This document shows positions 1 to 64,000 of a DNA stretch of 64,000 nucleotides, piece by piece. The position numbers and the translations under genes are program-made. Every line of letters starts with the position of its first letter. Position 1 is the first letter of the stretch. Under the pieces are notes generated by a model. It was not told the origin of the DNA and ran no database searches. It worked only from the letters and a program-made list of their open reading frames with translations. The DNA is from Olivibacter sp. SDN3 (GTDB taxonomy: Bacteria > Bacteroidota > Bacteroidia > Sphingobacteriales > Sphingobacteriaceae). The DNA is taken from assembly GCF_014334135.1 (NCBI RefSeq), contig NZ_CP060497.1, positions 4,464,001-4,528,000 of the forward strand, in the 5' to 3' direction.

Positions 1-414
1 TTTGCATTTAAGCCCTTACAAAGTAAGGGTAGCTTTTTCAAAGCATTGCCCTATCCGCCACGACCAAACATTGCCAAAAAATGCCGTGGATTACCGCTTT
101 AAATCAATGGAACGGAATAACCTGCTTCTTTGCGCTATCAGTCACGCAAGCCTGTTTGCAGGCATCCGCTCCCGATGGCAGTTGTGAAAGACGGAGCGCA
201 GGAATGCCGGAACACATGACGGCGTTCCGCTCGGCAGGCAGGAATGCCGGACGGCATGAAAGCTATCCGGTAGCCATTCCATCGGGCAGGACGACTGGCA
301 AGCCATCGGTCTTGCCCGTGCGAGAGCCGGAATGACGGCACGGCTGACTGAACGAATGACGGCAAGCCCGACAGACGGGATTGTATCAAGACTGCCGGAG
401 AGTGTGCAGGGATG
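1..414. other. Non-coding segment of the conjugative element, left of the IS copy
   Basis: I see no convincing gene here. The sequence is rich in short partly inverted words around GGAATGCCGG, CGGCAAG and GGCAGG, so it could form structured DNA or RNA. It is not the 5' half of traO although the 3' half of traO lies just right of the IS, so sequence has been lost or rearranged at this junction. A transfer-origin or leader region of the element is possible, but nothing here proves it. Confidence 0.4.
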
Positions 415-471
415 TGGAGTTGCTACCTTTAAAGCGAGACAGATTTAGACAGTAATTTTAAATTTGTAGAA

Positions 472-771
472 ATGCATAGAAAATTTGATGATTCGTTTAA
501 GATAATGGCGGTCGATTTGAGCGTTGTTAAGGGATCTGTAGCCGATGTAGCTAAGGAATTAGACATAGACCCCAGTTTACTGAGTAAATGGCGTAGAAAT
601 CCACGTTATAATGGGAATAAGGTTTTACCTGACAATCCCAAGATCAGTCCGGAGGAGCAGGAGTTAAGGATTTTACGCAAGAAATTAAGAGATACAGAAT
701 TAGAACGCGATATCTTAAAAAAGGCCATAGCCATCTTCTCCAGGGGAGACGGTCCATATACCGGTTCATAA
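472..771 (+). CDS. IS3-family transposase OrfA (copy 1)
   Basis: This 99-residue protein has an N-terminal helix-turn-helix of the transposase_8 type (residues about 5-50, with DPSLLSKWRRNPRY) followed by a leucine-rich coiled coil (EEQELRILRKKLRDTELERD). It binds the IS ends and supplies the N-terminal part of the OrfAB fusion transposase. An A6G slippery run lies in its 3' part, and OrfB is reached by a -1 frameshift. The copy at 63560-63859 encodes the same protein. Confidence 0.9.
   Translation: MHRKFDDSFKIMAVDLSVVKGSVADVAKELDIDPSLLSKWRRNPRYNGNKVLPDNPKISPEEQELRILRKKLRDTELERDILKKAIAIFSRGDGPYTGS
717..723 (+). promoter_or_regulatory. Putative -1 ribosomal frameshift site (A AAA AAG) in the IS3 element
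   Basis: The heptamer A_AAA_AAG sits near the end of OrfA. After a -1 slip the reading continues through codons for HSHLLQGRRSIYRFIKENRE directly into OrfB, giving the OrfAB fusion normal for IS3 elements. The same site is present in copy 2. The slip is inferred from sequence. Confidence 0.7.
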
Positions 772-803
772 AGGAGAACCGAGAAGTATATTCCGTAGAG
801 AAG

Positions 804-1634
804 ATGTGCGAAGTATTGAACGTTAGCAGCAGTTGTTTTTACCGTTGGCTGGTTTGGCCCGAATCCCCCAGGGAACAACGCAGTAAAGCACTTGTGGATA
901 AAATACAGCAGGTACACAGTGACAGTAAGTATATCTATGGCAGCCCACGGATAACCGCAGAGCTGCACAAAAAAGGTGAAATGGTATCAAGAAGCTACGT
1001 AGCAAGATTGATGAAGAAACATGGGATACGAAGTAAGGTTAAGAAAAAATATAGGGTGACCACAGATTCGAGCCATAGTTATAGGATAGCTGAAAATCTC
1101 CTCCAAAGAGATTTTTCAGCGGATTCCCTATCGCAAAAATGGGTTAGCGACATTACTTACATCCATACCGGCAAAGGGTGGCTTTATCTAACAACGGTTA
1201 TCGATCTGGCGGACAGAAAAGTCATTGGATGGTCTTTAAGCACCGATATGACGACTAAAAACACTTCTGTACAAGCCATCAAAATGGCTATTAGAAACCG
1301 AGGTATCAAAGATGGTCTTATCTTCCATTCGGATAGAGGGATCCAATATGCCTGCGATGAATTCAGGAGGGTAATTGTAAAAAACAAGATACTTCAAAGC
1401 ATGAGTAGGAAGGCCAATTGCTGGGACAATGCAGTAGCTGAGAGCTTTTTCAAGACACTAAAGGCTGAAATGATCTACCATAGAAAATTCATCGATCAGC
1501 AATCGGCTAAATTGGAGATCTTTGGATATATTGAAGGTTTTTATAATACCAAAAGAACACATTCTGCCCTGGGATATAAAACCCCTAAGCAGATCGAAGA
1601 GATGCTATTGGAAAAAGAGAAAATGGCAGCATAA
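804..1634 (+). CDS. IS3-family transposase OrfB, DDE integrase domain (copy 1)
   Basis: The 276-residue catalytic part has an HTH_21-like N-terminus and an rve DDE core. The acidic residues are visible as D in WVSDITYIHTG, D in IFHSDRGIQYA and E in NAVAESFFKTLK. The annotated ATG is internal: the open -1 frame runs from the slippery site near 723, so the active product is probably the OrfAB fusion. It is identical in sequence to the protein at 62697-63527, which points to recent transposition. Confidence 0.93.
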   Translation: MCEVLNVSSSCFYRWLVWPESPREQRSKALVDKIQQVHSDSKYIYGSPRITAELHKKGEMVSRSYVARLMKKHGIRSKVKKKYRVTTDSSHSYRIAENLLQRDFSADSLSQKWVSDITYIHTGKGWLYLTTVIDLADRKVIGWSLSTDMTTKNTSVQAIKMAIRNRGIKDGLIFHSDRGIQYACDEFRRVIVKNKILQSMSRKANCWDNAVAESFFKTLKAEMIYHRKFIDQQSAKLEIFGYIEGFYNTKRTHSALGYKTPKQIEEMLLEKEKMAA

Positions 1635-1664
1635 AAAAGTCTCCTATTTTAAGTTGCAATTCCA

Positions 1665-2032
1665 GTGCGGAGTACACCCATCAGTTTTCCGGTTACAGGG
1701 ATGTACAGATACCGCTCGAAACCTACACGGGCGAGGTGGGTTACAGTCTTCAGCTATTGGGCGATGCGAGAAAGACCGTCACGCTGAATGCAGGGCTTAC
1801 AGCCGTGGCAGGTTACGAAACCATCAACCGGAGCGAAGCCATGTTACCGGATGGCTCGACCATCCTCGACAAAGACAATTTTGTCTATGGTACGGGCGGA
1901 CGGCTCACGCTCGAAACGTACCTGTCCGACCGCTTTGTCCTGCTCCTGCAAGGTCGGACAAAAGTATTATGGGGTACGGATTTGAAACAGTTCCGTCCAT
2001 CGGCAGGGATTGGACTAAGGTTTAACTTTTAA
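1665..2032 (+). pseudogene. traO, 3' half only (conjugative transposon TraO)
   Basis: The frame opens directly at the IS end (codons for AEYTHQF) and continues to FRPSAGIGLRFNF at the stop. GYSLQLLGDARK, GLTAVAGYETINR and VLLLQGRTKVLWGTDLKQF are typical of Bacteroidota TraO, an outer-membrane-associated protein of the mating apparatus. Full-length TraO is about 190 residues; the first 70 or so, including the signal peptide, are missing. The missing 5' part is not on the other side of the IS. traQ follows 12 bp downstream as in intact elements. Confidence 0.85.
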
Positions 2033-2044
2033 AATTGATTTACG

Positions 2045-2491
2045 ATGAAAATATTAATCAGAAAGTACGGGCTACATTTGCAGGCAATGTTCCTGCTCTT
2101 GGCGATGTTGGTCTGCTCCGTAGTGCTGACCTCGTGTGAAAAAGACGACCTCGATATACAACAGAATTACCCTTTTGAGGTACAGGTGATGCCTGTACCC
2201 AAAGAGGTAGCGAACGGGCAGACCGTTGAAATACGGATTACCGTTCAACGGTCGGGCAATTTCAATGATGCGAAATACTTTATCCGCTATTTCCAGTTTG
2301 ACGGACAGGGAACATTGCGGTATTACAGCGAACCGCCGTATATGCCCAATGATGTGTACCTATTGCCACAGACACAATTTAGGCTGTATTACACCTCGCA
2401 ATCCACCGTATCACAGTCGTTTGATATTTGGATTTCGGATAACTTCGGGAACGAAAAACAGGTTAGCTTTCAGTTTAACAGTAGGGATTGA
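2045..2491 (+). CDS. traQ: Conjugative transposon protein TraQ (DUF3872 family)
   Basis: This 148-residue lipoprotein has an N-terminal hydrophobic segment and lipobox (residues 14-31, VCSVVLTSC), then a beta-rich periplasmic domain typical of DUF3872/TraQ (VQVMPVPKEVANGQTVEIRI and SFDIWISDNFGNEKQVSFQF). It belongs to the tra operon of CTnDOT-like elements and acts in the cell envelope, though its exact task is unknown. It follows the traO fragment by 12 bp, and a terminator hairpin directly follows, so it ends the tra operon here. It is probably no longer transcribed from its own operon promoter because the upstream tra genes are gone. Confidence 0.88.
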   Translation: MKILIRKYGLHLQAMFLLLAMLVCSVVLTSCEKDDLDIQQNYPFEVQVMPVPKEVANGQTVEIRITVQRSGNFNDAKYFIRYFQFDGQGTLRYYSEPPYMPNDVYLLPQTQFRLYYTSQSTVSQSFDIWISDNFGNEKQVSFQFNSRD

Positions 2492-2498
2492 CACTATA

Positions 2499-2528
2499 AA
2501 TCCTGTCCGATGTGGACAGGATTTTTTC
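2499..2528 (+). terminator. Rho-independent terminator after traQ
   Basis: Stem AATCCTGTCC / GGACAGGATT with a 5-nt loop is followed by a run of T. It lies 8 bp after the traQ stop. Confidence 0.85.
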
Positions 2529-2596
2529 ATTTTTGAAGTCTCTTATTTTCATGTTTTTTCGTAAATTCAAACAGTGGAAACAAATAGCTTATCGTT

Positions 2597-2869
2597 ATGA
2601 CTTCATCATTGGTAATAGGTATAATATTTTTGGTTTTGGGCTTGGGTCTACGTTACTGGATTAACCGCAGGAAGTTTTACAGGCGTAGCATGACCGGAGC
2701 GGAGGGATTTTCAAGTTATGAAAAGTCGGTTGCCATCAAGTTTATGGAACGTGTCGGCAAATGGATAGCCTACGCTTTGATTATTTTTGGAGTATTGTCG
2801 TTATGGGTTTATTCACGAGAGAAAAAAGAAACGACATCGCCAACGACTGAAATACAAAACCCACGATAG
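2597..2869 (+). CDS. Small two-helix membrane protein of the conjugative element
   Basis: This 90-residue protein has hydrophobic segments at about residues 3-20 (VIGIIFLVLGLGL) and 55-72 (WIAYALIIFGVLSLWV), with a basic loop between (RRKFYRRS). Short proteins of this type often sit after traQ in Bacteroidota conjugative elements and are sometimes labelled as permeases without evidence. Its function is unknown. It has its own strong terminator downstream and lies outside the traQ terminator, so it is probably a separate transcript. Confidence 0.65.
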   Translation: MTSSLVIGIIFLVLGLGLRYWINRRKFYRRSMTGAEGFSSYEKSVAIKFMERVGKWIAYALIIFGVLSLWVYSREKKETTSPTTEIQNPR

Positions 2870-2892
2870 GCAACAATATAGTTATAAAGGAA

Positions 2893-2927
2893 ACGGTACA
2901 GGTCTTTGTCGTCTGTACCGTTTTTTT
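2893..2927 (+). terminator. Rho-independent terminator after the small membrane protein
   Basis: Stem ACGGTACAG / CTGTACCGT with an 11-nt loop is followed by seven T. Confidence 0.85.
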
Positions 2928-3063
2928 GTACCGAATATTAGCCATGTTAAATACAAAATCAAGTGATAAGGGAATATTGCGTAAGAAAATCTACATTGCT
3001 ATCTTTGCTAATAGAAAATATTGAATGCTTAAAGTGTTTTTGCTTTAAGTCTTGGTACTGAAA

Positions 3064-3154
3064 ACTGGTAATTTTTATATCTCCGAGACAATAAGTAAGA
3101 ACGCTCACGCCATAGGCGTGGGCGCTCGCTTATTTGGAGATAAGGTATACCAGT
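3064..3154 (+). promoter_or_regulatory. Long conserved-looking hairpin upstream of the receiver-like gene
   Basis: Four nested perfect stem blocks occur in order: ACTGGTA/TACCAGT, TATCTCC/GGAGATA, AATAAG/CTTATT and CGCTCACGCC/GGCGTGGGCG around a 3-nt loop. A competing outer pair GGTACTG (3054-3060) / CAGTACC (3151-3157) overlaps the first stem and would allow two folds. There is no T run, so a plain terminator is unlikely. It could be a leader RNA element or a small RNA. It lies in the 300-bp gene-free stretch before 3228. Confidence 0.5.
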
Positions 3155-3227
3155 ACCCCAGTATCGAGTAAGTGTAGTTGCCTGCGCTTTTTTTATTGCA
3201 GGTTTCGCTACTTTTAAAACAGATATT

Positions 3228-3671
3228 ATGGATGCTGGAAAAGAAAACAAAAACAAAGTCTGTGTAGCGGTCATAGATAGCCATGCACAGCTTCGGGAGA
3301 TGCCCGTAAAACAACTTGAAAATTCGGGTTATACGGTATTGTTCCAATCGGGTTACGGGCAGGATGCTCTACAAAAAATAAAAGAGGGTGGCAAGTTGCC
3401 GGATGTCTGTCTCATTGAGGAAGACTTTGCCACGGCTAAACTTTTGCTTGAAAAGCATCCCGATTTGAAAGTATTATTTTCCAGTACGAACGATAATGAG
3501 GAAAGCGTAACGGATATGCTGAAAACAGGTGTTTCGGGCTATATACTGAAATATGCTGACCCCGATGAATTGCTGACAGCCGTTAAGGTATTGAGCGAAA
3601 ACAAAAAATATTTCAGTGTCGGGATTAGTAGGATAGCAACGAAATATTTTAAAAATCAATCACAATCTTAG
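3228..3671 (+). CDS. Stand-alone response-regulator receiver-like protein lacking the phospho-acceptor Asp
   Basis: This 147-residue protein is a single CheY-like domain with no output domain. VAVIDSHAQ is the acidic pocket, VLFSSTN holds the switch Ser, and GVSGYILKYADPDELL holds the conserved Lys. At the phosphorylation position the expected Asp is Glu (PDVCLIEED). It may thus be locked in an active-like state or act only by protein contacts. It sits alone between a structured 5' region and a terminator, within the conjugative element. A role in element control is inference. Confidence 0.7.
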   Translation: MDAGKENKNKVCVAVIDSHAQLREMPVKQLENSGYTVLFQSGYGQDALQKIKEGGKLPDVCLIEEDFATAKLLLEKHPDLKVLFSSTNDNEESVTDMLKTGVSGYILKYADPDELLTAVKVLSENKKYFSVGISRIATKYFKNQSQS

Positions 3672-3805
3672 GTTTCTTTGCTACTTTCTTTTTCGTCTCA
3701 ACTCATGAAAGAAAGTAGTCTAATCCGAATACAACCTATTTGGAAAATGCAGGGTAAGGAACGGGGAAGCGGAAGCATTTAACAAAGGGGTTGTTCCGCT
3801 TTCCG

Positions 3806-3845
3806 AAAAAAGACGGTCCCGACCATCGGGAGGATCTGTCTTTTT
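3806..3845 (+). terminator. Terminator after the receiver-like gene
   Basis: Outer stem AAAAAGAC / GTCTTTTT encloses GTCCCGA / TCGGGA. The T run is on the plus strand. Confidence 0.65.
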
Positions 3846-3865
3846 GCCCATCCAATTTTTGAGGC

Positions 3866-3894
3866 AAAAAAACGGGAACGGCGTACCGCTCCCG
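3866..3894 (-). terminator. Terminator of the minus-strand operon 3916-5476
   Basis: On the minus strand, stem CGGGAGCGG / CCGTTCCCG with a 4-nt loop is followed by a run of seven T. It lies 22 bp beyond the stop at 3916. Confidence 0.8.
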
Positions 3895-3915
3895 AAATTC
3901 TAATCGTGTATATAG

Positions 3916-4128
3916 CTACAACTTTAAAATCGGCTTATTACTGCCCCTGTCATAGTTGATTTTGTACCCGTTGGACTGGATGACACCCTCTAATAAATTC
4001 CTCGCCTGTGTGGCATCCCAATCGTCAATTTTGGTCATGCCCATATAATGCAGTTTTTCAAACTGCTTCACCATTCGGGCAATAATGCTCAATGCCCTGT
4101 ATTCCGTTTTATCCGCAAGATTGCTCAT
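3916..4128 (-). CDS. Hypothetical conjugative-element protein (70 aa)
   Basis: A small soluble protein with helical content (EYRALSIIARMVKQFEKLHY) and a C-terminal basic stretch. I do not recognise a family. It is the last gene of a tightly packed operon: its start overlaps the upstream gene by 20 bp and a terminator follows. Such operons of small proteins with an antirestriction gene are usual in Bacteroidota conjugative elements. Confidence 0.6.
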   Translation of the reverse strand: MSNLADKTEYRALSIIARMVKQFEKLHYMGMTKIDDWDATQARNLLEGVIQSNGYKINYDRGSNKPILKL

Positions 4129-4306
4129 TTTCCTTTGATTTTAGTTGTACCAATTTTTTGTATATATCACGCCAATAGGCTTGCCTTTCCTTATCGCTCT
4201 CCACTGGTGGGATATGGTGCATATCCTTAAAATTTTCTGCCTGTGCAATGGCTTTATCAAGGTCGGTTACTTCTTTTCTCTGACCGTATAAATCTGAAAT
4301 GTACAT
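4109..4306 (-). CDS. Hypothetical conjugative-element protein (65 aa)
   Basis: A charged, helical protein (VTDLDKAIAQAENFK and RQAYWRDIYKKLVQLKSKEN). No family is recognised. It overlaps the next gene at its 3' end and starts 4 bp after the upstream gene ends, so it is translated in the same operon as the antirestriction protein. Confidence 0.6.
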   Translation of the reverse strand: MYISDLYGQRKEVTDLDKAIAQAENFKDMHHIPPVESDKERQAYWRDIYKKLVQLKSKENEQSCG

Positions 4307-4310
4307 TTGT

Positions 4311-4718
4311 CTATTGGTTTAAGTCCGTTACAATCATTTTATCATGCCCGAATAGCAAGTGTATAGCCTCTTTTAGCTTCGGGCTACATTCTTCCCTGTC
4401 TGCATACTCAACAAGGCAGTTTATTAGAAATATGGCATTGTGACCGTCAAATAACTGGTCAGAAAATACCCGTGTGCTACGGTGTAACATGACGTTATAC
4501 CGCTTTAAAACCTGTTCGGTATTACTGACCAAGCTAAACCAATAATCAGCGGTTAAAAATGTTCTTTTAGCCCAAATACTGCGTATATATTCCTCCTGCG
4601 CTCTGAAACGTTCCGTTTCCTGCTGTACAAAGAGGGTCAAATCTTTAAGGTTTTCGGGGAATAGCTTAGCAAGCAAATACCCTCTTTCAACGTTGTTCAT
4701 TTCGTTCAATGCTTTCAT
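4311..4718 (-). CDS. Hypothetical conjugative-element protein (about 135 aa)
   Basis: A soluble alpha-helical protein (GYLLAKLFPENLKDLTLFVQQETERF and LINCLVEYADREECSPKLKEAIHLLF regions). I do not recognise a domain. The start at 4718 places it 4 bp after the upstream stop; an alternative ATG at 4742 would overlap that gene. It is part of the ArdA operon. Confidence 0.6.
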   Translation of the reverse strand: MKALNEMNNVERGYLLAKLFPENLKDLTLFVQQETERFRAQEEYIRSIWAKRTFLTADYWFSLVSNTEQVLKRYNVMLHRSTRVFSDQLFDGHNAIFLINCLVEYADREECSPKLKEAIHLLFGHDKMIVTDLNQ

Positions 4719-4722
4719 GTCT

Positions 4723-4893
4723 TTATACTTTTTTAGTGTCAATCTTCTTCAATTTTATAATGGCACATTCGGGGCAATGCTCGGCGGTGGTTATCTGTTG
4801 TATTGCGCCCCTTTCACCGCTTAGCGATACTACTTTTACCCGTATCATGCCCGTATCATGTTTTAGGGTCGCTCTATAAGTTTCTATTATCAT
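4723..4893 (-). CDS. Small conjugative-element protein with a Cys pair (56 aa)
   Basis: The protein begins MIIETYRATLKHDTGMIRVK and ends with a CPEC motif (TAEHCPECAIIKLKKI) that could bind metal or form a disulfide. The longer upstream open frame would run into the ArdA gene, so the ATG at 4893, 49 bp after the ArdA stop, is preferred. Function unknown. Confidence 0.55.
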   Translation of the reverse strand: MIIETYRATLKHDTGMIRVKVVSLSGERGAIQQITTAEHCPECAIIKLKKIDTKKV

Positions 4894-4942
4894 GGTTTTG
4901 ATTTTTGATAGGCGACCACCTTTGCAGGCGGTCGCCTGTGGG

Positions 4943-5476
4943 TTAGCAATTATAAAATACGTGACCGCTATTGCTCCAATAGTCACCGCTAAACAGGTCA
5001 CGGGCATAAGCCTCATAATCGAAGTACGTTTTTGCAAATTCGGGCAAGTCCATTTGCTCTACCTGTTCATAGGCAAAATCTTCCTCGTCCTTGTATTCCC
5101 CTATATAGTCATCGTCAAAGTCGCTTATTAGGTCGTCAATATCGCCCTCGGATAGCTTACGGTGTCCATTGTCGCACCATATTAGAAATGCCTCTTTTCG
5201 GGTTTCGTCCATATCTTCCAAAGCCTCCAAAACCTCAATTATGCTATCGTTTATCCAACTTTCGCCGATTAAGCCGTTCGGGATGTTTTCGTAGTCTTGA
5301 AACATAAATTCGGGGTCTTCCTCGTCATCGTGCAACTCCCTGCAAGCGGTGTAAAATTCTTCCTTGTCCGCATAATCGGATAGCGTTAGCCACTTCCCAA
5401 AGATTGAACCGTCATTATATTTTGCGTATGTGCCGACATATACCCTTGCTTCCGATGTGTTTGTTTGATGTGTCAT
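4943..5476 (-). CDS. ardA: Antirestriction protein ArdA
   Basis: The 177-residue acidic protein starts MTHQTNTSEARVYVGTYAKY, followed by GSIFGKWLTLSDYADKEEFYTACRELH and a C-terminal part rich in Asp/Glu. ArdA proteins mimic bent B-DNA and block type I restriction enzymes as the element enters a new host. The ORF is open further upstream, but the ATG at 5476 gives the usual ArdA N-terminus. It is the first gene of the operon ending at 3916. Confidence 0.9.
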   Translation of the reverse strand: MTHQTNTSEARVYVGTYAKYNDGSIFGKWLTLSDYADKEEFYTACRELHDDEEDPEFMFQDYENIPNGLIGESWINDSIIEVLEALEDMDETRKEAFLIWCDNGHRKLSEGDIDDLISDFDDDYIGEYKDEEDFAYEQVEQMDLPEFAKTYFDYEAYARDLFSGDYWSNSGHVFYNC

Positions 5477-5584
5477 TTCTTTACTGTTTTGAATTAATTT
5501 TTTTGATTTATTCGGCAATGAGAGGTGGTGCTGTTGTTTTGTTTCAATACCATTTCCAATGCTTATTTTCCTCATGCCTGACAT

Positions 5585-5969
5585 TTTTTTTATTCGTGTA
5601 AAGAGCCGGAGTATGCTATGTTTCGTTTCGGGAGCAAGTCAAGGTTAGTGTTTAGGGCGACACAAGGTTTTGGGAAAAAAATACACCCAACGGGCTGGAG
5701 ATTTTTTTTCCAAACGTGTCTTGACCTTGGGGCGACAGAAACACGGGTTACCTTTGCTCCATGAAACGTGAACAATAGGCATACTCGCTTTTTAGGCATA
5801 ACCAAACGTGGAAGTAATGAGGATAGCATTGCCGAAATGGTTCTAAACAGGCAGACTATGCCAAGTAATTCAACCCAAAGACATATTCAAAGAGCCATTC
5901 CATCATATCTATAAGTTTGTTCGTGATGCGGATTATTCCGCTCGGTTAACAAGCAAAATAGAGTTGAAG
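5585..5969. other. Gene-free stretch with a long imperfect hairpin (5638-5725)
   Basis: No supported gene. Between 5638 and 5725 three blocks pair across a 20-nt loop: GTCAAG/CTTGAC, GACAC/GTGTC and TTTTGGGAAAAAAA with TTTTTTTTCCAAA. This may be the 5' region of the ardA operon (transcribed leftward) or a small structured RNA. An open frame without ATG runs into the next gene from about 5846. Confidence 0.4.
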
Positions 5970-6131
5970 ATGGAGAAAGAAAAAGCGAACGATTTAACTC
6001 CCGAAAGAGTTGTACAAATCTTGAAAAAGAAAGGAACGGAGGTCGATTTAGAGGAAGCGCAAGCCATCTTGGAGTTTGTCAAGAAGATAGCTCACATTGC
6101 AGTTAACCAGTATCTAAGAGGAAAAGTTTAA
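5970..6131 (+). CDS. Small helical protein preceding the recombinase (53 aa)
   Basis: The protein reads MEKEKANDLTPERVVQILKK..., then VDLEEAQAILEFVKKIAHIA and YLRGKV. Short proteins with this LTPE...VDLEEAQ...ILEF layout are common directly before large serine recombinases in Bacteroidota elements. It may be an accessory DNA-binding or directionality factor, which is inference. The recombinase starts 26 bp downstream, so the two are probably co-transcribed. Confidence 0.7.
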   Translation: MEKEKANDLTPERVVQILKKKGTEVDLEEAQAILEFVKKIAHIAVNQYLRGKV

Positions 6132-6157
6132 TCTAATGAACAAGGAAAACTGTTGTG

Positions 6158-7747
6158 ATGAGAAAGGCAGATTTATACATACGTGTATCGACAGACGAGC
6201 AAGCGGACAAGGGATATTCGCAACGTGACCAAGAAGACCGATTAAGAAGATATTGTGAAATAAAAGGTATTCCGGTAAGAGATGTGTATATAGAAGACCA
6301 TTCGGCAAAATCTTTCAAACGCCCAGAATGGCAGAAATATTTAACCAACCTACGCAAAACAAAGAACAACAAATCGGGGTCGATAATATTATTTACCAAA
6401 TGGGATAGGTTCAGTAGAAACGCAGGGGATGCCTACCAAATGATTAACCAGTTACGGACACATGGCGTTGAGCCTGTTGCGATAGAACAGCCCTTAGACC
6501 TTACCATTCCCGAAAATAAAATCATGCTTGCGTTCTATCTTGCTTCGCCGGAAGTTGAGAACGACAGGCGTGCATTAAATGTTTTTCACGGAATGCGCAG
6601 GGCAAAAAAAGAGGGGCGGTATATGGGTACTGCTCCATTGGGATATGTCAACAAGATAACAGAGGACAAAAAGAAATACATTGCTCCGCATGACTTTGAA
6701 GCACCCATACTAAAATGGGCATTTGAGCAAATCGCATCCAATAACTTCAATACCGAACAGATATGGAGGAAAGTGCGGGAAAAAGCCGATAGCAAAGGGC
6801 GGTTTAGCAAAAATAATTTTTGGGTAGCTGTCCGAAACCCGTTGTACTGTGGCAAAATATTCATTCCTCCCTACAAAGAGGAAAAGGGGCATTTTGTCAA
6901 AGGACTGCATGAGCCATTAATCAGCGAAAAGCTGTTTGCAGATGTACAGGATATACTGGATGGGAGGAAGAGGGTTGTTAACCCCAAGATAGTAGCAACA
7001 GAGGATTTTCCTCTTAGGGGCTTCCTAAAGTGTCCTAACTGCGACAGGAGGCTTTCGGGTAGTGCTTCAAAAGGACGGAACGCATATTATAACTATTATC
7101 ATTGTACTTCCTCCTGCGGAACACGGTTTAAAGCTGAACCCGTTAATGAGGCTTTTTTAAAACAGTTACGTTATCTGTCACCAAAGGCAGGTATGGTTGA
7201 CGTTTTTATCGAAGCATTTATAAAAGACTTCAACAACCAAAACAAAATACAAAACACCCAACGGGCAAGTATCATAAGTGAGATTGATGCGTTGAACAAA
7301 CGCTATCAAAATGCACTTTTAAAGAATGCCGATGGGGAAATGGCAGACGATGATTTCCAAGAAGTAAAGAAATTGACCAAAGGCAAAATCGAGAAATTGG
7401 AGAGACAATTAAATGATTTGGCGGTGGTAGGCAGTGAGATAAAAGACTTGGTAGCTTCTGCCTTAAAAAAGGTCGCAAACATTGATAGACGCTACGAAAA
7501 CGGCGATATTGAGGAAAAACGAGAAATAATTGGTTCGATGTTCCCCGATTTTTTGGAATTTGACGGTACACGACATCGAACCGCTCGGCTAAATTCTGCG
7601 GTTACTCTTATCTATCAGAATAACAGCAAATTACAGAGCAAAAAAAATGGGACAAGTCTATCATTTTTAGACTTGTCCCAAGACGTGATCCCGCTGGGAT
7701 TCGAACCCAGGACCCATACATTAAAAGTGTATTGCTCTACCAGCTGA
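6158..7747 (+). CDS. Large serine recombinase (integrase of the conjugative element)
   Basis: The 529-residue protein has a resolvase N-terminal domain with the catalytic Ser in LYIRVSTDEQ (about residue 11) and the motif TKWDRFSRNAGDAY, then a recombinase domain (residues about 160-260), a zinc ribbon (CPNCDRRLSG and CTSSCGTRF) and a C-terminal coiled coil. It would catalyse element integration and excision through a 5'-phosphoserine link. The last 20 or so codons are antisense to tRNA-Lys (7686-7758) and its terminator, so the gene's 3' end may be supplied by the host junction. The start at 6158 (ATG) is preferred to the in-frame GTG at 6155. Confidence 0.92.
   Translation: MRKADLYIRVSTDEQADKGYSQRDQEDRLRRYCEIKGIPVRDVYIEDHSAKSFKRPEWQKYLTNLRKTKNNKSGSIILFTKWDRFSRNAGDAYQMINQLRTHGVEPVAIEQPLDLTIPENKIMLAFYLASPEVENDRRALNVFHGMRRAKKEGRYMGTAPLGYVNKITEDKKKYIAPHDFEAPILKWAFEQIASNNFNTEQIWRKVREKADSKGRFSKNNFWVAVRNPLYCGKIFIPPYKEEKGHFVKGLHEPLISEKLFADVQDILDGRKRVVNPKIVATEDFPLRGFLKCPNCDRRLSGSASKGRNAYYNYYHCTSSCGTRFKAEPVNEAFLKQLRYLSPKAGMVDVFIEAFIKDFNNQNKIQNTQRASIISEIDALNKRYQNALLKNADGEMADDDFQEVKKLTKGKIEKLERQLNDLAVVGSEIKDLVASALKKVANIDRRYENGDIEEKREIIGSMFPDFLEFDGTRHRTARLNSAVTLIYQNNSKLQSKKNGTSLSFLDLSQDVIPLGFEPRTHTLKVYCSTS
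7641..7679 (-). terminator. Terminator of tRNA-Lys(UUU)
   Basis: On the minus strand, stem GGGACAAGTCT / AGACTTGTCCC with a 9-nt loop is followed by A and eight T, 7 bp after the tRNA. It lies inside the recombinase reading frame on the other strand. Confidence 0.9.
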
Positions 7748-7758
7748 GCTACGGAATC
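7686..7758 (-). tRNA. tRNA-Lys (anticodon UUU)
   Basis: The cloverleaf has acceptor GATTCCG / CGGGATC, D arm AGCTCAGCTGGTAGAGC, anticodon loop with TTT in ACACTTTTAATGT, and T arm CTGGGTTCGAATCCCAG. CCA is not encoded. The 73 nt are identical to the tRNA at 60123-60195 on the other strand. Confidence 0.96.
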
Positions 7759-7807
7759 GAGCTTTCAAGTGTCTCTAACACCATTTTTTCTTTCTTCGAA
7801 AGAGCTG

Positions 7808-7838
7808 CAAAGATAGGATACTGTGCGATACAATGCAA
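7808..7838 (-). promoter_or_regulatory. Bacteroidota sigma-A promoter of tRNA-Lys
   Basis: On the minus strand TTGC (7838-7835), a 19-nt spacer and TATCTTTG (7815-7808) match TTG-N19-TAnnTTTG. It lies about 50 bp upstream of the tRNA. Confidence 0.8.
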
Positions 7839-7916
7839 GTTAAAACAATAGTTTATGCCGAAAAAAAACATAACTACTTAAAAAACAGTAAAAAAAAATT
7901 GAATAGATACGTCTTA

Positions 7917-8885
7917 TCATGCAATCAATATAATTTTACCGAAATGTTTATTTGTTTCCATTAAAGCATGTGCACTTGAAGCCATATCTAGCGGATAAGT
8001 TTTATATATCACGGGAGAAAATCTTCCCTCATTTAAAATAGGCCAAACGTGCTGTTGGATTTCATTAGCAAGTGATGCTTTGAATACTTTACTCCTGCTT
8101 CTTAATGTACTCCCAGTAATAGTAATTCTTTTCTGCATCATTTTCATGATATTTAGGTTCACCAGATTACCCTTCATTGCATTTATATAAACTAATCGTC
8201 CTTCCTCTCTTAGAATATTGATGTTTTTCTCAAAATATGTTCCTCCAACCATGTCTAATATGACATCTACAGCTTGACCTTTAAATACTTTTTCAAAGTC
8301 ACTTTCCTTATAATTTACACAGAAGTCAGCACCGAGGTCAACGCAAACCTGGCACTTCTCCTTAGATCCAGCTGTAGCCAGAACTTTTGCTCCCAATGCT
8401 TTTGCTAACTGAATTGCGGTTACGCCAATGCCGCTGCTACCACCGTGAACCAGTAAGGTTTCTCCAGCTATTAATTTACCCCGTTGAAAAACATTGTGCC
8501 AAACGGTAAAGATGGTTTCTGGTAGTCCGGCGGCTTCAGCAAAGCTGAAGCCTTTCGGGACTGGTAGACACTGTCCGCCGTGGACAGCAACATATTCAGC
8601 ATAACCACCCCCAGCCAATAAAGCGCATACCTCGTCGCCCACACGCCACTTTTCTACGCTCTTCCCTACCGCTTTGATATAACCTGAAATTTCCAGACCA
8701 GGAATATCCTGAGAAACCCCTTGTGGAGCAGGATAGTTTCCTTTTCGTTGAAATACGTCGGGTCTATTGACTCCGGCAGCTTTCACTTGAATGAGTACTT
8801 CATCGTCTGAAATAAGAGGTATCTCTCGTTCTTGAGTGATTAATACATCCGGGTCGCCATATCCATTAATTGCAACAACTTTCAT
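7917..8885 (-). CDS. Quinone oxidoreductase / zinc-free medium-chain alcohol dehydrogenase (PIG3-like)
   Basis: The 322-residue protein has a GroES-like N-terminal domain (VKAAGVNRPDVFQRKGNYP) and a Rossmann NADPH-binding domain with LLVHGGSSGIGVTAIQLAKAL and GAKVLATAGS. PIG3-type enzymes reduce quinones and enals with NADPH and lack the catalytic zinc. It lies as a single gene between two tRNA-Lys genes, outside the mobile segments, and so probably belongs to the host backbone. Confidence 0.9.
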   Translation of the reverse strand: MKVVAINGYGDPDVLITQEREIPLISDDEVLIQVKAAGVNRPDVFQRKGNYPAPQGVSQDIPGLEISGYIKAVGKSVEKWRVGDEVCALLAGGGYAEYVAVHGGQCLPVPKGFSFAEAAGLPETIFTVWHNVFQRGKLIAGETLLVHGGSSGIGVTAIQLAKALGAKVLATAGSKEKCQVCVDLGADFCVNYKESDFEKVFKGQAVDVILDMVGGTYFEKNINILREEGRLVYINAMKGNLVNLNIMKMMQKRITITGSTLRSRSKVFKASLANEIQQHVWPILNEGRFSPVIYKTYPLDMASSAHALMETNKHFGKIILIA

Positions 8886-8986
8886 GATTTATTTAAATTA
8901 TTTAAATGTATTATCCATGCTATAAAAAAATCTTTTAACTGCATCTTACCTTATTAATAAGCAGACAAAATCGTTTCATCTGCCTT

Positions 8987-9289
8987 TCATATATTTCTTC
9001 CCTTAATTAGTAGAATAGACCTTATTGATTTTTCTTTCAAATGTAAAAACCGCTTTCTTTCTTCATCTTGCATGAAATCTTCGAAATCACTATCTGATTC
9101 AAACCTTGCTATATGAATTTCATACGGCTTTTCGATATGCGCATCTATAATAGACGCTTCATTAGGTCGCATACGAAGCAAAAGCTGTCCATTATACTTT
9201 GAAATGGCAGGTATGGCTATCTCTTCAAATTGATGAAAAGTTTCCTCGAAACCTTCTTTTATATAAATAAGTTGGGTGATATAAAGCAT
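8987..9289 (-). CDS. DUF1330-like small dimeric alpha-beta barrel protein
   Basis: The 100-residue protein starting MLYITQLIYIKEGFEETFH resembles the DUF1330/ABM-type ferredoxin fold: a beta strand, helix with FEEIAIPAISKY, strand GQLLLRMRP, and a helix ending in a FMQDEERKRFLHLKEKS segment. The longer upstream reading frame adds 13 residues without family support. Its role is unknown. Confidence 0.65.
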   Translation of the reverse strand: MLYITQLIYIKEGFEETFHQFEEIAIPAISKYNGQLLLRMRPNEASIIDAHIEKPYEIHIARFESDSDFEDFMQDEERKRFLHLKEKSIRSILLIKGRNI

Positions 9290-9409
9290 AATATGTTGAA
9301 AAAATTTGACAACGTGTATTGATTTCAATCTGACCTCGATAGTAAAAACAGCACCTTAATCCAAAGTTATGTTTTTTAACAATGTATTCTTTTTTTTTAT
9401 TAAAAAGCC

Positions 9410-9417
9410 TAACTTTG
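9410..9417 (+). promoter_or_regulatory. -7 element of the tRNA-Lys(CUU) promoter
   Basis: TAACTTTG matches the Bacteroidota -7 consensus TAnnTTTG and lies 20 bp before the tRNA. The -33 element is weak (T-rich). Confidence 0.65.
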
Positions 9418-9437
9418 GGCTACCAAGTAATAATATT

Positions 9438-9513
9438 GACTTCGTAGCTCAGTTGGTAGAGCAACTGACTCTTAATCAGTGGGTCGAGAGTTCGAGCCTC
9501 TCCGGGGTCACCA
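9438..9513 (+). tRNA. tRNA-Lys (anticodon CUU)
   Basis: Acceptor GACTTCG / CGGGGTC, D arm AGCTCAGTTGGTAGAGC, anticodon loop with CTT in GACTCTTAATC, T arm GAGAGTTCGAGCCTCTC, and an encoded CCA. Its 3' part is repeated at 15408-15438, so the gene is an integration site. Confidence 0.96.
9481..9511 (+). repeat. att direct repeat, tRNA-Lys copy (31 bp)
   Basis: The 31 bp from the anticodon stem's 3' side through CAC recur exactly at 15408-15438 in the same orientation. This is the pattern left by a tyrosine-integrase element that integrates into a tRNA 3' end. Confidence 0.85.
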
Positions 9514-9652
9514 CATTAAAAAGTCGTTTTTTCGTATAGAAAAACGGCTTTTTTGCGTTTCTAAGCGCAGATTAGAAACCTCTGCACTTGCCGAATCGGA
9601 TACCCCGAATCGGTGTGATTTACATAGTTTTTTGTTGAACTTCACGCAAAAT

Positions 9653-9670
9653 CGTAACAAATAGGTAACG
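9653..9670 (+). repeat. Integrase arm-site-like repeat (left)
   Basis: The 18-mer beginning CGTAACAAATAGG matches 15282-15299 at 17 of 18 positions in the same orientation. One lies near each end of the island, 140-bp from the att repeats. A binding site for the integrase N-terminal domain is inferred. Confidence 0.45.
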
Positions 9671-9696
9671 AAATTTTGTGTGCTAATTGAAAAATT

Positions 9697-10230
9697 ATGG
9701 CAACCGTAAGCGCAAAAGTTTATGAGCACCACAAAAAAGCCGATGGCACCTACAATGTAAAAATCTGTGTCCATCACAAACGGGAGAGAAAGTTTATTGA
9801 CACCAATCACTATGTTGTCAGAAAGCAACTAACCAAGGATTACAAAATCAAGGATTCTTTTGTTGTTGAAAAAGTGGATCGTCAATTAAAGGAATACCGC
9901 AAAGTCATCAGTGAGTTAGATGATCGACTCATTGATTTCACGGCTGAATCCCTTAGAGATTTTCTGAGAGACAAAGATGAAGATATCGACTTTGTGAAAT
10001 TCTGCGACAACCATATTAAGAGGCTTAGAAACGATGGCAGGGAAAGAAGCGCGGACAACCATAGGGTAATACGTAATAGTCTTGTTGATTTTTTTAAGAG
10101 GGAGTCTTTCTCCATCAATGAATATTGGCTGAAAAATGCTAACAACTTCCATGTTTGGGATTACAATTTGTTTTGGATGAGCATCAGAACAAATGTGGCT
10201 GAGCGCTTAGCTGCTTTTTATAAATCCTAA
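9697..10230 (+). pseudogene. Tyrosine integrase, N-terminal part only
   Basis: The 177 residues begin MATVSAKVYEHHKKADGTYN, an arm-DNA-binding domain of Bacteroidota phage-type integrases, then a SAM-like core-binding region (VKFCDNHIKRLRNDGRERSA). Full-length members have about 400 residues with an R-H-R-Y catalytic domain, which is absent. The frame ends in SIRTNVAERLAAFYKS, which does not look like the family and probably comes from fusion at the deletion point. Position directly after the tRNA att site is typical. Confidence 0.8.
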
Positions 10231-10291
10231 CGGATAGCTGTAAATCAATCAATAGCAGATTTATCCCATTTCAGCTATTGCTTCTTGAATA

Positions 10292-10322
10292 AAAGTGTGA
10301 CCGAAGTCACACTTTTTTTGTG
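10292..10322 (+). terminator. Rho-independent terminator after the integrase fragment
   Basis: Stem AAAGTGTGAC / GTCACACTTT with loop CGAA, followed by a T run. Confidence 0.85.
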
Positions 10323-10411
10323 CGTTGCCTCCTTCCTAAAGGGTAGTGCCTCATCGTACCTTTGATATATCAAAAGCAATAAAGAGTATAACAATTTAAA
10401 ATTTATAAATC

Positions 10412-11086
10412 ATGAGTAAAAAAGTTTTGATTATCGCTTCCAATGCCAATGCCATTGGACCGAACAACAGAAGAACAGGTGTTTTTTTACCTGAAGTAGC
10501 CCACCCTTATGCCGAGTTTGATAAAGCTGGTTTTCACATCGACTTCGCTTCCTTAACAGGTGATACGCCTTATCTGGATGCGCTAAATTTAGCAGATGAT
10601 GCTGACAACCTAAAATTTTTAACGGGCGATGGTTGGGATTTAATGCAAAAAGCTTCCAAGTTGGAAGATGTGGATACCAGTGTGTATGATGCTGTTTTTG
10701 TTCCGGGAGGATTAGCACCTATGGTAGACATGCCCGAAAACGAATTATTGAAAAAGGTGATTGTCGAGACTTACGAGCGTGGTGCCGTAATCAGTGCCGT
10801 ATGTCACGGCCCTGTAGCATTCCTTAATGCCAAATTGAGTGATGGCTCCTATCTTGTTGAGGGCAAAAACATTTAATCCTTTACTACAAAAGAGGAAGAC
10901 AATTATGCCAGAGCCGATGTTCCTTTTGATTTGCAAACAGCATTGGTAGCACAGGGTGCTATATTTCATGAGGCAGAACCTTGGCAGGATCAAAGCATTC
11001 AAGACGGACGAATAGTGACTGGACAAAATCCCGCTTCGGCAAAAAGTGTAGGCGAAAAAGTAGTCGCTTTATTAGCTGAAAAATAA
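10412..11086 (+). pseudogene. DJ-1/PfpI-family protein (Hsp31/glyoxalase-like) with one internal stop
   Basis: The first 154 residues (10412-10876) carry the class I amidotransferase-like fold with nucleophile Cys in AVISAVCHGP (residue about 131) and the family motif SNANAIGPNNRR-like NANAIGPNNRRTG. A TAA at 10874-10876 stops the frame, but the same frame continues to a normal C-terminus (ending EKVVALLAEK) at 11086. The paralogue at 12252-13040 has Thr at this place. The short product lacks the last third of the fold. DJ-1/Hsp31 proteins act on methylglyoxal or as chaperones. A base error or stop-codon readthrough cannot be excluded. Confidence 0.8.
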
Positions 11087-11149
11087 CACATTAGAGACAG
11101 TTCCTCTCGAACAATCAATAGGAATTGTTTCAATTAAAATTTAAAAATC

Positions 11150-11452
11150 ATGAACAATAAAACAATCATAACCTTTGCCAAATGGCAGGTAAAACAAGGC
11201 AATTTAGAAACCGTAGTATCACTTTTGAAAGAAGCTGTTGCAAAAAGTTCTGCCGAAGAAGGCAACCTGAAGTATGAAGTGTATCAAGGCAATGATAACG
11301 AAAATATCTTGATGCTTTTTGAAGAATATAAAAATCAGGAAGCATTGGAATTTCATAGAAATTCCGCTCATTTTCAAGAAGTAGTAGTTGGAAAAATAGT
11401 ACCGTTATTGGAAAACAGAGAAGTAATAATTAGTTCATTATTGGACTTTTAA
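11150..11452 (+). CDS. Antibiotic-biosynthesis-monooxygenase (ABM) domain protein, YgiN-like
   Basis: A complete 100-residue ferredoxin-like ABM fold: TIITFAKWQVKQGNLETVVSLL, then EEGNLKYEVYQ, ILMLFEEYKNQEALEFHRNS and the C-terminal VVVGKIVPLLENREV. Members act as quinol or small-aromatic monooxygenases or simply as dimeric stress proteins without cofactor. It lies 63 bp after the DJ-1 gene and 11 bp before the SDR gene, so it is in the detoxification operon. Confidence 0.85.
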   Translation: MNNKTIITFAKWQVKQGNLETVVSLLKEAVAKSSAEEGNLKYEVYQGNDNENILMLFEEYKNQEALEFHRNSAHFQEVVVGKIVPLLENREVIISSLLDF

Positions 11453-11463
11453 AAATAATTAAA

Positions 11464-12207
11464 ATGGAAAATAATATTCAAAATAAAGTTGTCGTCATTA
11501 CTGGAGCCAGTAGTGGTCTGGGAGAGGAAACAGCCAAATATCTTGCTGAAAAAGGAGCGCGTGTTGTGCTTGGAGCAAGACGAGCAGATAAATTGGAACA
11601 AATTGTAGCAGAGATTACCTCAAAAGGAGGCACTGCAATATACCAAGTTACAGATGTAACCGATAAAGAACAAGTCCAGAACTTGGTTGACATCTCTGTA
11701 ACTACTTACGGTAAAATTGACGTTTTGATTAATAATGCCGGTATCATGCCTATTGCTCCAATGTCTGAGCTTAGGATCGATGAATGGGACAGTATGATCG
11801 ATATTAATATCAAAGGGGTCTTGTATGGAATAGCAGCGGCTTTACCAATTTTTCAAAAACAGGAGTCTGGGCATTTCATCAATTTAGGTTCTGTTGCGGG
11901 CATCAAGGTTTTCAGTCCAGGTGGTACTGTTTATAGCGGAACCAAATATGCGATTCGTGCTATAACCGATGGTCTTCGACATGAAGTTGGAGGAAATATA
12001 CGAACAACTACGATAGAACCTGGGGCTATTGATTCGGAACTGAAGTTCGGTACAAAGCACGAGACCAGTGCCAAAGGTGTCAATAAATTCTATGAACTGG
12101 CTATTCCTGCCGCCTCTGTAGCAAGAGCCATTGCCTTTGCCATTGAACAACCTGCCGATGTAGATATCAATGAAATTGTATTACGCCCTACTGCGCAGGA
12201 GTTTTGA
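11464..12207 (+). CDS. Short-chain dehydrogenase/reductase (classical SDR)
   Basis: This 247-residue classical SDR has the nucleotide-binding motif TGASSGLG (residues 13-20), NNAG near residue 90, catalytic Ser in NLGSVAG and YxxxK in VYSGTKYA. ARR after the second strand suggests NADP preference. The substrate is unknown; many close relatives reduce carbonyls. It is co-oriented with the DJ-1, ABM and aldehyde dehydrogenase genes of the island. Confidence 0.9.
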   Translation: MENNIQNKVVVITGASSGLGEETAKYLAEKGARVVLGARRADKLEQIVAEITSKGGTAIYQVTDVTDKEQVQNLVDISVTTYGKIDVLINNAGIMPIAPMSELRIDEWDSMIDINIKGVLYGIAAALPIFQKQESGHFINLGSVAGIKVFSPGGTVYSGTKYAIRAITDGLRHEVGGNIRTTTIEPGAIDSELKFGTKHETSAKGVNKFYELAIPAASVARAIAFAIEQPADVDINEIVLRPTAQEF

Positions 12208-12251
12208 TGCTTATAAATAATAATATCATTAACAATTTAAAATTTATCAAC

Positions 12252-13040
12252 ATGAAAAAGTTCATTATCGCAACACTGGCAATTGCCTTTTTCTCTTCGT
12301 TTGCACAAGGCAAAAAAGAAAATAGTACCGTAAAAAAAGAAACCATTAAAAGTGAAGCAAAAGCAGACAAAAAAGTTTTAATCATTGTATCAAATGCCAA
12401 CGCAATTGGTCCAAACAATCGTAGAACGGGCATCTTTTTGCCAGAAGTGGCTCATCCGTATGCAGAATTTGACAAGGCTAATTATCAAATTGATTTTGCC
12501 AGTTTAACAGGTGATACTCCATATTTAGATGCGCTAGAATTGGCAAATGACCCACAAAACCTCTCTTTTTTAACAGGAGAAGGATGGAAAGTCATGCAGA
12601 AAGCCGTAAAACTATCGGATGTTGATGTCAGTAAATACGACGCCATCTTTGTGCCCGGCGGTTTGGCACCGATGGCTGATATGGCTGAAAATGCGCTTCT
12701 TAAAAAAGTAATTAAAGAGACGTTTGAAAGAAATGCTGTTGTGGGTGCCGTGTGTCACGGTCCGGTATCGTTATTAAATGTAAAACTTAGCAATGATTCC
12801 TATTTAGTAAAGGGTAAAAATATTACCTCCTTTACAGATGAAGAAGAAAAAGCTTATGCTCTGGCAGATGTGCCTTTTCTTCTTGAAACTGCCTTGACAG
12901 AACAAGGCGCAAAATTCCATGCTGCTGAATCTTGGTCTGCTCATAGCATCGCTGATGGTAATTTGGTAACAGGTCAAAACCCTGCTTCGGCAAAAGGAGT
13001 GGCTGAAAAAATGATCACGATCTTAAACACATCCAAATAA
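12252..13040 (+). CDS. Secreted DJ-1/PfpI-family protein
   Basis: This 262-residue protein starts MKKFIIATLAIAFFSSFAQG, a signal peptide, followed by a Lys-rich linker and the DJ-1 domain. It has NANAIGPNNRRTG, catalytic Cys in VGAVCHGPV and an intact C-terminus (ITSFTDEEEKAYA, HSIADGNLVTGQNPASAKG). It is a close paralogue of the gene at 10412 but is exported. An in-frame ATG at 12204 would add 16 residues before the signal peptide and is rejected. The role is probably protection from reactive carbonyls in the periplasm (inference from family). Confidence 0.9.
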   Translation: MKKFIIATLAIAFFSSFAQGKKENSTVKKETIKSEAKADKKVLIIVSNANAIGPNNRRTGIFLPEVAHPYAEFDKANYQIDFASLTGDTPYLDALELANDPQNLSFLTGEGWKVMQKAVKLSDVDVSKYDAIFVPGGLAPMADMAENALLKKVIKETFERNAVVGAVCHGPVSLLNVKLSNDSYLVKGKNITSFTDEEEKAYALADVPFLLETALTEQGAKFHAAESWSAHSIADGNLVTGQNPASAKGVAEKMITILNTSK

Positions 13041-13053
13041 GAATAGGCTGATA

Positions 13054-13092
13054 ATTATCCCATTTATCCTCTTTGTCGGATAGGGGGATAAT
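13054..13092 (+). terminator. Hairpin after the secreted DJ-1 gene
   Basis: Stem ATTATCCC / GGGATAAT with an inner ATCC / GGAT pair. There is no clear T run, so termination is uncertain. Confidence 0.45.
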
Positions 13093-13114
13093 CATCGATT
13101 AAAAATGAGGTGGC

Positions 13115-13532
13115 ATGAAAAACAGTAAGGTTATATTTACGATAATGGTATTGCTAATATTTACCATGGATAGTTTGGCTCAGACGAAGAAAGCGATGAC
13201 ACAAAACCTCGATGCTTCAAAAAATACCTGTCAGATGATGATAAAAGATAGTAGTGTCATTCATGTTTTCGCCAAGTGGAAAGTCAAGCACTATGCAGAC
13301 CAATGGTTGCTTAGCACAGCCTTAAACTATACGATTTTGCAGCCAGGCACCCTGGAAGAAAAAAAGGGTTCGGGAATGATAACAGTCAACGTAGAAAACC
13401 CGGGGTGGAAATGCCTTTGAAAATGTAGTGACTACCTTGGTTGAAGTACTAGAAAATACAGCTGCATTCAAAAAAGTCATCACGATGCACGATGGTGAAA
13501 CTCCTATCAGAAAAGCTATTTCGACGTTATAA
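13115..13532 (+). pseudogene. Broken NAD(P)-binding atypical SDR with a signal-peptide-like N-terminus
   Basis: The first frame encodes MKNSKVIFTIMVLLIFTMDS (signal peptide) and then the C-terminal half of a YwnB/NmrA-type SDR: KHYADQWLLSTALNYTILQP. Near 13400 the frame shifts and continues as GNAFENVVTTLVEVLENTAAF and GETPIRKAISTL to a stop at 13532. The Rossmann N-terminal half is missing. It looks like a fusion plus frameshift, so not functional as an enzyme. Confidence 0.65.
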
Positions 13533-13561
13533 TTTTATCAACAAAAATAAAAATAGGTATT

Positions 13562-14956
13562 ATGCAGAACACCGTAAAAATAGAGTCACCTTACGACTTG
13601 AGCGTCATCAAAGAGTTGAATTTGATTGACAACAACGAGCTTGAAAAGACCATACAAACGGCTCAAAATCTTTTTGAAAACCAATCGCTCTGGATTCCTG
13701 CTTTTAAACGAATAGAGATATTGGAAAAAGCTGCTTCACTCATGAATGACAGCATAGAAGAACTGACGCATTTGGCACTGAGTGAAGGAGGAAAACCTTA
13801 CAAAGATTCGAAAGCAGAAGTTTTAAGAGCCATCAAAGGTGTGAAATTAGCAGCCGAGCATATTTCACAAATCAGAGGTGAGCAAATTCCAATGGCATTG
13901 ACGGAATCTGCTCAAAGCCGATTGGCTTTTACCACCAAAGAACCGATTGGTATTGTAGCTGCCATCAGTGCTTTTAATCATCCGTTGAACTTAGCGGTGC
14001 ATCAGGTTGCAACAGCATTTGCAGCCGGTTGTCCGGTCATATTCAAACCAGCCATGACAACCCCCATGTCCGGTATGGCCTTAGCAGAAATTTTTAAGGA
14101 AGCCGGCGCACCCGAAGGTTGGGTACAAGTGGTGCTTTGTGAAAGAGATTTAGCCGAAGCATTGGTTACCGATTCACGAATTCATTTTTTCTCCTTTATC
14201 GGCTCGGCTAAAGTAGGTTGGTATTTGCACAGCAAACTGTCGCCGGGTACAAGAAGCGCTTTGGAACACGGCGGTGCAGCACCTGTAATTGTAGAACAAG
14301 ACGCTGATTTTGATGAAATGATTCCAGATTTGGTAAAGGGCGGGTTCTATCATGCCGGGCAGGTTTGTGTTTCGGTGCAAAGGGTTTATGTGCATGAAGG
14401 GATTATCGAAAATTTTATCGAAAAATTTGTAACAGCTACTAATCAATTAACCGTTGGAGACCCTGCGGATACAGCGACAGATGTTGGTCCTTTGATTTTA
14501 CCCAAAGAAGTAGACCGTGTAGCAGAATGGGTAAATGAAGCGATTGCCGAAGGAGCTCAATTACTTACCGGAGGAAAACGGATTTCAGAAACCCTTTATC
14601 AACCTACTGTTTTGCTCAATCCTTCTGAAAAATCTAAAGTATCGATCAATGAAATTTTCGGTCCTGTGGTTTGTATTTATTCCTATTCGGATCGAAATGA
14701 AGCCATCAAGAGAGCCAATGCGTTGGATGTACATTTTCAGGCTGCGGTATTTACAAAAAACATAGACGCCGCTTTGGATACGGTAAAAAAACTAAATGCT
14801 ACTGCGGTGATGGTCAACGACCATACGGCGTTCAGAGTAGATTGGATGCCTTTTGGAGGAAGAGATACATCTGGAATTGGTATGGGTGGAATTTCCTATA
14901 CAATCAACGAAATGATACGAGAGAAAATGACGGTGATAAAGAGTAAATATTTGTGA
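13562..14956 (+). CDS. Aldehyde dehydrogenase family protein
   Basis: This 464-residue NAD(P)-dependent aldehyde dehydrogenase is of normal length. It has the cofactor segment AISAFNHPLNLAVHQVATAF, the catalytic Glu in SALEHGGAAPV, the nucleophilic Cys in HAGQVCVSVQR (about residue 269) and the C-terminal MPFGGRDTSGIGMGG. It oxidises aldehydes to acids; substrate unknown. It starts 30 bp after the broken SDR and is the last intact cargo gene of the island, consistent with aldehyde detoxification. Confidence 0.92.
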   Translation: MQNTVKIESPYDLSVIKELNLIDNNELEKTIQTAQNLFENQSLWIPAFKRIEILEKAASLMNDSIEELTHLALSEGGKPYKDSKAEVLRAIKGVKLAAEHISQIRGEQIPMALTESAQSRLAFTTKEPIGIVAAISAFNHPLNLAVHQVATAFAAGCPVIFKPAMTTPMSGMALAEIFKEAGAPEGWVQVVLCERDLAEALVTDSRIHFFSFIGSAKVGWYLHSKLSPGTRSALEHGGAAPVIVEQDADFDEMIPDLVKGGFYHAGQVCVSVQRVYVHEGIIENFIEKFVTATNQLTVGDPADTATDVGPLILPKEVDRVAEWVNEAIAEGAQLLTGGKRISETLYQPTVLLNPSEKSKVSINEIFGPVVCIYSYSDRNEAIKRANALDVHFQAAVFTKNIDAALDTVKKLNATAVMVNDHTAFRVDWMPFGGRDTSGIGMGGISYTINEMIREKMTVIKSKYL

Positions 14957-15281
14957 TTAAAAAATTATTATAACTGTAATAAATTATAATAGCCACTACT
15001 TGATCTGACAGTCATGGGTACTAAAAAACTGACAGTCGTTCAGCTAATATACTCCATTTCCTTCAAACTCGACAGACTAATTTGGGTCACGACCTCTCTC
15101 TGTGTGGAGGAGGAGTTGGTTACAAAATGATTTTCGGATAATGCTTCCAACAACTTTCTTAGCTTGCGCCATCGCTTGACCGATTGGCTTTTTGTCAGGA
15201 TGTTTTTTATATCTCCAAAGATCCATTTCCCCATTAGTACAAGGTCGCTCCACAAGACAAATGAAAAAATGCTTTCAGAAC

Positions 15282-15299
15282 CGTAACAAATACGTAACG
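15282..15299 (+). repeat. Integrase arm-site-like repeat (right)
   Basis: CGTAACAAATACGTAACG differs at one base from the copy at 9653-9670. Confidence 0.45.
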
Positions 15300-15407
15300 G
15301 CACAAAATTCTGTGGTTTCAAAAAATGTTCATATATTGCTTCTGTAAAGCGTAAACGCTGAATTTGCATCATGTAAAAAGGTACAGGCCGAAAGTCTCTT
15401 AGTCAGC

Positions 15408-15438
15408 GGGTCGAGAGTTCGAGCCTCTCCGGGGTCAC
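15408..15438 (+). repeat. att direct repeat, distal copy (31 bp)
   Basis: Exact copy of tRNA-Lys positions 9481-9511; the preceding bases (CTCTTAGTCAG) still resemble the anticodon arm, but the rest of the tRNA is absent. It marks the right end of the first island and the left end of a second one, since another integrase fragment follows. Confidence 0.85.
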
Positions 15439-15634
15439 TGTTTGCTAAAGCTCTTTTTTTTAAAAAAAGGGCTTTTTTCTATGCATAAACGCATAATCTG
15501 AACCCTTCCACCTATCGGTTACCTTACTGACGTTTCGTTAAGTTGCGCAGCCCCTCTGCCGAATTGACCAAAAAAGGTTGCTAGAGCCAAAAGAGATACA
15601 AATACGTCACAGTTTTTTAAAAAAAACTGGAAAG

Positions 15635-16041
15635 ATGGCAACCGTAGAGTGCAAAATTTTCTGGCATCACATGAAGTCGGATGGCAAATGTAATGTCAAA
15701 ATCAGGATTGACCACAAAGGCGAGAAAAAGCACATCAACACTTCGGCATTTCGTCGGACAAAACCAAATCAACAAAAACTTCCAGATCAAAGCCCCTTCA
15801 TAAAGAACGTGGTGAACAGGACGCTGGACGAATACTGCGTTGCCATCAGTAGCTGAATCTGTTCACAGCGCAGGACGTAAAGGATTGCCCACTGAATCTG
15901 GGCAGGGAAGTGGACTTCCTTAAATTTATCAAGGAGTATATCGACCAGCTACGCAAAGAGGCCAAGGAAGAACGTGAAAAGGGCTACTCTGACCAAGGAT
16001 TTTCGGTTTCCACCCTCAGATCTTCCATAGCTTCGTTTTGA
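15635..16041 (+). pseudogene. Second tyrosine integrase fragment, frameshifted
   Basis: MATVECKIFWHHMKSDGKCN is the same arm-binding domain as in 9697-10230, but clearly diverged. The frame breaks near 15856 and continues in another frame as LNLFTAQDVKDCPLNLGREV and DFLKFIKEYIDQLRKEAKEE, the core-binding region, ending at 16041. No catalytic domain follows. It sits after an att copy, as expected for a second element that used the same tRNA. Confidence 0.8.
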
Positions 16042-16133
16042 AACCTCAATCTGAAACCAAAATTAGTCCGTGTTTCTTCAGCATAAAAACGGGACAGTAG
16101 CCTATCCACGATTTATTTCGCCGAGCGACTTCA

Positions 16134-18479
16134 TTATTTGTTTTTCACTAAGCTGACAAAAAAAGCGCTTACTTCTCCATACATTTCCCGGGTCATTCTG
16201 TTGATTTCGGTAGGATAACTTACGGTTAGCTGGTCTTTCCTGCCAAACAGGTTATAAACGCTGTGCACCGGAACCAACATCTCTTTTAATGCCGGAAGGT
16301 CCGTATGGCTATCCAGCTGGGGAGCGATGATGAGCATTGGCGTCGGAGCCGCGGCGGCAATGATCTCTCCGAAGTCTACCGGAGTGGCTTCCGGATTTGC
16401 AGCGAAAAGCCCCAGCCGAGGCATGAATCCATGTAAGTGCGAGTAGGTTCTCAATGTCTCAAACTGGCTGTTGGATGTTCGCAGGGGCGAAAATGCGGCC
16501 ACTGTCGCTACCCCGGCGACTCGGTTATCCACGGCCGCAGTTAGCAGCGAAACGCTTCCGCCGATTGCATTGCCCAGTAAATAAACATGCGCTGTGTCCA
16601 AATAATCGATATCTTCAACGGCGTCTATACAGCTTCTCAGGTCGTGTACCATCTTTCCCATTTTCGACCATTTCGCGTAACGGGTATAGAAATGCTTCGC
16701 TTCTTCGATCCGGGTCCCAAAGCCGTACATATCGATTGCCAGGACCGCAAACCCTTTTTCAACCAGTTCGTTGAACAAGTCCGTCGTCCCTTTGCGGCCA
16801 TCCTTATCGTAACCTTTTGAAAAGCCTGTTGAATAGGCATATTGATGCGCATAGATGATAACCGGAAGCTTACCGTTCGCCTTCAGCCGAAGCTCGCCTG
16901 ATTCATCCACCGGACAATATAAAACACCTGATATGGCATCGCCGATGGCCGCATAGGGGCTGATATAAACTTCCCGGGCTCCATTGATTGTCGGGCGGGG
17001 ATTGATGCCTTCAATCCAGTCATGCTGTGGCCGTTGCCAACTACCAGCGTTCACCGCCCGGACACCCGGTGGTTCCTCGCCGAGCGTCCAGTTTAGATTG
17101 GAGATGATTTTTTTCCGGTCGTCGTCAAAATCCACTACCGAAGCATAGCGGTCGTTTAACTGCACGGGCGTAATATGGCCGGCCTCTTTGCGTTCCTCCT
17201 CATGTGTTCGCTCCCATTCACTAAAATCATACGTATAATACAGGTGGTTCACCCATTTTATCGGAAGCCGGTTAAAATAACCATCCAAGAAGTCAATGGT
17301 CTGCTCAACGTCCCGTGTGGGCACGGGTAGATGCCCTCCCATCCGGGTATGGACACCGATGTGTTCAGGAACACCCAAGAAGTCATACACTTTTTTTGCC
17401 GAATAGTAATTTTGTTCAATAGCCCATGAATTCAATCCTTCTTCCACGATGGAATAGTGAAATAACAACCCCCTGGGAGCAATCAGTGCTGCCAGTAAAT
17501 GCTGATCCACGGGCAGCTTATCTTCCCTGCCGGAAAAAAACTTCAGCCTCGGCTGGAACCAATGGCCATTCCAGGCGGTCACATAATCCAACGTTTCGCT
17601 CGCATACTGCGGATCGCAATACCGCCATGGCATATCTCCCCCTGTACTCGAACTGCTCGATACTACCGCAGCTATCCGCTCATCGAAAGCAGCCGCCCAT
17701 AACGATTGTTTGCCGTTTCTGGAGTGCCCGGTGATAGCGATTTGCGCTTTATTCACCTCATCCCGCGTAAACAGGTAATCGACCACGCGAGATGCGCCCC
17801 AAGCCCTGCGCATCAACCCGCTGAAATCATAGTCGGGATAAAGAAACATATAGGCGTCCGTATCATCCTTCAGGTCAGCTCCTGCATACACGCAGCCTAT
17901 ATAGCCTCGCTTAACCGCCAGCTGGGCCCATTCCCGATGGTTCCATTGGGTCATGAAAACCGGGCGGGGGGACCTCCCTTCGGGAATCATCAGTTCCAAA
18001 GTCATCGTTGCGCGGTGTTGTGGACCGAACCGCAATCTGATTAGCTGTATACGCGTTCCCTGTTCGACGGTGTCCGAAAGAATTTCCGCTTTGATATTGC
18101 CGGGGGTTGGGGGTACATGCCCCGATATCCAGTATTGGTATTGCTCCTTGATCCACTCCCGCTTTTCGCTCCATTCTTTTGCAGTCTTGATCGCCTGAAC
18201 CTTGCCTTCGTTTAGGTTGGTCAGTGGATCAGGCAGCATGGGGATCGATGGCATACTGGAAAAATCCGGCGGCAACTCGCCTGTTCGATGGAGCCAATCC
18301 GTCCACGTGCTGTCCTGCACAGTGATACGCCTTGAGTTTTCCCGGAACCGTTGCTGGATATTGATCTTCAGGATCTCATCCAGATATTGTTTCTGTCTTT
18401 CGATTGGTGTGGTCTGGGAAAACGCGTTATCAAAACTTAAAAAACCGATCACCAGCCATAAAATCGTTTTTTGTATCAT
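16134..18479 (-). CDS. Secreted two-domain alpha/beta hydrolase (glucuronoyl-esterase-like plus degenerate second hydrolase domain)
   Basis: The 781-residue protein has a signal peptide (MIQKTILWLVIGFLSFDNAF...). The first domain (about residues 100-400) resembles CE15 glucuronoyl esterases, with the nucleophile motif GHSRNGKQSLWAAAFDER and a His in MGGHLPVPTRD. The second (about 500-780) resembles dienelactone-hydrolase or acetyl-xylan-esterase-like proteins, but its nucleophile elbow reads GNAIGG, with Ala where Ser is expected. The second domain may thus be non-catalytic. It is the last gene of the PUL; its start overlaps the SGNH gene stop (ATGA), so the two are translationally coupled. 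Confidence 0.8.
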   Translation of the reverse strand: MIQKTILWLVIGFLSFDNAFSQTTPIERQKQYLDEILKINIQQRFRENSRRITVQDSTWTDWLHRTGELPPDFSSMPSIPMLPDPLTNLNEGKVQAIKTAKEWSEKREWIKEQYQYWISGHVPPTPGNIKAEILSDTVEQGTRIQLIRLRFGPQHRATMTLELMIPEGRSPRPVFMTQWNHREWAQLAVKRGYIGCVYAGADLKDDTDAYMFLYPDYDFSGLMRRAWGASRVVDYLFTRDEVNKAQIAITGHSRNGKQSLWAAAFDERIAAVVSSSSSTGGDMPWRYCDPQYASETLDYVTAWNGHWFQPRLKFFSGREDKLPVDQHLLAALIAPRGLLFHYSIVEEGLNSWAIEQNYYSAKKVYDFLGVPEHIGVHTRMGGHLPVPTRDVEQTIDFLDGYFNRLPIKWVNHLYYTYDFSEWERTHEEERKEAGHITPVQLNDRYASVVDFDDDRKKIISNLNWTLGEEPPGVRAVNAGSWQRPQHDWIEGINPRPTINGAREVYISPYAAIGDAISGVLYCPVDESGELRLKANGKLPVIIYAHQYAYSTGFSKGYDKDGRKGTTDLFNELVEKGFAVLAIDMYGFGTRIEEAKHFYTRYAKWSKMGKMVHDLRSCIDAVEDIDYLDTAHVYLLGNAIGGSVSLLTAAVDNRVAGVATVAAFSPLRTSNSQFETLRTYSHLHGFMPRLGLFAANPEATPVDFGEIIAAAAPTPMLIIAPQLDSHTDLPALKEMLVPVHSVYNLFGRKDQLTVSYPTEINRMTREMYGEVSAFFVSLVKNK

Positions 18480-19642
18480 ACCTTGTTGCTGATTATTTTG
18501 TGCTGTTTTAAGATCGCTAATATCCGGGGGGTAATGACCTGAATCATCCTGTCAAACCCCATGTCATTTGGATGTGTACCATCTACCGTACCCTCATGAT
18601 CGTGGCCCAGAAAGTCAACTGCTGGAATAAGATGGAGGTTTTTTACGCCATTCTTTTGCAATTTCATCACTTCCTCTTCTATATACTGATTCTGAAGGGC
18701 TACCTTTTCGCCCGTAGCCCGGTTAACATAACCGCTTTCCCGTATCACACTCTGCATGACAATGATCGGGGCATCCGGGTGCCTCGCGCGAATGGCCTTG
18801 ACCAGATAGCCGGTACGTTCCCGTATCAGGGTAGGCGAACTGTTGGGCACGCAATCCAGCACAAATGCGTCCGCACTGATTTCAGCAATCATATCCGCCA
18901 CTTCCTTTTCCATCTGGGCACTAGCCCCCATCCCTAAATTGAGGAAATTCAGCCCTGTACTCCTTGATAAGCGAGCCGGATAGGCCAATCCCGGCCTACT
19001 GGCAGCGGCACCCTGCGTGATACTCGATCCATACACTAAAATCCGATGGTCAAACGGTTGCCCGCCCGCGGAAATAGCCGCACCCTCATCGATACCAATA
19101 CTTATGTGCGTTGTTTCGGTGTAAAGCGGCAGATATAATAGGAACTCTTTTTCCGTGCTATCCATGCCCTGGCTGACCGTTGTGGCAGCACGCGCGCTAT
19201 TCGTCCGTGGCCTGGCTACGCCGGCATACTGCCACGCGCCGTGCTCCCTGACATACAGATCAAACCCCCGATAAGCGACCTCCGTCATGACTGCCGATGG
19301 CATCGTTTCCGTGGTGTGCCATTTGATATAAATAGCTTGACTAGTTGTCTTGAATGAAATGGCCAGGCCTGCAGATTGCGTCAACCGCTTTGTCACATTG
19401 TCCGGCAAACCTGTATACAAAGCCGTGTCCACGCGGTGGTAGGGAACCGTTGTCGGCATCACCTTTCCCAAGATCGTAAGGTCCTCGGCCGGATAGTACA
19501 TTACTCCCTTCTTTTCCTGTGCAAATCCCCCTGTGTAAAATCCCTGTAGCCACATGGCAACGAGACCGTACAGCACATATCGTGCACCGGCCAGTCTCCT
19601 ACGCAAGCGGTTATTGGGTACTTTTCTTTTTCTATTTTTCAT
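18476..19642 (-). CDS. Secreted SGNH/GDSL hydrolase with N-terminal beta-sandwich (GxDLY type)
   Basis: The 388-residue protein has a basic N-terminus and membrane segment (YVLYGLVAMWLQGFYTGGFAQ) for export. The N-terminal domain (about 50-190) carries RGFDLYV, the GxDLY-like motif. The C-terminal SGNH domain has YGSSITQG (block I, nucleophilic Ser), LGMGAS (block II), and DGTHPND with the catalytic Asp/His pair. Such proteins are carbohydrate or acyl esterases. In the PUL it would remove ester groups from the glycan (inference). Confidence 0.85.
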   Translation of the reverse strand: MKNRKRKVPNNRLRRRLAGARYVLYGLVAMWLQGFYTGGFAQEKKGVMYYPAEDLTILGKVMPTTVPYHRVDTALYTGLPDNVTKRLTQSAGLAISFKTTSQAIYIKWHTTETMPSAVMTEVAYRGFDLYVREHGAWQYAGVARPRTNSARAATTVSQGMDSTEKEFLLYLPLYTETTHISIGIDEGAAISAGGQPFDHRILVYGSSITQGAAASRPGLAYPARLSRSTGLNFLNLGMGASAQMEKEVADMIAEISADAFVLDCVPNSSPTLIRERTGYLVKAIRARHPDAPIIVMQSVIRESGYVNRATGEKVALQNQYIEEEVMKLQKNGVKNLHLIPAVDFLGHDHEGTVDGTHPNDMGFDRMIQVITPRILAILKQHKIISNKV

Positions 19643-19706
19643 AATGTTAGCGGCTAAGTCATTTAACTACTCCACCGCAACGCGCGGTGGAGTAGTGCAC
19701 CGTTAA

Positions 19707-21305
19707 TTAATCGCCATGATCGTATTTCACGTATAACCAATTGGGGCGGGCCCTTTCGAGCGTTCCGTTACCGTCTATCAGCGGTGTAATCCGTTCGCCA
19801 TTAACCATGGTTGTTACACTGCCACCGCCATCCAGATTAAATGCAAACCGAACATCAAGTGCAGACAAAATCCTAACCAGATCTTGGGCAGTCATGCCTT
19901 CCCCGTCGTACCCTCTTCCACCGCAACTTAACACCAAAACATTACCATTATCATACTGTGCGATAACTTGCCGGGGGTGTTTTACGGAAGAATTTCCAAC
20001 AGAATCGAGAACAGCCTGTGGTACCGGCTGATGGTCTTCGATCAGCGGGATAAACGCTGTAAGGGCATCATTTGCGCCATCAGTTAGCATATTCGCAGCT
20101 GTTTCCCAGGGCAGGTAAGCAAGCAGTTCATTCTCATCCTTTATACCCAATGTATATCTTCTGGATGTAAGCGCCTGAACAATATTACCATCAATAATCT
20201 GAATTCCAACAGGTTCCCTGACGTTCGGCGGTAAATTACTCTTTCCCATTGATGCATTAAATGCTACGCAGCAATCCATTCTTCTTGCAAATTCAGTACC
20301 TGTTTCGCCCTCCACTTTGGCGGCATGGCCGTTCATGAGTCTAATGGTATTCCCATTGTTATCCTCACGGTTTATCTCCGTCAAATGATAATAGGTTTCT
20401 GAAATTTCATCATAATGCCGCGTTACCGTATACACGCTATCGCACCACGCTGGCGCATAGGTCGGTGTGGCGCCTGTCAACGTAAAATCATCGAACCATA
20501 CATTGGCATTCCGGGTAGACTCGCTGCCCGCACCTGCCCGATAGTTTGAAAAGAGGAGTTGACTGATCTTCCGCTTTGTATGATCCTTCGTCCATCGTAT
20601 GGGTATGTTCAACACCTCAACATCATTGATGTATAGCTCAGCCCTGCCGTTCCGATCCATCTTCGTATTCGCTTTGATCACCATTTTCACGTTGTACCAC
20701 ACACTTCCCGTGAGGCCTCCCGAGGCCGGATAGCGCGCACCAAAGTCGTCGCCTGCCGTGCCAGGCTGATCCGCATAGTAAGCATAGGGTTTAAAATACG
20801 AATCGCCGTTAGCATCCGTGTCCCACGCCAAACGGAACGTACCCCCTTCGCCATCGGCTCCGTCACCAATCTGAAGACCAAATCCAATTCTACCTGCTGT
20901 TGCGAAATCGAAGTCCGCGTGGAATTTAATTTTGTAATTCAGCTCATATGCTTCAAGCGTATCGATCCTACTGTTCGTAATCACGCCGCCATTGGCCCCG
21001 TACTCGTCTTTCAATAACGTTACACGCAACCGGCTCAGTGAAATCAGCGTCCGTGCCTGCTCAACCTGGGTAAACCCATTGATATCGCCGAAATCCGTTC
21101 TGGCCATGGCAACGTTATAGTGCTCGCCGTCTGTCCAGTTGTCCCAATTCACCGAAATAGTTGGGGATAAAAGGGCCTTTCCTGACAACTTTTCTAAAGC
21201 TAATGTATCATTGCCGGTTAACAAATGCTTGTCGCAAGCCATAGTAAACAACGAACAAGAAGCTACTATTGTAGCCAACATAAAAAAAGATTGCTTTTTC
21301 ATCAT
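19707..21305 (-). CDS. Phosphodiester glycosidase (NAGPA-type) lipoprotein with LamG-like N-terminal domain
   Basis: The 532-residue protein has a lipoprotein-like signal (SLFTMAC). Residues about 50-280 form a concanavalin/LamG-like beta-sandwich (VWFDDFTLTGA at its end). Residues about 290-530 match the phosphodiester glycosidase (NAGPA/DUF2233) family, with FNLDGGGSVTTMVNGE near the C-terminus. This family cleaves sugar-1-phosphodiester links, as in human uncovering enzyme. This suggests a PUL substrate with phosphodiester-linked sugars. The start may be the second Met (21302). Confidence 0.85.
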   Translation of the reverse strand: MMKKQSFFMLATIVASCSLFTMACDKHLLTGNDTLALEKLSGKALLSPTISVNWDNWTDGEHYNVAMARTDFGDINGFTQVEQARTLISLSRLRVTLLKDEYGANGGVITNSRIDTLEAYELNYKIKFHADFDFATAGRIGFGLQIGDGADGEGGTFRLAWDTDANGDSYFKPYAYYADQPGTAGDDFGARYPASGGLTGSVWYNVKMVIKANTKMDRNGRAELYINDVEVLNIPIRWTKDHTKRKISQLLFSNYRAGAGSESTRNANVWFDDFTLTGATPTYAPAWCDSVYTVTRHYDEISETYYHLTEINREDNNGNTIRLMNGHAAKVEGETGTEFARRMDCCVAFNASMGKSNLPPNVREPVGIQIIDGNIVQALTSRRYTLGIKDENELLAYLPWETAANMLTDGANDALTAFIPLIEDHQPVPQAVLDSVGNSSVKHPRQVIAQYDNGNVLVLSCGGRGYDGEGMTAQDLVRILSALDVRFAFNLDGGGSVTTMVNGERITPLIDGNGTLERARPNWLYVKYDHGD

Positions 21306-21313
21306 TTTTATAG

Positions 21314-23005
21314 TTAATTAAACCCAGGATTTTGAGGCATTTTTTCAGTCAGGTTAGCATCAATAACGACCTGAGGGATCGGGTAAAGCGTATCACGGGC
21401 TGCGGCCGTTTGCCCACCGCGAAAGTTATACGCTTTCACACGTTCTAACCATTTTCCGACCCGAAGCAACGTATAACGTCGGTGTTCTTCCCCAATCAAT
21501 TCTCTTGAGCGCTCATCCAAGATAAAATCGATTGTTACATCGGAAGCTGATATTTCGCTGGCGTGTGCCCTTCTCCGAATGGTATTGATGGTCTCGGCCG
21601 CACCTGATGTGTTGCCCAGCTTTAATTGGGCCTCTGCCTTAAGCAGATACGTTTCAGCAAGTCGAAGATAAGGCTGGTCGTCATAAGAACCCCTTAATTC
21701 ATTGACACTAGGTGTATACGTATCGTATTTTCGGATAAAAGGATAAGCGTTGACGAAATTATTGCCTATGCCGGTTAAATCGTTTTCCCAGCTCAGTTTG
21801 ATCGTGTCTCCGTACTGGTATCCGGGCGGCAAATTATCGGCTGGCGCTGGTGCGTTCCCAGCGGCATTTTGCAAGATGTAGTATTTCCTTATCGCATAAT
21901 TGGAGCCACGGTCATCCTGTGGCTCATATAAATCAATAGCCCATTTGGTCGGTTGTTCCCGACCGATTCCGATGCCTCCTCGTTCGACCGTATGTCTTAA
22001 CGGAACGACACCGTCGACCATAATCTGCACATGTTGATTAGTTGCATTGTGATACCTGCGCATAATGCTTCCACCATCGCCGCCCCCGCCGATGACATTG
22101 TATTCCCACTGCCATACCCACAACGCTTCTGTGTTCCCTTCTTGCCGGTTGGCGTTGCCGCCGTAAAACATATCCATAAAAGCAACCCCCGGTTGACTGG
22201 CCCTAACCCCATAGCGTTGCGTTATCAGCTCATAATTAGGGGTATTGATGCACTGATCCGCCAAAATCAAAGCGCTGTCCGGCTGTCCGGTGGTCAGGTA
22301 AAATTCAGACAGATAATGCTGCACGGCGCCTTTACTGATTTTCCCCCGTACCGGCGGTTCTACGTCAAGGTATTGTTCAGCATAGAGCCAGTCCTCCTTC
22401 ATTTGGTTGCGGATTTGTGCTACAGATGCACGCATCCAGTCTGTTTTTATATTCGACCCTGATGATTCTTCCAGATTCAGCGGAACATCGCCCCAGCAAA
22501 ACGTGAGATGCCTGTACGCCCATGCCCGTAATGCTTTTGCCTCGGCGATTACCCTGGTTTGGTTTTCTTCTGCAGTTCCTCCTGCTCCGTTCCAATCAAC
22601 ATCTGTTCGGGTTTCAGCTTGGTTGATGATGGTATTTGCCCCATTGATTATTTGATACAACCACAAGAAAATGCTACTGAGGTTAGAGTCGGTGGAAACA
22701 TTTCGGGTATCCCATGTCAAAGCGATGAAGCCTATTCCTCCTCTTTGATTAGGAACGATATTATCCGTCCCAAGCATGGCTATATCAGCCCTCAGGTTCT
22801 CGGTGGTACCATCCCTTCCTTCCCGCTCGCCCCTCACAAGTGAATATAGTCCATTGAGCCCTGCTTCAAACCCATCTAAACTGGTGTAGAGTGTTTCAGT
22901 TGTGATCAAATGAGGGGGATGTTCTCCCAGCCACTTATCGTGGGAGCAGGATTCGACAAGAAATATCGCGATAAAGACAACGATGATGTGTACTTTCCTT
23001 TTCAT
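21314..23005 (-). CDS. SusD/RagB-family outer-membrane glycan-binding lipoprotein
   Basis: The 563-residue protein has a lipobox in FLVESCSHDK and TPR-type helices, with the typical SusD C-terminal block (YLRLAETYLLKAEAQLKLG, TINTIRRRAH, DERSRELIGEEHRRYTLLR). It binds glycan at the cell surface and forms a pair with the SusC transporter encoded 20 bp upstream. The order susC-susD-enzymes is the standard PUL layout. Confidence 0.95.
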   Translation of the reverse strand: MKRKVHIIVVFIAIFLVESCSHDKWLGEHPPHLITTETLYTSLDGFEAGLNGLYSLVRGEREGRDGTTENLRADIAMLGTDNIVPNQRGGIGFIALTWDTRNVSTDSNLSSIFLWLYQIINGANTIINQAETRTDVDWNGAGGTAEENQTRVIAEAKALRAWAYRHLTFCWGDVPLNLEESSGSNIKTDWMRASVAQIRNQMKEDWLYAEQYLDVEPPVRGKISKGAVQHYLSEFYLTTGQPDSALILADQCINTPNYELITQRYGVRASQPGVAFMDMFYGGNANRQEGNTEALWVWQWEYNVIGGGGDGGSIMRRYHNATNQHVQIMVDGVVPLRHTVERGGIGIGREQPTKWAIDLYEPQDDRGSNYAIRKYYILQNAAGNAPAPADNLPPGYQYGDTIKLSWENDLTGIGNNFVNAYPFIRKYDTYTPSVNELRGSYDDQPYLRLAETYLLKAEAQLKLGNTSGAAETINTIRRRAHASEISASDVTIDFILDERSRELIGEEHRRYTLLRVGKWLERVKAYNFRGGQTAAARDTLYPIPQVVIDANLTEKMPQNPGFN

Positions 23006-23025
23006 AACATAACGCGTTTAAAAAT

Positions 23026-26000
23026 CTAAAATTCGAGGTTCATTCCAATGGTATATTCCTTTTGCAGTGGAACATCCAGCTGATTAGTCAGCTCCGGGTC
23101 CAACCCGCCAAACTTGGTAAACGTATGCAGGTTTCGTCCGGACACGTAAACCCGTAATTTACCTAGGCCCAAATTAGGAATCACATTTTTCGAAAAATCG
23201 TAAGAAAGTGAAACATCCCTAAGTCTGATAAAGCCAGCCTTTTCGTAAGGGGGTGCTGTATATCCTTCTTGCACATTAGCATCAAGACGGTTCATGTACC
23301 AACTGTTCGTCGGGTTGTCCGGCGTCCACCAGTTCTTTTTGGTGGTATTGGAAAGAATCGTCCGACCGACAGCATCTGACAGCAAGGTATTTTCTATGGT
23401 CATGCCGTGCATGCCATAAACAAACACACTTAACCTGAAATTTTTATATGAAAGTACATTATTCATCCCCCAGGTAAATTTCGGGTCTCGCTGGCCAATA
23501 ATCCTACGGTCATAATCCGGAGAAAGTATCCCGTCGGGTTGGCCATCCGGTCCACTAACATCTTGGATCTTGATAAATCCCGGTTGCGTGCCACGGGCTT
23601 CCGCCTCTGCCGCTTCATCCAGTTGCCAAACGCCAATCCAGTTATAATCATAATTTACGCGTATGGGTTGTCCAATAAACCAACGATTTGCCACATCGTC
23701 TATTTCGTTGCCGTTTTCATCCATATATCCATATAGGGAAACAATTTTATTTTTCACAAAAGCAATATTCCCGTTCGTTACCCATGTAAAATTAGGTGTG
23801 GATACATTGGTGGACACTAACGAAATTTCCAGTCCCCTATTTTCGGTTTCTCCTATGTTTTGCGTAATGGACGTAAAGGCGCTCACGGGAGAAATGGTCC
23901 TGTCTAGGAGCAAGTCAAAGGTATTTGATTTGTAAACGTTAATATCCCCGCTAATCCGGTTATTTAACGCGATAAAATCCAACCCTATATTCAATGTTCT
24001 GGATGACTCCCATCCCAGGTTTTCCGTGCCCAGTTTGCTAGGCGAATATCCCGGCAAAGTAGTTGAACCGGCCACCACGTCTTGAGAAGCTAAGCGGGAT
24101 ATGGTTTCATAAGCTGAAACCGCCTGGTTTCCATTAAGCCCTATCGAGCCCCTTAACTTCAACTCGCTAAAAATAGTGCTCCATTTAAAGAAATCTTCAT
24201 TTGCAATATTCCAGGCAAGAGCCATTGAAGGGAAAAAGCCTCGTTTGGTTTTTACCCCAAAACCAGAATAACTGTCACTACGTCCAGTCAGGGTCAACAG
24301 ATACCGGCTATCGTATGAATAATTTACGCGACCCATCGTCGATATCAGAGCAGTTTCACTATTCGAATAGCTAGGGACAATCAACGACGCTTGCTGTGCG
24401 CCATACCATGATAAAAAGTCATTTGGAAAACCTTGTGCACTTATGCTATTTGTGTTATTTCGAACATTTTCAAAACTGTAAAGCCCGGTTAGGAAAACAC
24501 TGTGTTTACCAAAGTCCCTGTTGTAATTCACAATATTTTCAATCACAATATTCCTCGATATTCCCCTGCTTGTGGAGGCATCTCCATCGACTAACCTGCC
24601 CCTTTGGGTATCGCGCCCATAATAAGTGGCGTTGTTGGCTAATCCAAACCTGATACCCGTATTTATCCGATATTGCAACCCTCTAGCAAATGGAAAATCG
24701 ACAATTCCGTAATTGTTGGATACCACTTGGTAGGATTCGTCGATATTATCTGCAAGAAGCCCCATCAATGGATTACTATACGTATTGTACTCCGGCCATG
24801 GGTTAATGTTCTGGTTCCCATTTTCATCGAGTGGGGTGGTCAACGGATTATACGTGTAAGCACCCTGGCTTCCGTCCAATATTGGGGAAATGCCCCCAGC
24901 ATCGTTATACCTAAGCTGGGTTCTTGTGCCGATGGTCAACCAATTTTTTAATTTGGTGTCTACGTTTATTCGAGTGGTAATTTTCTTGAATTTGTCATTT
25001 ACGGCCAATCCTTTTATATCAAGCAAATCTCCGGATATATAAAATTTCGTGTCCTTAAATCCGCCCGAAAAAGAAAGATTGTGATTGGTACTCATTCCCT
25101 TGCGTAAGACAAGGTCTGACCAATCTGCAAATATACCCGAGTCATAAACCGCCTGCTCCGAAGGGGTCATTGAAGTCGGCTCCCGCTCCAGTTTAAACTG
25201 ATAAAACTCCTCTCCGGTCATCATCTCCGGTAAGTTCGCAAAGCGCTGCATGCCGTAAAAGCCGTTGTAATTCAATTTTGTTTCTCCACTATTTCCTGAT
25301 TTTGTGGTCACCAAAATAACGCCGTTACTCCCCCTAGACCCATATATTGCAGCGGCAGACGCATCTTTTAAAACCTCAACAGACAGTACGTCATTCGGGT
25401 TTACATCGCCCAGACTCCCTGCTACGCCGTCTACTACAACCAACGGATCGTTACTCGCTTTTATCGAGTTCCTTCCCCTGATCATAACCGATTCCGAAGG
25501 CGCAGCACCGGCCGTCGTAGTTTGCACCGACACGCCGGGAATTCCACCCTGGATAGCCTGGGTCAAACTAGCGTTAGAAATCCCTTCCAACCTGTCCGCG
25601 GAAAGCGATGCGATAGATCCGGTAATATCACCCCGCTTTTGTGTCCCGTATCCCACCACAACCACCTCATCCAAATTAGAGACAGTCTCCACGAGCTCTA
25701 CATTCAGATTTTCTTGCTCGTCGACTATAATCTCCTGACTGGCGAAACCAACAGAGCTAAAGATCAAGGTTACACTGTCCCCTTCGGGGAAGCGTAATGT
25801 GTAAAAGCCATTTTGATCCGTACTGGTCCGAATAGCCGTTCCCTTCAGCTGAATACTCACCCCAGCTAATGCCTGTCCGTCTTGATCTACTACCGTACCC
25901 GAAATCTCCCTGTTTTGCCTTTTATCAACAATTTCAGCGAACCCACCCACTTTGCTGCTATCATAAGCAGGTTGTTCCCACTTTTTTATCAAAATCGTCT

Positions 26001-26391
26001 TATCTTTTATCACATACGTCACCGGAAGTCCCTTCAAACACACCTCCAGGACCTCTTCCAGGGGAGCGTCCCTGAATGTTACCGAAATAACCCCTTTCTC
26101 ATCCAGGTTATCCAGCGCATACACCACATCGTAGCCCGTCTGTTGGGTAATTTCCTTGAACATCGTTTTCATGGTCACTTGTTCTGCCGAATAGGTTATT
26201 TGCTGTCCTAAACTCTCGGCGCTTACATGGATCAATGAAATAGCCAATAAAAGAATTGTAAACTTCATCCGCATAACCATTCGTTTTAGTACAAGATGGG
26301 TACTTGATAAGCTACGCGCTTTTACGGACGGACCCATCATACACGGCCGCCCAAAAGGGAATAAAATTTTTCTTGTATAAATTTTATACAT
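23026..26391 (-). CDS. SusC/RagA-family TonB-dependent transporter with STN domain
   Basis: This 1121-residue protein has, in order, a leader, a secretin/TonB short N-terminal (STN) domain (about 65-135), a carboxypeptidase-D-like domain (about 155-240, ISGTVVDQDGQALAGVSI), a plug (VVVVGYGTQKRGDITGSI and IRGRNSIKASNDPLVVVDG) and a 22-strand barrel ending in EYTIGMNLEF. The STN domain signals through the FecR anti-sigma factor, whose gene lies upstream, so uptake of substrate induces the locus. The STN domain and the FecI/FecR pair belong together. Confidence 0.95.
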   Translation of the reverse strand: MYKIYTRKILFPFGRPCMMGPSVKARSLSSTHLVLKRMVMRMKFTILLLAISLIHVSAESLGQQITYSAEQVTMKTMFKEITQQTGYDVVYALDNLDEKGVISVTFRDAPLEEVLEVCLKGLPVTYVIKDKTILIKKWEQPAYDSSKVGGFAEIVDKRQNREISGTVVDQDGQALAGVSIQLKGTAIRTSTDQNGFYTLRFPEGDSVTLIFSSVGFASQEIIVDEQENLNVELVETVSNLDEVVVVGYGTQKRGDITGSIASLSADRLEGISNASLTQAIQGGIPGVSVQTTTAGAAPSESVMIRGRNSIKASNDPLVVVDGVAGSLGDVNPNDVLSVEVLKDASAAAIYGSRGSNGVILVTTKSGNSGETKLNYNGFYGMQRFANLPEMMTGEEFYQFKLEREPTSMTPSEQAVYDSGIFADWSDLVLRKGMSTNHNLSFSGGFKDTKFYISGDLLDIKGLAVNDKFKKITTRINVDTKLKNWLTIGTRTQLRYNDAGGISPILDGSQGAYTYNPLTTPLDENGNQNINPWPEYNTYSNPLMGLLADNIDESYQVVSNNYGIVDFPFARGLQYRINTGIRFGLANNATYYGRDTQRGRLVDGDASTSRGISRNIVIENIVNYNRDFGKHSVFLTGLYSFENVRNNTNSISAQGFPNDFLSWYGAQQASLIVPSYSNSETALISTMGRVNYSYDSRYLLTLTGRSDSYSGFGVKTKRGFFPSMALAWNIANEDFFKWSTIFSELKLRGSIGLNGNQAVSAYETISRLASQDVVAGSTTLPGYSPSKLGTENLGWESSRTLNIGLDFIALNNRISGDINVYKSNTFDLLLDRTISPVSAFTSITQNIGETENRGLEISLVSTNVSTPNFTWVTNGNIAFVKNKIVSLYGYMDENGNEIDDVANRWFIGQPIRVNYDYNWIGVWQLDEAAEAEARGTQPGFIKIQDVSGPDGQPDGILSPDYDRRIIGQRDPKFTWGMNNVLSYKNFRLSVFVYGMHGMTIENTLLSDAVGRTILSNTTKKNWWTPDNPTNSWYMNRLDANVQEGYTAPPYEKAGFIRLRDVSLSYDFSKNVIPNLGLGKLRVYVSGRNLHTFTKFGGLDPELTNQLDVPLQKEYTIGMNLEF

Positions 26392-26604
26392 TTGTATATC
26401 TGCTTGACAGGTGGTGTTTCCTTGCTTCCAACATCGTACACCACCAGGTTAATCCATTTAATTTATCCCGCCTCAAGCGGGGCCACTGGCAGATAAAGGG
26501 ATTTCGACGCAAATCGGAATCCCTTTTATCATATCCGGCCTTTCGCTAGGGATCTCTTCCGTTTCTTTTCATATATTATTATTCCGTTAGTTAAGTCAAT
26601 CCAC

Positions 26605-27762
26605 CTATCGCTTTAATTTCACCACCACCTTCGGCGGAGCAGCGTCTGTTTCCTGCACCATCTCAAACTGCACATTCCCTGTCACCTCGAGCTTATTGAG
26701 TACCTTGGAAATATGATCAAACCGCGACATCGTCCCCCCGAATAGAATACCCTTCGCTGCTAGATCCTGAAATTCAATCTCCACATCGTACCAGCGTCCC
26801 ACCTTTCGAAGGATGCTCTGCAGCGATTCCCGATCAAACACAAACTTGTCATTCTTCCAGGCAATCGCCTGTTCGGGATCCACTTCCACTATCCGAAAAC
26901 CAGCTCCTTTTCGAATAGCTTGATCACCGGGAGAAAGGGTCACCGCCGAAGTACCGCCCCTAGCCGCTAACCGCACTCTGCCTTCCAGCAAAGTCGTTTT
27001 AATGGCCGGTTCGTCGGGGTAGACATTCACGTTGAACTGCGTTCCCAGCACCTCCACCGTCTGCTGTGCAGATTCCACTAAGAACGGTCTGTTTTTATCC
27101 TTTTCCACCTCAAAATATCCTTCGCCGGTCAGTTCCACTCTTCGCTCATTCAGCCCCGCAAAAGTGACCGGATATTTAAGTGACGAGGCAGCATTTAGCC
27201 AGACTTTAGATCCATCGGGCAGTACTATCTGATACTGTCCGCCGCGGGGGGTCACAATCGTATTATAGGATGTCGGTCCGGCAACCTCATTCTCCGCAGC
27301 AACATACACCAACTGTCCATTGGCCGCTTTCATCACCGCTGCGCCCGATTGGATTGCCAACTGTCCGTTGTCCGCTTCGATTAAAGAGATCATTCGTCCA
27401 TCCGCTAACGTGAGCGTTGCCTTGTTCCCTCCCGGAGCAACATCATTTGCTAACACCACCCCCTCTGTCTGTCGCTTATTCAATAAAAACAATAAGCTGC
27501 CCACGCTCAGAAAAATCAACACTGCCACTGCCGCCGCAACCTGTATCCGTATTCTCCTAATCGGGCTTCTGTGGGTCTGGTGATGTTCCAGAAAAGCATC
27601 TTCATCCTCCTTCATGTACTTTTCAAGGTAATCGTCCAAGGCTCCTTGTTGAAGCAGGTGGAAGTAAGCTTCCAATTCTTCGTCGGTTGCCTGGTTATTG
27701 ATGTACCGCCGGACTAAGCGTTCCTGAAATTCTTTGTCTTTTTCCATTTTCTGCGCCTTCAT
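26605..27762 (-). CDS. FecR-family anti-sigma factor
   Basis: The 385-residue protein has a cytoplasmic N-terminal part (RLVRRYINNQATDEELEAYF), one membrane helix (about residues 75-93, VAAAVAVLIFLSVGSLLFLL), and a periplasmic FecR domain with TPRGGQYQIVLPDGSKVWLNAASSL and GEGYFEV, then a C-terminal DUF4974-type domain. It receives a signal from the STN domain of SusC and controls the ECF sigma factor encoded next to it. An alternative Met lies five residues in. Confidence 0.93.
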   Translation of the reverse strand: MKAQKMEKDKEFQERLVRRYINNQATDEELEAYFHLLQQGALDDYLEKYMKEDEDAFLEHHQTHRSPIRRIRIQVAAAVAVLIFLSVGSLLFLLNKRQTEGVVLANDVAPGGNKATLTLADGRMISLIEADNGQLAIQSGAAVMKAANGQLVYVAAENEVAGPTSYNTIVTPRGGQYQIVLPDGSKVWLNAASSLKYPVTFAGLNERRVELTGEGYFEVEKDKNRPFLVESAQQTVEVLGTQFNVNVYPDEPAIKTTLLEGRVRLAARGGTSAVTLSPGDQAIRKGAGFRIVEVDPEQAIAWKNDKFVFDRESLQSILRKVGRWYDVEIEFQDLAAKGILFGGTMSRFDHISKVLNKLEVTGNVQFEMVQETDAAPPKVVVKLKR

Positions 27763-27852
27763 ATGGATGACAATCTCAGGTGCCCGTTAGGGTACCCCTT
27801 CTGGGAAAAAAAATTAAGGCTGTTAAACGATTAGTAACCGATGGCGTTGTCA

Positions 27853-28449
27853 TCAGGAATAAAATACCAACGCCATCAATACCGGGAGCGATATGCCTAG
27901 GTCTTTTTCTACCGATCCCTTCAGTACTTTCATCGATCGGACCATATGTTTTTTAACGGCATTGCGGGAAATGCCTAGCTCGGCAGCCACTTCATCATAG
28001 GTTCTTTGCTGTTCCCGGCACATACGGAACACCTCGCGCGTTCTTAGCGGAAGGGTGGATAGGACGCTGTCAATATATTCCTGATAGTCTCTTGTGAGCA
28101 GCGCATCTTCCACGTTCTGATGCGACTGCTGGTAATTGCGAAGTATTTCCGCTTTAGCCGTATGATCCACGGCCGCCCGCTTCAGAAAATTAAAGGTATG
28201 ATTCCGGGTAAGGGTAAATAGCCAGGGTCTCAGGGCACGCACTTCTACCATCTGCGCGCGGGTTTCCCATATCTTCAAGAAGATTTCCTGGCAGAGGTCC
28301 TCTGCCAACGCCGAAGATTTGACATATTTTGTAATGTAATTGCTTACCAGCGAACCATAGGAGAGGTAAAAAGAAACAAATGCCTCCTCGTTTTCTGCTT
28401 TCATGGATTGCAGCAACTCGTTCTCCGTATAGTCCTTAATTACAGACAT
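27853..28449 (-). CDS. ECF RNA polymerase sigma factor (FecI-like)
   Basis: The product has sigma region 2 (YVKSSALAEDLCQEIFLKIW) and region 4 (LPLRTREVFRMCREQQRTYDEVAAELGIS helix-turn-helix). The start at 28449 (MSVIKDYTEN) is chosen since a -7 promoter element overlaps the further upstream ATG at 28470. With FecR and the STN-bearing SusC it forms the trans-envelope circuit of the PUL. Confidence 0.92.
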   Translation of the reverse strand: MSVIKDYTENELLQSMKAENEEAFVSFYLSYGSLVSNYITKYVKSSALAEDLCQEIFLKIWETRAQMVEVRALRPWLFTLTRNHTFNFLKRAAVDHTAKAEILRNYQQSHQNVEDALLTRDYQEYIDSVLSTLPLRTREVFRMCREQQRTYDEVAAELGISRNAVKKHMVRSMKVLKGSVEKDLGISLPVLMALVFYS

Positions 28450-28467
28450 AAACACTGATTGGTCAAA

Positions 28468-28475
28468 CAAAGATA
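28468..28475 (-). promoter_or_regulatory. -7 element for the sigma-factor gene
   Basis: TATCTTTG on the minus strand matches TAnnTTTG. It supports a start downstream, at 28449. The -33 element is poor. Confidence 0.5.
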
Positions 28476-28609
28476 ATAAAAAGCAGGCATAAATATTTGA
28501 TGGTCAAACTATGGTAATAAAAAGTTAACAGGAATTTCATATAGGCATAGGGATGTACCCGGCGAGCTTTTACTTCAGATTCAGCAGACAGTCAAAGCCC
28601 AGATAGATA

Positions 28610-28905
28610 TCACTTCAATAGATGGTTGCACCGGCACATCCTGCTTCATTCACGTACACTTTGCAGTTATAAAAACCACCGTAGTTGTTGAGTACGGCGA
28701 CCATAAACTCTTTTGGATAGTATGTTTTCAGGAACAGGCTCTGGTAGCTTTCGAGCGCTTTTTTTCGATGTTATGGGTGGATAGGAATTCGTTCAGCTGT
28801 CAGGGCCATGCACCCCACCCCTGCAGATCTGGCGTGTTCGACCAGGCGTTCCACCGTCAGGGTGCCGTAGCGGAGACTTTAAGCGGAATGGCAGTTGATG
28901 AACAT
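28610..28905 (-). pseudogene. Relic of a DNA polymerase III alpha (DnaE-type) gene
   Basis: Translation on the minus strand gives MFINCHSA, a stop, then SLRYGTLTVERLVEHARSAG and MALT: the start of the PHP domain of DnaE-like polymerases. Further on it gives LESYQSLFLKTYYPKEFMVA and LNNYGGFYNCKVYVNEA, a motif from the central part of the same family. Most of the gene between the two has been deleted, and frames are broken. Confidence 0.7.
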
Positions 28906-28949
28906 GGCTTCCCCCCATCAAAGATCTATTTCCATTGCCGCCGCTAGCG

Positions 28950-29282
28950 TCACGGCGTGTTTGCCGAAACGCCGTAGAGATCCGTCTGCTCGAATCCACC
29001 CACCAGACCGGATAGTTTCACCCCCACCAGCCGGATGAGCATGCGCCGGTCGTACAGTTTATCGAAAAGCTCCTTTGCCTTTGTTATCAACAGTCCATCC
29101 AGAGAAGTATAGGGTATTTTCATCTGCCTGCTCACCGTCTCAAAATTGGCGTAGCGTATCTGCACGGTAATACAGGAAGCCAGCTTGCGCTGCTCCCGGA
29201 GCTCAAAAGCTATCTTTACCACCATGCCCACCAGCAGGTCCTTTACCGAGTCGGTGTCGATGGTATCCGTATTGAAGGTGCT
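28950..29282 (-). pseudogene. Relic of a DinB/ImuB-type Y-family polymerase (C-terminal part)
   Basis: The fragment encodes STFNTDTIDTDSVKDLLVGM, then CITVQIRYANFETVSRQMKI and the C-terminal RMLIRLVGVKLSGLVGG, the little-finger domain of Y-family polymerases. The palm and fingers are absent. It lies directly upstream of the DnaE relic in the same orientation, the order of a dinB-dnaE error-prone polymerase cassette. Confidence 0.75.
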
Positions 29283-29379
29283 ACAAAGCTATACTAATAA
29301 AATTAGCAAAACAAAGAAATTGTTCCATTTTCATTCACCATCCCCGACAAGGAGCAGATTATCAGTCCGGAACTACAGC

Positions 29380-29862
29380 CTATTTATGGTATTCTTCATC
29401 AGTGACCGGATTCAACCAGACTGTCTCTCCTTTTTCCCTTCCTGTTATAGCTATCTGTACAAAGGCACTATCGGCACTTGCTCCGTGCCAATGCGGAACA
29501 TCTATGGGGCATTTTACCACTTCACCTTTTCTAACGATAACCTTTTCCTTTCTCTCTTCCTGATAATACCCTACGCCATCCAACGCCAATATAATCTGTC
29601 CTGCCGGATGAGCGTGCCATTTTGTTCTTGCCCCAGGCTCGAAGGTTACACTTCCCACGGCACTCTGGTTTACGCTATCGGCATTTACCAGATTGTTTAA
29701 CCAGACGGTACCGGTGAAATTGTCATTGTTGATTTTTTCGCCTTTCGCAAAAATCAAATTTTCAGTTTCCTGGGTATCTGTATTGGTTGATTGCATCTTG
29801 TTTTCACACGCTGCCAACATAACGACTAGTGCTAAAAGAGCAATTGTTTTCAAGTGTTTCAT
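29380..29862 (-). CDS. Cupin-domain lipoprotein
   Basis: The 160-residue protein starts MKHLKTIALLALVVMLAACE (lipobox LAAC). The cupin barrel has motif 1 with metal ligands in GARTKWHAHPAGQIILALDG and motif 2 with PIDVPHWHGA. Secreted cupins of this type (often called carboxymuconolactone-decarboxylase-associated cupins) have unknown substrates. The start at 29862 is chosen over 29886 because it gives a clean signal peptide. Confidence 0.85.
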   Translation of the reverse strand: MKHLKTIALLALVVMLAACENKMQSTNTDTQETENLIFAKGEKINNDNFTGTVWLNNLVNADSVNQSAVGSVTFEPGARTKWHAHPAGQIILALDGVGYYQEERKEKVIVRKGEVVKCPIDVPHWHGASADSAFVQIAITGREKGETVWLNPVTDEEYHK

Positions 29863-29899
29863 TTTGATTATCTGTTTAATTGTCAAAAATATTTATATC

Positions 29900-30148
29900 T
29901 CAAAGGGAAAAAGCCGTTACAGATTCCGACGGATTTTTCTTTGTTCCGGCTAGGGATATCGCAACATACTGTTTGCCATTCACCATATAGGTGCATGCTG
30001 TTGCGTTGGCCATTGCCAGTAAAGTTGTTTCCCAAACGAGCTTGCCTGTTGACTTTTCCAACGCACGGAACGTCCTGTCATCATTGCCGGCAATGAATAT
30101 CTTCCCCCTACTGTGCAGATGTGCAAGACACTGAGAGCATAAATACAA
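29900..30148 (-). pseudogene. C-terminal fragment of a PQQ-binding beta-propeller dehydrogenase
   Basis: The fragment contains IFIAGNDDRTFRALEKSTGK LVWETTL, typical of the last PQQ repeats of quinoprotein glucose-dehydrogenase-like enzymes. About 550 N-terminal residues are missing. No signal peptide, no intact start. Confidence 0.7.
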
Positions 30149-30557
30149 AAAGCGTTATATACATATGGATTATAAAAATCTTCATATTCATCATACTATC
30201 AATACATTGCAGTCTAATATTTCAGGGTTATAATTATCTTAATTTATTTCCAATGCAAAATTGCTGGTAATTATTGGTTTGCCACTTATACCAATTACGG
30301 TATTACCTACCAATATTACCGATTGATGGCCCAACATCCCCATTTGAAATTTGAATTCACGGTAAGGGATTCCGATATCCAGTTTAAAATCTCCGGCGTT
30401 GACGAGATTAAGGATTACCTCAAATCATTCGGTATTTAGAATTTACGTAGAACCCGTTTCCGTCATCAATCTCGATTCGTATCTTTTTTAGCTCTATCAT
30501 GAAAGCATAGTTAATAAGCACATTCAGATTGGATTCTTCGACAGATTCAGTTCATCG
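30149..30557. other. Degenerate stretch with a possible short coding relic
   Basis: No intact gene. On the plus strand 30274-30439 an open frame gives FATYTNYGITYQYYRLMAQH and DSDIQFKISGVDEIKDYLKS before a stop; it reads like the end of a protein, but I do not recognise the family and see no start. Confidence 0.35.
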
Positions 30558-31205
30558 CTATTTTTCTACGACCTTCAAATCCTTGAAATATCCTTCCGTG
30601 CCTATATCGACCCATAAGGCGATTGAGCCTTTTCTAATTCCACCTTTCATTTCCTCCACAATGAACGAGGGATGCTCTTGATCATTGATGTAAAGCCTTA
30701 CTTTGGGGCCGTTGATTTCAAACCGTAAGGTAATCCATTCGTCTAATCCTATATCGGCATAGGTCTCATATGTTTCAGGAGATTCCCTCCTTAGCCTGTC
30801 GAATTTATAGTCAGGATAGGAAAAGTATTGTAAACTATGGTTACGGCGGAATTGGTTTTCGGCCCTACCGTTGGTCGGGCGGAGATAAATGGATTCAAAC
30901 TCGGTATCACGATCGTCAATCCGGAAAGCAATGCCTATAAATCCACGGGAAAGGTTGGGAGCAGCCTCAAGCAAACGACTCAAGACCTTTACCTCAATAC
31001 AGCCGTTTTCGAGGCTAATGCCTTTCAGCTTGGCATAGGTAGGCTCGTCCACGGTGGCGGCCAGGTTGTTTTCGTTAAAAGGCAACGCGTCCAGATCCCG
31101 TTCTATCTTCAGCACTTCTTCTCCATTGAGCTGGACAATTGATCCCGTAACATTTCTTAATTCAAACTCCTGGTTTTCCAAGATTACATTTTGCCCCAAC
31201 GCCAC
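30558..31205 (-). CDS. LamG/DUF1080-like beta-sandwich protein, possibly 5'-truncated
   Basis: The 215-residue protein has a concanavalin-like fold with a typical ending (KGSIALWVDIGTEGYFKDLKVVEK) and GFIGIAFRIDDRDTEFESIY. Proteins of this kind are normally secreted glycan-binding or 3-keto-disaccharide hydrolase proteins. Here the only start is a GTG, no signal peptide is encoded, and an open frame upstream (RIRNPGIRNSVFAAVALGQ) is closed by a stop, so the 5' end may be lost. Confidence 0.6.
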   Translation of the reverse strand: MALGQNVILENQEFELRNVTGSIVQLNGEEVLKIERDLDALPFNENNLAATVDEPTYAKLKGISLENGCIEVKVLSRLLEAAPNLSRGFIGIAFRIDDRDTEFESIYLRPTNGRAENQFRRNHSLQYFSYPDYKFDRLRRESPETYETYADIGLDEWITLRFEINGPKVRLYINDQEHPSFIVEEMKGGIRKGSIALWVDIGTEGYFKDLKVVEK

Positions 31206-31473
31206 GGCGGCGAAAACAGAGTTTCGAATCCCTGGGTTCCGTATCCGATTACCTTCAGCAAATTAAGTCGCCTTTTCTCCAATATGGGTATGAGTCGATA
31301 ACAAAGATTAACGAACGACCTTCATCCTTCGGTGGGACGATGTATGCAGCCCTAATCAGAGCTATAGAATAGGAAAACAACTTTCAACAAATAGCCAATT
31401 CATCAATATGAAGTCAAACACGAAGAAAATAGAAAGAAGGATTGAAACAATGAACTCAACGAACTTTATTAAA
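31206..31473. other. Intergenic stretch without a recognised feature
   Basis: No gene, repeat or terminator seen with confidence. Confidence 0.4.
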
Positions 31474-32172
31474 TCATATAAAGACGTTGTGCTTCACACA
31501 ATTTAAATGACTTCGGAAAAAATAACAAAGCAGCAGCGCAATACCTGCCACGCCTACAGCGCCCAAACCTAATAGTTTACCGAACAAAGCACCCAGCAGG
31601 CATCCTGCAAGAAACCCACCAATTGTTATCAGTTGTTTTTGCAGGCTCATCCATGAAATAACCTCCTTCTCTACACCGCCGAGTAAAACTTTTCCAAGGT
31701 CAAGAGAGGCCTGTGTCACATTGCCGGTCATCATTGTAGTAGGTCCGTGCGTTTCTTTGGCAAATAATTTTCCGAAAGCATTTTGCAATCCCATTGCAGC
31801 TACAGATATCATTACCATGATGTACATACCGGCTTTTTCTTCGATTATCGTCCAATGTGGAAGCATAAAGGCCAGTGCACTGCATGTAAGCAGTACGAGG
31901 CTTTCAATAAGTAAAATGCGGTATTTAGTGTCCGTTTTCTTGGCAATGCGCCCGCCAGCCATTACTGCTAAAATAAAAACAGGAAAGGTGAGTAACTTTA
32001 CCCAATCAGCCGGGTTTGCGCCAGCTACTGCCTGTGCTGCAAATACAATGAAGTTACCTGTAACATGCGCCGAAAAAATACTGTCGCCTGCAACAAAGGT
32101 GGCGGTATCGGCATATCCCGCTACCCACGCCAGCAGAAATGTAACCCAATGGATATTATGCGTTTTTGTCAT
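31474..32172 (-). CDS. YoaK/DUF1275-family integral membrane protein
   Basis: The 232-residue protein has six predicted membrane helices (for example LLAWVAGYADTATFVAGDSI at the N-terminus, WVKLLTFPVFILAVMAGGRI, and a C-terminal GAVGVAGIALLLCYFF) and the DUF1275 signature GLQNAFGKLFAKETHGPTTMMTGNVTQ. The family's transport substrate is unknown. It stands alone between two unrelated genes. Confidence 0.88.
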   Translation of the reverse strand: MTKTHNIHWVTFLLAWVAGYADTATFVAGDSIFSAHVTGNFIVFAAQAVAGANPADWVKLLTFPVFILAVMAGGRIAKKTDTKYRILLIESLVLLTCSALAFMLPHWTIIEEKAGMYIMVMISVAAMGLQNAFGKLFAKETHGPTTMMTGNVTQASLDLGKVLLGGVEKEVISWMSLQKQLITIGGFLAGCLLGALFGKLLGLGAVGVAGIALLLCYFFRSHLNCVKHNVFI

Positions 32173-32274
32173 CTTATTTTGCTGTAAATAGGATAGCTGT
32201 TAATTATTGAAAGTGGCAATAATGTTCTTGATACCACCGCCTGCCGAACGTTTGATTTTTCATTGTTACACGGT

Positions 32275-33639
32275 TTAAAATTTTAACCCTATTACCGAAC
32301 CTACAAAAAAACCATCCTGGTGCTGGGGGATTACATCGTTGATAAAACCACCTGTTTTAAAATATTGCACACCAATATTATAATTCAAAAAATCATTAAT
32401 ATGCCATGAAAAGGTAGTAATGTATGCTGTGCCAATGTATCTTTTTTTTGACTCGAACGAGGATATTCTTAACGAACCACTTGGACCATAAATACCATCT
32501 TCCGTGGAATGACGCCAGTTAAACACCACCTCCGATGTAAGTGTTACCTTTTTACCGGGATTCCAAGTGAGGTTAGGATGAATAGACATTAAATTTGCCG
32601 GACCTACCTGGGGATTCATCCCGAAATAGCCGCCATTCGGATACAAAGCATTTAAGGTACCAAGTTTGCCGTCACCTCTAGTTTTATCGCCGGAAATATA
32701 GTCGTTCCTTAGCTTTACGGTCGGTGATCCTTTTATGTTCGCAAGCATATAGCCGATTTCCGAAGAAACCGCGAAAGCACTGATATTGCCTAAACCAAAC
32801 GTTCCCATTTGATAAACTGCTTCAAAATTGTAAACAAATCCAATGCCCGTTCTCCAAAACCGGGCACCAAAAGTATGTCGCAATTCGTTAGCAACACCTT
32901 CATCAAACCTAGCATTAGCGCGATTGATGCCGAGGTAATACAAATCCAGATTGCCGCTTTTCGGAACGATGTAGTTGCTGTAGATCCCCCACAGGTTGGC
33001 TTTCCGGGTGGAGGTATTATCGAAAAGGCCGGTATTTACCATGGCGTCTGCCATTACAAATGCGTCAACGTTTAGATTGGGCGATGCGTAAGCAGCTTTG
33101 ACTCCATCAAAGTACAGGCGGAGGTTGGGGCCATCCCTTACATCAACCAAGCGGCCGCTGCCGTATCGGATCTCCTGCCGTCCCACACGTAACGTAAGGG
33201 TTCTATCCGATTTTTTATAAGCTAGAACATCAACAAAAAGATTTTGTATATTTAGTTTATCTTCATCAATGCCACGAGGGCCGTTCTTACGCCCATTCTC
33301 CAAACCGCTACGCAATTGGCCAAAAAAGCGAACCCGATTGCCCAAATGCAAATCGGCGTGGACATGGTAGCGTTGAAGCAAAAAAACATCTCTGCCAAGG
33401 CCCATTTCTCCCCAGTCTTCATTGACGGCATAATCCAATTCCTCCCGCACTTCACCTCCGAGGGAAAGGTAAACATTACCGGTTTGGGACAGAGGAATGT
33501 ATTTTATCCTGTTGTAAAAAGTTCTTGCGCTGTCTTTTAATCCGGAATAGTCTTCATCGTAACGCATCAACTTGAAGGTTTGCGCCAATAGATTCATCGG
33601 TACGGACAATAAAAAAAAGTATACTAAAATATGCCTCAT
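32275..33639 (-). CDS. Alginate-export-type outer-membrane porin (AlgE-like beta-barrel)
   Basis: The 454-residue protein has a signal peptide (MRHILVYFFLLSVPMNLLAQ) and alternating beta-strand pattern with motifs of the alginate export family (LSLGGEVREELDYAVNEDWG, RYHVHADLHLGNRVRFFGQL, TLRVGRQEIRYGSGRLVD). It is a channel of the outer membrane; no alginate genes lie nearby, so the substrate is open. Confidence 0.85.
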   Translation of the reverse strand: MRHILVYFFLLSVPMNLLAQTFKLMRYDEDYSGLKDSARTFYNRIKYIPLSQTGNVYLSLGGEVREELDYAVNEDWGEMGLGRDVFLLQRYHVHADLHLGNRVRFFGQLRSGLENGRKNGPRGIDEDKLNIQNLFVDVLAYKKSDRTLTLRVGRQEIRYGSGRLVDVRDGPNLRLYFDGVKAAYASPNLNVDAFVMADAMVNTGLFDNTSTRKANLWGIYSNYIVPKSGNLDLYYLGINRANARFDEGVANELRHTFGARFWRTGIGFVYNFEAVYQMGTFGLGNISAFAVSSEIGYMLANIKGSPTVKLRNDYISGDKTRGDGKLGTLNALYPNGGYFGMNPQVGPANLMSIHPNLTWNPGKKVTLTSEVVFNWRHSTEDGIYGPSGSLRISSFESKKRYIGTAYITTFSWHINDFLNYNIGVQYFKTGGFINDVIPQHQDGFFVGSVIGLKF

Positions 33640-33778
33640 ACTTAAATTTTCTGATCACAAGAACATTATGCACAATCAGGATGCGAATTTTGCTTTTGAA
33701 AGCTTTGCTACAAGAACCTCCAAAAGCTATTAATTCATTAAAAATATCTTTACGGTTATTTGCGGTTAAATTTTAGGT

Positions 33779-34210
33779 TTACATTACCCTTTTGTAGAAC
33801 AAGTAATCAACTGAATACTTTCCTGCCCCCAGAAAAAACAGCAACAAGTAAGATAAACTGTACATATAGGGTGTGTCTTTTACCAACGGCTCATCATAAA
33901 AATGCAACACGAAATATCCCGTAAGTGTTACCGCAAGAATGGGTAATACCGATAGTCTTGTAAAAAGTCCGAATATGACCAATATGGGGAAAAAGATATT
34001 GGCAGAAACTGCCAAGGCATTGTTGATTGTTTCCGGAAAATGCATAGGATTGGGTACTTGTTCTGCTTCTGCTACGCCTATACCCAATTTTTTAAGACCG
34101 TGTGCGTAGATCATTTCTACCGATAACAATATTCTGAAAAACAACAAAACCCAATGATACATGCCATCGGATAGTTGCGTGTTTGTTATGAATTGCATTA
34201 ATTTTTTCAT
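33779..34210 (-). CDS. DoxX-family membrane protein
   Basis: The 143-residue protein has four hydrophobic helices (WVLLFFRILLSVEMIYAHGL, ANIFFPILVIFGLFTRLSVL, PILAVTLTGYFVLHF, YSLSYLLLFFLGAGKYSVD), usual for DoxX. The start at 34210 avoids overlap with the upstream amidohydrolase gene. DoxX proteins are linked to redox stress in other bacteria. Confidence 0.85.
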   Translation of the reverse strand: MKKLMQFITNTQLSDGMYHWVLLFFRILLSVEMIYAHGLKKLGIGVAEAEQVPNPMHFPETINNALAVSANIFFPILVIFGLFTRLSVLPILAVTLTGYFVLHFYDEPLVKDTPYMYSLSYLLLFFLGAGKYSVDYLFYKRVM

Positions 34211-34269
34211 TGCTTTTAACTCCGTTAATGGGGTCTCGTTTTGCAAAGAGTTCCCGCAGCCGATTATTT

Positions 34270-36045
34270 TTATTGGTTCTGATATCCGCCGAAATGTTTC
34301 ACAGGGCTCCACGCAGGAAGTACAGGCAAAGCTACCGGAGCAATGCTACCATAATCTTTGTCGCCATATACAATTTTACCGTCTACAATGGTCAGCTTAG
34401 AAGTTATATTTTTGATACTTTCGTCGGGCACCGTAAAGTAATCGTTATCTAAGATGATAAGATCAGCATAATATCCTTTTTCTATCTTACCTTTTTTCTT
34501 ATCCTTTATGAGCTCGTAGCCCTTGTGGGTAGCCAAGCGCAAGGCCGTAGTCCTATCCAAGGTATTTTCTTCGGCCATAACCTGGTTTCCTCCAACCGTT
34601 TTGCCGGTTGTGACCCAGTAAAGAGCAACCCAGGGGTTGTATGAAGCCACCCGTGTTCCATCTGTTCCCAGTCCTATAGGAATTCCCAGCTCAAGTATTT
34701 TTTTAGTAGGAGGCGAGTTTAAGGCAGGTTTTCTACCGTAACGTTTTATAAAACTTTCACCCTGATAGGCCATTCTATGCTGAATAGCGATACCACCTCC
34801 CAAGGCCTTGATGCGTTGCAGATTTTCTTCGGTCACGGTTTCTGCATGGTCAAAGAACCAAACCAATCCATCAAGCGGCGTTTCTTCGTTTACTTCTTCG
34901 ATAACGTTCAGAAACCGGTTTATGCTTTCATCGTAGGTTGCATGGATGCGGAAAGGCCAACGTTTTTTAACCAAAACAGCAATAACATCGCCTAGACTCT
35001 TCTCCATGGTGGCAGGTAACTCAGGTCTTGGAAAAAGGAAGTTTTCAAAATCAGCTGCATCAGCAATCAAATTTTCGCCACCACCAGCCACTTCATAGTC
35101 AATTTCATTGTGGCCGTTGTTGTGATCCGCGTCAATTTCTACCATTCCTGTCCAATTTGTATAATCGGTCAGTTCTGCGCCCTTTTTCTGTGCAAAGAGG
35201 TAGTAAGGAAGCCTAACCGTGATCTTACCCTGCTTATCCAAGGAATCGGTAATACGATAATCATCCGGGAAATTCTGAAATCCGCCACCTGCATCCATTA
35301 CTCCTGTAACACCGACGCGGTTCAGTTCGGTCATATACTGCAAAGTGGAATTCACTTTCTCTTCTTCGGTAAGTTCCGGCAGTTTTGCCAATGTAGAATA
35401 CAAAATAAAGGCATTCGGTTCTGCAACTAAAAGTCCTGTTGGGTTCCCCTTTTCATCTTTTTCGATCAATCCCTCAGAAGGATTCGGTGTATCGCCCATG
35501 ATGTTCAATTTCTGCAGACCAGCCTTGTTAAGCCAAGCCTTTCCGTATAGGTAGAGAATGAAAGTAGGCGTATTTCCGGTTGCTTCATTGATCTCTTCGA
35601 TAGTAGGGAGTCGTTTTTCTTCAAATTGGTATTCGTTCCAACCACCTACAACACGTACCCACTGGCCCTCTGGTGTACGAGCTGCCTGCTCCTTCAGCAT
35701 CTGAAGAGCCCTTTTCAACGATGTTACCCCGTCCCAACGCAGCTCGGTATTATAGAAGCGGCCTCCACGGATCACATGCATATGGCTATCAAAAAGACCG
35801 GGAATAACACGTCTATTTTGGGCGTCAACAACTGTTGTGTTTTTCCCTTTCAGTTTAAGGATTTCGCTATTGGTTCCTGTTCTCACTATTTTATTATCGG
35901 AAATAGCTACAGCTTCTACGTCCTGATTGTTGTCGCTCAACGTAGTGATCTTTCCGTTGGTGATTAGGATATCAGCTTGTTGGGCATGTACAATTGACGC
36001 GCCTAAAAGGAAAGTACTCAGAAATAAATTATTAATGTTTTTCAT
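34270..36045 (-). CDS. Secreted amidohydrolase (YtcJ-like, amidohydrolase 3 family)
   Basis: The 591-residue protein has a signal peptide (MKNINNLFLSTFLLGASIVHAQ) and a metal-dependent TIM-barrel with RRVIPGLFDSHMHVIRGG (HxH), a carbamylated-Lys region, AIQHRMAYQG and IGLGTDGTRVASYNPW (catalytic Asp). The composite beta domain ends with DYFTVPDESIKNITSKLTIVDGKIVYG. It hydrolyses C-N bonds in the periplasm; substrate unknown. It is upstream of DoxX with a 59-bp gap. Confidence 0.9.
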   Translation of the reverse strand: MKNINNLFLSTFLLGASIVHAQQADILITNGKITTLSDNNQDVEAVAISDNKIVRTGTNSEILKLKGKNTTVVDAQNRRVIPGLFDSHMHVIRGGRFYNTELRWDGVTSLKRALQMLKEQAARTPEGQWVRVVGGWNEYQFEEKRLPTIEEINEATGNTPTFILYLYGKAWLNKAGLQKLNIMGDTPNPSEGLIEKDEKGNPTGLLVAEPNAFILYSTLAKLPELTEEEKVNSTLQYMTELNRVGVTGVMDAGGGFQNFPDDYRITDSLDKQGKITVRLPYYLFAQKKGAELTDYTNWTGMVEIDADHNNGHNEIDYEVAGGGENLIADAADFENFLFPRPELPATMEKSLGDVIAVLVKKRWPFRIHATYDESINRFLNVIEEVNEETPLDGLVWFFDHAETVTEENLQRIKALGGGIAIQHRMAYQGESFIKRYGRKPALNSPPTKKILELGIPIGLGTDGTRVASYNPWVALYWVTTGKTVGGNQVMAEENTLDRTTALRLATHKGYELIKDKKKGKIEKGYYADLIILDNDYFTVPDESIKNITSKLTIVDGKIVYGDKDYGSIAPVALPVLPAWSPVKHFGGYQNQ

Positions 36046-36062
36046 GCTTCACATGCAGTCTA

Positions 36063-36092
36063 AAAAGGCAGGCTTGTGATATCCTGCCTTTT
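36063..36092 (-). terminator. Terminator after the secreted isochorismatase-like gene
   Basis: On the minus strand, stem AAAAGGCAGG / CCTGCCTTTT with a 10-nt loop, followed by T. It separates 36111 from the amidohydrolase gene. Confidence 0.8.
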
Positions 36093-36110
36093 GGAATAAA
36101 TAACTTATTT

Positions 36111-36800
36111 TTAATGCTTCAACATTTCCCGGGCATACTGCACGCCGATGCCATATGCTCCACCGAACCGTACAACCAGGTCATTCACTGCTTTATAGGT
36201 TTCCTGACGTGCCCAATCTCTTTGTAGTTCCAATAAATATTGTAGAGAAGTTATTGGTTTTGCGCCCGCCTGAACCATGCGTGTTACGGCCTGATCATGG
36301 GCTTCTTTTGAAACATCTCCCGAAGCATCGGTTATAACATATACATCATATCCTTCACTCAATGCTGATAAAACGGGACCTACAATACAAACGCTTGTCC
36401 ATAAACCTGCCATAACAATTTTCTTTTTGCCTTTACCGGTGATGGCTTTGTGTGCATTAACGTCTTCCCATGTATTCATGGTGGTTCTATCTACATAACC
36501 GGAAGTCGATTCGGGATAAAACTCTTGAACTTCCGGGAAAACCGGACCGCTGAATGATTTTTCTGCAACGGTCGTAACAACCGTAGGAATTTTGAAGATC
36601 TGGGAGGCCCCCGCCACAAGTCCCACATTGTTTCTTAATTCCGTTGTAGAAATGCTGTGCGTAGCAAAGGCCATTTGACCTTCGTGATCGATCAACAGTA
36701 AAGAATGGTTGGTTGGGTTTAATAATTCAGGGCTTGGATTTTGGGCGAATGTAACCAAGGATATTAGACTCACCACGGTAGATAAAATTGTCTTTTTCAT
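36111..36800 (-). CDS. Secreted isochorismatase-like cysteine hydrolase (YcaC type)
   Basis: The 229-residue protein has a signal peptide (MKKTILSTVVSLISLVTFAQ) and the isochorismatase-hydrolase fold: Asp in LLLIDHEGQ, Lys in the NTWEDVNAHKAITGKGKKK region and nucleophilic Cys in IVMAGLWTSVCIVGP. YcaC-type enzymes are octameric and of unknown substrate. A cytoplasmic paralogue lies at 51452-52105. Confidence 0.88.
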   Translation of the reverse strand: MKKTILSTVVSLISLVTFAQNPSPELLNPTNHSLLLIDHEGQMAFATHSISTTELRNNVGLVAGASQIFKIPTVVTTVAEKSFSGPVFPEVQEFYPESTSGYVDRTTMNTWEDVNAHKAITGKGKKKIVMAGLWTSVCIVGPVLSALSEGYDVYVITDASGDVSKEAHDQAVTRMVQAGAKPITSLQYLLELQRDWARQETYKAVNDLVVRFGGAYGIGVQYAREMLKH

Positions 36801-36827
36801 GTTAATAAATTGTTTTGCTTTTAATTT

Positions 36828-37220
36828 TTATTTTTTCGCTACTATTTTTATTTCAACCAATTGTCCAGGCAATACTAAGTCGCGGACTTCCACTATGGTA
36901 CTGGCAATTCTTTTTGGATCAGAATAAAATAAGGCACCAAATTTTTTTCTAAATTCAAATGCGGAGGATATATCCGTGGCATAAATTACTTCTTCAACAA
37001 CATCATCTGGTGTCATTTCAAAGCCCTGCAGAAGGCTACCAATGTTCGCGTACGTTTGGTCCATCTGATTTTCCATTCCTTCTGCAAGTACGCCCTGCTC
37101 ATTATGCCCCAATTGTCCCGAGATCCATACTGTATCGCCATTTTTCACAGCCTGTACATAACCATACTCAGCTTCCCAACTCATGTTGAAAGTCTTGAAT
37201 TCTTTGTTTCTATTAAGCAT
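36828..37220 (-). CDS. RidA-family protein (YjgF/YER057c/UK114)
   Basis: The 130-residue protein has the RidA fold, with VWISGQLGHNEQGVLAEGMENQMDQTYANI and the C-terminal RIASTIVEVRDLVLPGQLVEIK. RidA proteins remove reactive enamine/imine intermediates. The usual catalytic Arg lies in the position of KRIAST. It lies 27 bp upstream of the isochorismatase-like gene and 11 bp downstream of the YceI gene, so probably co-transcribed. Confidence 0.88.
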   Translation of the reverse strand: MLNRNKEFKTFNMSWEAEYGYVQAVKNGDTVWISGQLGHNEQGVLAEGMENQMDQTYANIGSLLQGFEMTPDDVVEEVIYATDISSAFEFRKKFGALFYSDPKRIASTIVEVRDLVLPGQLVEIKIVAKK

Positions 37221-37231
37221 AATTTTAAATT

Positions 37232-37774
37232 TTAGTGTATATCAACTTGTTTGATCAATTGCACCTCAGACACCAGTTTGATGTCTTCTCCAACCAAAAC
37301 ACCACCTGTTTCAAGGGAGGCATTCCATGTTAATCCGAATTCTTTGCGGTTGATTTTTCCCGATAAAGAAACTCCTGTTTTTGTGTTGCCCCATGGATCT
37401 TTCATCAAACCGCTGTACTCCGCATCTAAAGTCACCTTTTTGGTTACATCTTTAATAGTAAGATCTCCCGATACCTCAAACTGTCCTTCATTGATTTTCT
37501 TGATGGCTGTTGATTTGAATGAAATCTTCGGGAATTTATCGATATCAAAGAAATCCGCGCTTCTCAAGTGGTTATCTCTATCGACATTGTTTGTATCAAT
37601 GGAACTTACGTCTGCTGAAAAGGAAATTTCAGAAGTTTCAAATGTGTCATTGTCATTTTCAACGGTTGCATGAAAATCATTAAACTTACCGGACACATTG
37701 GTAAACATCATGTGTTTTACCCTGAAGCCGATTTCGGAATGTGATGGATCTATTGTCCAGACTGATTTTGCCAT
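37232..37774 (-). CDS. YceI-family lipocalin-like protein
   Basis: The 180-residue protein begins VWTIDPSHSEIGFRVKHMMFTNVSG and has the YceI central FKSTAIKKINEGQFEVSGDLTIKD. YceI proteins bind long polyisoprenoid chains. There is no signal peptide, so it is cytoplasmic unlike E. coli YceI. First gene of the YceI-RidA-hydrolase string. Confidence 0.92.
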   Translation of the reverse strand: MAKSVWTIDPSHSEIGFRVKHMMFTNVSGKFNDFHATVENDNDTFETSEISFSADVSSIDTNNVDRDNHLRSADFFDIDKFPKISFKSTAIKKINEGQFEVSGDLTIKDVTKKVTLDAEYSGLMKDPWGNTKTGVSLSGKINRKEFGLTWNASLETGGVLVGEDIKLVSEVQLIKQVDIH

Positions 37775-38162
37775 TTTTTTATCGTTTTATTTTAATTGTA
37801 ATTCTGATACTACAAAGTTGCGACAACAAAACCCCCTGTTCATTTAACTGGTTTAAGAAATGACGGAAATAAAAAGGACTGTCTTTAAAATTAAAATTCC
37901 CTATACGGGTTAGAACCAATATATAGGGAATTAATGAATGGGAAATCTCGCTATTTGAGACCTTTTATGTCGGAAGGTTTTACTTAGCTGGACGCGTTTT
38001 ACTTACCGTGCTGATGAATGCAGCTGATACGCCAAGACAAGACGTTATGTAATATTGCGGTACGCTTATCGGAACCAAAGGATATTTATTGATAAATTGA
38101 AGATAACGCTCGGTGGTCGTTTTTTAAATGGTGCCTGAAGATCGGATGAATCAAAAAAGGAA
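37775..38162. other. Intergenic stretch holding a Crp/Fnr gene relic
   Basis: Apart from the relic at 37980-38125 no feature is recognised. The bases just upstream of the YceI start are A/T-rich and probably hold its promoter. Confidence 0.45.
37980..38125 (-). pseudogene. C-terminal relic of a Crp/Fnr regulator
   Basis: The minus strand encodes KTTTERYLQFINKYPLVPIS and VPQYYITSCLGVSAAFISTV before a stop, the helix-turn-helix region. It is clearly similar to the end of the intact regulator at 40410-41000 (ERYLEFIKMYP and VPQYYIASYLGISPEFISTI). The sensor domain is missing, so it is a dead copy. Confidence 0.8.
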
Positions 38163-39188
38163 TTAATCAAGCTCTTTATTGACCAGTGGAATAACCTTCG
38201 TACCAATTATTTCTATGGAACGTAACAGCTGTTGATGGCTAAGCCCTGCATTATCCATCTGAAAGGTAAAGCGGTCAACACCACCCAATGCCTCGCTATG
38301 CCTTAACAGTTTTTCTGCCACCTGTTCGGGCCCACCAACCACCAGTACACCTTTAGGAGATATCAATGCATCGAACCCGGTTCTGGTTACCGGAGGCCAC
38401 CCACGTTCCTTGCCCGCCTTAGTCCACAGTTCAGCATAACCTGGATAATAGTCTACAATAGCTTCCTCATTGGTTACCGCTACGTAGCCCGGTGAATGCA
38501 ATCCAACTTTTAACTGTTCTGGCGCAAAGCCTGCCCGACGTCCAGCCTGTCTGTACAGTTCTATCAAAGGACGAAAGCGCCCTGTTTCTCCGCCGATAAT
38601 CGCAACCATAAGCGGCAGTCCCAAAGTCCCGGCCCTGACAAATGATTCGGGAGTACCCCCAACACCAAGCCAAACTGGAAGTGTCTCCTGAGTTGATCTG
38701 GGATAGACCGGTTGATTCTCCAACGCTGCCCTAAATTTTCCTGACCAGGTAATAAATTCCTGATCACGGATTTTCAACAAGAGTCCCAATTTCTCTTTGA
38801 ACAGCGCATCATAATCATTCAGATCAAACCCAAACAGCGGGTACGCTTCTATAGCAGACCCCCTGCCCACAACAAGTTCTGCCCTACCCTTTGATATCAG
38901 ATCCAAGGTTGCAAAGCTCTGATAAACCCGTACCGGATCTGAGGTGCTCAGCACGGTGACGGCACTGGTTAAGCGTATATTTTTCGTCCTTGCTGCTGCC
39001 GCAGCGAGGATTACCGCAGGAGCGGAATCCAGAAACTCCTTCTTATGGTGCTCGCCGATACCGAAAATATCCAGTCCCGCCTGATCGGCCTGAACGATCC
39101 TCTCCAGTAGCTGTTCCATTGCATCGACACTGCTAAGTTTATTGCTGCCGTACATGGCAGATGCGAAACTATCAATTCCTATTTCCAT
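38163..39188 (-). CDS. LLM-class flavin-dependent oxidoreductase (luciferase-like monooxygenase)
   Basis: The 341-residue protein has a TIM-barrel of the bacterial luciferase family: MEIGIDSFASAMYGS start, IFGIGEHHKKEFLDSAPAVILAAAAARTK and the flavin-phosphate region around VVGRGSAIEAYPLFGFD. It uses reduced FMN and oxygen, substrate unknown. It overlaps nothing and lies upstream of the Crp relic. Confidence 0.9.
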   Translation of the reverse strand: MEIGIDSFASAMYGSNKLSSVDAMEQLLERIVQADQAGLDIFGIGEHHKKEFLDSAPAVILAAAAARTKNIRLTSAVTVLSTSDPVRVYQSFATLDLISKGRAELVVGRGSAIEAYPLFGFDLNDYDALFKEKLGLLLKIRDQEFITWSGKFRAALENQPVYPRSTQETLPVWLGVGGTPESFVRAGTLGLPLMVAIIGGETGRFRPLIELYRQAGRRAGFAPEQLKVGLHSPGYVAVTNEEAIVDYYPGYAELWTKAGKERGWPPVTRTGFDALISPKGVLVVGGPEQVAEKLLRHSEALGGVDRFTFQMDNAGLSHQQLLRSIEIIGTKVIPLVNKELD

Positions 39189-39302
39189 TTTTTTTCTTCT
39201 TTTAATACTGTTTTTGAATACGTCTTTTGGTGTTTAGACACCGCTTTCAGCTATAATCGATGTAATGGCTGCACGATGTTACGCCTGAAAATTGCCGATT
39301 GC

Positions 39303-40217
39303 TCAAGAAAGGGCATTTGGGGGAGGGCCTCCTGCTGGTTTGCTTTTTCCTTCAGGTAAGGGTACATATTCTTCATTATCCATTGGTGGTAAAACAATAC
39401 GCCCCTGTTTCCAGTCCTCTTTGGCCTGTTCAATCCTATCTTTTCTACTGGACACAAAATTCCACCAGATGTACCGTTCTCCCAAGTGTTCACCACCGAG
39501 CATCATCAATGTGGTTTGTTCTTTGGCAATAATCAATGGGTCAACCCCTTTGGTAAATACTATCAGTTGTCCTGCCGTATAGGTGATCCCGTTTACTTCG
39601 ACGCTGCCCCTGACAATGTACGCCCCTCTTTCGCTATGCCCCTTAGGCAAGCCAAAATGAATACCCTGATCCAGCACGACGTGCACATAGAATAAGGGGG
39701 AATGTGTCCTGACATTACTTTTCAAGCCATAGGCATCCCCTGCAATCAAACGCATCCAAACACCAGTATCCGTAAAAATGGGCAGCTGGTCAGGCTTATA
39801 GTTGTCGAAGGATGGCTCGCTTTCTTCATCCTTTTCGGGAAGTGCTACCCATGTCTGTATCATTTCCAGCTCGCCCCCAGCCAGCATCGCCGGATCTTCG
39901 AAACGTTCACTATGTGTAATTCCTTTCCCAGCGGTCATCCAATTGATCTCGCCAGGTTTTATCACCTGCTCTACTCCAAGACTGTCTCTGTGGGTCACAT
40001 TCCCACTGAACAGATAACTGACCGTGGATAGACCAATATGCGGATGCGGCAGTACATCAAGACTATTTGCAGCCGCTATCGGGATATTTACCGGGCCACC
40101 ATGATCCATAAAAATAAACGGCCCAACCATTCTACGGAGCTGGTAGGGAAGGATGCGTTTAACCGCAAAACCTGGGGTAATTTCGGCCTTTCTGGATTCT
40201 ATAACGATATCAAGCAT
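39303..40217 (-). CDS. Pirin-family bicupin protein
   Basis: The 304-residue protein has the pirin N-terminal cupin (VGPFIFMDHGGPVNIP, DVLPHPHIGLSTVSYLFSGN with metal-binding His, GEINWMTAGKGITHSERFED) and C-terminal cupin (HSERGAYIVRGSVEVNGI). Pirins are metal-binding redox proteins; some have quercetinase activity. A second pirin lies at 49887-50762. Both are within the array with Crp-type regulators. Confidence 0.92.
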   Translation of the reverse strand: MLDIVIESRKAEITPGFAVKRILPYQLRRMVGPFIFMDHGGPVNIPIAAANSLDVLPHPHIGLSTVSYLFSGNVTHRDSLGVEQVIKPGEINWMTAGKGITHSERFEDPAMLAGGELEMIQTWVALPEKDEESEPSFDNYKPDQLPIFTDTGVWMRLIAGDAYGLKSNVRTHSPLFYVHVVLDQGIHFGLPKGHSERGAYIVRGSVEVNGITYTAGQLIVFTKGVDPLIIAKEQTTLMMLGGEHLGERYIWWNFVSSRKDRIEQAKEDWKQGRIVLPPMDNEEYVPLPEGKSKPAGGPPPNALS

Positions 40218-40409
40218 AATAAATCTTTAAATAATAAAAATTAAAGTTAGGTTAATCAACAAATTCAAAATTAATGACATATGATAAAAAAAATATTTCA
40301 TTTGGTCAAGTTATTCCTTAGTTTCTCCTATATACTTTCTAAGGACAAAACGCGGAAATGTCAAAATGCATTCTTTCCGGGTGAAGGTAATTGCCTACTC
40401 CATCATATT

Positions 40410-41000
40410 TTATTTAGATGAGAGCCTTTTCCTTATTGTACTTATGAACTCGGGCGATATCCCAAGATAAGACGCTATATAATATTGCGGTACGCGCAAC
40501 GGAAGCGAGGGGTACATCTTGATAAATTCAAGATAACGCTCAGTGGCCGTTTTTGAAATGGTTGTAACCAGCCTTTTTTGAACAGCAGATAAGTTACGCT
40601 GTACCAATAACCGAAAGACTCTTTCAAATTTTGGTATGGTGGATAGTAACTTTTCTTTGGTTTCCGGAGTGAATACATACATTTCCGTAGCTTCCAATGT
40701 TTCAATAAAAAAAATGGATGGCTTTCTTTCATAAAATGAGTCAATATCGCATACCCACCAGTTTTCCACAGCAAAACACAACGTCACTTCACAACCATTT
40801 TCATTCATATAATAAATGCGTACACAACCTTTTTGAATATAGCCTTCAAATTGGCAGATTTCACCTTCACGAAGTAGTGTTGTTTTTTTTGGTATATACC
40901 TGAGATCCAGCATATCCGTAAATAACGATTGTTCCTCTTCCGTTAGGGTGGTGAATTTAGATATGTTATTTAGAAACGTTGTGTACATAAGCCTCTCCAT
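40410..41000 (-). CDS. Crp/Fnr-family transcriptional regulator
   Basis: The 196-residue product has a cyclic-nucleotide-binding-like sensor domain (LREGEICQFEGYIQKGCVRIYYMNENGCEV) and a C-terminal HTH (VPQYYIASYLGISPEFISTIRKRLSSK). No Fe-S cysteines for oxygen sensing are obvious. Possible starts are 41000 and 40988; the longer frame to 41093 would overlap the antiporter gene. Such short Crp proteins in Bacteroidota often control the adjacent stress genes. Confidence 0.88.
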   Translation of the reverse strand: MERLMYTTFLNNISKFTTLTEEEQSLFTDMLDLRYIPKKTTLLREGEICQFEGYIQKGCVRIYYMNENGCEVTLCFAVENWWVCDIDSFYERKPSIFFIETLEATEMYVFTPETKEKLLSTIPKFERVFRLLVQRNLSAVQKRLVTTISKTATERYLEFIKMYPSLPLRVPQYYIASYLGISPEFISTIRKRLSSK

Positions 41001-41020
41001 TTTTGACACCTGAATAGGCG

Positions 41021-43324
41021 TTATACTTCCAGAAAGTTCTCCCGATGATCCTTTAAACATGCTTTTATACGGTGTGTATCGCCTACGAGCCACACAATAT
41101 CATTAGCGAATATCGCTTCTGATGAACTCGGGTTCAGGATACGGTCACCGTTTCTTTCAATACCTATTACGTGGCTATGCAGGTCTTTCCGGATACCGGA
41201 GGCTTTTATCGTCTTGCCGGAATAAGGATTGGCTTCCGTAACCTGTGCCTTGATAAGCTGTATATCATTAATGTCTATTTCTTCTTCGCTGCCCTCTTGC
41301 GGGTCTGTTTGGTCAAAGACAAGTTTTAATTGAGAAACCTGTTCATCCGTTCCCAATATGCCTACCTTGTCGTAAGGCAATATCCGGTGATTTCCGCTGG
41401 GCAGATGTAGGGTTCTGTCGTTTCTACGTATGTACACGATATTTATCCCATATTGCTCTTTCCAGTTAAGTTCGTACAGAGTCATTCCGGCAAAAGGAAG
41501 AGTGGCACCGGCTTCCAGTTCTGTTACATAAGCATTCCATTCCTGAAAATGCCGCTTTGTCTCTTCGTTTTTTTGCTGCAGTTCGATGGTTCCTTTATTC
41601 TGGATATATGCAAGCCGTTCCCGTTCATTGAGATTCGACATAAACCGCTGCTCTATTCGCTGGTGAACCTTCTGAACCTTATCTGAGAAAAACCAGAGCA
41701 ATACCACAATTACCGGAACAGCGACCATCAGCGCATACCTCGTTGTTGTTATTTGATCAATGAAGAAACCGATAAGGAATATCCCCAAAAGAAACCGGAT
41801 GGCATGGAGGGAGATACCCGTCAGCGAATAGTTCAGGTAATACGCATTGACGCTTTCATTGCCTTCTTTCAGTTTGATTTTTTTGATCAGGATAGCCCAT
41901 AGGAAAGGCGATGCCAGCAAGGTCGCCGCACTTATCAACACCACATTTCTCCAAAGTACACTTTCTATCTGCACATCCACAAACGGAATGAATGTATATT
42001 TGAACAGAAGGGCAATGGCCACGAGCATAATACTATTGGTGATCAGGATACTGTTGTATTCCCGCAGCATTTTTTTCCAAAGCGGATTGTTTTTATTTTT
42101 CTGCGTTTCGGAAGTGTAGGCATCCAAACGTGCTACCCATTTTACCGGAAGTATTTTTACAATCGTACCGTAAAGCGGTTCTGAAAATTTAATCAGATAA
42201 GGTGTGGTAAACGTAGTGATCGCCGATACGCCTACGGCAATAGGAAACAGAAATTCCGAAATAACCCCGAGCGACAATCCCAGAGCCGCAACTATAAAAG
42301 CAAATTCGCCGATCTGGGCCATGCTCGAACCTATCTGTACAGCCTGTTTTAAGGGTTGCCCAGAAATCAAGGCGCCTAATCCACTGAAGAAAAACTTTCC
42401 TACGATGGTGAGTAGGGTAATAGCCAATATGGGACCTGCATAGGTATACATCGCCTGTGGATCGATCATCATACCCACAGAAACAAAGAATATGGTACCA
42501 AAGAACTGTTTAATAGGCTGCGTTAGGTGTTCGATTTTTTCTGCCAACACCGTTTCTGCTATTAACGAACCCATCACAAAAGCACCTAATTCGGCAGAAA
42601 ACCCGACCTGCGTAGCCAGCAGCACCATGCCGAAACAAAGGCCTATCGAAAGGATGAGCACCGTTTCCTCGTCCATCCATTTTCTGGTCCTTTTTATAAA
42701 TACCGGAAGCAGATAAATACCTACTAAAAACCAAAGCACCAAAAAGAAGCCAAGTTTGAGTACGGTGAAAAGGATTTCCGAGCCTTGAAAAGCCTGCGTT
42801 ACGGCAACGGTAGAAAGCAATACCATCAGTAGGATGACGATAATATCTTCTACTACCAGTACACCGAAAACTACTTTGGCAAACTGTTTTGATTTTAAAC
42901 CCAGCTCGTCAAAAGCCCGCAGAATAATGGTGGTGGAGGAACTTGCGAGCATACCCGCAAGGAAGAGACTATCCATCTGATTCCAACCCAGCAAATACCC
43001 GGTAAGATACCCGCCCAAACCTACAAATATAATTTCGACAACCGCTGTGACAGACGCCGAACCACCTACTTTCACCAGTTTTTTAAAGCTGAACTCCAGA
43101 CCTAGGCTGAACAGCAGCATGATGACGCCAATCTCTGCAAAAGTCTTTATATTTTCGTGATCCACGATGGTGGGCAGATAACTGAAGTGCGGACCAACCA
43201 AGAAGCCGGCAATGATATAACCCAAAACCAGGGGCTGCCTAATTCGTTTAAAAAGAATGGTAACCAATGCACCTACCAAAAGGATAAGCGCCATATCTTG
43301 TATCAGTTCGGGTAAATGAGCCAT
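41021..43324 (-). CDS. CPA2-family monovalent cation:proton antiporter with RCK-C (TrkA-C) domain
   Basis: The 767-residue protein has about 12 membrane helices (residues 5-390) with Na/H exchanger motifs (PLVLGYIIAGFLVGPHFSYL, SLGLEFSFKKL, AGMLASSSTTIILRAFDELG), a second set of three helices (about 430-550) and a cytosolic tail with TrkA-C domain (ANPYSGKTIKASGIRKDLHS, AIFANDIVWLVGDT). KefB/YbaL-type proteins release K+ in electrophile stress. This fits the surrounding detoxification genes. Confidence 0.93.
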   Translation of the reverse strand: MAHLPELIQDMALILLVGALVTILFKRIRQPLVLGYIIAGFLVGPHFSYLPTIVDHENIKTFAEIGVIMLLFSLGLEFSFKKLVKVGGSASVTAVVEIIFVGLGGYLTGYLLGWNQMDSLFLAGMLASSSTTIILRAFDELGLKSKQFAKVVFGVLVVEDIIVILLMVLLSTVAVTQAFQGSEILFTVLKLGFFLVLWFLVGIYLLPVFIKRTRKWMDEETVLILSIGLCFGMVLLATQVGFSAELGAFVMGSLIAETVLAEKIEHLTQPIKQFFGTIFFVSVGMMIDPQAMYTYAGPILAITLLTIVGKFFFSGLGALISGQPLKQAVQIGSSMAQIGEFAFIVAALGLSLGVISEFLFPIAVGVSAITTFTTPYLIKFSEPLYGTIVKILPVKWVARLDAYTSETQKNKNNPLWKKMLREYNSILITNSIMLVAIALLFKYTFIPFVDVQIESVLWRNVVLISAATLLASPFLWAILIKKIKLKEGNESVNAYYLNYSLTGISLHAIRFLLGIFLIGFFIDQITTTRYALMVAVPVIVVLLWFFSDKVQKVHQRIEQRFMSNLNERERLAYIQNKGTIELQQKNEETKRHFQEWNAYVTELEAGATLPFAGMTLYELNWKEQYGINIVYIRRNDRTLHLPSGNHRILPYDKVGILGTDEQVSQLKLVFDQTDPQEGSEEEIDINDIQLIKAQVTEANPYSGKTIKASGIRKDLHSHVIGIERNGDRILNPSSSEAIFANDIVWLVGDTHRIKACLKDHRENFLEV

Positions 43325-43389
43325 CTATATTTTGTATTATTTACTATTGAGGTTTTATTTATTTTTTCCTATTAAAAAAGCGCTTGCTT

Positions 43390-43806
43390 TTATTTTATTA
43401 ATTCGGTTGAGATATTGATATTTCCTTTTAGCGTTTTTGATATAGGACAATTTTCCGCCACCCTTAATAGTCTTTGTTCTATTTCCGGACTCAGCTGCTC
43501 TCCAAATTCGATCTTCCGTTCAATATATGCTATCGTTTCTTTATTTTCTATTTTGTAGAAGATGTTAGCCTCAACTTCTATTCCTGAGATGCTTAAACCT
43601 TTATGTTCGATATACATCCTGAGCGTCGCTAATGTACAGGCTACCAAAGATGCTAGTAGTAGTGTATAAGGATCCGGACCTAAATCTTTTCCACCCAGTT
43701 TTTCAGGTTCATCGGTGATCAACACACCATTTCTCCAATGAATGTCTGTTTTGTGTTTTTGGGTACCTAAAGCTCCTTTTACTGGGCTTTCTAATATATA
43801 ATTCAT
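43390..43806 (-). CDS. OsmC-family peroxiredoxin-like protein
   Basis: The 138-residue OsmC fold has two typical Cys positions: LASLVACTLATLRMYI and AENCPISKTLKG. Proteins of this group reduce organic hydroperoxides with the two cysteines. It starts the string of small stress genes; a second OsmC member lies at 49059-49469. Confidence 0.88.
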   Translation of the reverse strand: MNYILESPVKGALGTQKHKTDIHWRNGVLITDEPEKLGGKDLGPDPYTLLLASLVACTLATLRMYIEHKGLSISGIEVEANIFYKIENKETIAYIERKIEFGEQLSPEIEQRLLRVAENCPISKTLKGNINISTELIK

Positions 43807-43813
43807 TTATCAC

Positions 43814-44122
43814 CTAATTATTTATGCTCTTTTTTAACCAGACATCTGCGTAATCTGCTGGGTGGCGTTTGAATTGTGCAAGAACATAGGGGCAAAGCGG
43901 TATGATTCCCAGGTTATTCTCCCTGGCATAACTTATTAATTGGTCAAGCAATAATTTTGCAAAACCTCTTCCTTCGTACGCAGCATTGACTTCAGTGTGA
44001 TATACCCTAAGCCTACCCTCTGCAACGGAAATGTCCATTTTTCCCGCTTTTTTATCATCTGAGAACAGCTGGACTTCACCGTAAATACTATCTTCTTTAA
44101 AAACTACTTTTGTGTTTTCCAT
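43814..44122 (-). CDS. Small GNAT-family N-acetyltransferase (YidJ/GTLF3B type)
   Basis: The 102-residue protein has the minimal GNAT fold: VYHTEVNAAYEGRGFAKLLLDQLIS is the acetyl-CoA P-loop, and the C-terminus IIPLCPYVLAQFKRHPADYADV is typical. The start codon overlaps the upstream ferredoxin stop (TAATG), so they are coupled. Confidence 0.85.
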   Translation of the reverse strand: MENTKVVFKEDSIYGEVQLFSDDKKAGKMDISVAEGRLRVYHTEVNAAYEGRGFAKLLLDQLISYARENNLGIIPLCPYVLAQFKRHPADYADVWLKKSINN

Positions 44123-44346
44123 TATTCAAAATTGTTAGGTTCTTTTTTTATACTCAATGCTCCAGATGGGCATTTTGCAACCTGTTCAATGAGTTCCTGC
44201 GTGGTCGCATTTTCTGTTTTTATCCAAGGGCGTGCCTTTGGATTATAGACTTTTGATAAAGTCTTTACACAAACTGCCGCATGAACGCATAACTTTGGTT
44301 TCCAAAGAATGGTAATTTCTCCGTTTGGATATTCATGTGTTTCCAT
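44122..44346 (-). CDS. Divergent mono-cluster ferredoxin (Fer4_19 type)
   Basis: The 74-residue protein has cysteines in KPKLCVHAAVCVKTL and AKCPSGALSI, a pattern for one [4Fe-4S] or related cluster. Small proteins of this type are often encoded with a GNAT protein, as here, sharing TAATG. Function unknown; electron carrier for a stress enzyme is inferred. Confidence 0.82.
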   Translation of the reverse strand: METHEYPNGEITILWKPKLCVHAAVCVKTLSKVYNPKARPWIKTENATTQELIEQVAKCPSGALSIKKEPNNFE

Positions 44347-44420
44347 AATCGTTCTTTTTCTGAAATTGATGCTCTGTTTTTTTAATATTGTTAATACAAT
44401 CCCCTCATCAAATGGTTAAA

Positions 44421-45614
44421 TTATGGGGCGTATGGGTATATCAATGGACCAGATGCGTATGCCGGTGGATCGACAACCACTTGCACACGGCTGTCTCTAA
44501 AGGTCTCCATTTCATGGTTGTCGATGTTTTGAAATTGTACTTGTACCACACGTGGTTCAGCCCATTCACCACCTTCGCCAAAACGAATGTTCCCCATTAC
44601 CGTTTCAAAACTATTGGTTCGACAATATGCAGAAAGAACCTCATCATCCAAACTTGCAGTTGCCGCAACCGCTTGTTCAAGTATTTGCATTTGTGCATAT
44701 GCCAATGGAGCCATATAGTAACCCAGCGCATCTACATTTTTTTCAATTGCCTTTGTTTGATATTTGGCCAACATATCAGTAACTCCCGGAAAGTTCATCT
44801 TTGGTACCGGCACCCAATATTCATAATTGACAAAGCCATTTAAAAGAGGACCCAGCTCTGTTTTTACGGAAGCACTCTGTGGACCAATCATGGCTCCTCC
44901 AACGATCTTTGGACGAAAGTCACTTTTATGTAGCGCACGAACCAAACCTATTGAATCGTTTAAATAAGAACAGATGAAAAATAAGTCAGCGTTGGTCGCT
45001 TTTACCTGATCTATTATGGCTGTAAAATCTTCTGTTGAAAGTGGATAGGTTTTCTCATAAATTACCTGAAAGCCATATTTCTCTGCATTTTCTCGGGCAC
45101 CTATAACCGGGTTTTTTGAAAATTCTGCATCAGCAGAAAGTACAGCAACGGTTATCGGTTTGGGACTTTGGGAAGCTGCAAGCGCAAAAAAGCCTTCTGT
45201 AAGCGTTGAATTAGGCTTAGGACCTGTAGGAATCATCGCAAAATAATTCGGATATTTCAGGTTCAAATTAACGCCTAAGCCCATCAGTCCGACTAAAAAT
45301 CGTTTACGCTCCATAATCACTGGCATTGAGGCTGCAATCGTATTGGTTCCATAACCTCCAATAATCAAATCTACTTTATCCACATCCAAAAGCTTTTTAT
45401 AGCTATCGGATACTTGCAGAGGGTCTCCATTGTCATTGTAACATACCAACTCTACTTTACGGCCAAGAAGACCTCCTTTGCTATTGATTTCTTCTTCCCA
45501 AATACGGTGTGCGAGCATAACTGCCTTTGTATTCTCGGCCACTGGACCGGAAAGTGAAAGACTATAACCAATGCGAATGGGGTCATTTGTTGTTTCATTT
45601 GGTGGTGTATCCAT
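44421..45614 (-). CDS. Branched-chain amino-acid-type substrate-binding protein without visible signal peptide
   Basis: The 397-residue protein has a Peripla_BP_6 (LivJ-like) fold: RIGYSLSLSGPVAENTKAVM, GGLLGRKVELVCYNDNGDP, VDLIIGGYGTNTIAASMPVI. It begins MDTPPNETTNDPIRIGYS, with no signal sequence, and no permease or ATPase gene is nearby. It may be a cytosolic ligand sensor, or the start may be wrong (upstream bases do not offer a leader). Expressed alone or with 45648. Confidence 0.8.
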   Translation of the reverse strand: MDTPPNETTNDPIRIGYSLSLSGPVAENTKAVMLAHRIWEEEINSKGGLLGRKVELVCYNDNGDPLQVSDSYKKLLDVDKVDLIIGGYGTNTIAASMPVIMERKRFLVGLMGLGVNLNLKYPNYFAMIPTGPKPNSTLTEGFFALAASQSPKPITVAVLSADAEFSKNPVIGARENAEKYGFQVIYEKTYPLSTEDFTAIIDQVKATNADLFFICSYLNDSIGLVRALHKSDFRPKIVGGAMIGPQSASVKTELGPLLNGFVNYEYWVPVPKMNFPGVTDMLAKYQTKAIEKNVDALGYYMAPLAYAQMQILEQAVAATASLDDEVLSAYCRTNSFETVMGNIRFGEGGEWAEPRVVQVQFQNIDNHEMETFRDSRVQVVVDPPAYASGPLIYPYAP

Positions 45615-45647
45615 GATTTGGGATATTTTTTTTGCTTTACTTATTTA

Positions 45648-45980
45648 TTATGTACTCGCGTCATTTTGAATGAGGCTTATGGTGCCTTTCATCGTGTAAA
45701 AGCTTCCATCGGGCAACGTTGCGTTGCTATAAATAATTCCATTTTCATGGTCTTCCACATGTGTTACGGTAGCACCTGAAATTTCTTTCCATGCAACCAT
45801 ATATACCTGTGGACGAATTTCAGCGATGGTGGTTTCCACTCTTTCCGAATAGCCATTTTCGGTTAAAGAGCCACCTTCTATCACTGTAAAAACCATGGAT
45901 TCATCGGTTTCGAAAAAGAGTTCGGTTTTCAGAACCCCCACATCCATTATATATCTATTACCCGTTAATTTGTTTTTCAT
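45648..45980 (-). CDS. MoaF-related-domain protein
   Basis: The 110-residue protein has a lipocalin-like pattern: VLKTELFFETDESMVFTVIEGGS, QVYMVAWKEISGATVTHVED and GSFYTMKGTISLI. It resembles the MoaF-type domain found in Bacteroidota stress clusters. Binding partner unknown. Confidence 0.75.
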   Translation of the reverse strand: MKNKLTGNRYIMDVGVLKTELFFETDESMVFTVIEGGSLTENGYSERVETTIAEIRPQVYMVAWKEISGATVTHVEDHENGIIYSNATLPDGSFYTMKGTISLIQNDAST

Positions 45981-46075
45981 TAGAATAATTTATTAATTAC
46001 TTGTTTGTTTTTTAAATGCACTCATGCTACCACTGGTGGTTAACTTTACCTCGTTAAAGTGCTGTATTATTATCA

Positions 46076-47572
46076 TTACCACCGATATATTTTTGACAGA
46101 TCGGCATTCTCGATTAAGCTTACCTCCGGTATATTGTTGTTGATTTCGATATTAAATTCGGCAATAAGTTTTACGTTGTTAAAATCAATGGGTTGTCCCT
46201 CTATCATATGATGCTCTATCTGCTCAACCAACTCCTTTTTGTCTACATATGCAGCGCCTACGTTAATAAAATCATCAACCGTTAAAATCTCATCGCTCTT
46301 TTTTGCCTTTCTAAGTGCGTGCAGGTCGAGCAACATATTCCTGAGCGTAAATTTTCCGTTCGACGCTAACCTGACCTGGTTATCGAGGTAAAAAGCGTAG
46401 ATGAGTCCACGTCTGTATGGAAGAACTCCATAATTGGCATAATCCGTCCAGTATTTTGTGGCAATAGAATCATTGTGTACACTTTTGATTTTACTTTCGT
46501 AATGTGGTTTTAAGGTCTCTTCATTTAGGTAATAAAGAAAGTCCTCCTTCCCGTAAATTTTGCTGTTTGCCAAATTAATGATTGTGGTATAATCGTTAAA
46601 CCCCTCACCGAACCATTGATGGTCAAAACTATCCTCACCTAACATCATTTTGATTCCGATCCAAGTGTGAGCGGTTTCGTGTGCCGTAACGTACTTTTCC
46701 CTTGTGCCAAATTTTCTCCCCAACTTCATGACAAAACCATTTTTTATACCAAAACCACCCCCTCCTATTTCTTTTTCGTTGTTTTGCAATGCTGTGACGG
46801 ATAAAAAATAGAACGGAAAATCGGTATCGTTCCAGAACTTGTGGATGTTCGGTAAATAGCTTTCAAAAAAAGGGCTGAGATTTCCCTGCAAGTCATTTCC
46901 ATATTTATCTTCTTTCGTGGTTACACAATAGTAAGGGATACCCATAACGTTGTATTCCTTCACGCCAATATTATTTCCCATAACGAATAGCACCATATTT
47001 GAAAGGTTGTCGTAATCGATTGAAAGTTTTTCCGATGGATCGATCTGGGATGGATTGACGGAATTGAAATAGTTGACATTTTCAGGGTAGCTACGCCAGC
47101 TGAAGGATACCAAAGGATTACTTTCGTCGGTTATGGCCAAGGCAAACTGCTTACTTACCAACGTCAACACTCCTTTTGTGATAACAGGCCTGAACAGTTC
47201 CCTTTGAGAACTCCTAGTTGGTTTATCGGCGAGAAGTGAACCGTCTATTTCATAAGCGAGCCTGTGTTTTTTTGCCCCATTGTGGTATATGGTGATCCGC
47301 CTGTTCGCTTCGTCTATCTTGAGCTCTTCATCAGATCCGATACTACGAATATTTTTGATAACATCAAATATATCGTTCTGTCCGCCCCAACTCGGGTCTC
47401 CGAATATAAAGACGGTACTGTCTTTTTGAGCGGCAGAATACGTGAGTTCAACCCCTAATATAGCGGAATCTCCGTCCCAGCTGAACACATAGTCCATGAA
47501 AGGTTCTTGTTTAGCACAGGAACAAATGCTAAAAATTAAGAGAAGAATTAAAATGATCTTGTTTTTTTTCAT
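46076..47572 (-). CDS. M1-like zinc metallopeptidase, lipoprotein
   Basis: The 498-residue protein has a lipobox in IFSICSCAKQ. The zinc site is HETAHTWIG (HExxH) with the third ligand Glu in WFGEGFNDY. This is a gluzincin; the GxMEN motif typical of true M1 aminopeptidases is not visible, so peptide specificity is unclear. It is anchored in the envelope. Confidence 0.85.
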   Translation of the reverse strand: MKKNKIILILLLIFSICSCAKQEPFMDYVFSWDGDSAILGVELTYSAAQKDSTVFIFGDPSWGGQNDIFDVIKNIRSIGSDEELKIDEANRRITIYHNGAKKHRLAYEIDGSLLADKPTRSSQRELFRPVITKGVLTLVSKQFALAITDESNPLVSFSWRSYPENVNYFNSVNPSQIDPSEKLSIDYDNLSNMVLFVMGNNIGVKEYNVMGIPYYCVTTKEDKYGNDLQGNLSPFFESYLPNIHKFWNDTDFPFYFLSVTALQNNEKEIGGGGFGIKNGFVMKLGRKFGTREKYVTAHETAHTWIGIKMMLGEDSFDHQWFGEGFNDYTTIINLANSKIYGKEDFLYYLNEETLKPHYESKIKSVHNDSIATKYWTDYANYGVLPYRRGLIYAFYLDNQVRLASNGKFTLRNMLLDLHALRKAKKSDEILTVDDFINVGAAYVDKKELVEQIEHHMIEGQPIDFNNVKLIAEFNIEINNNIPEVSLIENADLSKIYRW

Positions 47573-47674
47573 TTCCCTAAGCTTTGAAATACAATACTTA
47601 TTAAAAGTATTTAACCGATTTTTGAACTTATATTATTGAAATCATAAACTCGTCTCATTGCTTAACGGGGTATT

Positions 47675-48043
47675 TTAAAAAGAAGTCATTGCATTTCCAT
47701 TAGCAGATTTTGAGGCTGGAGTCTCTTCTTGTACGACATCCCAATGCTCTGCTATTTTTCCATCTTCTAATCGAAAAATATCGACCACTATTACTGGTAC
47801 CGGCCCCCAACCATGTACTAGGCTATGCGTAATCACGATGTCATGCTCTTCAACGATTATTCCGGGCTGCCACTTAAAGCTTGCATCTAAAACAGGCAAA
47901 AGCTTTTTAAGTCCTTCATGACCATTGATCATGGATGGGTTGTGCTGTTGGTATGATTCATGCCAATAACGTTCGATGGCTGTGCTGTCTTTTTCGTGAA
48001 ACAATTCATTCATTGCCTTCAACACGATTTCTTTATTTCCCAT
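47675..48043 (-). CDS. SnoaL/NTF2-like protein (122 aa)
   Basis: A complete small cone fold: IERYWHESYQQHNPSMINGHEGLKKLLPVL and a C-terminal FRLEDGKIAEHWDVVQEE. This SnoaL-type ending is common in predicted SnoaL-like polyketide cyclase or ester-cyclase homologues. Its substrate is unknown. It stands between an M1-like peptidase and a secreted hydrolase. Confidence 0.87.
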   Translation of the reverse strand: MGNKEIVLKAMNELFHEKDSTAIERYWHESYQQHNPSMINGHEGLKKLLPVLDASFKWQPGIIVEEHDIVITHSLVHGWGPVPVIVVDIFRLEDGKIAEHWDVVQEETPASKSANGNAMTSF

Positions 48044-48143
48044 TTTATTTTAATTGTAAATTTATACGCTCTTGCTTTTGTTGATTGATTTAGCCGTATA
48101 GTCAGTTATATGGTGTCTAATTAGGAACTGATATGTAGTACAT

Positions 48144-49046
48144 CTACTTTTTTAGGAATGCTAATAATTCCGTATTGAATTTTTCCAATTCTTCGAAAAA
48201 CAGGCCGTGACCACTGTTTTCAAATTTTACGATGTAGGAGTTTTTAATTCCCTGATGAATTTGTTCTGCCAGAGCATATTCACAGATAAGGTCTTTAACG
48301 CCATGGAAAATAGCTGTTGGAATATTGATCTTTGAAAGTTCACCCCTTAAATCTGTATCTCTCAATGCGATTAAACTTTGTGTAGTGGCATAAGGAGATG
48401 CTTCGATATTAATACCTCCTAACCAATTCGCAATACCTGCTGGCAAAGCCGTTTCACTGGCTCCGAATATTTTACCGAAGTTTTCCAGAAGCTGCGGCCT
48501 GTTGACCTTGCTTAATGCGATCAGCTCATTCACGGCTTCTTCGGTAAAGCCATAATTGTAATCTTCGCGTTTGGTCCAGACTGGGGCCGCTGCGCCGAAT
48601 AATGCGAGCTTACTTACCCTGGCGCTATTGTATGTTGCTACATAATGTATAGATATGGCACCTCCCATCGAGAATCCACCAAGTGTTGCATCTTTAATAT
48701 CCAATTTGTCTAACACCACGTTGATGTCATGGGCATACACGTCATAATTATAAGTGCCATATGGTTTGTCAGACTTTCCGAAACCGCGTAGTGTAATTCC
48801 GATGACCCGGTAGCCTTTTTCCAATAAAAACTGATATTGGTATTCATACATTGCATCGCTCAATGGCCAGCCGTGAATCAAAACCACGGGTTTTCCCTCA
48901 CCCAAATCCGTGACGTGCAATTTGACATTTTTTTCTACCGTGATGTACTCTTCTCTTCCAAAAGAGGCTTCATTACTTTGTGCAGCAGCATTGCCTGCGG
49001 CAAAAGATATCGCTAAAATCATGACTGTTTTTTTTATCGCTTTCAT
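48144..49046 (-). CDS. Secreted alpha/beta hydrolase (chloroperoxidase/haloperoxidase-like)
   Basis: The 300-residue protein has a signal peptide (MKAIKKTVMILAISFAAGNA). It has the oxyanion motif LIHGWPL, nucleophile elbow GGFSMGGA, an Asp near HGVKDLICEY and a His in ENSGHGLFFEE. Proteins of this subgroup are esterases or perhydrolases. It lies 12 bp after the OsmC gene and probably forms an operon with it. Confidence 0.9.
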   Translation of the reverse strand: MKAIKKTVMILAISFAAGNAAAQSNEASFGREEYITVEKNVKLHVTDLGEGKPVVLIHGWPLSDAMYEYQYQFLLEKGYRVIGITLRGFGKSDKPYGTYNYDVYAHDINVVLDKLDIKDATLGGFSMGGAISIHYVATYNSARVSKLALFGAAAPVWTKREDYNYGFTEEAVNELIALSKVNRPQLLENFGKIFGASETALPAGIANWLGGINIEASPYATTQSLIALRDTDLRGELSKINIPTAIFHGVKDLICEYALAEQIHQGIKNSYIVKFENSGHGLFFEELEKFNTELLAFLKK

Positions 49047-49058
49047 TTTATTGTTAAT

Positions 49059-49469
49059 TTATAGCAAGGTTGCCTTTAATGAAATTTCTAGATTGTAAGC
49101 GTTACTTACAGGGCAGGTTTCTTCGGCAGATTGTGCTATTTTCTGAAATTCATCTTCTGAAATTCCGGCAATTTTTGCGGTCAAAACCAGGTCGGACTTT
49201 GTGATAACACCATTATCTAATGTGATCGTTGATGTAGTGGTCAGTTCTTCCGGATCGTAGCCTGCAGTGGTGAGGTCGGCACTCAATTTCATGGTGAAGC
49301 ACCCGGCATGCGCCGCTGCCATGAGTTCTTCGGGGTTGGTATCTGTTCCGTTCTCAAAACGGGAGACAAATGTATAAGGCGTTTGTTTTAAAACTCCACT
49401 TTGAGAAGTCAGGTTTCCCTTGCCTTCTTTAATCGTGCCGTTCCACACGGCTGTTGCTTGTCTTTTCAT
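49059..49469 (-). CDS. OsmC-family organic hydroperoxide resistance protein
   Basis: The 136-residue protein begins [20 protein letters not shown] and has cysteines in [13 protein letters not shown] and [12 protein letters not shown], the redox pair of OsmC. It detoxifies organic peroxides in the cytosol. Distinct in sequence from the OsmC-like protein at 43390. Confidence 0.93.
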
Positions 49470-49886
49470 ATTTATAAATATTTATTCGTCTAATAAATTG
49501 GTACCGGATCCGCGCTTAGTACGCTAAAACATATCTTGTGTTGTTTTACTTTACAATAATTACTCTCAAAACGGTCAGACTATTCTTAATATGGTTGATA
49601 TAGAAGATGAGTAAAAATTATGCTCGCCAAAGGTGTCCGGACTCCACACAGTTCGCTGGTATACATACCACTTGATGACTCTTCAATGTGCCTAATGTTT
49701 CAATACCACCGTTGTTCTCGTTTACGACAAAAGGATTCATATTGTTTTCATCAAAAAACTTATACGATTTCTTTGCATTTTTTCTGTAGTCTTAATTTTT
49801 GTACTGCAGTTAATATTTACAAGGGCTAATAATAATAGAACACTTATTTTCATGTTTTCCTGTTTATTATAGAATAGTTAACCAAA
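49470..49886. other. Intergenic stretch, no supported gene
   Basis: No credible coding sequence on either strand. A/T-rich; the promoter for the OsmC gene should lie in the first 100 bp. Confidence 0.45.
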
Positions 49887-50762
49887 TTACACCCTACCTT
49901 TTTGATTATTGATCTTGCCGTATTTCCCTGCATAAAAGTCGCGGTAAGCATCTGCTATTTCAGACCGGCTATTCATTACAAATGGGCCTTCAGCCACAAT
50001 GGGTTCAGTATAGGGTTCTCCTCCAAATAGAATAACATCCGTAGCTTCCTGCGATTTATTTTCAATCATTATCTCACCAGCAAGTCTGTCAAATTCTATA
50101 AACTCTCCCACTTGAAATTCAACATCGTTAAGTATCGAGTTCGTGCTGGGTAAAAAGGCAGCAACCTCAACTTTTTCGGCAATTGAAATGGTAAAGCTTT
50201 TCCCTGCTTCAACTTGAATATGATATAAAAACTGCGCTGAATAATTTGGTATGTTGGAATTCAAATCTTCATAACTGCCAACGATTACTTTTATCCAACC
50301 ACTATCATTTGGTAATGATTTTTGTGGCACTTCATCACTTTGAACCGCTAAATATTCCGGCTTTTCGGCTTTGTTTTTTGCGGGAAGATTAATCCAGAAT
50401 TGAAAGGCATGCGTACGATTATTTTCTGTTCGAGAATCTACATTTAACGTTTCATCATGGAGAATCCCATTTCCAGCTTTCATCCATTGGATTCCCCCGG
50501 AATAGACTTTCGCATGATTCCCGGCACTATCGAAATGTTCACCCTCCCCTTCTATAATGTAACTTAAGGTAGCTATACCGCGATGGGGATGTGCACCAGT
50601 CCCGCTATCCATAGCAGACGAATGAGCTTTCGGAACGATATGGTCTAAAAATACAAATGGACCAACAGCATCCGTATATCTATTCGCTAATATTCGATAA
50701 ATGGTTAAGTCGCCTATATCAGCTCGTTGTCCTTTTGTTGAAAAGCTGGTTTCCTTTTTCAT
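49887..50762 (-). CDS. Pirin-family bicupin protein (second copy)
   Basis: The 291-residue protein has VGPFVFLDHIVPKAH, GTGAHPHRGIATLSYIIEGE (metal His) and GGIQWMKAGNGILHDETL. It shares only family-level similarity with the pirin at 39303-40217, so it is not a recent duplicate. Confidence 0.92.
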   Translation of the reverse strand: MKKETSFSTKGQRADIGDLTIYRILANRYTDAVGPFVFLDHIVPKAHSSAMDSGTGAHPHRGIATLSYIIEGEGEHFDSAGNHAKVYSGGIQWMKAGNGILHDETLNVDSRTENNRTHAFQFWINLPAKNKAEKPEYLAVQSDEVPQKSLPNDSGWIKVIVGSYEDLNSNIPNYSAQFLYHIQVEAGKSFTISIAEKVEVAAFLPSTNSILNDVEFQVGEFIEFDRLAGEIMIENKSQEATDVILFGGEPYTEPIVAEGPFVMNSRSEIADAYRDFYAGKYGKINNQKGRV

Positions 50763-50833
50763 CTGTTTATATTTTGTTTATTCATTTATCGCTTGCTTCT
50801 AAAGGCATTCATGCTGCCTTTGGCGGTTTTATA

Positions 50834-50884
50834 CCATGGTTAAATAATCATTAAACACACAGAGGGATGATTATTTAATCATGG
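50834..50884. repeat. Near-perfect 18-bp inverted repeat
   Basis: CCATGGTTAAATAATCAT and ATGATTATTTAATCATGG pair at 17 of 18 positions across a 15-nt spacer. It lies upstream of the pirin gene and downstream of 50987. It has no T run, so it may be an operator or a terminator of another kind. Confidence 0.6.
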
Positions 50885-50986
50885 ACGGTTCATTAGAATA
50901 AATTGTCTTTTTCGGCAATGAAGCCTGTATAAATGATGCTTTTCCTTTGGTTTATGGCTACTTATGCATGTTTCATTTCTTAGTTT

Positions 50987-51343
50987 TTAATCAAGGAATA
51001 CATATAATGATTTGATTTTTCCATCTTCAAACACAGCGATATCCATCCCCGTGGCAACAAGCGATTCTATATTTGGACCCATCCCCCAGATTAGTCTACC
51101 CATATTATTATTGATAACAACTGGTTTAAGTTTGAAAAAAGTAAATGCTGCATGCATATTAGCCAAAATATTGTTCACACTTTCATTAATAGCCTCATGC
51201 CCTGTTGTTTGATGTCCTACATGGTACAGGTTACTGTCTGATGTATAGATTTTTTCTATTGCTTTTATCCTGTTAGAAGAATTATTTTCACTCCATACCT
51301 GAATTAAATTCTCTTCCATTAAAAGGGCTAAGTCACTATTCAT
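50987..51343 (-). CDS. SnoaL/NTF2-like protein (118 aa)
   Basis: The protein has an NTF2-like cone fold (IEKIYTSDSNLYHVGHQTTGHEAINESV and a C-terminal MDIAVFEDGKIKSLYVFLD). Substrate unknown. It lies between the pirin and the isochorismatase-like hydrolase. Confidence 0.8.
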   Translation of the reverse strand: MNSDLALLMEENLIQVWSENNSSNRIKAIEKIYTSDSNLYHVGHQTTGHEAINESVNNILANMHAAFTFFKLKPVVINNNMGRLIWGMGPNIESLVATGMDIAVFEDGKIKSLYVFLD

Positions 51344-51378
51344 AAGTATATTCTTTATATAACAGATACTTGATAGAT

Positions 51379-51417
51379 AAACCAGAGACTGTCAAAATAT
51401 GAGACAGCCTCTGGTTT
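51379..51417 (-). terminator. Terminator after the isochorismatase-like gene
   Basis: Outer stem AAACCAGAG / CTCTGGTTT with inner CTGTC / GACAG. It lies 34 bp beyond the stop at 51452 on the minus strand. Confidence 0.65.
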
Positions 51418-51451
51418 AATACGATCTATTAGTATATCAGATATCCCGCTA

Positions 51452-52105
51452 TTATTGTTGTGGAGGTGTAGTAGCAAGTAACTGCAACTCCCAGGCTAAA
51501 GCAACACCGCTTCCCCCACCATGTTCAAATAGGATAGGCCCCAGTTGAGATGCTGTTTCGGTACGGGCCCAATCGCGTTGCCATTCTGAAACCACAGCTA
51601 ACCAATTGATTGGTACAACACCTACCTGAACCATACGGCGTACAGCCATATCATGAGCTTCAGCACTTACACTACCACATGCATCTGTAACCACAAATAC
51701 ATCATAACCTTCTCCCAAAGCTTGAATTGCAGGCATTGCAACACAAACTTCTGTCCATAGACCTGCTATAATTAATTGCTTACGACCACTTTCCTTTACT
51801 ATTTCAGTAACTGCAGGATCCTCCCAAGTATTGATGAATGTCCTGTTAATAGGTTTTTGTTCTGGGAATACGTCTTGAATACCTTTAAGGATATAGCCTC
51901 CTCGTTCCTCGGTAACGGTAGTAAGAATAGTTGGAACATTAAATACTTTTGTAGCTTTAGCAAGCCCTACTGTATTATTAATAATCATTGTAGGTTCATG
52001 ACTATGTAAATTGGCAACTTGAAAAGGTTGATGATCGATCAGTACAACAATACTGTCTTCTGGACGAAGTAGGCCTTCAAGACCGATTTTTGGAGATTTT
52101 TCCAT
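51452..52105 (-). CDS. Isochorismatase-like cysteine hydrolase (YcaC type, cytoplasmic)
   Basis: The 217-residue protein has IVVLIDHQPFQV (Asp), NTWEDPAVTEIVKESGRKQL (Lys) and LIIAGLWTEVCVAMPA (Cys). It lacks a signal peptide, unlike its paralogue at 36111-36800. The 5' 46 bp of this gene recur as a stub at 52919-52964. Crp genes follow upstream, so regulation by one of them is likely. Confidence 0.9.
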   Translation of the reverse strand: MEKSPKIGLEGLLRPEDSIVVLIDHQPFQVANLHSHEPTMIINNTVGLAKATKVFNVPTILTTVTEERGGYILKGIQDVFPEQKPINRTFINTWEDPAVTEIVKESGRKQLIIAGLWTEVCVAMPAIQALGEGYDVFVVTDACGSVSAEAHDMAVRRMVQVGVVPINWLAVVSEWQRDWARTETASQLGPILFEHGGGSGVALAWELQLLATTPPQQ

Positions 52106-52227
52106 TGTTTATAGTTTTGATTTGTTTAAACAAAACTATACCAAATGGTAAGAAAAAACGTAGACAAATGACGAAAAAGGATATCGACAAATGTCTACAA
52201 AATATAAAACAAAGTAGAGATATAGCT

Positions 52228-52806
52228 TTATTTTTTAAGTGCTTTTTTACGCACCCGACTTAGCGTGTCTTTTGTAATGCCAAGATAAGAAGCAATAATA
52301 TGTTGAGGGAAACGATTGACAAGCCTTGGATAATCCCGGACGAAGCACTTATAGCGCTTTTCTGCGGTAAAACTGATCGAAGTGATTCTTTTTTGTGCGG
52401 CAATATTATTTCGTTCATCCAGTTTCAATAGGAATTCATTAAAAGCGGGACATTCCCTGCAAAGTTTTAATAAACTTTCTCTTGTAATAAGGAGTACCTC
52501 ACAATCTTCCCACGCATCTATATGATAGATACTGGGCGTAAACATAACAAAACTCTCATGGTCACCCGCCCACCCATTTTCGGTATATAAATTAACGATA
52601 CGCTCGAAACCTTTTTCATCTATATAATATTGGCGCATGGCACCTTTTACGATAAAGGCAAAATATTTACATATTTCTCCTTCCTGTAATAGATATTGTT
52701 TTTTTCGTATTTTTTTTTGAATGAAATGGCTTCTTAGAACCCTAAATTCTTCTTTGGAAATTAAAGTGGAAACATGCTTGATAATATAATGGAAGAGTGG
52801 ATGCAT
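52228..52806 (-). CDS. Crp/Fnr-family regulator (tandem copy A)
   Basis: The 192-residue protein has a sensor domain (LLQEGEICKYFAFIVKGAMR) and HTH (FPQHIIASYLGITKDTLSRV). It is a close paralogue of 53087-53668, sharing nearly all of its blocks. Its gene lies 122 bp upstream of the hydrolase gene, in the same orientation. Confidence 0.92.
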   Translation of the reverse strand: MHPLFHYIIKHVSTLISKEEFRVLRSHFIQKKIRKKQYLLQEGEICKYFAFIVKGAMRQYYIDEKGFERIVNLYTENGWAGDHESFVMFTPSIYHIDAWEDCEVLLITRESLLKLCRECPAFNEFLLKLDERNNIAAQKRITSISFTAEKRYKCFVRDYPRLVNRFPQHIIASYLGITKDTLSRVRKKALKK

Positions 52807-53086
52807 TTGAACAAATTAGTGTATTTAAAGTTGTTTTTTCTGGTGATAAAGTCTTATCCCTACTAGCGGTCTTTGTTAAGAAAGACTAAGATCATTTACC
52901 CATCTTTCTTATAAAATTCAGGACGAAGTAAATTTAGATGAATGATTTTAGGAGACTTTGCCATTGGTTCTTGACTTAAATTTAAAACGCAAAAATGCAT
53001 CAAATGGAAAGAAAAAAACGTAGCTAAATAGCGAAAAAAAAACATCGATAAATATCGACTAAATATAAATGAAGTAAAGGTATAGC
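52807..53086. other. Spacer between the tandem Crp genes
   Basis: Contains the hydrolase stub (52919-52964) and A/T-rich sequence that resembles the region 52106-52227 after copy A (for example the stretch from AAGAAAAAAACGTAG to ATAGCTTA). The duplication therefore included the spacer. Confidence 0.55.
52919..52964 (-). pseudogene. 5' stub of a duplicated isochorismatase-like gene
   Basis: The minus strand reads MAKSPKIIHLNLLRP, matching the start of the intact gene, MEKSPKIGLEGLLRP. The rest of the copy is gone, leaving an orphan start after the tandem duplication. Confidence 0.75.
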
Positions 53087-53668
53087 TTACTTTTTAAGTG
53101 CTTTTTTACGCACCCGACTTAGTGTGTCTTTTGTAATGCCGAGATAAGAAGCAATGATATGTTGAGGAAACCGTTGTACAAAATATGGATGGCAGTCAAC
53201 AAAGTCTGCATAGCGTTTTTCCGCAGTAAAGCTGATCGAAGAAGTTATTCTTTTTTGTGTAGCAATATTATTTCGTTCATCAAGTTTCAATAACAATTCA
53301 TTAAAAGCAGGACATTCCTTACATAGTTTTAATGTATTTTCCCTTGAAATGAGGAGTACTTCACAATCTTCCCACGCATCTATATGGTACACACTGGGCG
53401 TAAACATAACAAAACTCTCACGGTCACCTGCCCACCAATTTTCGATATATAAATCAACGATGTGCTCAACACCTTTTTCATCTATATAATATTTACGCAT
53501 GGCACCTTTTGCGATAAAGGCCATATGTTTACATATTTCTCCTTCTGCTAATAGATATTGCTTCTTTCTTATCCTTTTCTGGATAAAATGGCTCCTGAAA
53601 ACCTTAAAATCTTCTTCGGACATTAAAGTTGAGGCGTATTTGTTAATATAATGGAATAATGAATCCAT
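53087..53668 (-). CDS. Crp/Fnr-family regulator (tandem copy B)
   Basis: The 193-residue paralogue of copy A: LLAEGEICKHMAFIAKGAMR, ENWWAGDRESFVMFTPSVYH and the same HTH with TKDTLSRVRKKALKK. Both sensor and DNA-binding parts are intact, so both may be active with overlapping targets. Confidence 0.92.
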   Translation of the reverse strand: MDSLFHYINKYASTLMSEEDFKVFRSHFIQKRIRKKQYLLAEGEICKHMAFIAKGAMRKYYIDEKGVEHIVDLYIENWWAGDRESFVMFTPSVYHIDAWEDCEVLLISRENTLKLCKECPAFNELLLKLDERNNIATQKRITSSISFTAEKRYADFVDCHPYFVQRFPQHIIASYLGITKDTLSRVRKKALKK

Positions 53669-53955
53669 ATGAACGAATTGAAATATTCAAAGTTAGTCTT
53701 TTTTTTGATTTTTCTCCTGCTGATGAAGTCTCACCTCTATTACTTATTTCCGTGAAGAAGTGTCAAGTTCATTTTCACTATCTTTCTTACAAAACAAATC
53801 CAGTAAATCTTCGTATGCTCTTAGGACAGAAGATAATCTTTGTGCAGGAAGCAAGTTTTTTATGAAAAAAGCATTTTCTTATATTATGGGAAGCGGGAAC
53901 TTTTCGAACTAAAAATGTGAATTTTGACATATATTTATTAATCTTTTTTCAAAGA
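53669..53955. other. Intergenic stretch, no supported gene
   Basis: The part nearest the Crp copy B start resembles the stretch upstream of copy A, consistent with the duplication unit. No gene is supported. Confidence 0.4.
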
Positions 53956-54732
53956 TTAGACTACCGCCAAAGATCCTCCGTCAATTTGATAAATAGCACC
54001 TGAAATATAACTTGCTTCTGTCGATACGAGAAACCGCACCAAATCAGCGATTTCTTCCGGTTCGGCCGGCCTTCCGAGTGGAACATACCCCAGTTTATTC
54101 ATTAATGATCGGGTAGCTTCTTCAACTGTGATGTTTGATGATTTTGACAAGGTGTCTATATATTGCTGCATTTGTGGTGTCTTAACTAAGCCTGGTGAAA
54201 CCGTATTGACGCGTATTCCCTTACTTCCTAATTCAGATGCTAAAGCTTTACTGTATGCATTTAAGGCCGCTTTTGCCGCAGAATAGGCCATGGTTATTTC
54301 CCATATCGGTTGCATGGCGGGATTCATTGAAATATTAATTATGGCACCTTTTTTCTGTTTTATCATTAATGGAATTAATGTTTTATTGATGCGAACTGCA
54401 GACATTAAATTCAATTGTATCTCGTTGTTCCAATCTTCATCTGAAAGTGCACTATAGCCGCCACTGGGTGTCAAGTTGGCTCCGGCATTATTTACGATAA
54501 TGTCCAGTTTGCCATATTTTTCGATGATTTCTTGTGCAATTATCTCTGCACTATCTACCTTTGAATGGTCTGCTGCTATGAAATGATGTCCTAACGAATT
54601 TTCCAAGGGTTCTGTTCGTGCTGTTATGACTAATGTTGCACCTTCATTACTTAACCTATCTGCAATAGCTTTTCCTATACCTCTAGTTCCACCCGTAATC
54701 AGGGCGATTTGTCCTTTCAATGAATTGTTCAT
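53956..54732 (-). CDS. Short-chain dehydrogenase/reductase
   Basis: The 258-residue classical SDR has TGGTRGIG (residues 13-20), NNAG near 90, YSAAKAAL (catalytic YxxxK) and GLVKTP. The C-terminal GAIYQIDGGSLAVV is typical. It is transcribed divergently from the HxlR regulator, which is probably its controller. Confidence 0.93.
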   Translation of the reverse strand: MNNSLKGQIALITGGTRGIGKAIADRLSNEGATLVITARTEPLENSLGHHFIAADHSKVDSAEIIAQEIIEKYGKLDIIVNNAGANLTPSGGYSALSDEDWNNEIQLNLMSAVRINKTLIPLMIKQKKGAIINISMNPAMQPIWEITMAYSAAKAALNAYSKALASELGSKGIRVNTVSPGLVKTPQMQQYIDTLSKSSNITVEEATRSLMNKLGYVPLGRPAEPEEIADLVRFLVSTEASYISGAIYQIDGGSLAVV

Positions 54733-54849
54733 GCGAATCTATTTAAGAATATGTCGTGCAAAGTTAAAATGTTTACTTTACTTTTGAAAGTAGTTACAAG
54801 TATGGTAAGTAATGACTTATAGTAAAGTTTAGCTGAAAATAAGAGACTT

Positions 54850-55176
54850 ATGGAAGTAAAAAAAATCAAAGATTTTGAAGATCAATGTGTCCTTCAGGAA
54901 ATTTTGAGAGTAATTGGAGGAAAATGGTCTATGTCCATTATCTATATGCTGTTTTCCGGAAAAAAACGCTTCAGCGACTTGGAACGCACCATACCTCACA
55001 TCAATACAAGGATGTTGGTGAAAGAGCTAAAGAATTTGGTGAAAAATGGAGTTGTAGTAAGAGAAGTTTTTGCAACCGTTCCACCAACGGTTGAGTATAG
55101 TTTAACCGAAAAAGGTGAAAAATTGGAGTCTATTATCAATGATATCTATAATTGGGGAGTAGAGCATTTAGACTAA
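54850..55176 (+). CDS. HxlR-family winged-helix regulator
   Basis: The 108-residue protein has the HxlR domain: LRVIGGKWSMSIIYMLFSG, FSDLERTIPHINTRMLVKEL and TVEYSLTEKGEKLESII. An N-terminal Cys (residue 14) is in the place where many HxlR/QsrR sensors react with electrophiles. Divergent 117-bp spacing to the SDR suggests mutual control. Confidence 0.92.
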   Translation: MEVKKIKDFEDQCVLQEILRVIGGKWSMSIIYMLFSGKKRFSDLERTIPHINTRMLVKELKNLVKNGVVVREVFATVPPTVEYSLTEKGEKLESIINDIYNWGVEHLD

Positions 55177-55242
55177 ATGATGTGAAGCATTTGTAGGCTT
55201 ACCAAATTTAGGACAGCATAAAATTCAGAAAAAAATAATTAA

Positions 55243-56058
55243 TTAACCCGATTCAGCGAAGAATTTTAATTCTTTGCTGAATCGGGGTTTAAATTCCCTC
55301 GGTGATTTATTGCCCAATGAACTATGGGGATGGTTATTGTTGTAGTCCTCAGTCCATTCCCATACCTTTTCTCTCATCTGGTATATATCGTTGAAATAAT
55401 AGGCGTCCAGTATATCCTCTCTGAAAAAACGGTTGAAACGCTCCACATATCCGTTCTGCATTGGTTTTCCGGGCTGCGTATATCTGATCTCTATGTGATG
55501 CCGCTGGCACCAGTTTATGAAAAGCTTCGAAAGAAATTCCGGCCCGTTATCGCACCTGATATATTTCGGTGTACCGATCTCATCCCTTAAGTTCTCCAGA
55601 GTTTCAATAACTGTACGTGCCGGAAAAGACAATCCAATATCGGAAGCCAGTGCCTCCCGGTTGCAGTCATCGATCACGTTGAATACCCGTATCCTTCTGC
55701 CATCGGTAAGCGAATCGCTCATGAAATCCATGCTCCAGCATTCATTTAGTTCCAGGGGAACCTCCAATGGGCATTTCTCCCTTCCGGGCAGGCGCTTTTT
55801 ATGTTTTCTCCTCAATTTCAGTTTCATCTGGCGGTATACGCGCAGAACCCGTTTCCTGTTCCATTTCAAGCCCTCACGGCGGATCCTGTAATAATATTCA
55901 TCGAAACCCCGGGTGGGGTATGCGACCGCAAGCTGGGAAAGTTTTCCGATCAACTCACTATCATCCCGCTTACTGCTGTAGTACCACATGGATCTGGTAA
56001 GTCCCGCAACTGCGCACGCACGCTTTATCCCGATTTTATATGAATTCATCAGATACAT
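55243..56058 (-). CDS. IS407-group transposase OrfB (DDE)
   Basis: The 271-residue protein has an HTH_21 N-terminus (GIKRACAVAGLTRSMWYYSS) and an rve core: D in CWSMDFMSDSL, D in YIRCDNGPEF and E in NGYVERFNRFFRE. Translation probably starts upstream of the listed ATG, in overlap with OrfA, as in IS407 relatives. Confidence 0.92.
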   Translation of the reverse strand: MYLMNSYKIGIKRACAVAGLTRSMWYYSSKRDDSELIGKLSQLAVAYPTRGFDEYYYRIRREGLKWNRKRVLRVYRQMKLKLRRKHKKRLPGREKCPLEVPLELNECWSMDFMSDSLTDGRRIRVFNVIDDCNREALASDIGLSFPARTVIETLENLRDEIGTPKYIRCDNGPEFLSKLFINWCQRHHIEIRYTQPGKPMQNGYVERFNRFFREDILDAYYFNDIYQMREKVWEWTEDYNNNHPHSSLGNKSPREFKPRFSKELKFFAESG

Positions 56059-56084
56059 GGCGCACTGCCGTTTGCCGGAGGGCT

Positions 56085-56351
56085 TTAGAACTTTTTTGAC
56101 AACAGGTCTTTCAGCATTTTATTGTCCAGACTCACATCCGCATACATCTGCTTTAAACGCTGGTTTTCCTGTTCAAGTTCCTTCAGGCGTTTCAGTTCCC
56201 CGCTCTCCATGCCTCCGTATTTTTTTCGCCAGTAATAAAACGTGCTCTTGTCTATGCCCAGTTCCCGGGATATATCCCCGACACTGCGGCCTCCTTCGTT
56301 CTCCTTTAATGCCTTGACGATCTGGCTCTCGCTGAATGTGTGTTTTCTCAT
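56085..56351 (-). CDS. IS407-group transposase OrfA
   Basis: The 88-residue protein has the HTH (SESQIVKALKENEGG, DISRELGIDKSTFYYWRKK YGGM) and a coiled coil (LKELEQENQRLKQMYADVSLD). It binds the IS ends. Confidence 0.9.
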   Translation of the reverse strand: MRKHTFSESQIVKALKENEGGRSVGDISRELGIDKSTFYYWRKKYGGMESGELKRLKELEQENQRLKQMYADVSLDNKMLKDLLSKKF

Positions 56352-56401
56352 GATAACAGTTAAGTTCTAAAATAACATTTTTTGGATAAATAACTGTCCT
56401 A

Positions 56402-56893
56402 TTTCCGGGGAAGGCTACAAACGACGACCTCAGTTTCTTAAAACTTGTAGAAAAAGAAGGTGAAGATTATGGTTACGCCAAATTTACGGACACAATCGAC
56501 ACCCTAATTATTGGTCGAAAAACCTATGATTATGTGCTTAGAGAAATCGGTTCTTCTCATTACGATAACGGACAGAGAGATGTTTATGTCATAACAAGAA
56601 ATCAAAGACCAAAGGTAGGTAGAACAACTTTTTACACGGGAAATCTGGCCGATTTGGTTGAAAGACTGAAATCTGAAAACGGAAAAAACATTTATTGTGA
56701 CGGTGGAGCTGAAGTAATAAATGAATTATTAAAGCACGAATTAATAGACGAGTTTATAATTTCGGTTATACCGGTTTTATTAGGTAATGGAACAAGACTT
56801 TTTAAGGACGGCAGGTCTGAACAAACGCTTGAACTCATAACTGCAAAAACATATGATACCGGGTTGACACAATTACATTACAAAAAAAAATGA
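56402..56893 (+). pseudogene. Dihydrofolate-reductase-like gene, 5'-truncated by an IS
   Basis: The RibD_C/DHFR-like frame is open from the IS end: NDDLSFLKLVEKEGEDYGYA, IDTLIIGRKTYDYV, NIYCDGGAEVINELL and IPVLLGNGTRLFKD to a normal end. The N-terminal strand with the start codon is missing and is not found left of the IS either, so the truncation predates or accompanied the IS. A product from the internal ATG at 56534 would lack half the fold. Confidence 0.85.
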
Positions 56894-57190
56894 GCCATTA
56901 ACAATATCCATCATGGTAATATATCTTCATAACAAAATAGAGACTGGAAAATTTCAGTCCGTGATATTCGCCTGCGCCAATAATATTTCGAACAGACATA
57001 CTGCTGGCTACTTTCGTTTATTTACTATTGTAACATTCTGATTTATCTAGTGCTATTTTATACGATTTAGCAGCATTAACCACTTTTTCGTAAAAAAATA
57101 ATATTTGGGTGTAGCACAAACCATAACTCATTCGTGTAATAAATGTAATGCGTATTACTTTAATTTATTAATCATTAAAAACGAATTATT
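56894..57190. other. Leader region of the graspetide cluster
   Basis: No gene. It is A/T-rich and should hold the promoter. A small dyad GTAAT-GCGT-ATTAC lies at 57145-57158, 33 bp before the precursor start, and could be an operator. No strong match to TTG-N19-TAnnTTTG is seen. Confidence 0.4.
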
Positions 57191-57361
57191 ATGGAAACTA
57201 CAAAAAGAAAGCAGCCTTTCTTCGCTAAATTTCTAGAAGGGCAAAAAACTGAAAAAGATGCTAAAAACCAGAAAGGTACGCAACAAGGATCATCTAACTT
57301 CTTTGAAGAAGGATGGGACGTAACTTTAAAATTCCCTTCTGACAGTGACGAAGGCTTATAA
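57191..57361 (+). CDS. Microviridin-type graspetide precursor peptide (56 aa)
   Basis: The peptide starts METTKRKQPFFAKFLEGQ: residues 9-18 are the microviridin leader motif PFF(A)(K/R)FLxxQ that docks on the ATP-grasp ligases. A Gln/Lys-rich linker follows. The core near the C-terminus is TLKFPSDSDE (residues 45-54), matching the TxKxPSD-acidic pattern. By analogy Thr45-Asp51 and Ser50-Asp53 would form omega-ester rings and Lys47-Glu54 an omega-amide ring, with GL left as tail. The residue at microviridin position 12 is Asp, not Glu. The two ligases follow directly, which makes the call strong. Confidence 0.93.
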   Translation: METTKRKQPFFAKFLEGQKTEKDAKNQKGTQQGSSNFFEEGWDVTLKFPSDSDEGL

Positions 57362-57390
57362 GTCTTTTAGCTGAAAGTTTTAGTATATAG

Positions 57391-57415
57391 CAAGAGGTTG
57401 GTTCCCAGCCTCTTG
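57391..57415 (+). terminator. Hairpin between precursor and ligase genes (attenuator candidate)
   Basis: Stem CAAGAGG / CCTCTTG, with a further GG/CC pairing possible, lies 30 bp after the precursor stop, followed by TTTC. It is a weak terminator at best and may lower expression of the enzymes relative to the precursor. Confidence 0.55.
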
Positions 57416-57431
57416 TTTCATAAATACCAAT

Positions 57432-58403
57432 ATGATTCTATGCATTACACATTCAAATGATTTCTATACGATTGACATTGTACAGCGGCACTTAGAAAAA
57501 TTGGGATACCAGTCATTCCGTCTCAATTCCGATAAATTTGCGATAGATTATCAGATCAATTACACTTTGCAGAAGGATGGAGAAGACTATTGCTTGTCAG
57601 ACACGGAGCAGAGTATACATGCTTCTCAAATTGAGGCGGTTTGGTATCGTAAACTATGGGATTTAATTGTGCCAAATGAGCTGGATCAAACTTATAGGTC
57701 TGTTTTTAGACAAGAATACCAAACCGCTCAACAATTGTTTATTAATAGTATTGAGCGGATTCCCTGGATAAATAATATGCAGATTGATCATGCGGTTGGT
57801 GGTGATAAACTAATGCAACTTAAAGCCGCGAGAGCAGCTGGACTTTATATTCCGCAAACGCTTTTTAGCAATGATCCAGCCATGATTAAGCACTTTTATA
57901 AAATATGTGATACTAATGTTGTGGCGAAATTACATGGATCACTTTCAAAAAGTATGGATGGCAACACCCCATTTTTTCCTACGACAAAATTAGCTGCGTC
58001 CGATTTAGAGAATCTCGAAGCAATGGCATATAGCCCAATGATTTTTCAAAAACACATAGTAAAAGCATATGAATTGAGAATTGTATATGTTGATGGCGTT
58101 TTCTTCACAGGAAAAATCCCTGCTGATGGTGATAAGATAGATTGGCGTATTGTAACGGGTAAGCCCATTCTCTGGGAACAGTATAAGCTACCGGAATTTT
58201 TAGGGCTTCGACTTACAGAAATGATGAATAAGTTAGGCTTACATTTTGGAGCTATAGATATGATAAGAAAACCCAACGGACAATATGTCTTTCTTGAGGT
58301 GAACCCTCAAGGAGAATGGGGAATGTTGCAAAAACACTTAGGCTACCCTATCGGAGAAACAATTGCTGAAAAATTGGTAGCACGTATTAAAATAAACAAA
58401 TGA
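57432..58403 (+). CDS. mvdC: MvdC/MdnB-type ATP-grasp ligase
   Basis: This 323-residue protein is of the graspetide ATP-grasp family. Visible blocks are ILCITHSNDFYTIDIVQRHLE at the N-terminus, AVWYRKLWDLIVP, GGDKLMQLKAARAAGLYIPQ, VAKLHGSLSK (ATP-binding Lys), ELRIVYVDGVFFTGKI and HFGAIDMIRKPNGQYVFLEVNPQGEW, with the metal-binding Glu and Asn. MvdC-type enzymes close the omega-amide (Lys-Glu) ring in microviridins; assignment to MvdC rather than MvdD is by resemblance. Downstream gene overlaps by ATGA. Confidence 0.92.
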   Translation: MILCITHSNDFYTIDIVQRHLEKLGYQSFRLNSDKFAIDYQINYTLQKDGEDYCLSDTEQSIHASQIEAVWYRKLWDLIVPNELDQTYRSVFRQEYQTAQQLFINSIERIPWINNMQIDHAVGGDKLMQLKAARAAGLYIPQTLFSNDPAMIKHFYKICDTNVVAKLHGSLSKSMDGNTPFFPTTKLAASDLENLEAMAYSPMIFQKHIVKAYELRIVYVDGVFFTGKIPADGDKIDWRIVTGKPILWEQYKLPEFLGLRLTEMMNKLGLHFGAIDMIRKPNGQYVFLEVNPQGEWGMLQKHLGYPIGETIAEKLVARIKINK

Positions 58404-59395
58404 GTAAAAACAAAGTACTAATAATCACGCATACTGCCGATAATACATCTGTAGACACCGTTGTAAAATATATTCATGATTTAGGAGGAGATGTTATACG
58501 CTTCGATGTTGATCGTTATCCACTTCGTACCGAACTGTCATCCCTCTTTCTGGACAATAAGTGGAAAGTTGTGCTAGCTGACGGTAAGACGTATCACGAT
58601 TTGGAAAATATAGATAGTGTATGGTATCGAAGAAGTCACTATATCGGCAAAGGCCTTAATGAATCGATGGATCAAGCTTATCTATCGGCAGCGATGGGCG
58701 AAATCAAGCGAAGCTTTTACGGAATGATTGAGGGGCTAGATTGTTTTCAGATGGAAAAGTACAGTACATATCGACGCTTAGATAGTAAAGAAGAGCAACT
58801 TAAAATAGCGGTAAAGTGCGGGATGCAAATCCCTCCAACTTGTATAACCAACTCGCCGGAAGAACTAAAGACATTCATAGAACAAGTAAAAGGGCCGGTA
58901 GTAACCAAGATGCAAAGTTCGTTTTCCTTATACAAAAAGGATAAAGAGCAGGTTGTGTTTACCAATGAAGTTCTCTCAGAACATTTAGATGAGCTAGATA
59001 GCCTGAGTTATTGTCCTATGACCTTCCAAAAGAAAATTGAAAAAAAGCTAGAGCTGCGTGTTACGATTGTTGGAGATCAACTGTTTGCTTTCAGTATTGA
59101 TTCTCAAAATAAAGAGCGTGCAAGAATTGACTGGCGGAAAGAGGGAGTAATTTTAGTCGACCATTGGAAACCGTTTAACTTACCTGCCCATATAAGGAAG
59201 CAATTACTGCAGTACATGGATACTTACAGGCTAAATTATGGAGCAATTGACCTCATTCTAACGCCTGAGGATGATTATTACTTTTTAGAGTTAAATCCCG
59301 CCGGAGAATATTTTTGGCTTGATAAGTTATGTGATCATGCTATTTCAAAACAAATAGCAAGTGTGCTTATGAATAATACGTATAGAAGGGAGTAA
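58400..59395 (+). CDS. mvdD: MvdD/MdnC-type ATP-grasp ligase
   Basis: The 331-residue protein has IITHTADNTSVDTVVKYIHD, SVWYRRSHYIGKG, VVTKMQSSFSLY, YCPMTFQKKIEKKLELRVTI, RIDWRKEG and LNYGAIDLILTPEDDYYFLE followed by LNPAGEYFWLD. These match the lactone-forming MdnC/MvdD enzymes. It would make the two omega-ester rings on Thr and Ser before the first ligase makes the amide. It starts within the stop of the first ligase gene (ATGA), so translation is coupled. It is the last gene of the cluster; no exporter or protease follows. Confidence 0.92.
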   Translation: MSKNKVLIITHTADNTSVDTVVKYIHDLGGDVIRFDVDRYPLRTELSSLFLDNKWKVVLADGKTYHDLENIDSVWYRRSHYIGKGLNESMDQAYLSAAMGEIKRSFYGMIEGLDCFQMEKYSTYRRLDSKEEQLKIAVKCGMQIPPTCITNSPEELKTFIEQVKGPVVTKMQSSFSLYKKDKEQVVFTNEVLSEHLDELDSLSYCPMTFQKKIEKKLELRVTIVGDQLFAFSIDSQNKERARIDWRKEGVILVDHWKPFNLPAHIRKQLLQYMDTYRLNYGAIDLILTPEDDYYFLELNPAGEYFWLDKLCDHAISKQIASVLMNNTYRRE

Positions 59396-59593
59396 ATAGG
59401 CTATAAAGCCCTGTACGTACCTAGCAAAAGATTGTCCGGTTTTTACAATTTAACCTCGTATAGGTGTTGGATATTTGTAGCATAAACATATATATATTCT
59501 CGTATTGTAGTAACCTAAGCGTAAGAATATGATGTAGCACTCACTGATGTTATGAAAAAGTAGCTCAATAAATAACACATTAATGCCATATAC
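59396..59593. other. Gap between ligase and TfoX-domain genes
   Basis: A/T-rich; no gene or clear terminator seen. Confidence 0.4.
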
Positions 59594-59857
59594 ATGAAAA
59601 CTGTCAATAGTTTAAGCGGGGCCAAAAACATAGGCAAAACAATTGCAAGGAAACTAAACGAAATAGGCGTTTATACCCTAACGGATTTAAGAAAAATGAC
59701 CTCTGTGAGTGCTTACCGGCAGATCTGCAAAAGATATCCGAATGAGACAATTCCAGTATGTTACTATTTATATTCCTTGCAGGGCGCAATACTTAATATC
59801 GACTGGAGAAATTTGCCGGAAAATATCAAGCAAACGCTGAAAGATGAAATTATTTGA
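59594..59857 (+). CDS. TfoX/Sxy C-terminal-domain protein
   Basis: The 87-residue protein is a stand-alone TfoX_C domain: LSGAKNIGKTIARKLNEIGVYTLTDLRK (helix-hairpin-helix) and YYLYSLQGAILNIDWRNLPE. The domain occurs in Sxy competence regulators but here lacks the N-terminal part, so regulation of competence is not implied. It is in the same orientation as the graspetide genes, but 198 bp away. Confidence 0.85.
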   Translation: MKTVNSLSGAKNIGKTIARKLNEIGVYTLTDLRKMTSVSAYRQICKRYPNETIPVCYYLYSLQGAILNIDWRNLPENIKQTLKDEII

Positions 59858-59987
59858 TAGCGTTACTTGCAGCCTAATGAAGATCCTACAAAAAATAATC
59901 CATTTATATCAATAAAATGACATCAAGTAAGCCAACAAATTGATTTATAGTCTAAAGTAAAAAAAGCAGTTTTTTTTATCTGTAAAA

Positions 59988-60019
59988 TTTGGTAGATATT
60001 ATCAAAAAATATACCTTTG
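59988..60019 (+). promoter_or_regulatory. Bacteroidota sigma-A promoter before tRNA-Lys
   Basis: TTTG, a 20-nt spacer and TACCTTTG match TTTG-N19/20-TAnnTTTG. It lies about 100 bp before the tRNA. Confidence 0.75.
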
Positions 60020-60122
60020 CAGCCGTTAACAGTTCAGAAAATAAAATATAATTCTGAATAAAATAAGTTAACGTTATATTAATTTCAGCTTCCTTTTTAA
60101 ATTAAGAGAGTTGTTATTGAAG

Positions 60123-60195
60123 GATTCCGTAGCTCAGCTGGTAGAGCAATACACTTTTAATGTATGGGTCCTGGGTTCGAATCCCAGCGGGATCA
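60123..60195 (+). tRNA. tRNA-Lys (anticodon UUU), second copy
   Basis: Same 73-nt sequence as 7686-7758, in the opposite orientation. Acceptor GATTCCG / CGGGATC, anticodon TTT. CCA is not encoded. A terminator follows. Confidence 0.96.
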
Positions 60196-60200
60196 CAAAA

Positions 60201-60228
60201 AGCCTCACAGAAACGTGGGGCTTTTGTT
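60201..60228 (+). terminator. Terminator after tRNA-Lys
   Basis: Stem AGCCTCAC / GTGGGGCT with a 6-nt loop, followed by TTTTGTTG. Confidence 0.75.
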
Positions 60229-60450
60229 GTTTATAGCTGGGATGCAGAACTGGAAAATGCAATTATAAAAAAGGCGGTAGCCTTCTTCTGAGTAATTTCT
60301 ACTGCTCCTGCGCCTATTGGTATATTACTGAATACACTAACACGCAATAATTCTGCTTTCTTACCGTCAGTCATCGCGCTAATATACAAGCGATCGCATC
60401 ATTTCAAATATAATTTTAGAGATACTCATTTAAATACATATATTTAAGGT

Positions 60451-60624
60451 ATGGATATTTTCAACGGCGAGAGCATTGTCAGTTTTTTTGACAGGTTCAA
60501 AGATGATCATGATTGTTTAGTCTATTTAGCAGAAGGCAAGGCATCATTTGGCTATTCGTGCGTTAAAAACGGGCATACGAAATATACTGTTCGAAATTTG
60601 ACAACCTTATTTCAAGAATGGTAA
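60451..60624 (+). pseudogene. N-terminal relic of an IS1595-like transposase
   Basis: The 57-residue frame reads IVSFFDRFKDDHDCLVYLAE and FGYSCVKNGHTKYTVRNL, like the start of IS1595-family transposases (D.CxxYLxxxxW and a Cys-rich zinc finger). Only the first zinc-binding part is left; the DDE domain is absent. Confidence 0.6.
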
Positions 60625-60692
60625 AACATAAAAACCTGTCCTATAGTAATATCATAATAAGTAACTAAGTGAATAGCTCTATATAATTTTTT

Positions 60693-61964
60693 ATGAATAC
60701 ACCTGTTCCAGAATATCTCGCAAACCTACTCTATAATTGTAAAGCCAACGGTGGTGGACAACTCGCGGATTACATACCTGAGCTAGCTTCAGCTGACCCG
60801 AATAAACTTGCAGTTGCATTAACTACTTTAGACGGTTTGGTGTATAGCGCTGGTGATGACGAATATGAATTTAGCATACAGTCAATCTCCAAAGCTTTTA
60901 CCTATGCTTATGTAATTGAAGAGCTTGGGCTAGACACGGTACTGAAGAAAGTCGGAGTCGAACCATCTGGCGAAGCTTTTAACGAAATTTCGCTGGATCA
61001 ATCAGAAGATCGGCCAAAGCCAAAAAATCCAATGATTAATTCAGGTGCAATTACCACACATTCACTTATTGCCAACGCCGATAACACCTGTAGAGCTGAA
61101 ATAATACGAAAATTTTTCAGTGAATTAGCAGGACGAGAATTATCATTTGATATGTCTATTTTTCAATCCGAGATGAATACAGCGTATCGAAATTTGTCGA
61201 TCGGTTATTCTTTACGTAATGTCAGTATTCTGGAGAGCGATCCCACTGAAATCATTGAAAGCTATATCAAACAGTGTTCTATCAATGTTACTGTGAAAGA
61301 TTTGGTCAATATGATCAGTGTATTGGTAAATGATGGTATTCTGCCCCGAACAGGTGAGCGAATTCTTAGCCATAAAACAGTCCGTCAAGTATTAACTGTA
61401 ATGACCACGTGCGGCATGTACGATGCAGCAGGAGATTGGCTCGCCAACGTCGGCATTCCTGCCAAAAGTGGGGTAGCCGGGGGAATTATCGGCGTATTAC
61501 CCGGTCAGGTTGGCCTGGCAGTATTTTCGCCTAAGCTTGACGGTCACGGCAACAGTGTACGTGGTATCGACATAATGCAACAATTGTCCAACGATATGGG
61601 TTTACACCTGTTGGAAGGTGTTCCATCATCAAGAGTCATTGTACACGATCAGTCCGTTGTTCGGACGAAACCAGAGGTTAAAGTGTATAAATTACAAGGT
61701 GTTCTGCAATTCACCGAAGCTGAGCGACTGCTACGTATTTTGCAAGATGAAGACAAGAGTGATAATATTATCGTATTTGATCTAAGTCATATTTCCTTGG
61801 TGAATGATGTAGGTCGTCGTATGTTTCTCGATGGCATTGACCGGCTGAGAGCTGATGGGCATGATGTTGCATTGATAGACCCCGATCTCGTATTGCGTGA
61901 TGCGAAAACACCGCGAAAATTTGTGCCGAAAATTTATCAAGATATCCAGGAAGTCCTAAATTAA
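60693..61964 (+). CDS. glsA: Glutaminase A fused to a C-terminal STAS domain
   Basis: The 423-residue protein has a full serine-dependent glutaminase domain (residues about 10-310) with the SxxK motif FSIQSISKAF, NPMINSGAI and GVAGGIIGVLPGQVGLAVFSP. Then a STAS domain (about 325-423) with VYKLQGVLQFTEAERLLRIL and VFDLSHISLVNDVGRRMF. The enzyme turns glutamine into glutamate and ammonia. The STAS part may bind nucleotides or partner proteins. Upstream is a transposase relic; downstream an IS. Confidence 0.93.
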   Translation: MNTPVPEYLANLLYNCKANGGGQLADYIPELASADPNKLAVALTTLDGLVYSAGDDEYEFSIQSISKAFTYAYVIEELGLDTVLKKVGVEPSGEAFNEISLDQSEDRPKPKNPMINSGAITTHSLIANADNTCRAEIIRKFFSELAGRELSFDMSIFQSEMNTAYRNLSIGYSLRNVSILESDPTEIIESYIKQCSINVTVKDLVNMISVLVNDGILPRTGERILSHKTVRQVLTVMTTCGMYDAAGDWLANVGIPAKSGVAGGIIGVLPGQVGLAVFSPKLDGHGNSVRGIDIMQQLSNDMGLHLLEGVPSSRVIVHDQSVVRTKPEVKVYKLQGVLQFTEAERLLRILQDEDKSDNIIVFDLSHISLVNDVGRRMFLDGIDRLRADGHDVALIDPDLVLRDAKTPRKFVPKIYQDIQEVLN

Positions 61965-62140
61965 TCGTATCCAATACTGCATTTTTATCTTTCCTACTTT
62001 GGTAGGAATTTGAGGCTGTTTAGGTTGATTATCCTTTTCTGCATTCAAATCATGCTGGCAGGGGCGTTCTTTCAATTGCTTCAATCGCCTCAAATCTTCC
62101 AATAAGCGGCGTGTGTCACATACCAGCAAATTCACAAAAG
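61965..62140. other. Short gap between glsA and the IS1182-like element
   Basis: No supported gene. A minus-strand frame gives TRRLLEDLRRLKQLKERPC, which may be a relic, but I do not recognise it. Confidence 0.35.
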
Positions 62141-62249
62141 GAGCTGTCTAAAAAGCCCTATTAATAGAAGATCCCCGATACTGAAAAAGTGTCGGGGATT
62201 TTTATTTTTTGTCCTAAAAAACAGTTATTTTTAGGTGCACCCAAACAAT

Positions 62250-62666
62250 ATGGCAAACATACTATTCAAAGCATTACCGTCCAACAGTCCGAGCCTGTTT
62301 CCGGAAGATATTTTTGCAAAGATCCCAGAGAACCACCCGGTACGTCTGGTAAATGCAGTGGTTGACAGACTGAACATCGACCACATCATAGGACAGTACA
62401 AAGGTGGCGGCACGAGCAGTTTCCATCCGCGTATGATGATCAAAGTGCTGTTCTATGCCTATCTGGGCAACATCTATTCGTGCCGCAGGATAGAAAAGGC
62501 CTTACAGGAGAATATCTATTTCATGTGGCTTTCGGGCCACAGTGCACCGGATTACCGAACGATCAACCACTTCCGTGGCAAAAGACTTAAAGGGCATATC
62601 CATTCCCTTTTTGCCGATGTTGTCCGTTTGCTTGCCGAACTGGGCTATGTAAGCCTAAAGGTCCAG
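62250..62666 (+). pseudogene. IS1182-family transposase, 5' part (interrupted)
   Basis: The frame from 62250 has DRLNIDHIIGQYKGGG, MIKVLFYAYLGNIYSCRRIEKAL and FMWLSGHSAPDYRTINHFRG, the N-terminal region of IS1182-type transposases. It continues with codons at 63921-64000 after removal of the IS3 copy and one CCAG, in frame. The insertion inactivates it. Confidence 0.9.
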
Positions 62667-62696
62667 TGGAATTGCAACTTAAAATAGGAGACTTTT

Positions 62697-63527
62697 TTAT
62701 GCTGCCATTTTCTCTTTTTCCAATAGCATCTCTTCGATCTGCTTAGGGGTTTTATATCCCAGGGCAGAATGTGTTCTTTTGGTATTATAAAAACCTTCAA
62801 TATATCCAAAGATCTCCAATTTAGCCGATTGCTGATCGATGAATTTTCTATGGTAGATCATTTCAGCCTTTAGTGTCTTGAAAAAGCTCTCAGCTACTGC
62901 ATTGTCCCAGCAATTGGCCTTCCTACTCATGCTTTGAAGTATCTTGTTTTTTACAATTACCCTCCTGAATTCATCGCAGGCATATTGGATCCCTCTATCC
63001 GAATGGAAGATAAGACCATCTTTGATACCTCGGTTTCTAATAGCCATTTTGATGGCTTGTACAGAAGTGTTTTTAGTCGTCATATCGGTGCTTAAAGACC
63101 ATCCAATGACTTTTCTGTCCGCCAGATCGATAACCGTTGTTAGATAAAGCCACCCTTTGCCGGTATGGATGTAAGTAATGTCGCTAACCCATTTTTGCGA
63201 TAGGGAATCCGCTGAAAAATCTCTTTGGAGGAGATTTTCAGCTATCCTATAACTATGGCTCGAATCTGTGGTCACCCTATATTTTTTCTTAACCTTACTT
63301 CGTATCCCATGTTTCTTCATCAATCTTGCTACGTAGCTTCTTGATACCATTTCACCTTTTTTGTGCAGCTCTGCGGTTATCCGTGGGCTGCCATAGATAT
63401 ACTTACTGTCACTGTGTACCTGCTGTATTTTATCCACAAGTGCTTTACTGCGTTGTTCCCTGGGGGATTCGGGCCAAACCAGCCAACGGTAAAAACAACT
63501 GCTGCTAACGTTCAATACTTCGCACAT
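62697..63527 (-). CDS. IS3-family transposase OrfB (copy 2)
   Basis: Identical in sequence to 804-1634: DDE core with WVSDITYIHTG, HSDRGIQYA and AVAESFFKTL. Active product is probably OrfAB by -1 frameshift. Confidence 0.93.
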   Translation of the reverse strand: MCEVLNVSSSCFYRWLVWPESPREQRSKALVDKIQQVHSDSKYIYGSPRITAELHKKGEMVSRSYVARLMKKHGIRSKVKKKYRVTTDSSHSYRIAENLLQRDFSADSLSQKWVSDITYIHTGKGWLYLTTVIDLADRKVIGWSLSTDMTTKNTSVQAIKMAIRNRGIKDGLIFHSDRGIQYACDEFRRVIVKNKILQSMSRKANCWDNAVAESFFKTLKAEMIYHRKFIDQQSAKLEIFGYIEGFYNTKRTHSALGYKTPKQIEEMLLEKEKMAA

Positions 63528-63559
63528 CTTCTCTACGGAATATACTTCTCGGTTCTCCT

Positions 63560-63859
63560 TTATGAACCGGTATATGGACCGTCTCCCCTGGAGAAGATGG
63601 CTATGGCCTTTTTTAAGATATCGCGTTCTAATTCTGTATCTCTTAATTTCTTGCGTAAAATCCTTAACTCCTGCTCCTCCGGACTGATCTTGGGATTGTC
63701 AGGTAAAACCTTATTCCCATTATAACGTGGATTTCTACGCCATTTACTCAGTAAACTGGGGTCTATGTCTAATTCCTTAGCTACATCGGCTACAGATCCC
63801 TTAACAACGCTCAAATCGACCGCCATTATCTTAAACGAATCATCAAATTTTCTATGCAT
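63560..63859 (-). CDS. IS3-family transposase OrfA (copy 2)
   Basis: Identical to 472-771: transposase_8 HTH plus coiled coil, with the A AAA AAG slip site near its 3' end. Confidence 0.9.
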   Translation of the reverse strand: MHRKFDDSFKIMAVDLSVVKGSVADVAKELDIDPSLLSKWRRNPRYNGNKVLPDNPKISPEEQELRILRKKLRDTELERDILKKAIAIFSRGDGPYTGS

Positions 63860-64000
63860 TTCTACAAATTTAAAATTACTGTCTAAATCTGTCTCGCTTT
63901 AAAGGTAGCAACTCCACCAGTACATAGACGGTACAAAGATTGAATCGGCGGCAGGCCGTTACACTTTTGTATGGAAAGGTTCGGTGGAAAAGAACAAAGC

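Follow-up and report, generated by a model that had tools for sequence, protein, structure and literature searches.

A conserved single-core microviridin-type graspetide cluster in the Bacteroidota strain Olivibacter sp. SDN3

The closest described systems to the gene cluster analyzed here are the cyanobacterial microviridins (MdnA/MdnB/MdnC; MvdE/MvdC/MvdD) and chryseoviridin of Chryseobacterium gregarium (CdnA/CdnB/CdnC). In the full cyanobacterial mdn/mvd cluster, an acetyltransferase and an ABC transporter are encoded beside the ligases. The amide made by the MvdC-type enzyme comes after the esters, and microviridin B is known to inhibit elastase. For the characterized MvdD-type enzymes, the large ester was described to be formed first and the small ester second, and the selectivity of the inhibitors was tied to the residue in the fifth position, counted from the C-terminus (PMC7823629). 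The motif TxxxxDxxxTxKxPSDxD[DE] was described for Chryseobacterium, and one published group of this peptide family comprises 185 precursors (both in PMC8939145).

In the analyzed window, a stretch of 64,000 nucleotides from Olivibacter sp. SDN3, the reading of the ORFs revealed three adjoining genes on the plus strand in the order precursor, MvdC-type and MvdD-type ATP-grasp ligase. An earlier note on this DNA had described a 56-codon precursor with PFFAKFLEGQ and a single copy of the core motif TLKFPSDSDE, followed by the two ligase genes with an ATGA overlap. All of this could be confirmed: the precursor gene is located at 57191..57361, the MvdC/MdnB-type gene (323 aa, predicted omega-amide former) at 57432..58403 and the MvdD/MdnC-type gene (331 aa, predicted omega-ester former) at 58400..59395. 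This microviridin-type cluster with its single core is genuine and conserved, and its peptide family is already known. Taken as a whole, the best explanation, held with high confidence, is that this Bacteroidota species encodes a single-core microviridin-type graspetide with a tricyclic product. None of the entries listed by a literature search names the cluster, and the search touched on operon or terminator control only slightly.

The sequence of the precursor is METTKRKQPFFAKFLEGQKTEKDAKNQKGTQQGSSNFFEEGWDVTLKFPSDSDEGL. It was matched by both NF033738 (48.2 bits, E 1.4e-12) and PF12559 (36.3 bits), well above the respective cut-offs of 26 and 21, which agrees with the peptide family proposed beforehand. 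The leader motif PFFAKFLEGQ was found at residues 9-18 and the core at T45-L-K-F-P-S-D-S-D-E54. Thus, PFFAxFL and TxKxPSDx[DE][DE] can both be read directly in the precursor, and the same two motifs are carried by 16 other Bacteroidota precursors according to pattern search and inspection by eye. The ring spacing of the core (D at T+6, an acid at S+3 and E at K+7) is identical to the spacing given for microviridin B in PMC7823629. A profile search of the whole genome returned one precursor match, with one core motif.

Homologous precursors were found in two further genomes of the genus, G305 and G400. The core is VTLKFPSDSDEGL in SDN3 and G305 and VTLKFPSDSDEELL in G400. Between SDN3 and G305, 8 of the 13 core codons differ and every difference is synonymous, whereas the spacer linking the leader to the core has diverged, with a length difference of one residue. 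Since the core stayed unchanged while the adjoining spacer drifted, the product has a conserved function. The stretch AKNQ[KD]G[TN]QQ following the leader helix was kept in all three precursors.

The assignment of the ligases to the MvdC and MvdD types, also claimed before, held in the family searches, in which these models ranked first and well ahead of RimK. For the MvdC-type ligase, TIGR04185 (MvdC) gave 381 bits (E 3.7e-114) compared to only 222 bits for TIGR04184, and for the MvdD-type ligase TIGR04184 (MvdD) gave 434 bits (E 2.3e-130) compared to only 269 bits for TIGR04185. Two other peptide-maturase models scored lower, with 176 and 227 bits (TIGR04187) and 125 and 140 bits (TIGR04192) for the MvdC-type and the MvdD-type protein respectively, and the RimK model reached 36 and 39 bits. 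Both best scores are nevertheless below the NCBIfam equivalog cut-offs (381 vs. 425 for TIGR04185 and 434 vs. 475 for TIGR04184), and the MvdC-type proteins of G305 (375.2 bits) and G400 (371.5 bits) are likewise below 425. Among the solved structures, PDB 5ig8 is the best relative of the MvdC-type ligase (E 1.9e-69), and the MvdD-type ligase is closest to CdnC (7mgv, E 7.7e-116), followed by 5ig9 (E 7.2e-80). The motif DWR was found in both ligases; the E-x-N end motif was matched in the MvdC-type ligase only, and the MvdD-type ligase reads ELNPAGEY at this place.

A tree built from the 20 ligases of ten clusters and midpoint-rooted for drawing split the MvdC and MvdD types at 100/100, with two Nostoc sequences in each clade. 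Within the MvdD type, SDN3, G305, G400 and Chitinophaga japonensis grouped together at 91/91, and within the MvdC type SDN3, G400 and C. japonensis at 81/83 with G305 outside; neither value represents strong support. The ligases of SDN3, G305 and G400 are 57-63% identical to one another. By its best models, its PDB matches and its place in the tree, the pair is an adjacent MvdC-type and MvdD-type ligase pair.

The earlier note had pointed to an Asp at core position 12, usually a Glu. The Asp is present, but the stated rule does not hold for the Bacteroidota: of 18 cores, taken from 17 precursors of 11 genomes, 17 have Asp at this position and one has Glu. These cores are not independent, as 6 of the 11 source genomes belong to one genus, and they were collected as every frame shorter than 200 aa with PFFAxFL in the fetched loci, a count that misses precursors without PFFAxFL. 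Two Nostoc plasmid records, a very small cyanobacterial sample, provided five cores, four of which have Glu. A single precursor of G456 carries two full cores that differ at this position, with Glu in one and Asp in the other. D95 was listed beside E53 and E78 among the acids needed for the second macrolactone (PMC5934393), so that Asp at position 12 is workable in a related enzyme. Novelty of Asp12 was therefore rejected; it is a known variant and no departure within the Bacteroidota.

Compared to chryseoviridin, the SDN3 cluster shares the two ATP-grasp ligases, the core end PSDxD[DE] known from Chryseobacterium (PMC8939145) and the CdnC-like MvdD-type ligase. The ligases are about 47% (MvdC type) and 53-56% (MvdD type) identical to those of three Chryseobacterium-like genomes, so labeled by eye because of their resemblance to CdnC, and these genomes also show a hairpin in the gap between precursor and ligase genes. 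Unlike chryseoviridin, for which extra TxxxxD segments (PMC8939145) and several precursors are characteristic, the SDN3 cluster has one precursor with one core, no TxxxxD ring segments and no GG motif in its 56 residues.

With the cyanobacterial microviridins, the SDN3 precursor has the PFFAxFL leader, the TxKxPSD core and the equal ring spacing in common, and differs from them by the Asp at position 12. The gene order precursor-MvdC-MvdD is the same in Nostoc sp. UHCC 0870, whose cluster adjoins an ABC transporter, unlike that of SDN3. The SDN3 ligases are 39-43% identical to those of two Nostoc clusters. The cluster of C. japonensis (L005) shows the same gene order, KFPSD cores and a hairpin in the gap, and its MvdC-type ligase is 54% identical to that of SDN3; it differs by two precursor genes (L005 5412-5931) with the cores TLKFPSDWDDADWG and TQKFPSDGDEEWDI.

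The genes, their family membership and their conservation were observed here, and from them we infer the bonds, the bond order, the cleavage of the leader and the activity and target of the peptide as follows. The PFFAKFL leader helix would dock on both ligases. The MvdD-type ligase would make two esters, T45-D51 and S50-D53, and the MvdC-type ligase would afterwards make the amide K47-E54, resulting in a tricyclic cage that has lost three waters. It is very likely that the ligases turn the short peptide into a three-ring microviridin-like cage. The leader may then be cut off by a protease encoded away from the cluster, perhaps after Gly29 of AKNQ[KD]G[TN]QQ; this site is a guess based on the position of the stretch, which is about that of KGG in most Chryseobacterium-like precursors. 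The caged peptide is predicted to be probably a protease inhibitor and would likely act on a serine protease; its selectivity would likely be set by Leu46. The fifth position is presumably to be counted from the N-terminus, since the count from the C-terminus lands on a ring residue, and microviridin B likewise has Leu there.

A different role of the peptide, for example as a signal or as an inhibitor of an own protease rather than a secreted inhibitor, is unlikely. No ABC exporter, peptidase or acetyltransferase was found among the 18 proteins scanned in the window (49.9-63.9 kb, the three of the cluster included), a difference from the full mdn/mvd gene set; the lack of a dedicated exporter or peptidase there would be in line with another role. 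The same holds for G400, where the ligase genes are directly followed on the same strand by those for a histidine kinase and a LytTR response regulator (L027 6522-8326). However, six C39 peptidase matches were found elsewhere in the SDN3 genome, the closest at a distance of about 840 kb, so that export in trans is possible. In addition, an EamA-type transporter is encoded just 5′ of the cluster in G305, and the core retains the motif of known protease inhibitors. A dedicated C39 exporter could not be linked to the cluster: C39 matches were found in four of the five genus genomes, including G016, which has no precursor.

Still less probable is a product with partial rings (one or two esters and no amide) or with extra upstream rings as in chryseoviridin. 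In its favor, CdnC, the solved structure closest to the MvdD-type ligase, belongs to the multi-ring chryseoviridin system (PMC8939145), and within residues 34-43 the pairs S34/E39 and S35/E40 are spaced like the T and D of TxxxxD. However, the frame of the MvdC-type ligase is open in all three genus clusters, and the TxxxxDxxxT spacing of Chryseobacterium, as given in PMC8939145, is not present in the precursor. Extra rings upstream of the core were rejected, since the candidate residues of both pairs are not conserved in G305 and G400.

The precursor family was found to be rare in the order, with matches in 2 of 400 sampled genomes, and was detected in 8 of 395 genomes of the phylum sample (SDN3 included in both). 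Within the genus, precursor and ligase pair were identified in three of five genomes, each representing one species: SDN3, G305 and G400. In G016 and G169, the precursor was not found even at E 1. Two weaker ATP-grasp matches (162 and 91 bits) were detected in G016. On contig 67 of this genome (519-5687), a divergent ATP-grasp maturase lies near two weak C39 matches and may be part of another peptide cluster.

The flanking genes differ among the three carriers, as judged by eye from gene lists. The window flanks encode RibD_C and TfoX_C proteins, the latter a small protein with a stand-alone TfoX C-terminal domain, encoded just 3′ of the cluster (59594-59857). In G305 the flanks comprise the EamA transporter and a chloramphenicol-acetyltransferase-type protein, encoded 3′ of the ligases (L026 10382-11044). 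Transposase genes were found on both sides of the SDN3 cluster (55243-56351, 62235-62687 and 62697-63859), comprising gene pairs with the domains rve and HTH_Tnp_1 as well as a fragment of a DUF772 transposase. Because the surroundings of the three carriers differ, the gene lists suggest that the cluster may have moved between chromosomal sites. A glutaminase gene with a STAS domain (60693-61964) is present in SDN3 only, one of the five genus genomes, so that no empty site could be defined. Further upstream in the window, two very similar proteins with a cNMP-binding domain (52228-52806 and 53087-53668) are encoded about 0.3 kb apart, an apparent duplication.

Upstream of the precursor gene, a near-palindromic, operator-like element, GTAATGCGTATTACT, was identified at 57145..57159 on the plus strand, separated from the precursor start by 31 bases. 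It is identical in SDN3, G305 and G400 and represents the longest block common to their 150-base upstream regions; in 1,000 dinucleotide shuffles, the longest shared block did not exceed 11 bases. Its 14-base core has exactly one exact site in each of these three genomes and zero in G016 and G169, the genus genomes without the cluster. In addition, TGTAGC and TCGT, separated by 16 bases, were found by eye 5′ of the element in all three clusters. A wider regulon is not claimed, as the 14-mer with up to one mismatch gave 12 sites in the five genomes compared to 14 for the reversed control, and only the three exact sites stand out. In C. japonensis, GTAATGCGTATTAC was not present in the 160 upstream bases aligned. 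A different palindrome, AACGTGACACGTT, is located there 5′ of the first precursor. We propose the region of GTAATGCGTATTACT as a candidate promoter with an operator.

Between the precursor and the MvdC-type gene, an attenuator-like intercistronic hairpin with a 13-bp stem was detected (57389..57417, plus strand). The gap (57359-57432) has a minimum free energy of −21.5 kcal/mol, with a z-score of −4.37 compared to 200 dinucleotide shuffles. An uninterrupted stem of 11-13 bp between the last precursor gene and the MvdC-type gene was found in all eight Bacteroidota clusters examined, which are those of the 11 found by the searches except G658, G670 and G701. The stem was first spotted in the SDN3 sequence, and shuffled gap sequences served as control: in each of the eight gaps the stem length was matched by at most 2 of 1,000 mononucleotide shuffles (G-U pairs allowed). 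A hairpin by chance was therefore rejected, although the G305 gap is weak by energy (z-score of −1.26, mononucleotide shuffles). The sequence of the stem varies between clades. A T run after or overlapping the stem end was found in C. japonensis, G456 and the three Chryseobacterium-like genomes. Two Nostoc gaps, which were not counted, are 380 and 264 bases long; their arms measure 13 and 14 bp, and their z-scores are −0.81 and −2.41. The hairpin fits a candidate partial terminator that would give more peptide than enzyme. A combined reading, in which GTAATGCGTATTACT and TGTAGC-N16-TCGT form a dedicated operator/promoter moving with the cluster and the hairpin sets the peptide-to-ligase ratio, is tentative and somewhat short of an even chance.

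The cluster adds a small single-core microviridin-type peptide, conserved within its genus, from an order in which the precursor family is rare. To our knowledge, the switching-on of such clusters has been little studied outside the cyanobacteria, and the upstream element may offer a handle on it. If the combined reading is true, a single signal or regulator would govern production of the peptide in all carriers.
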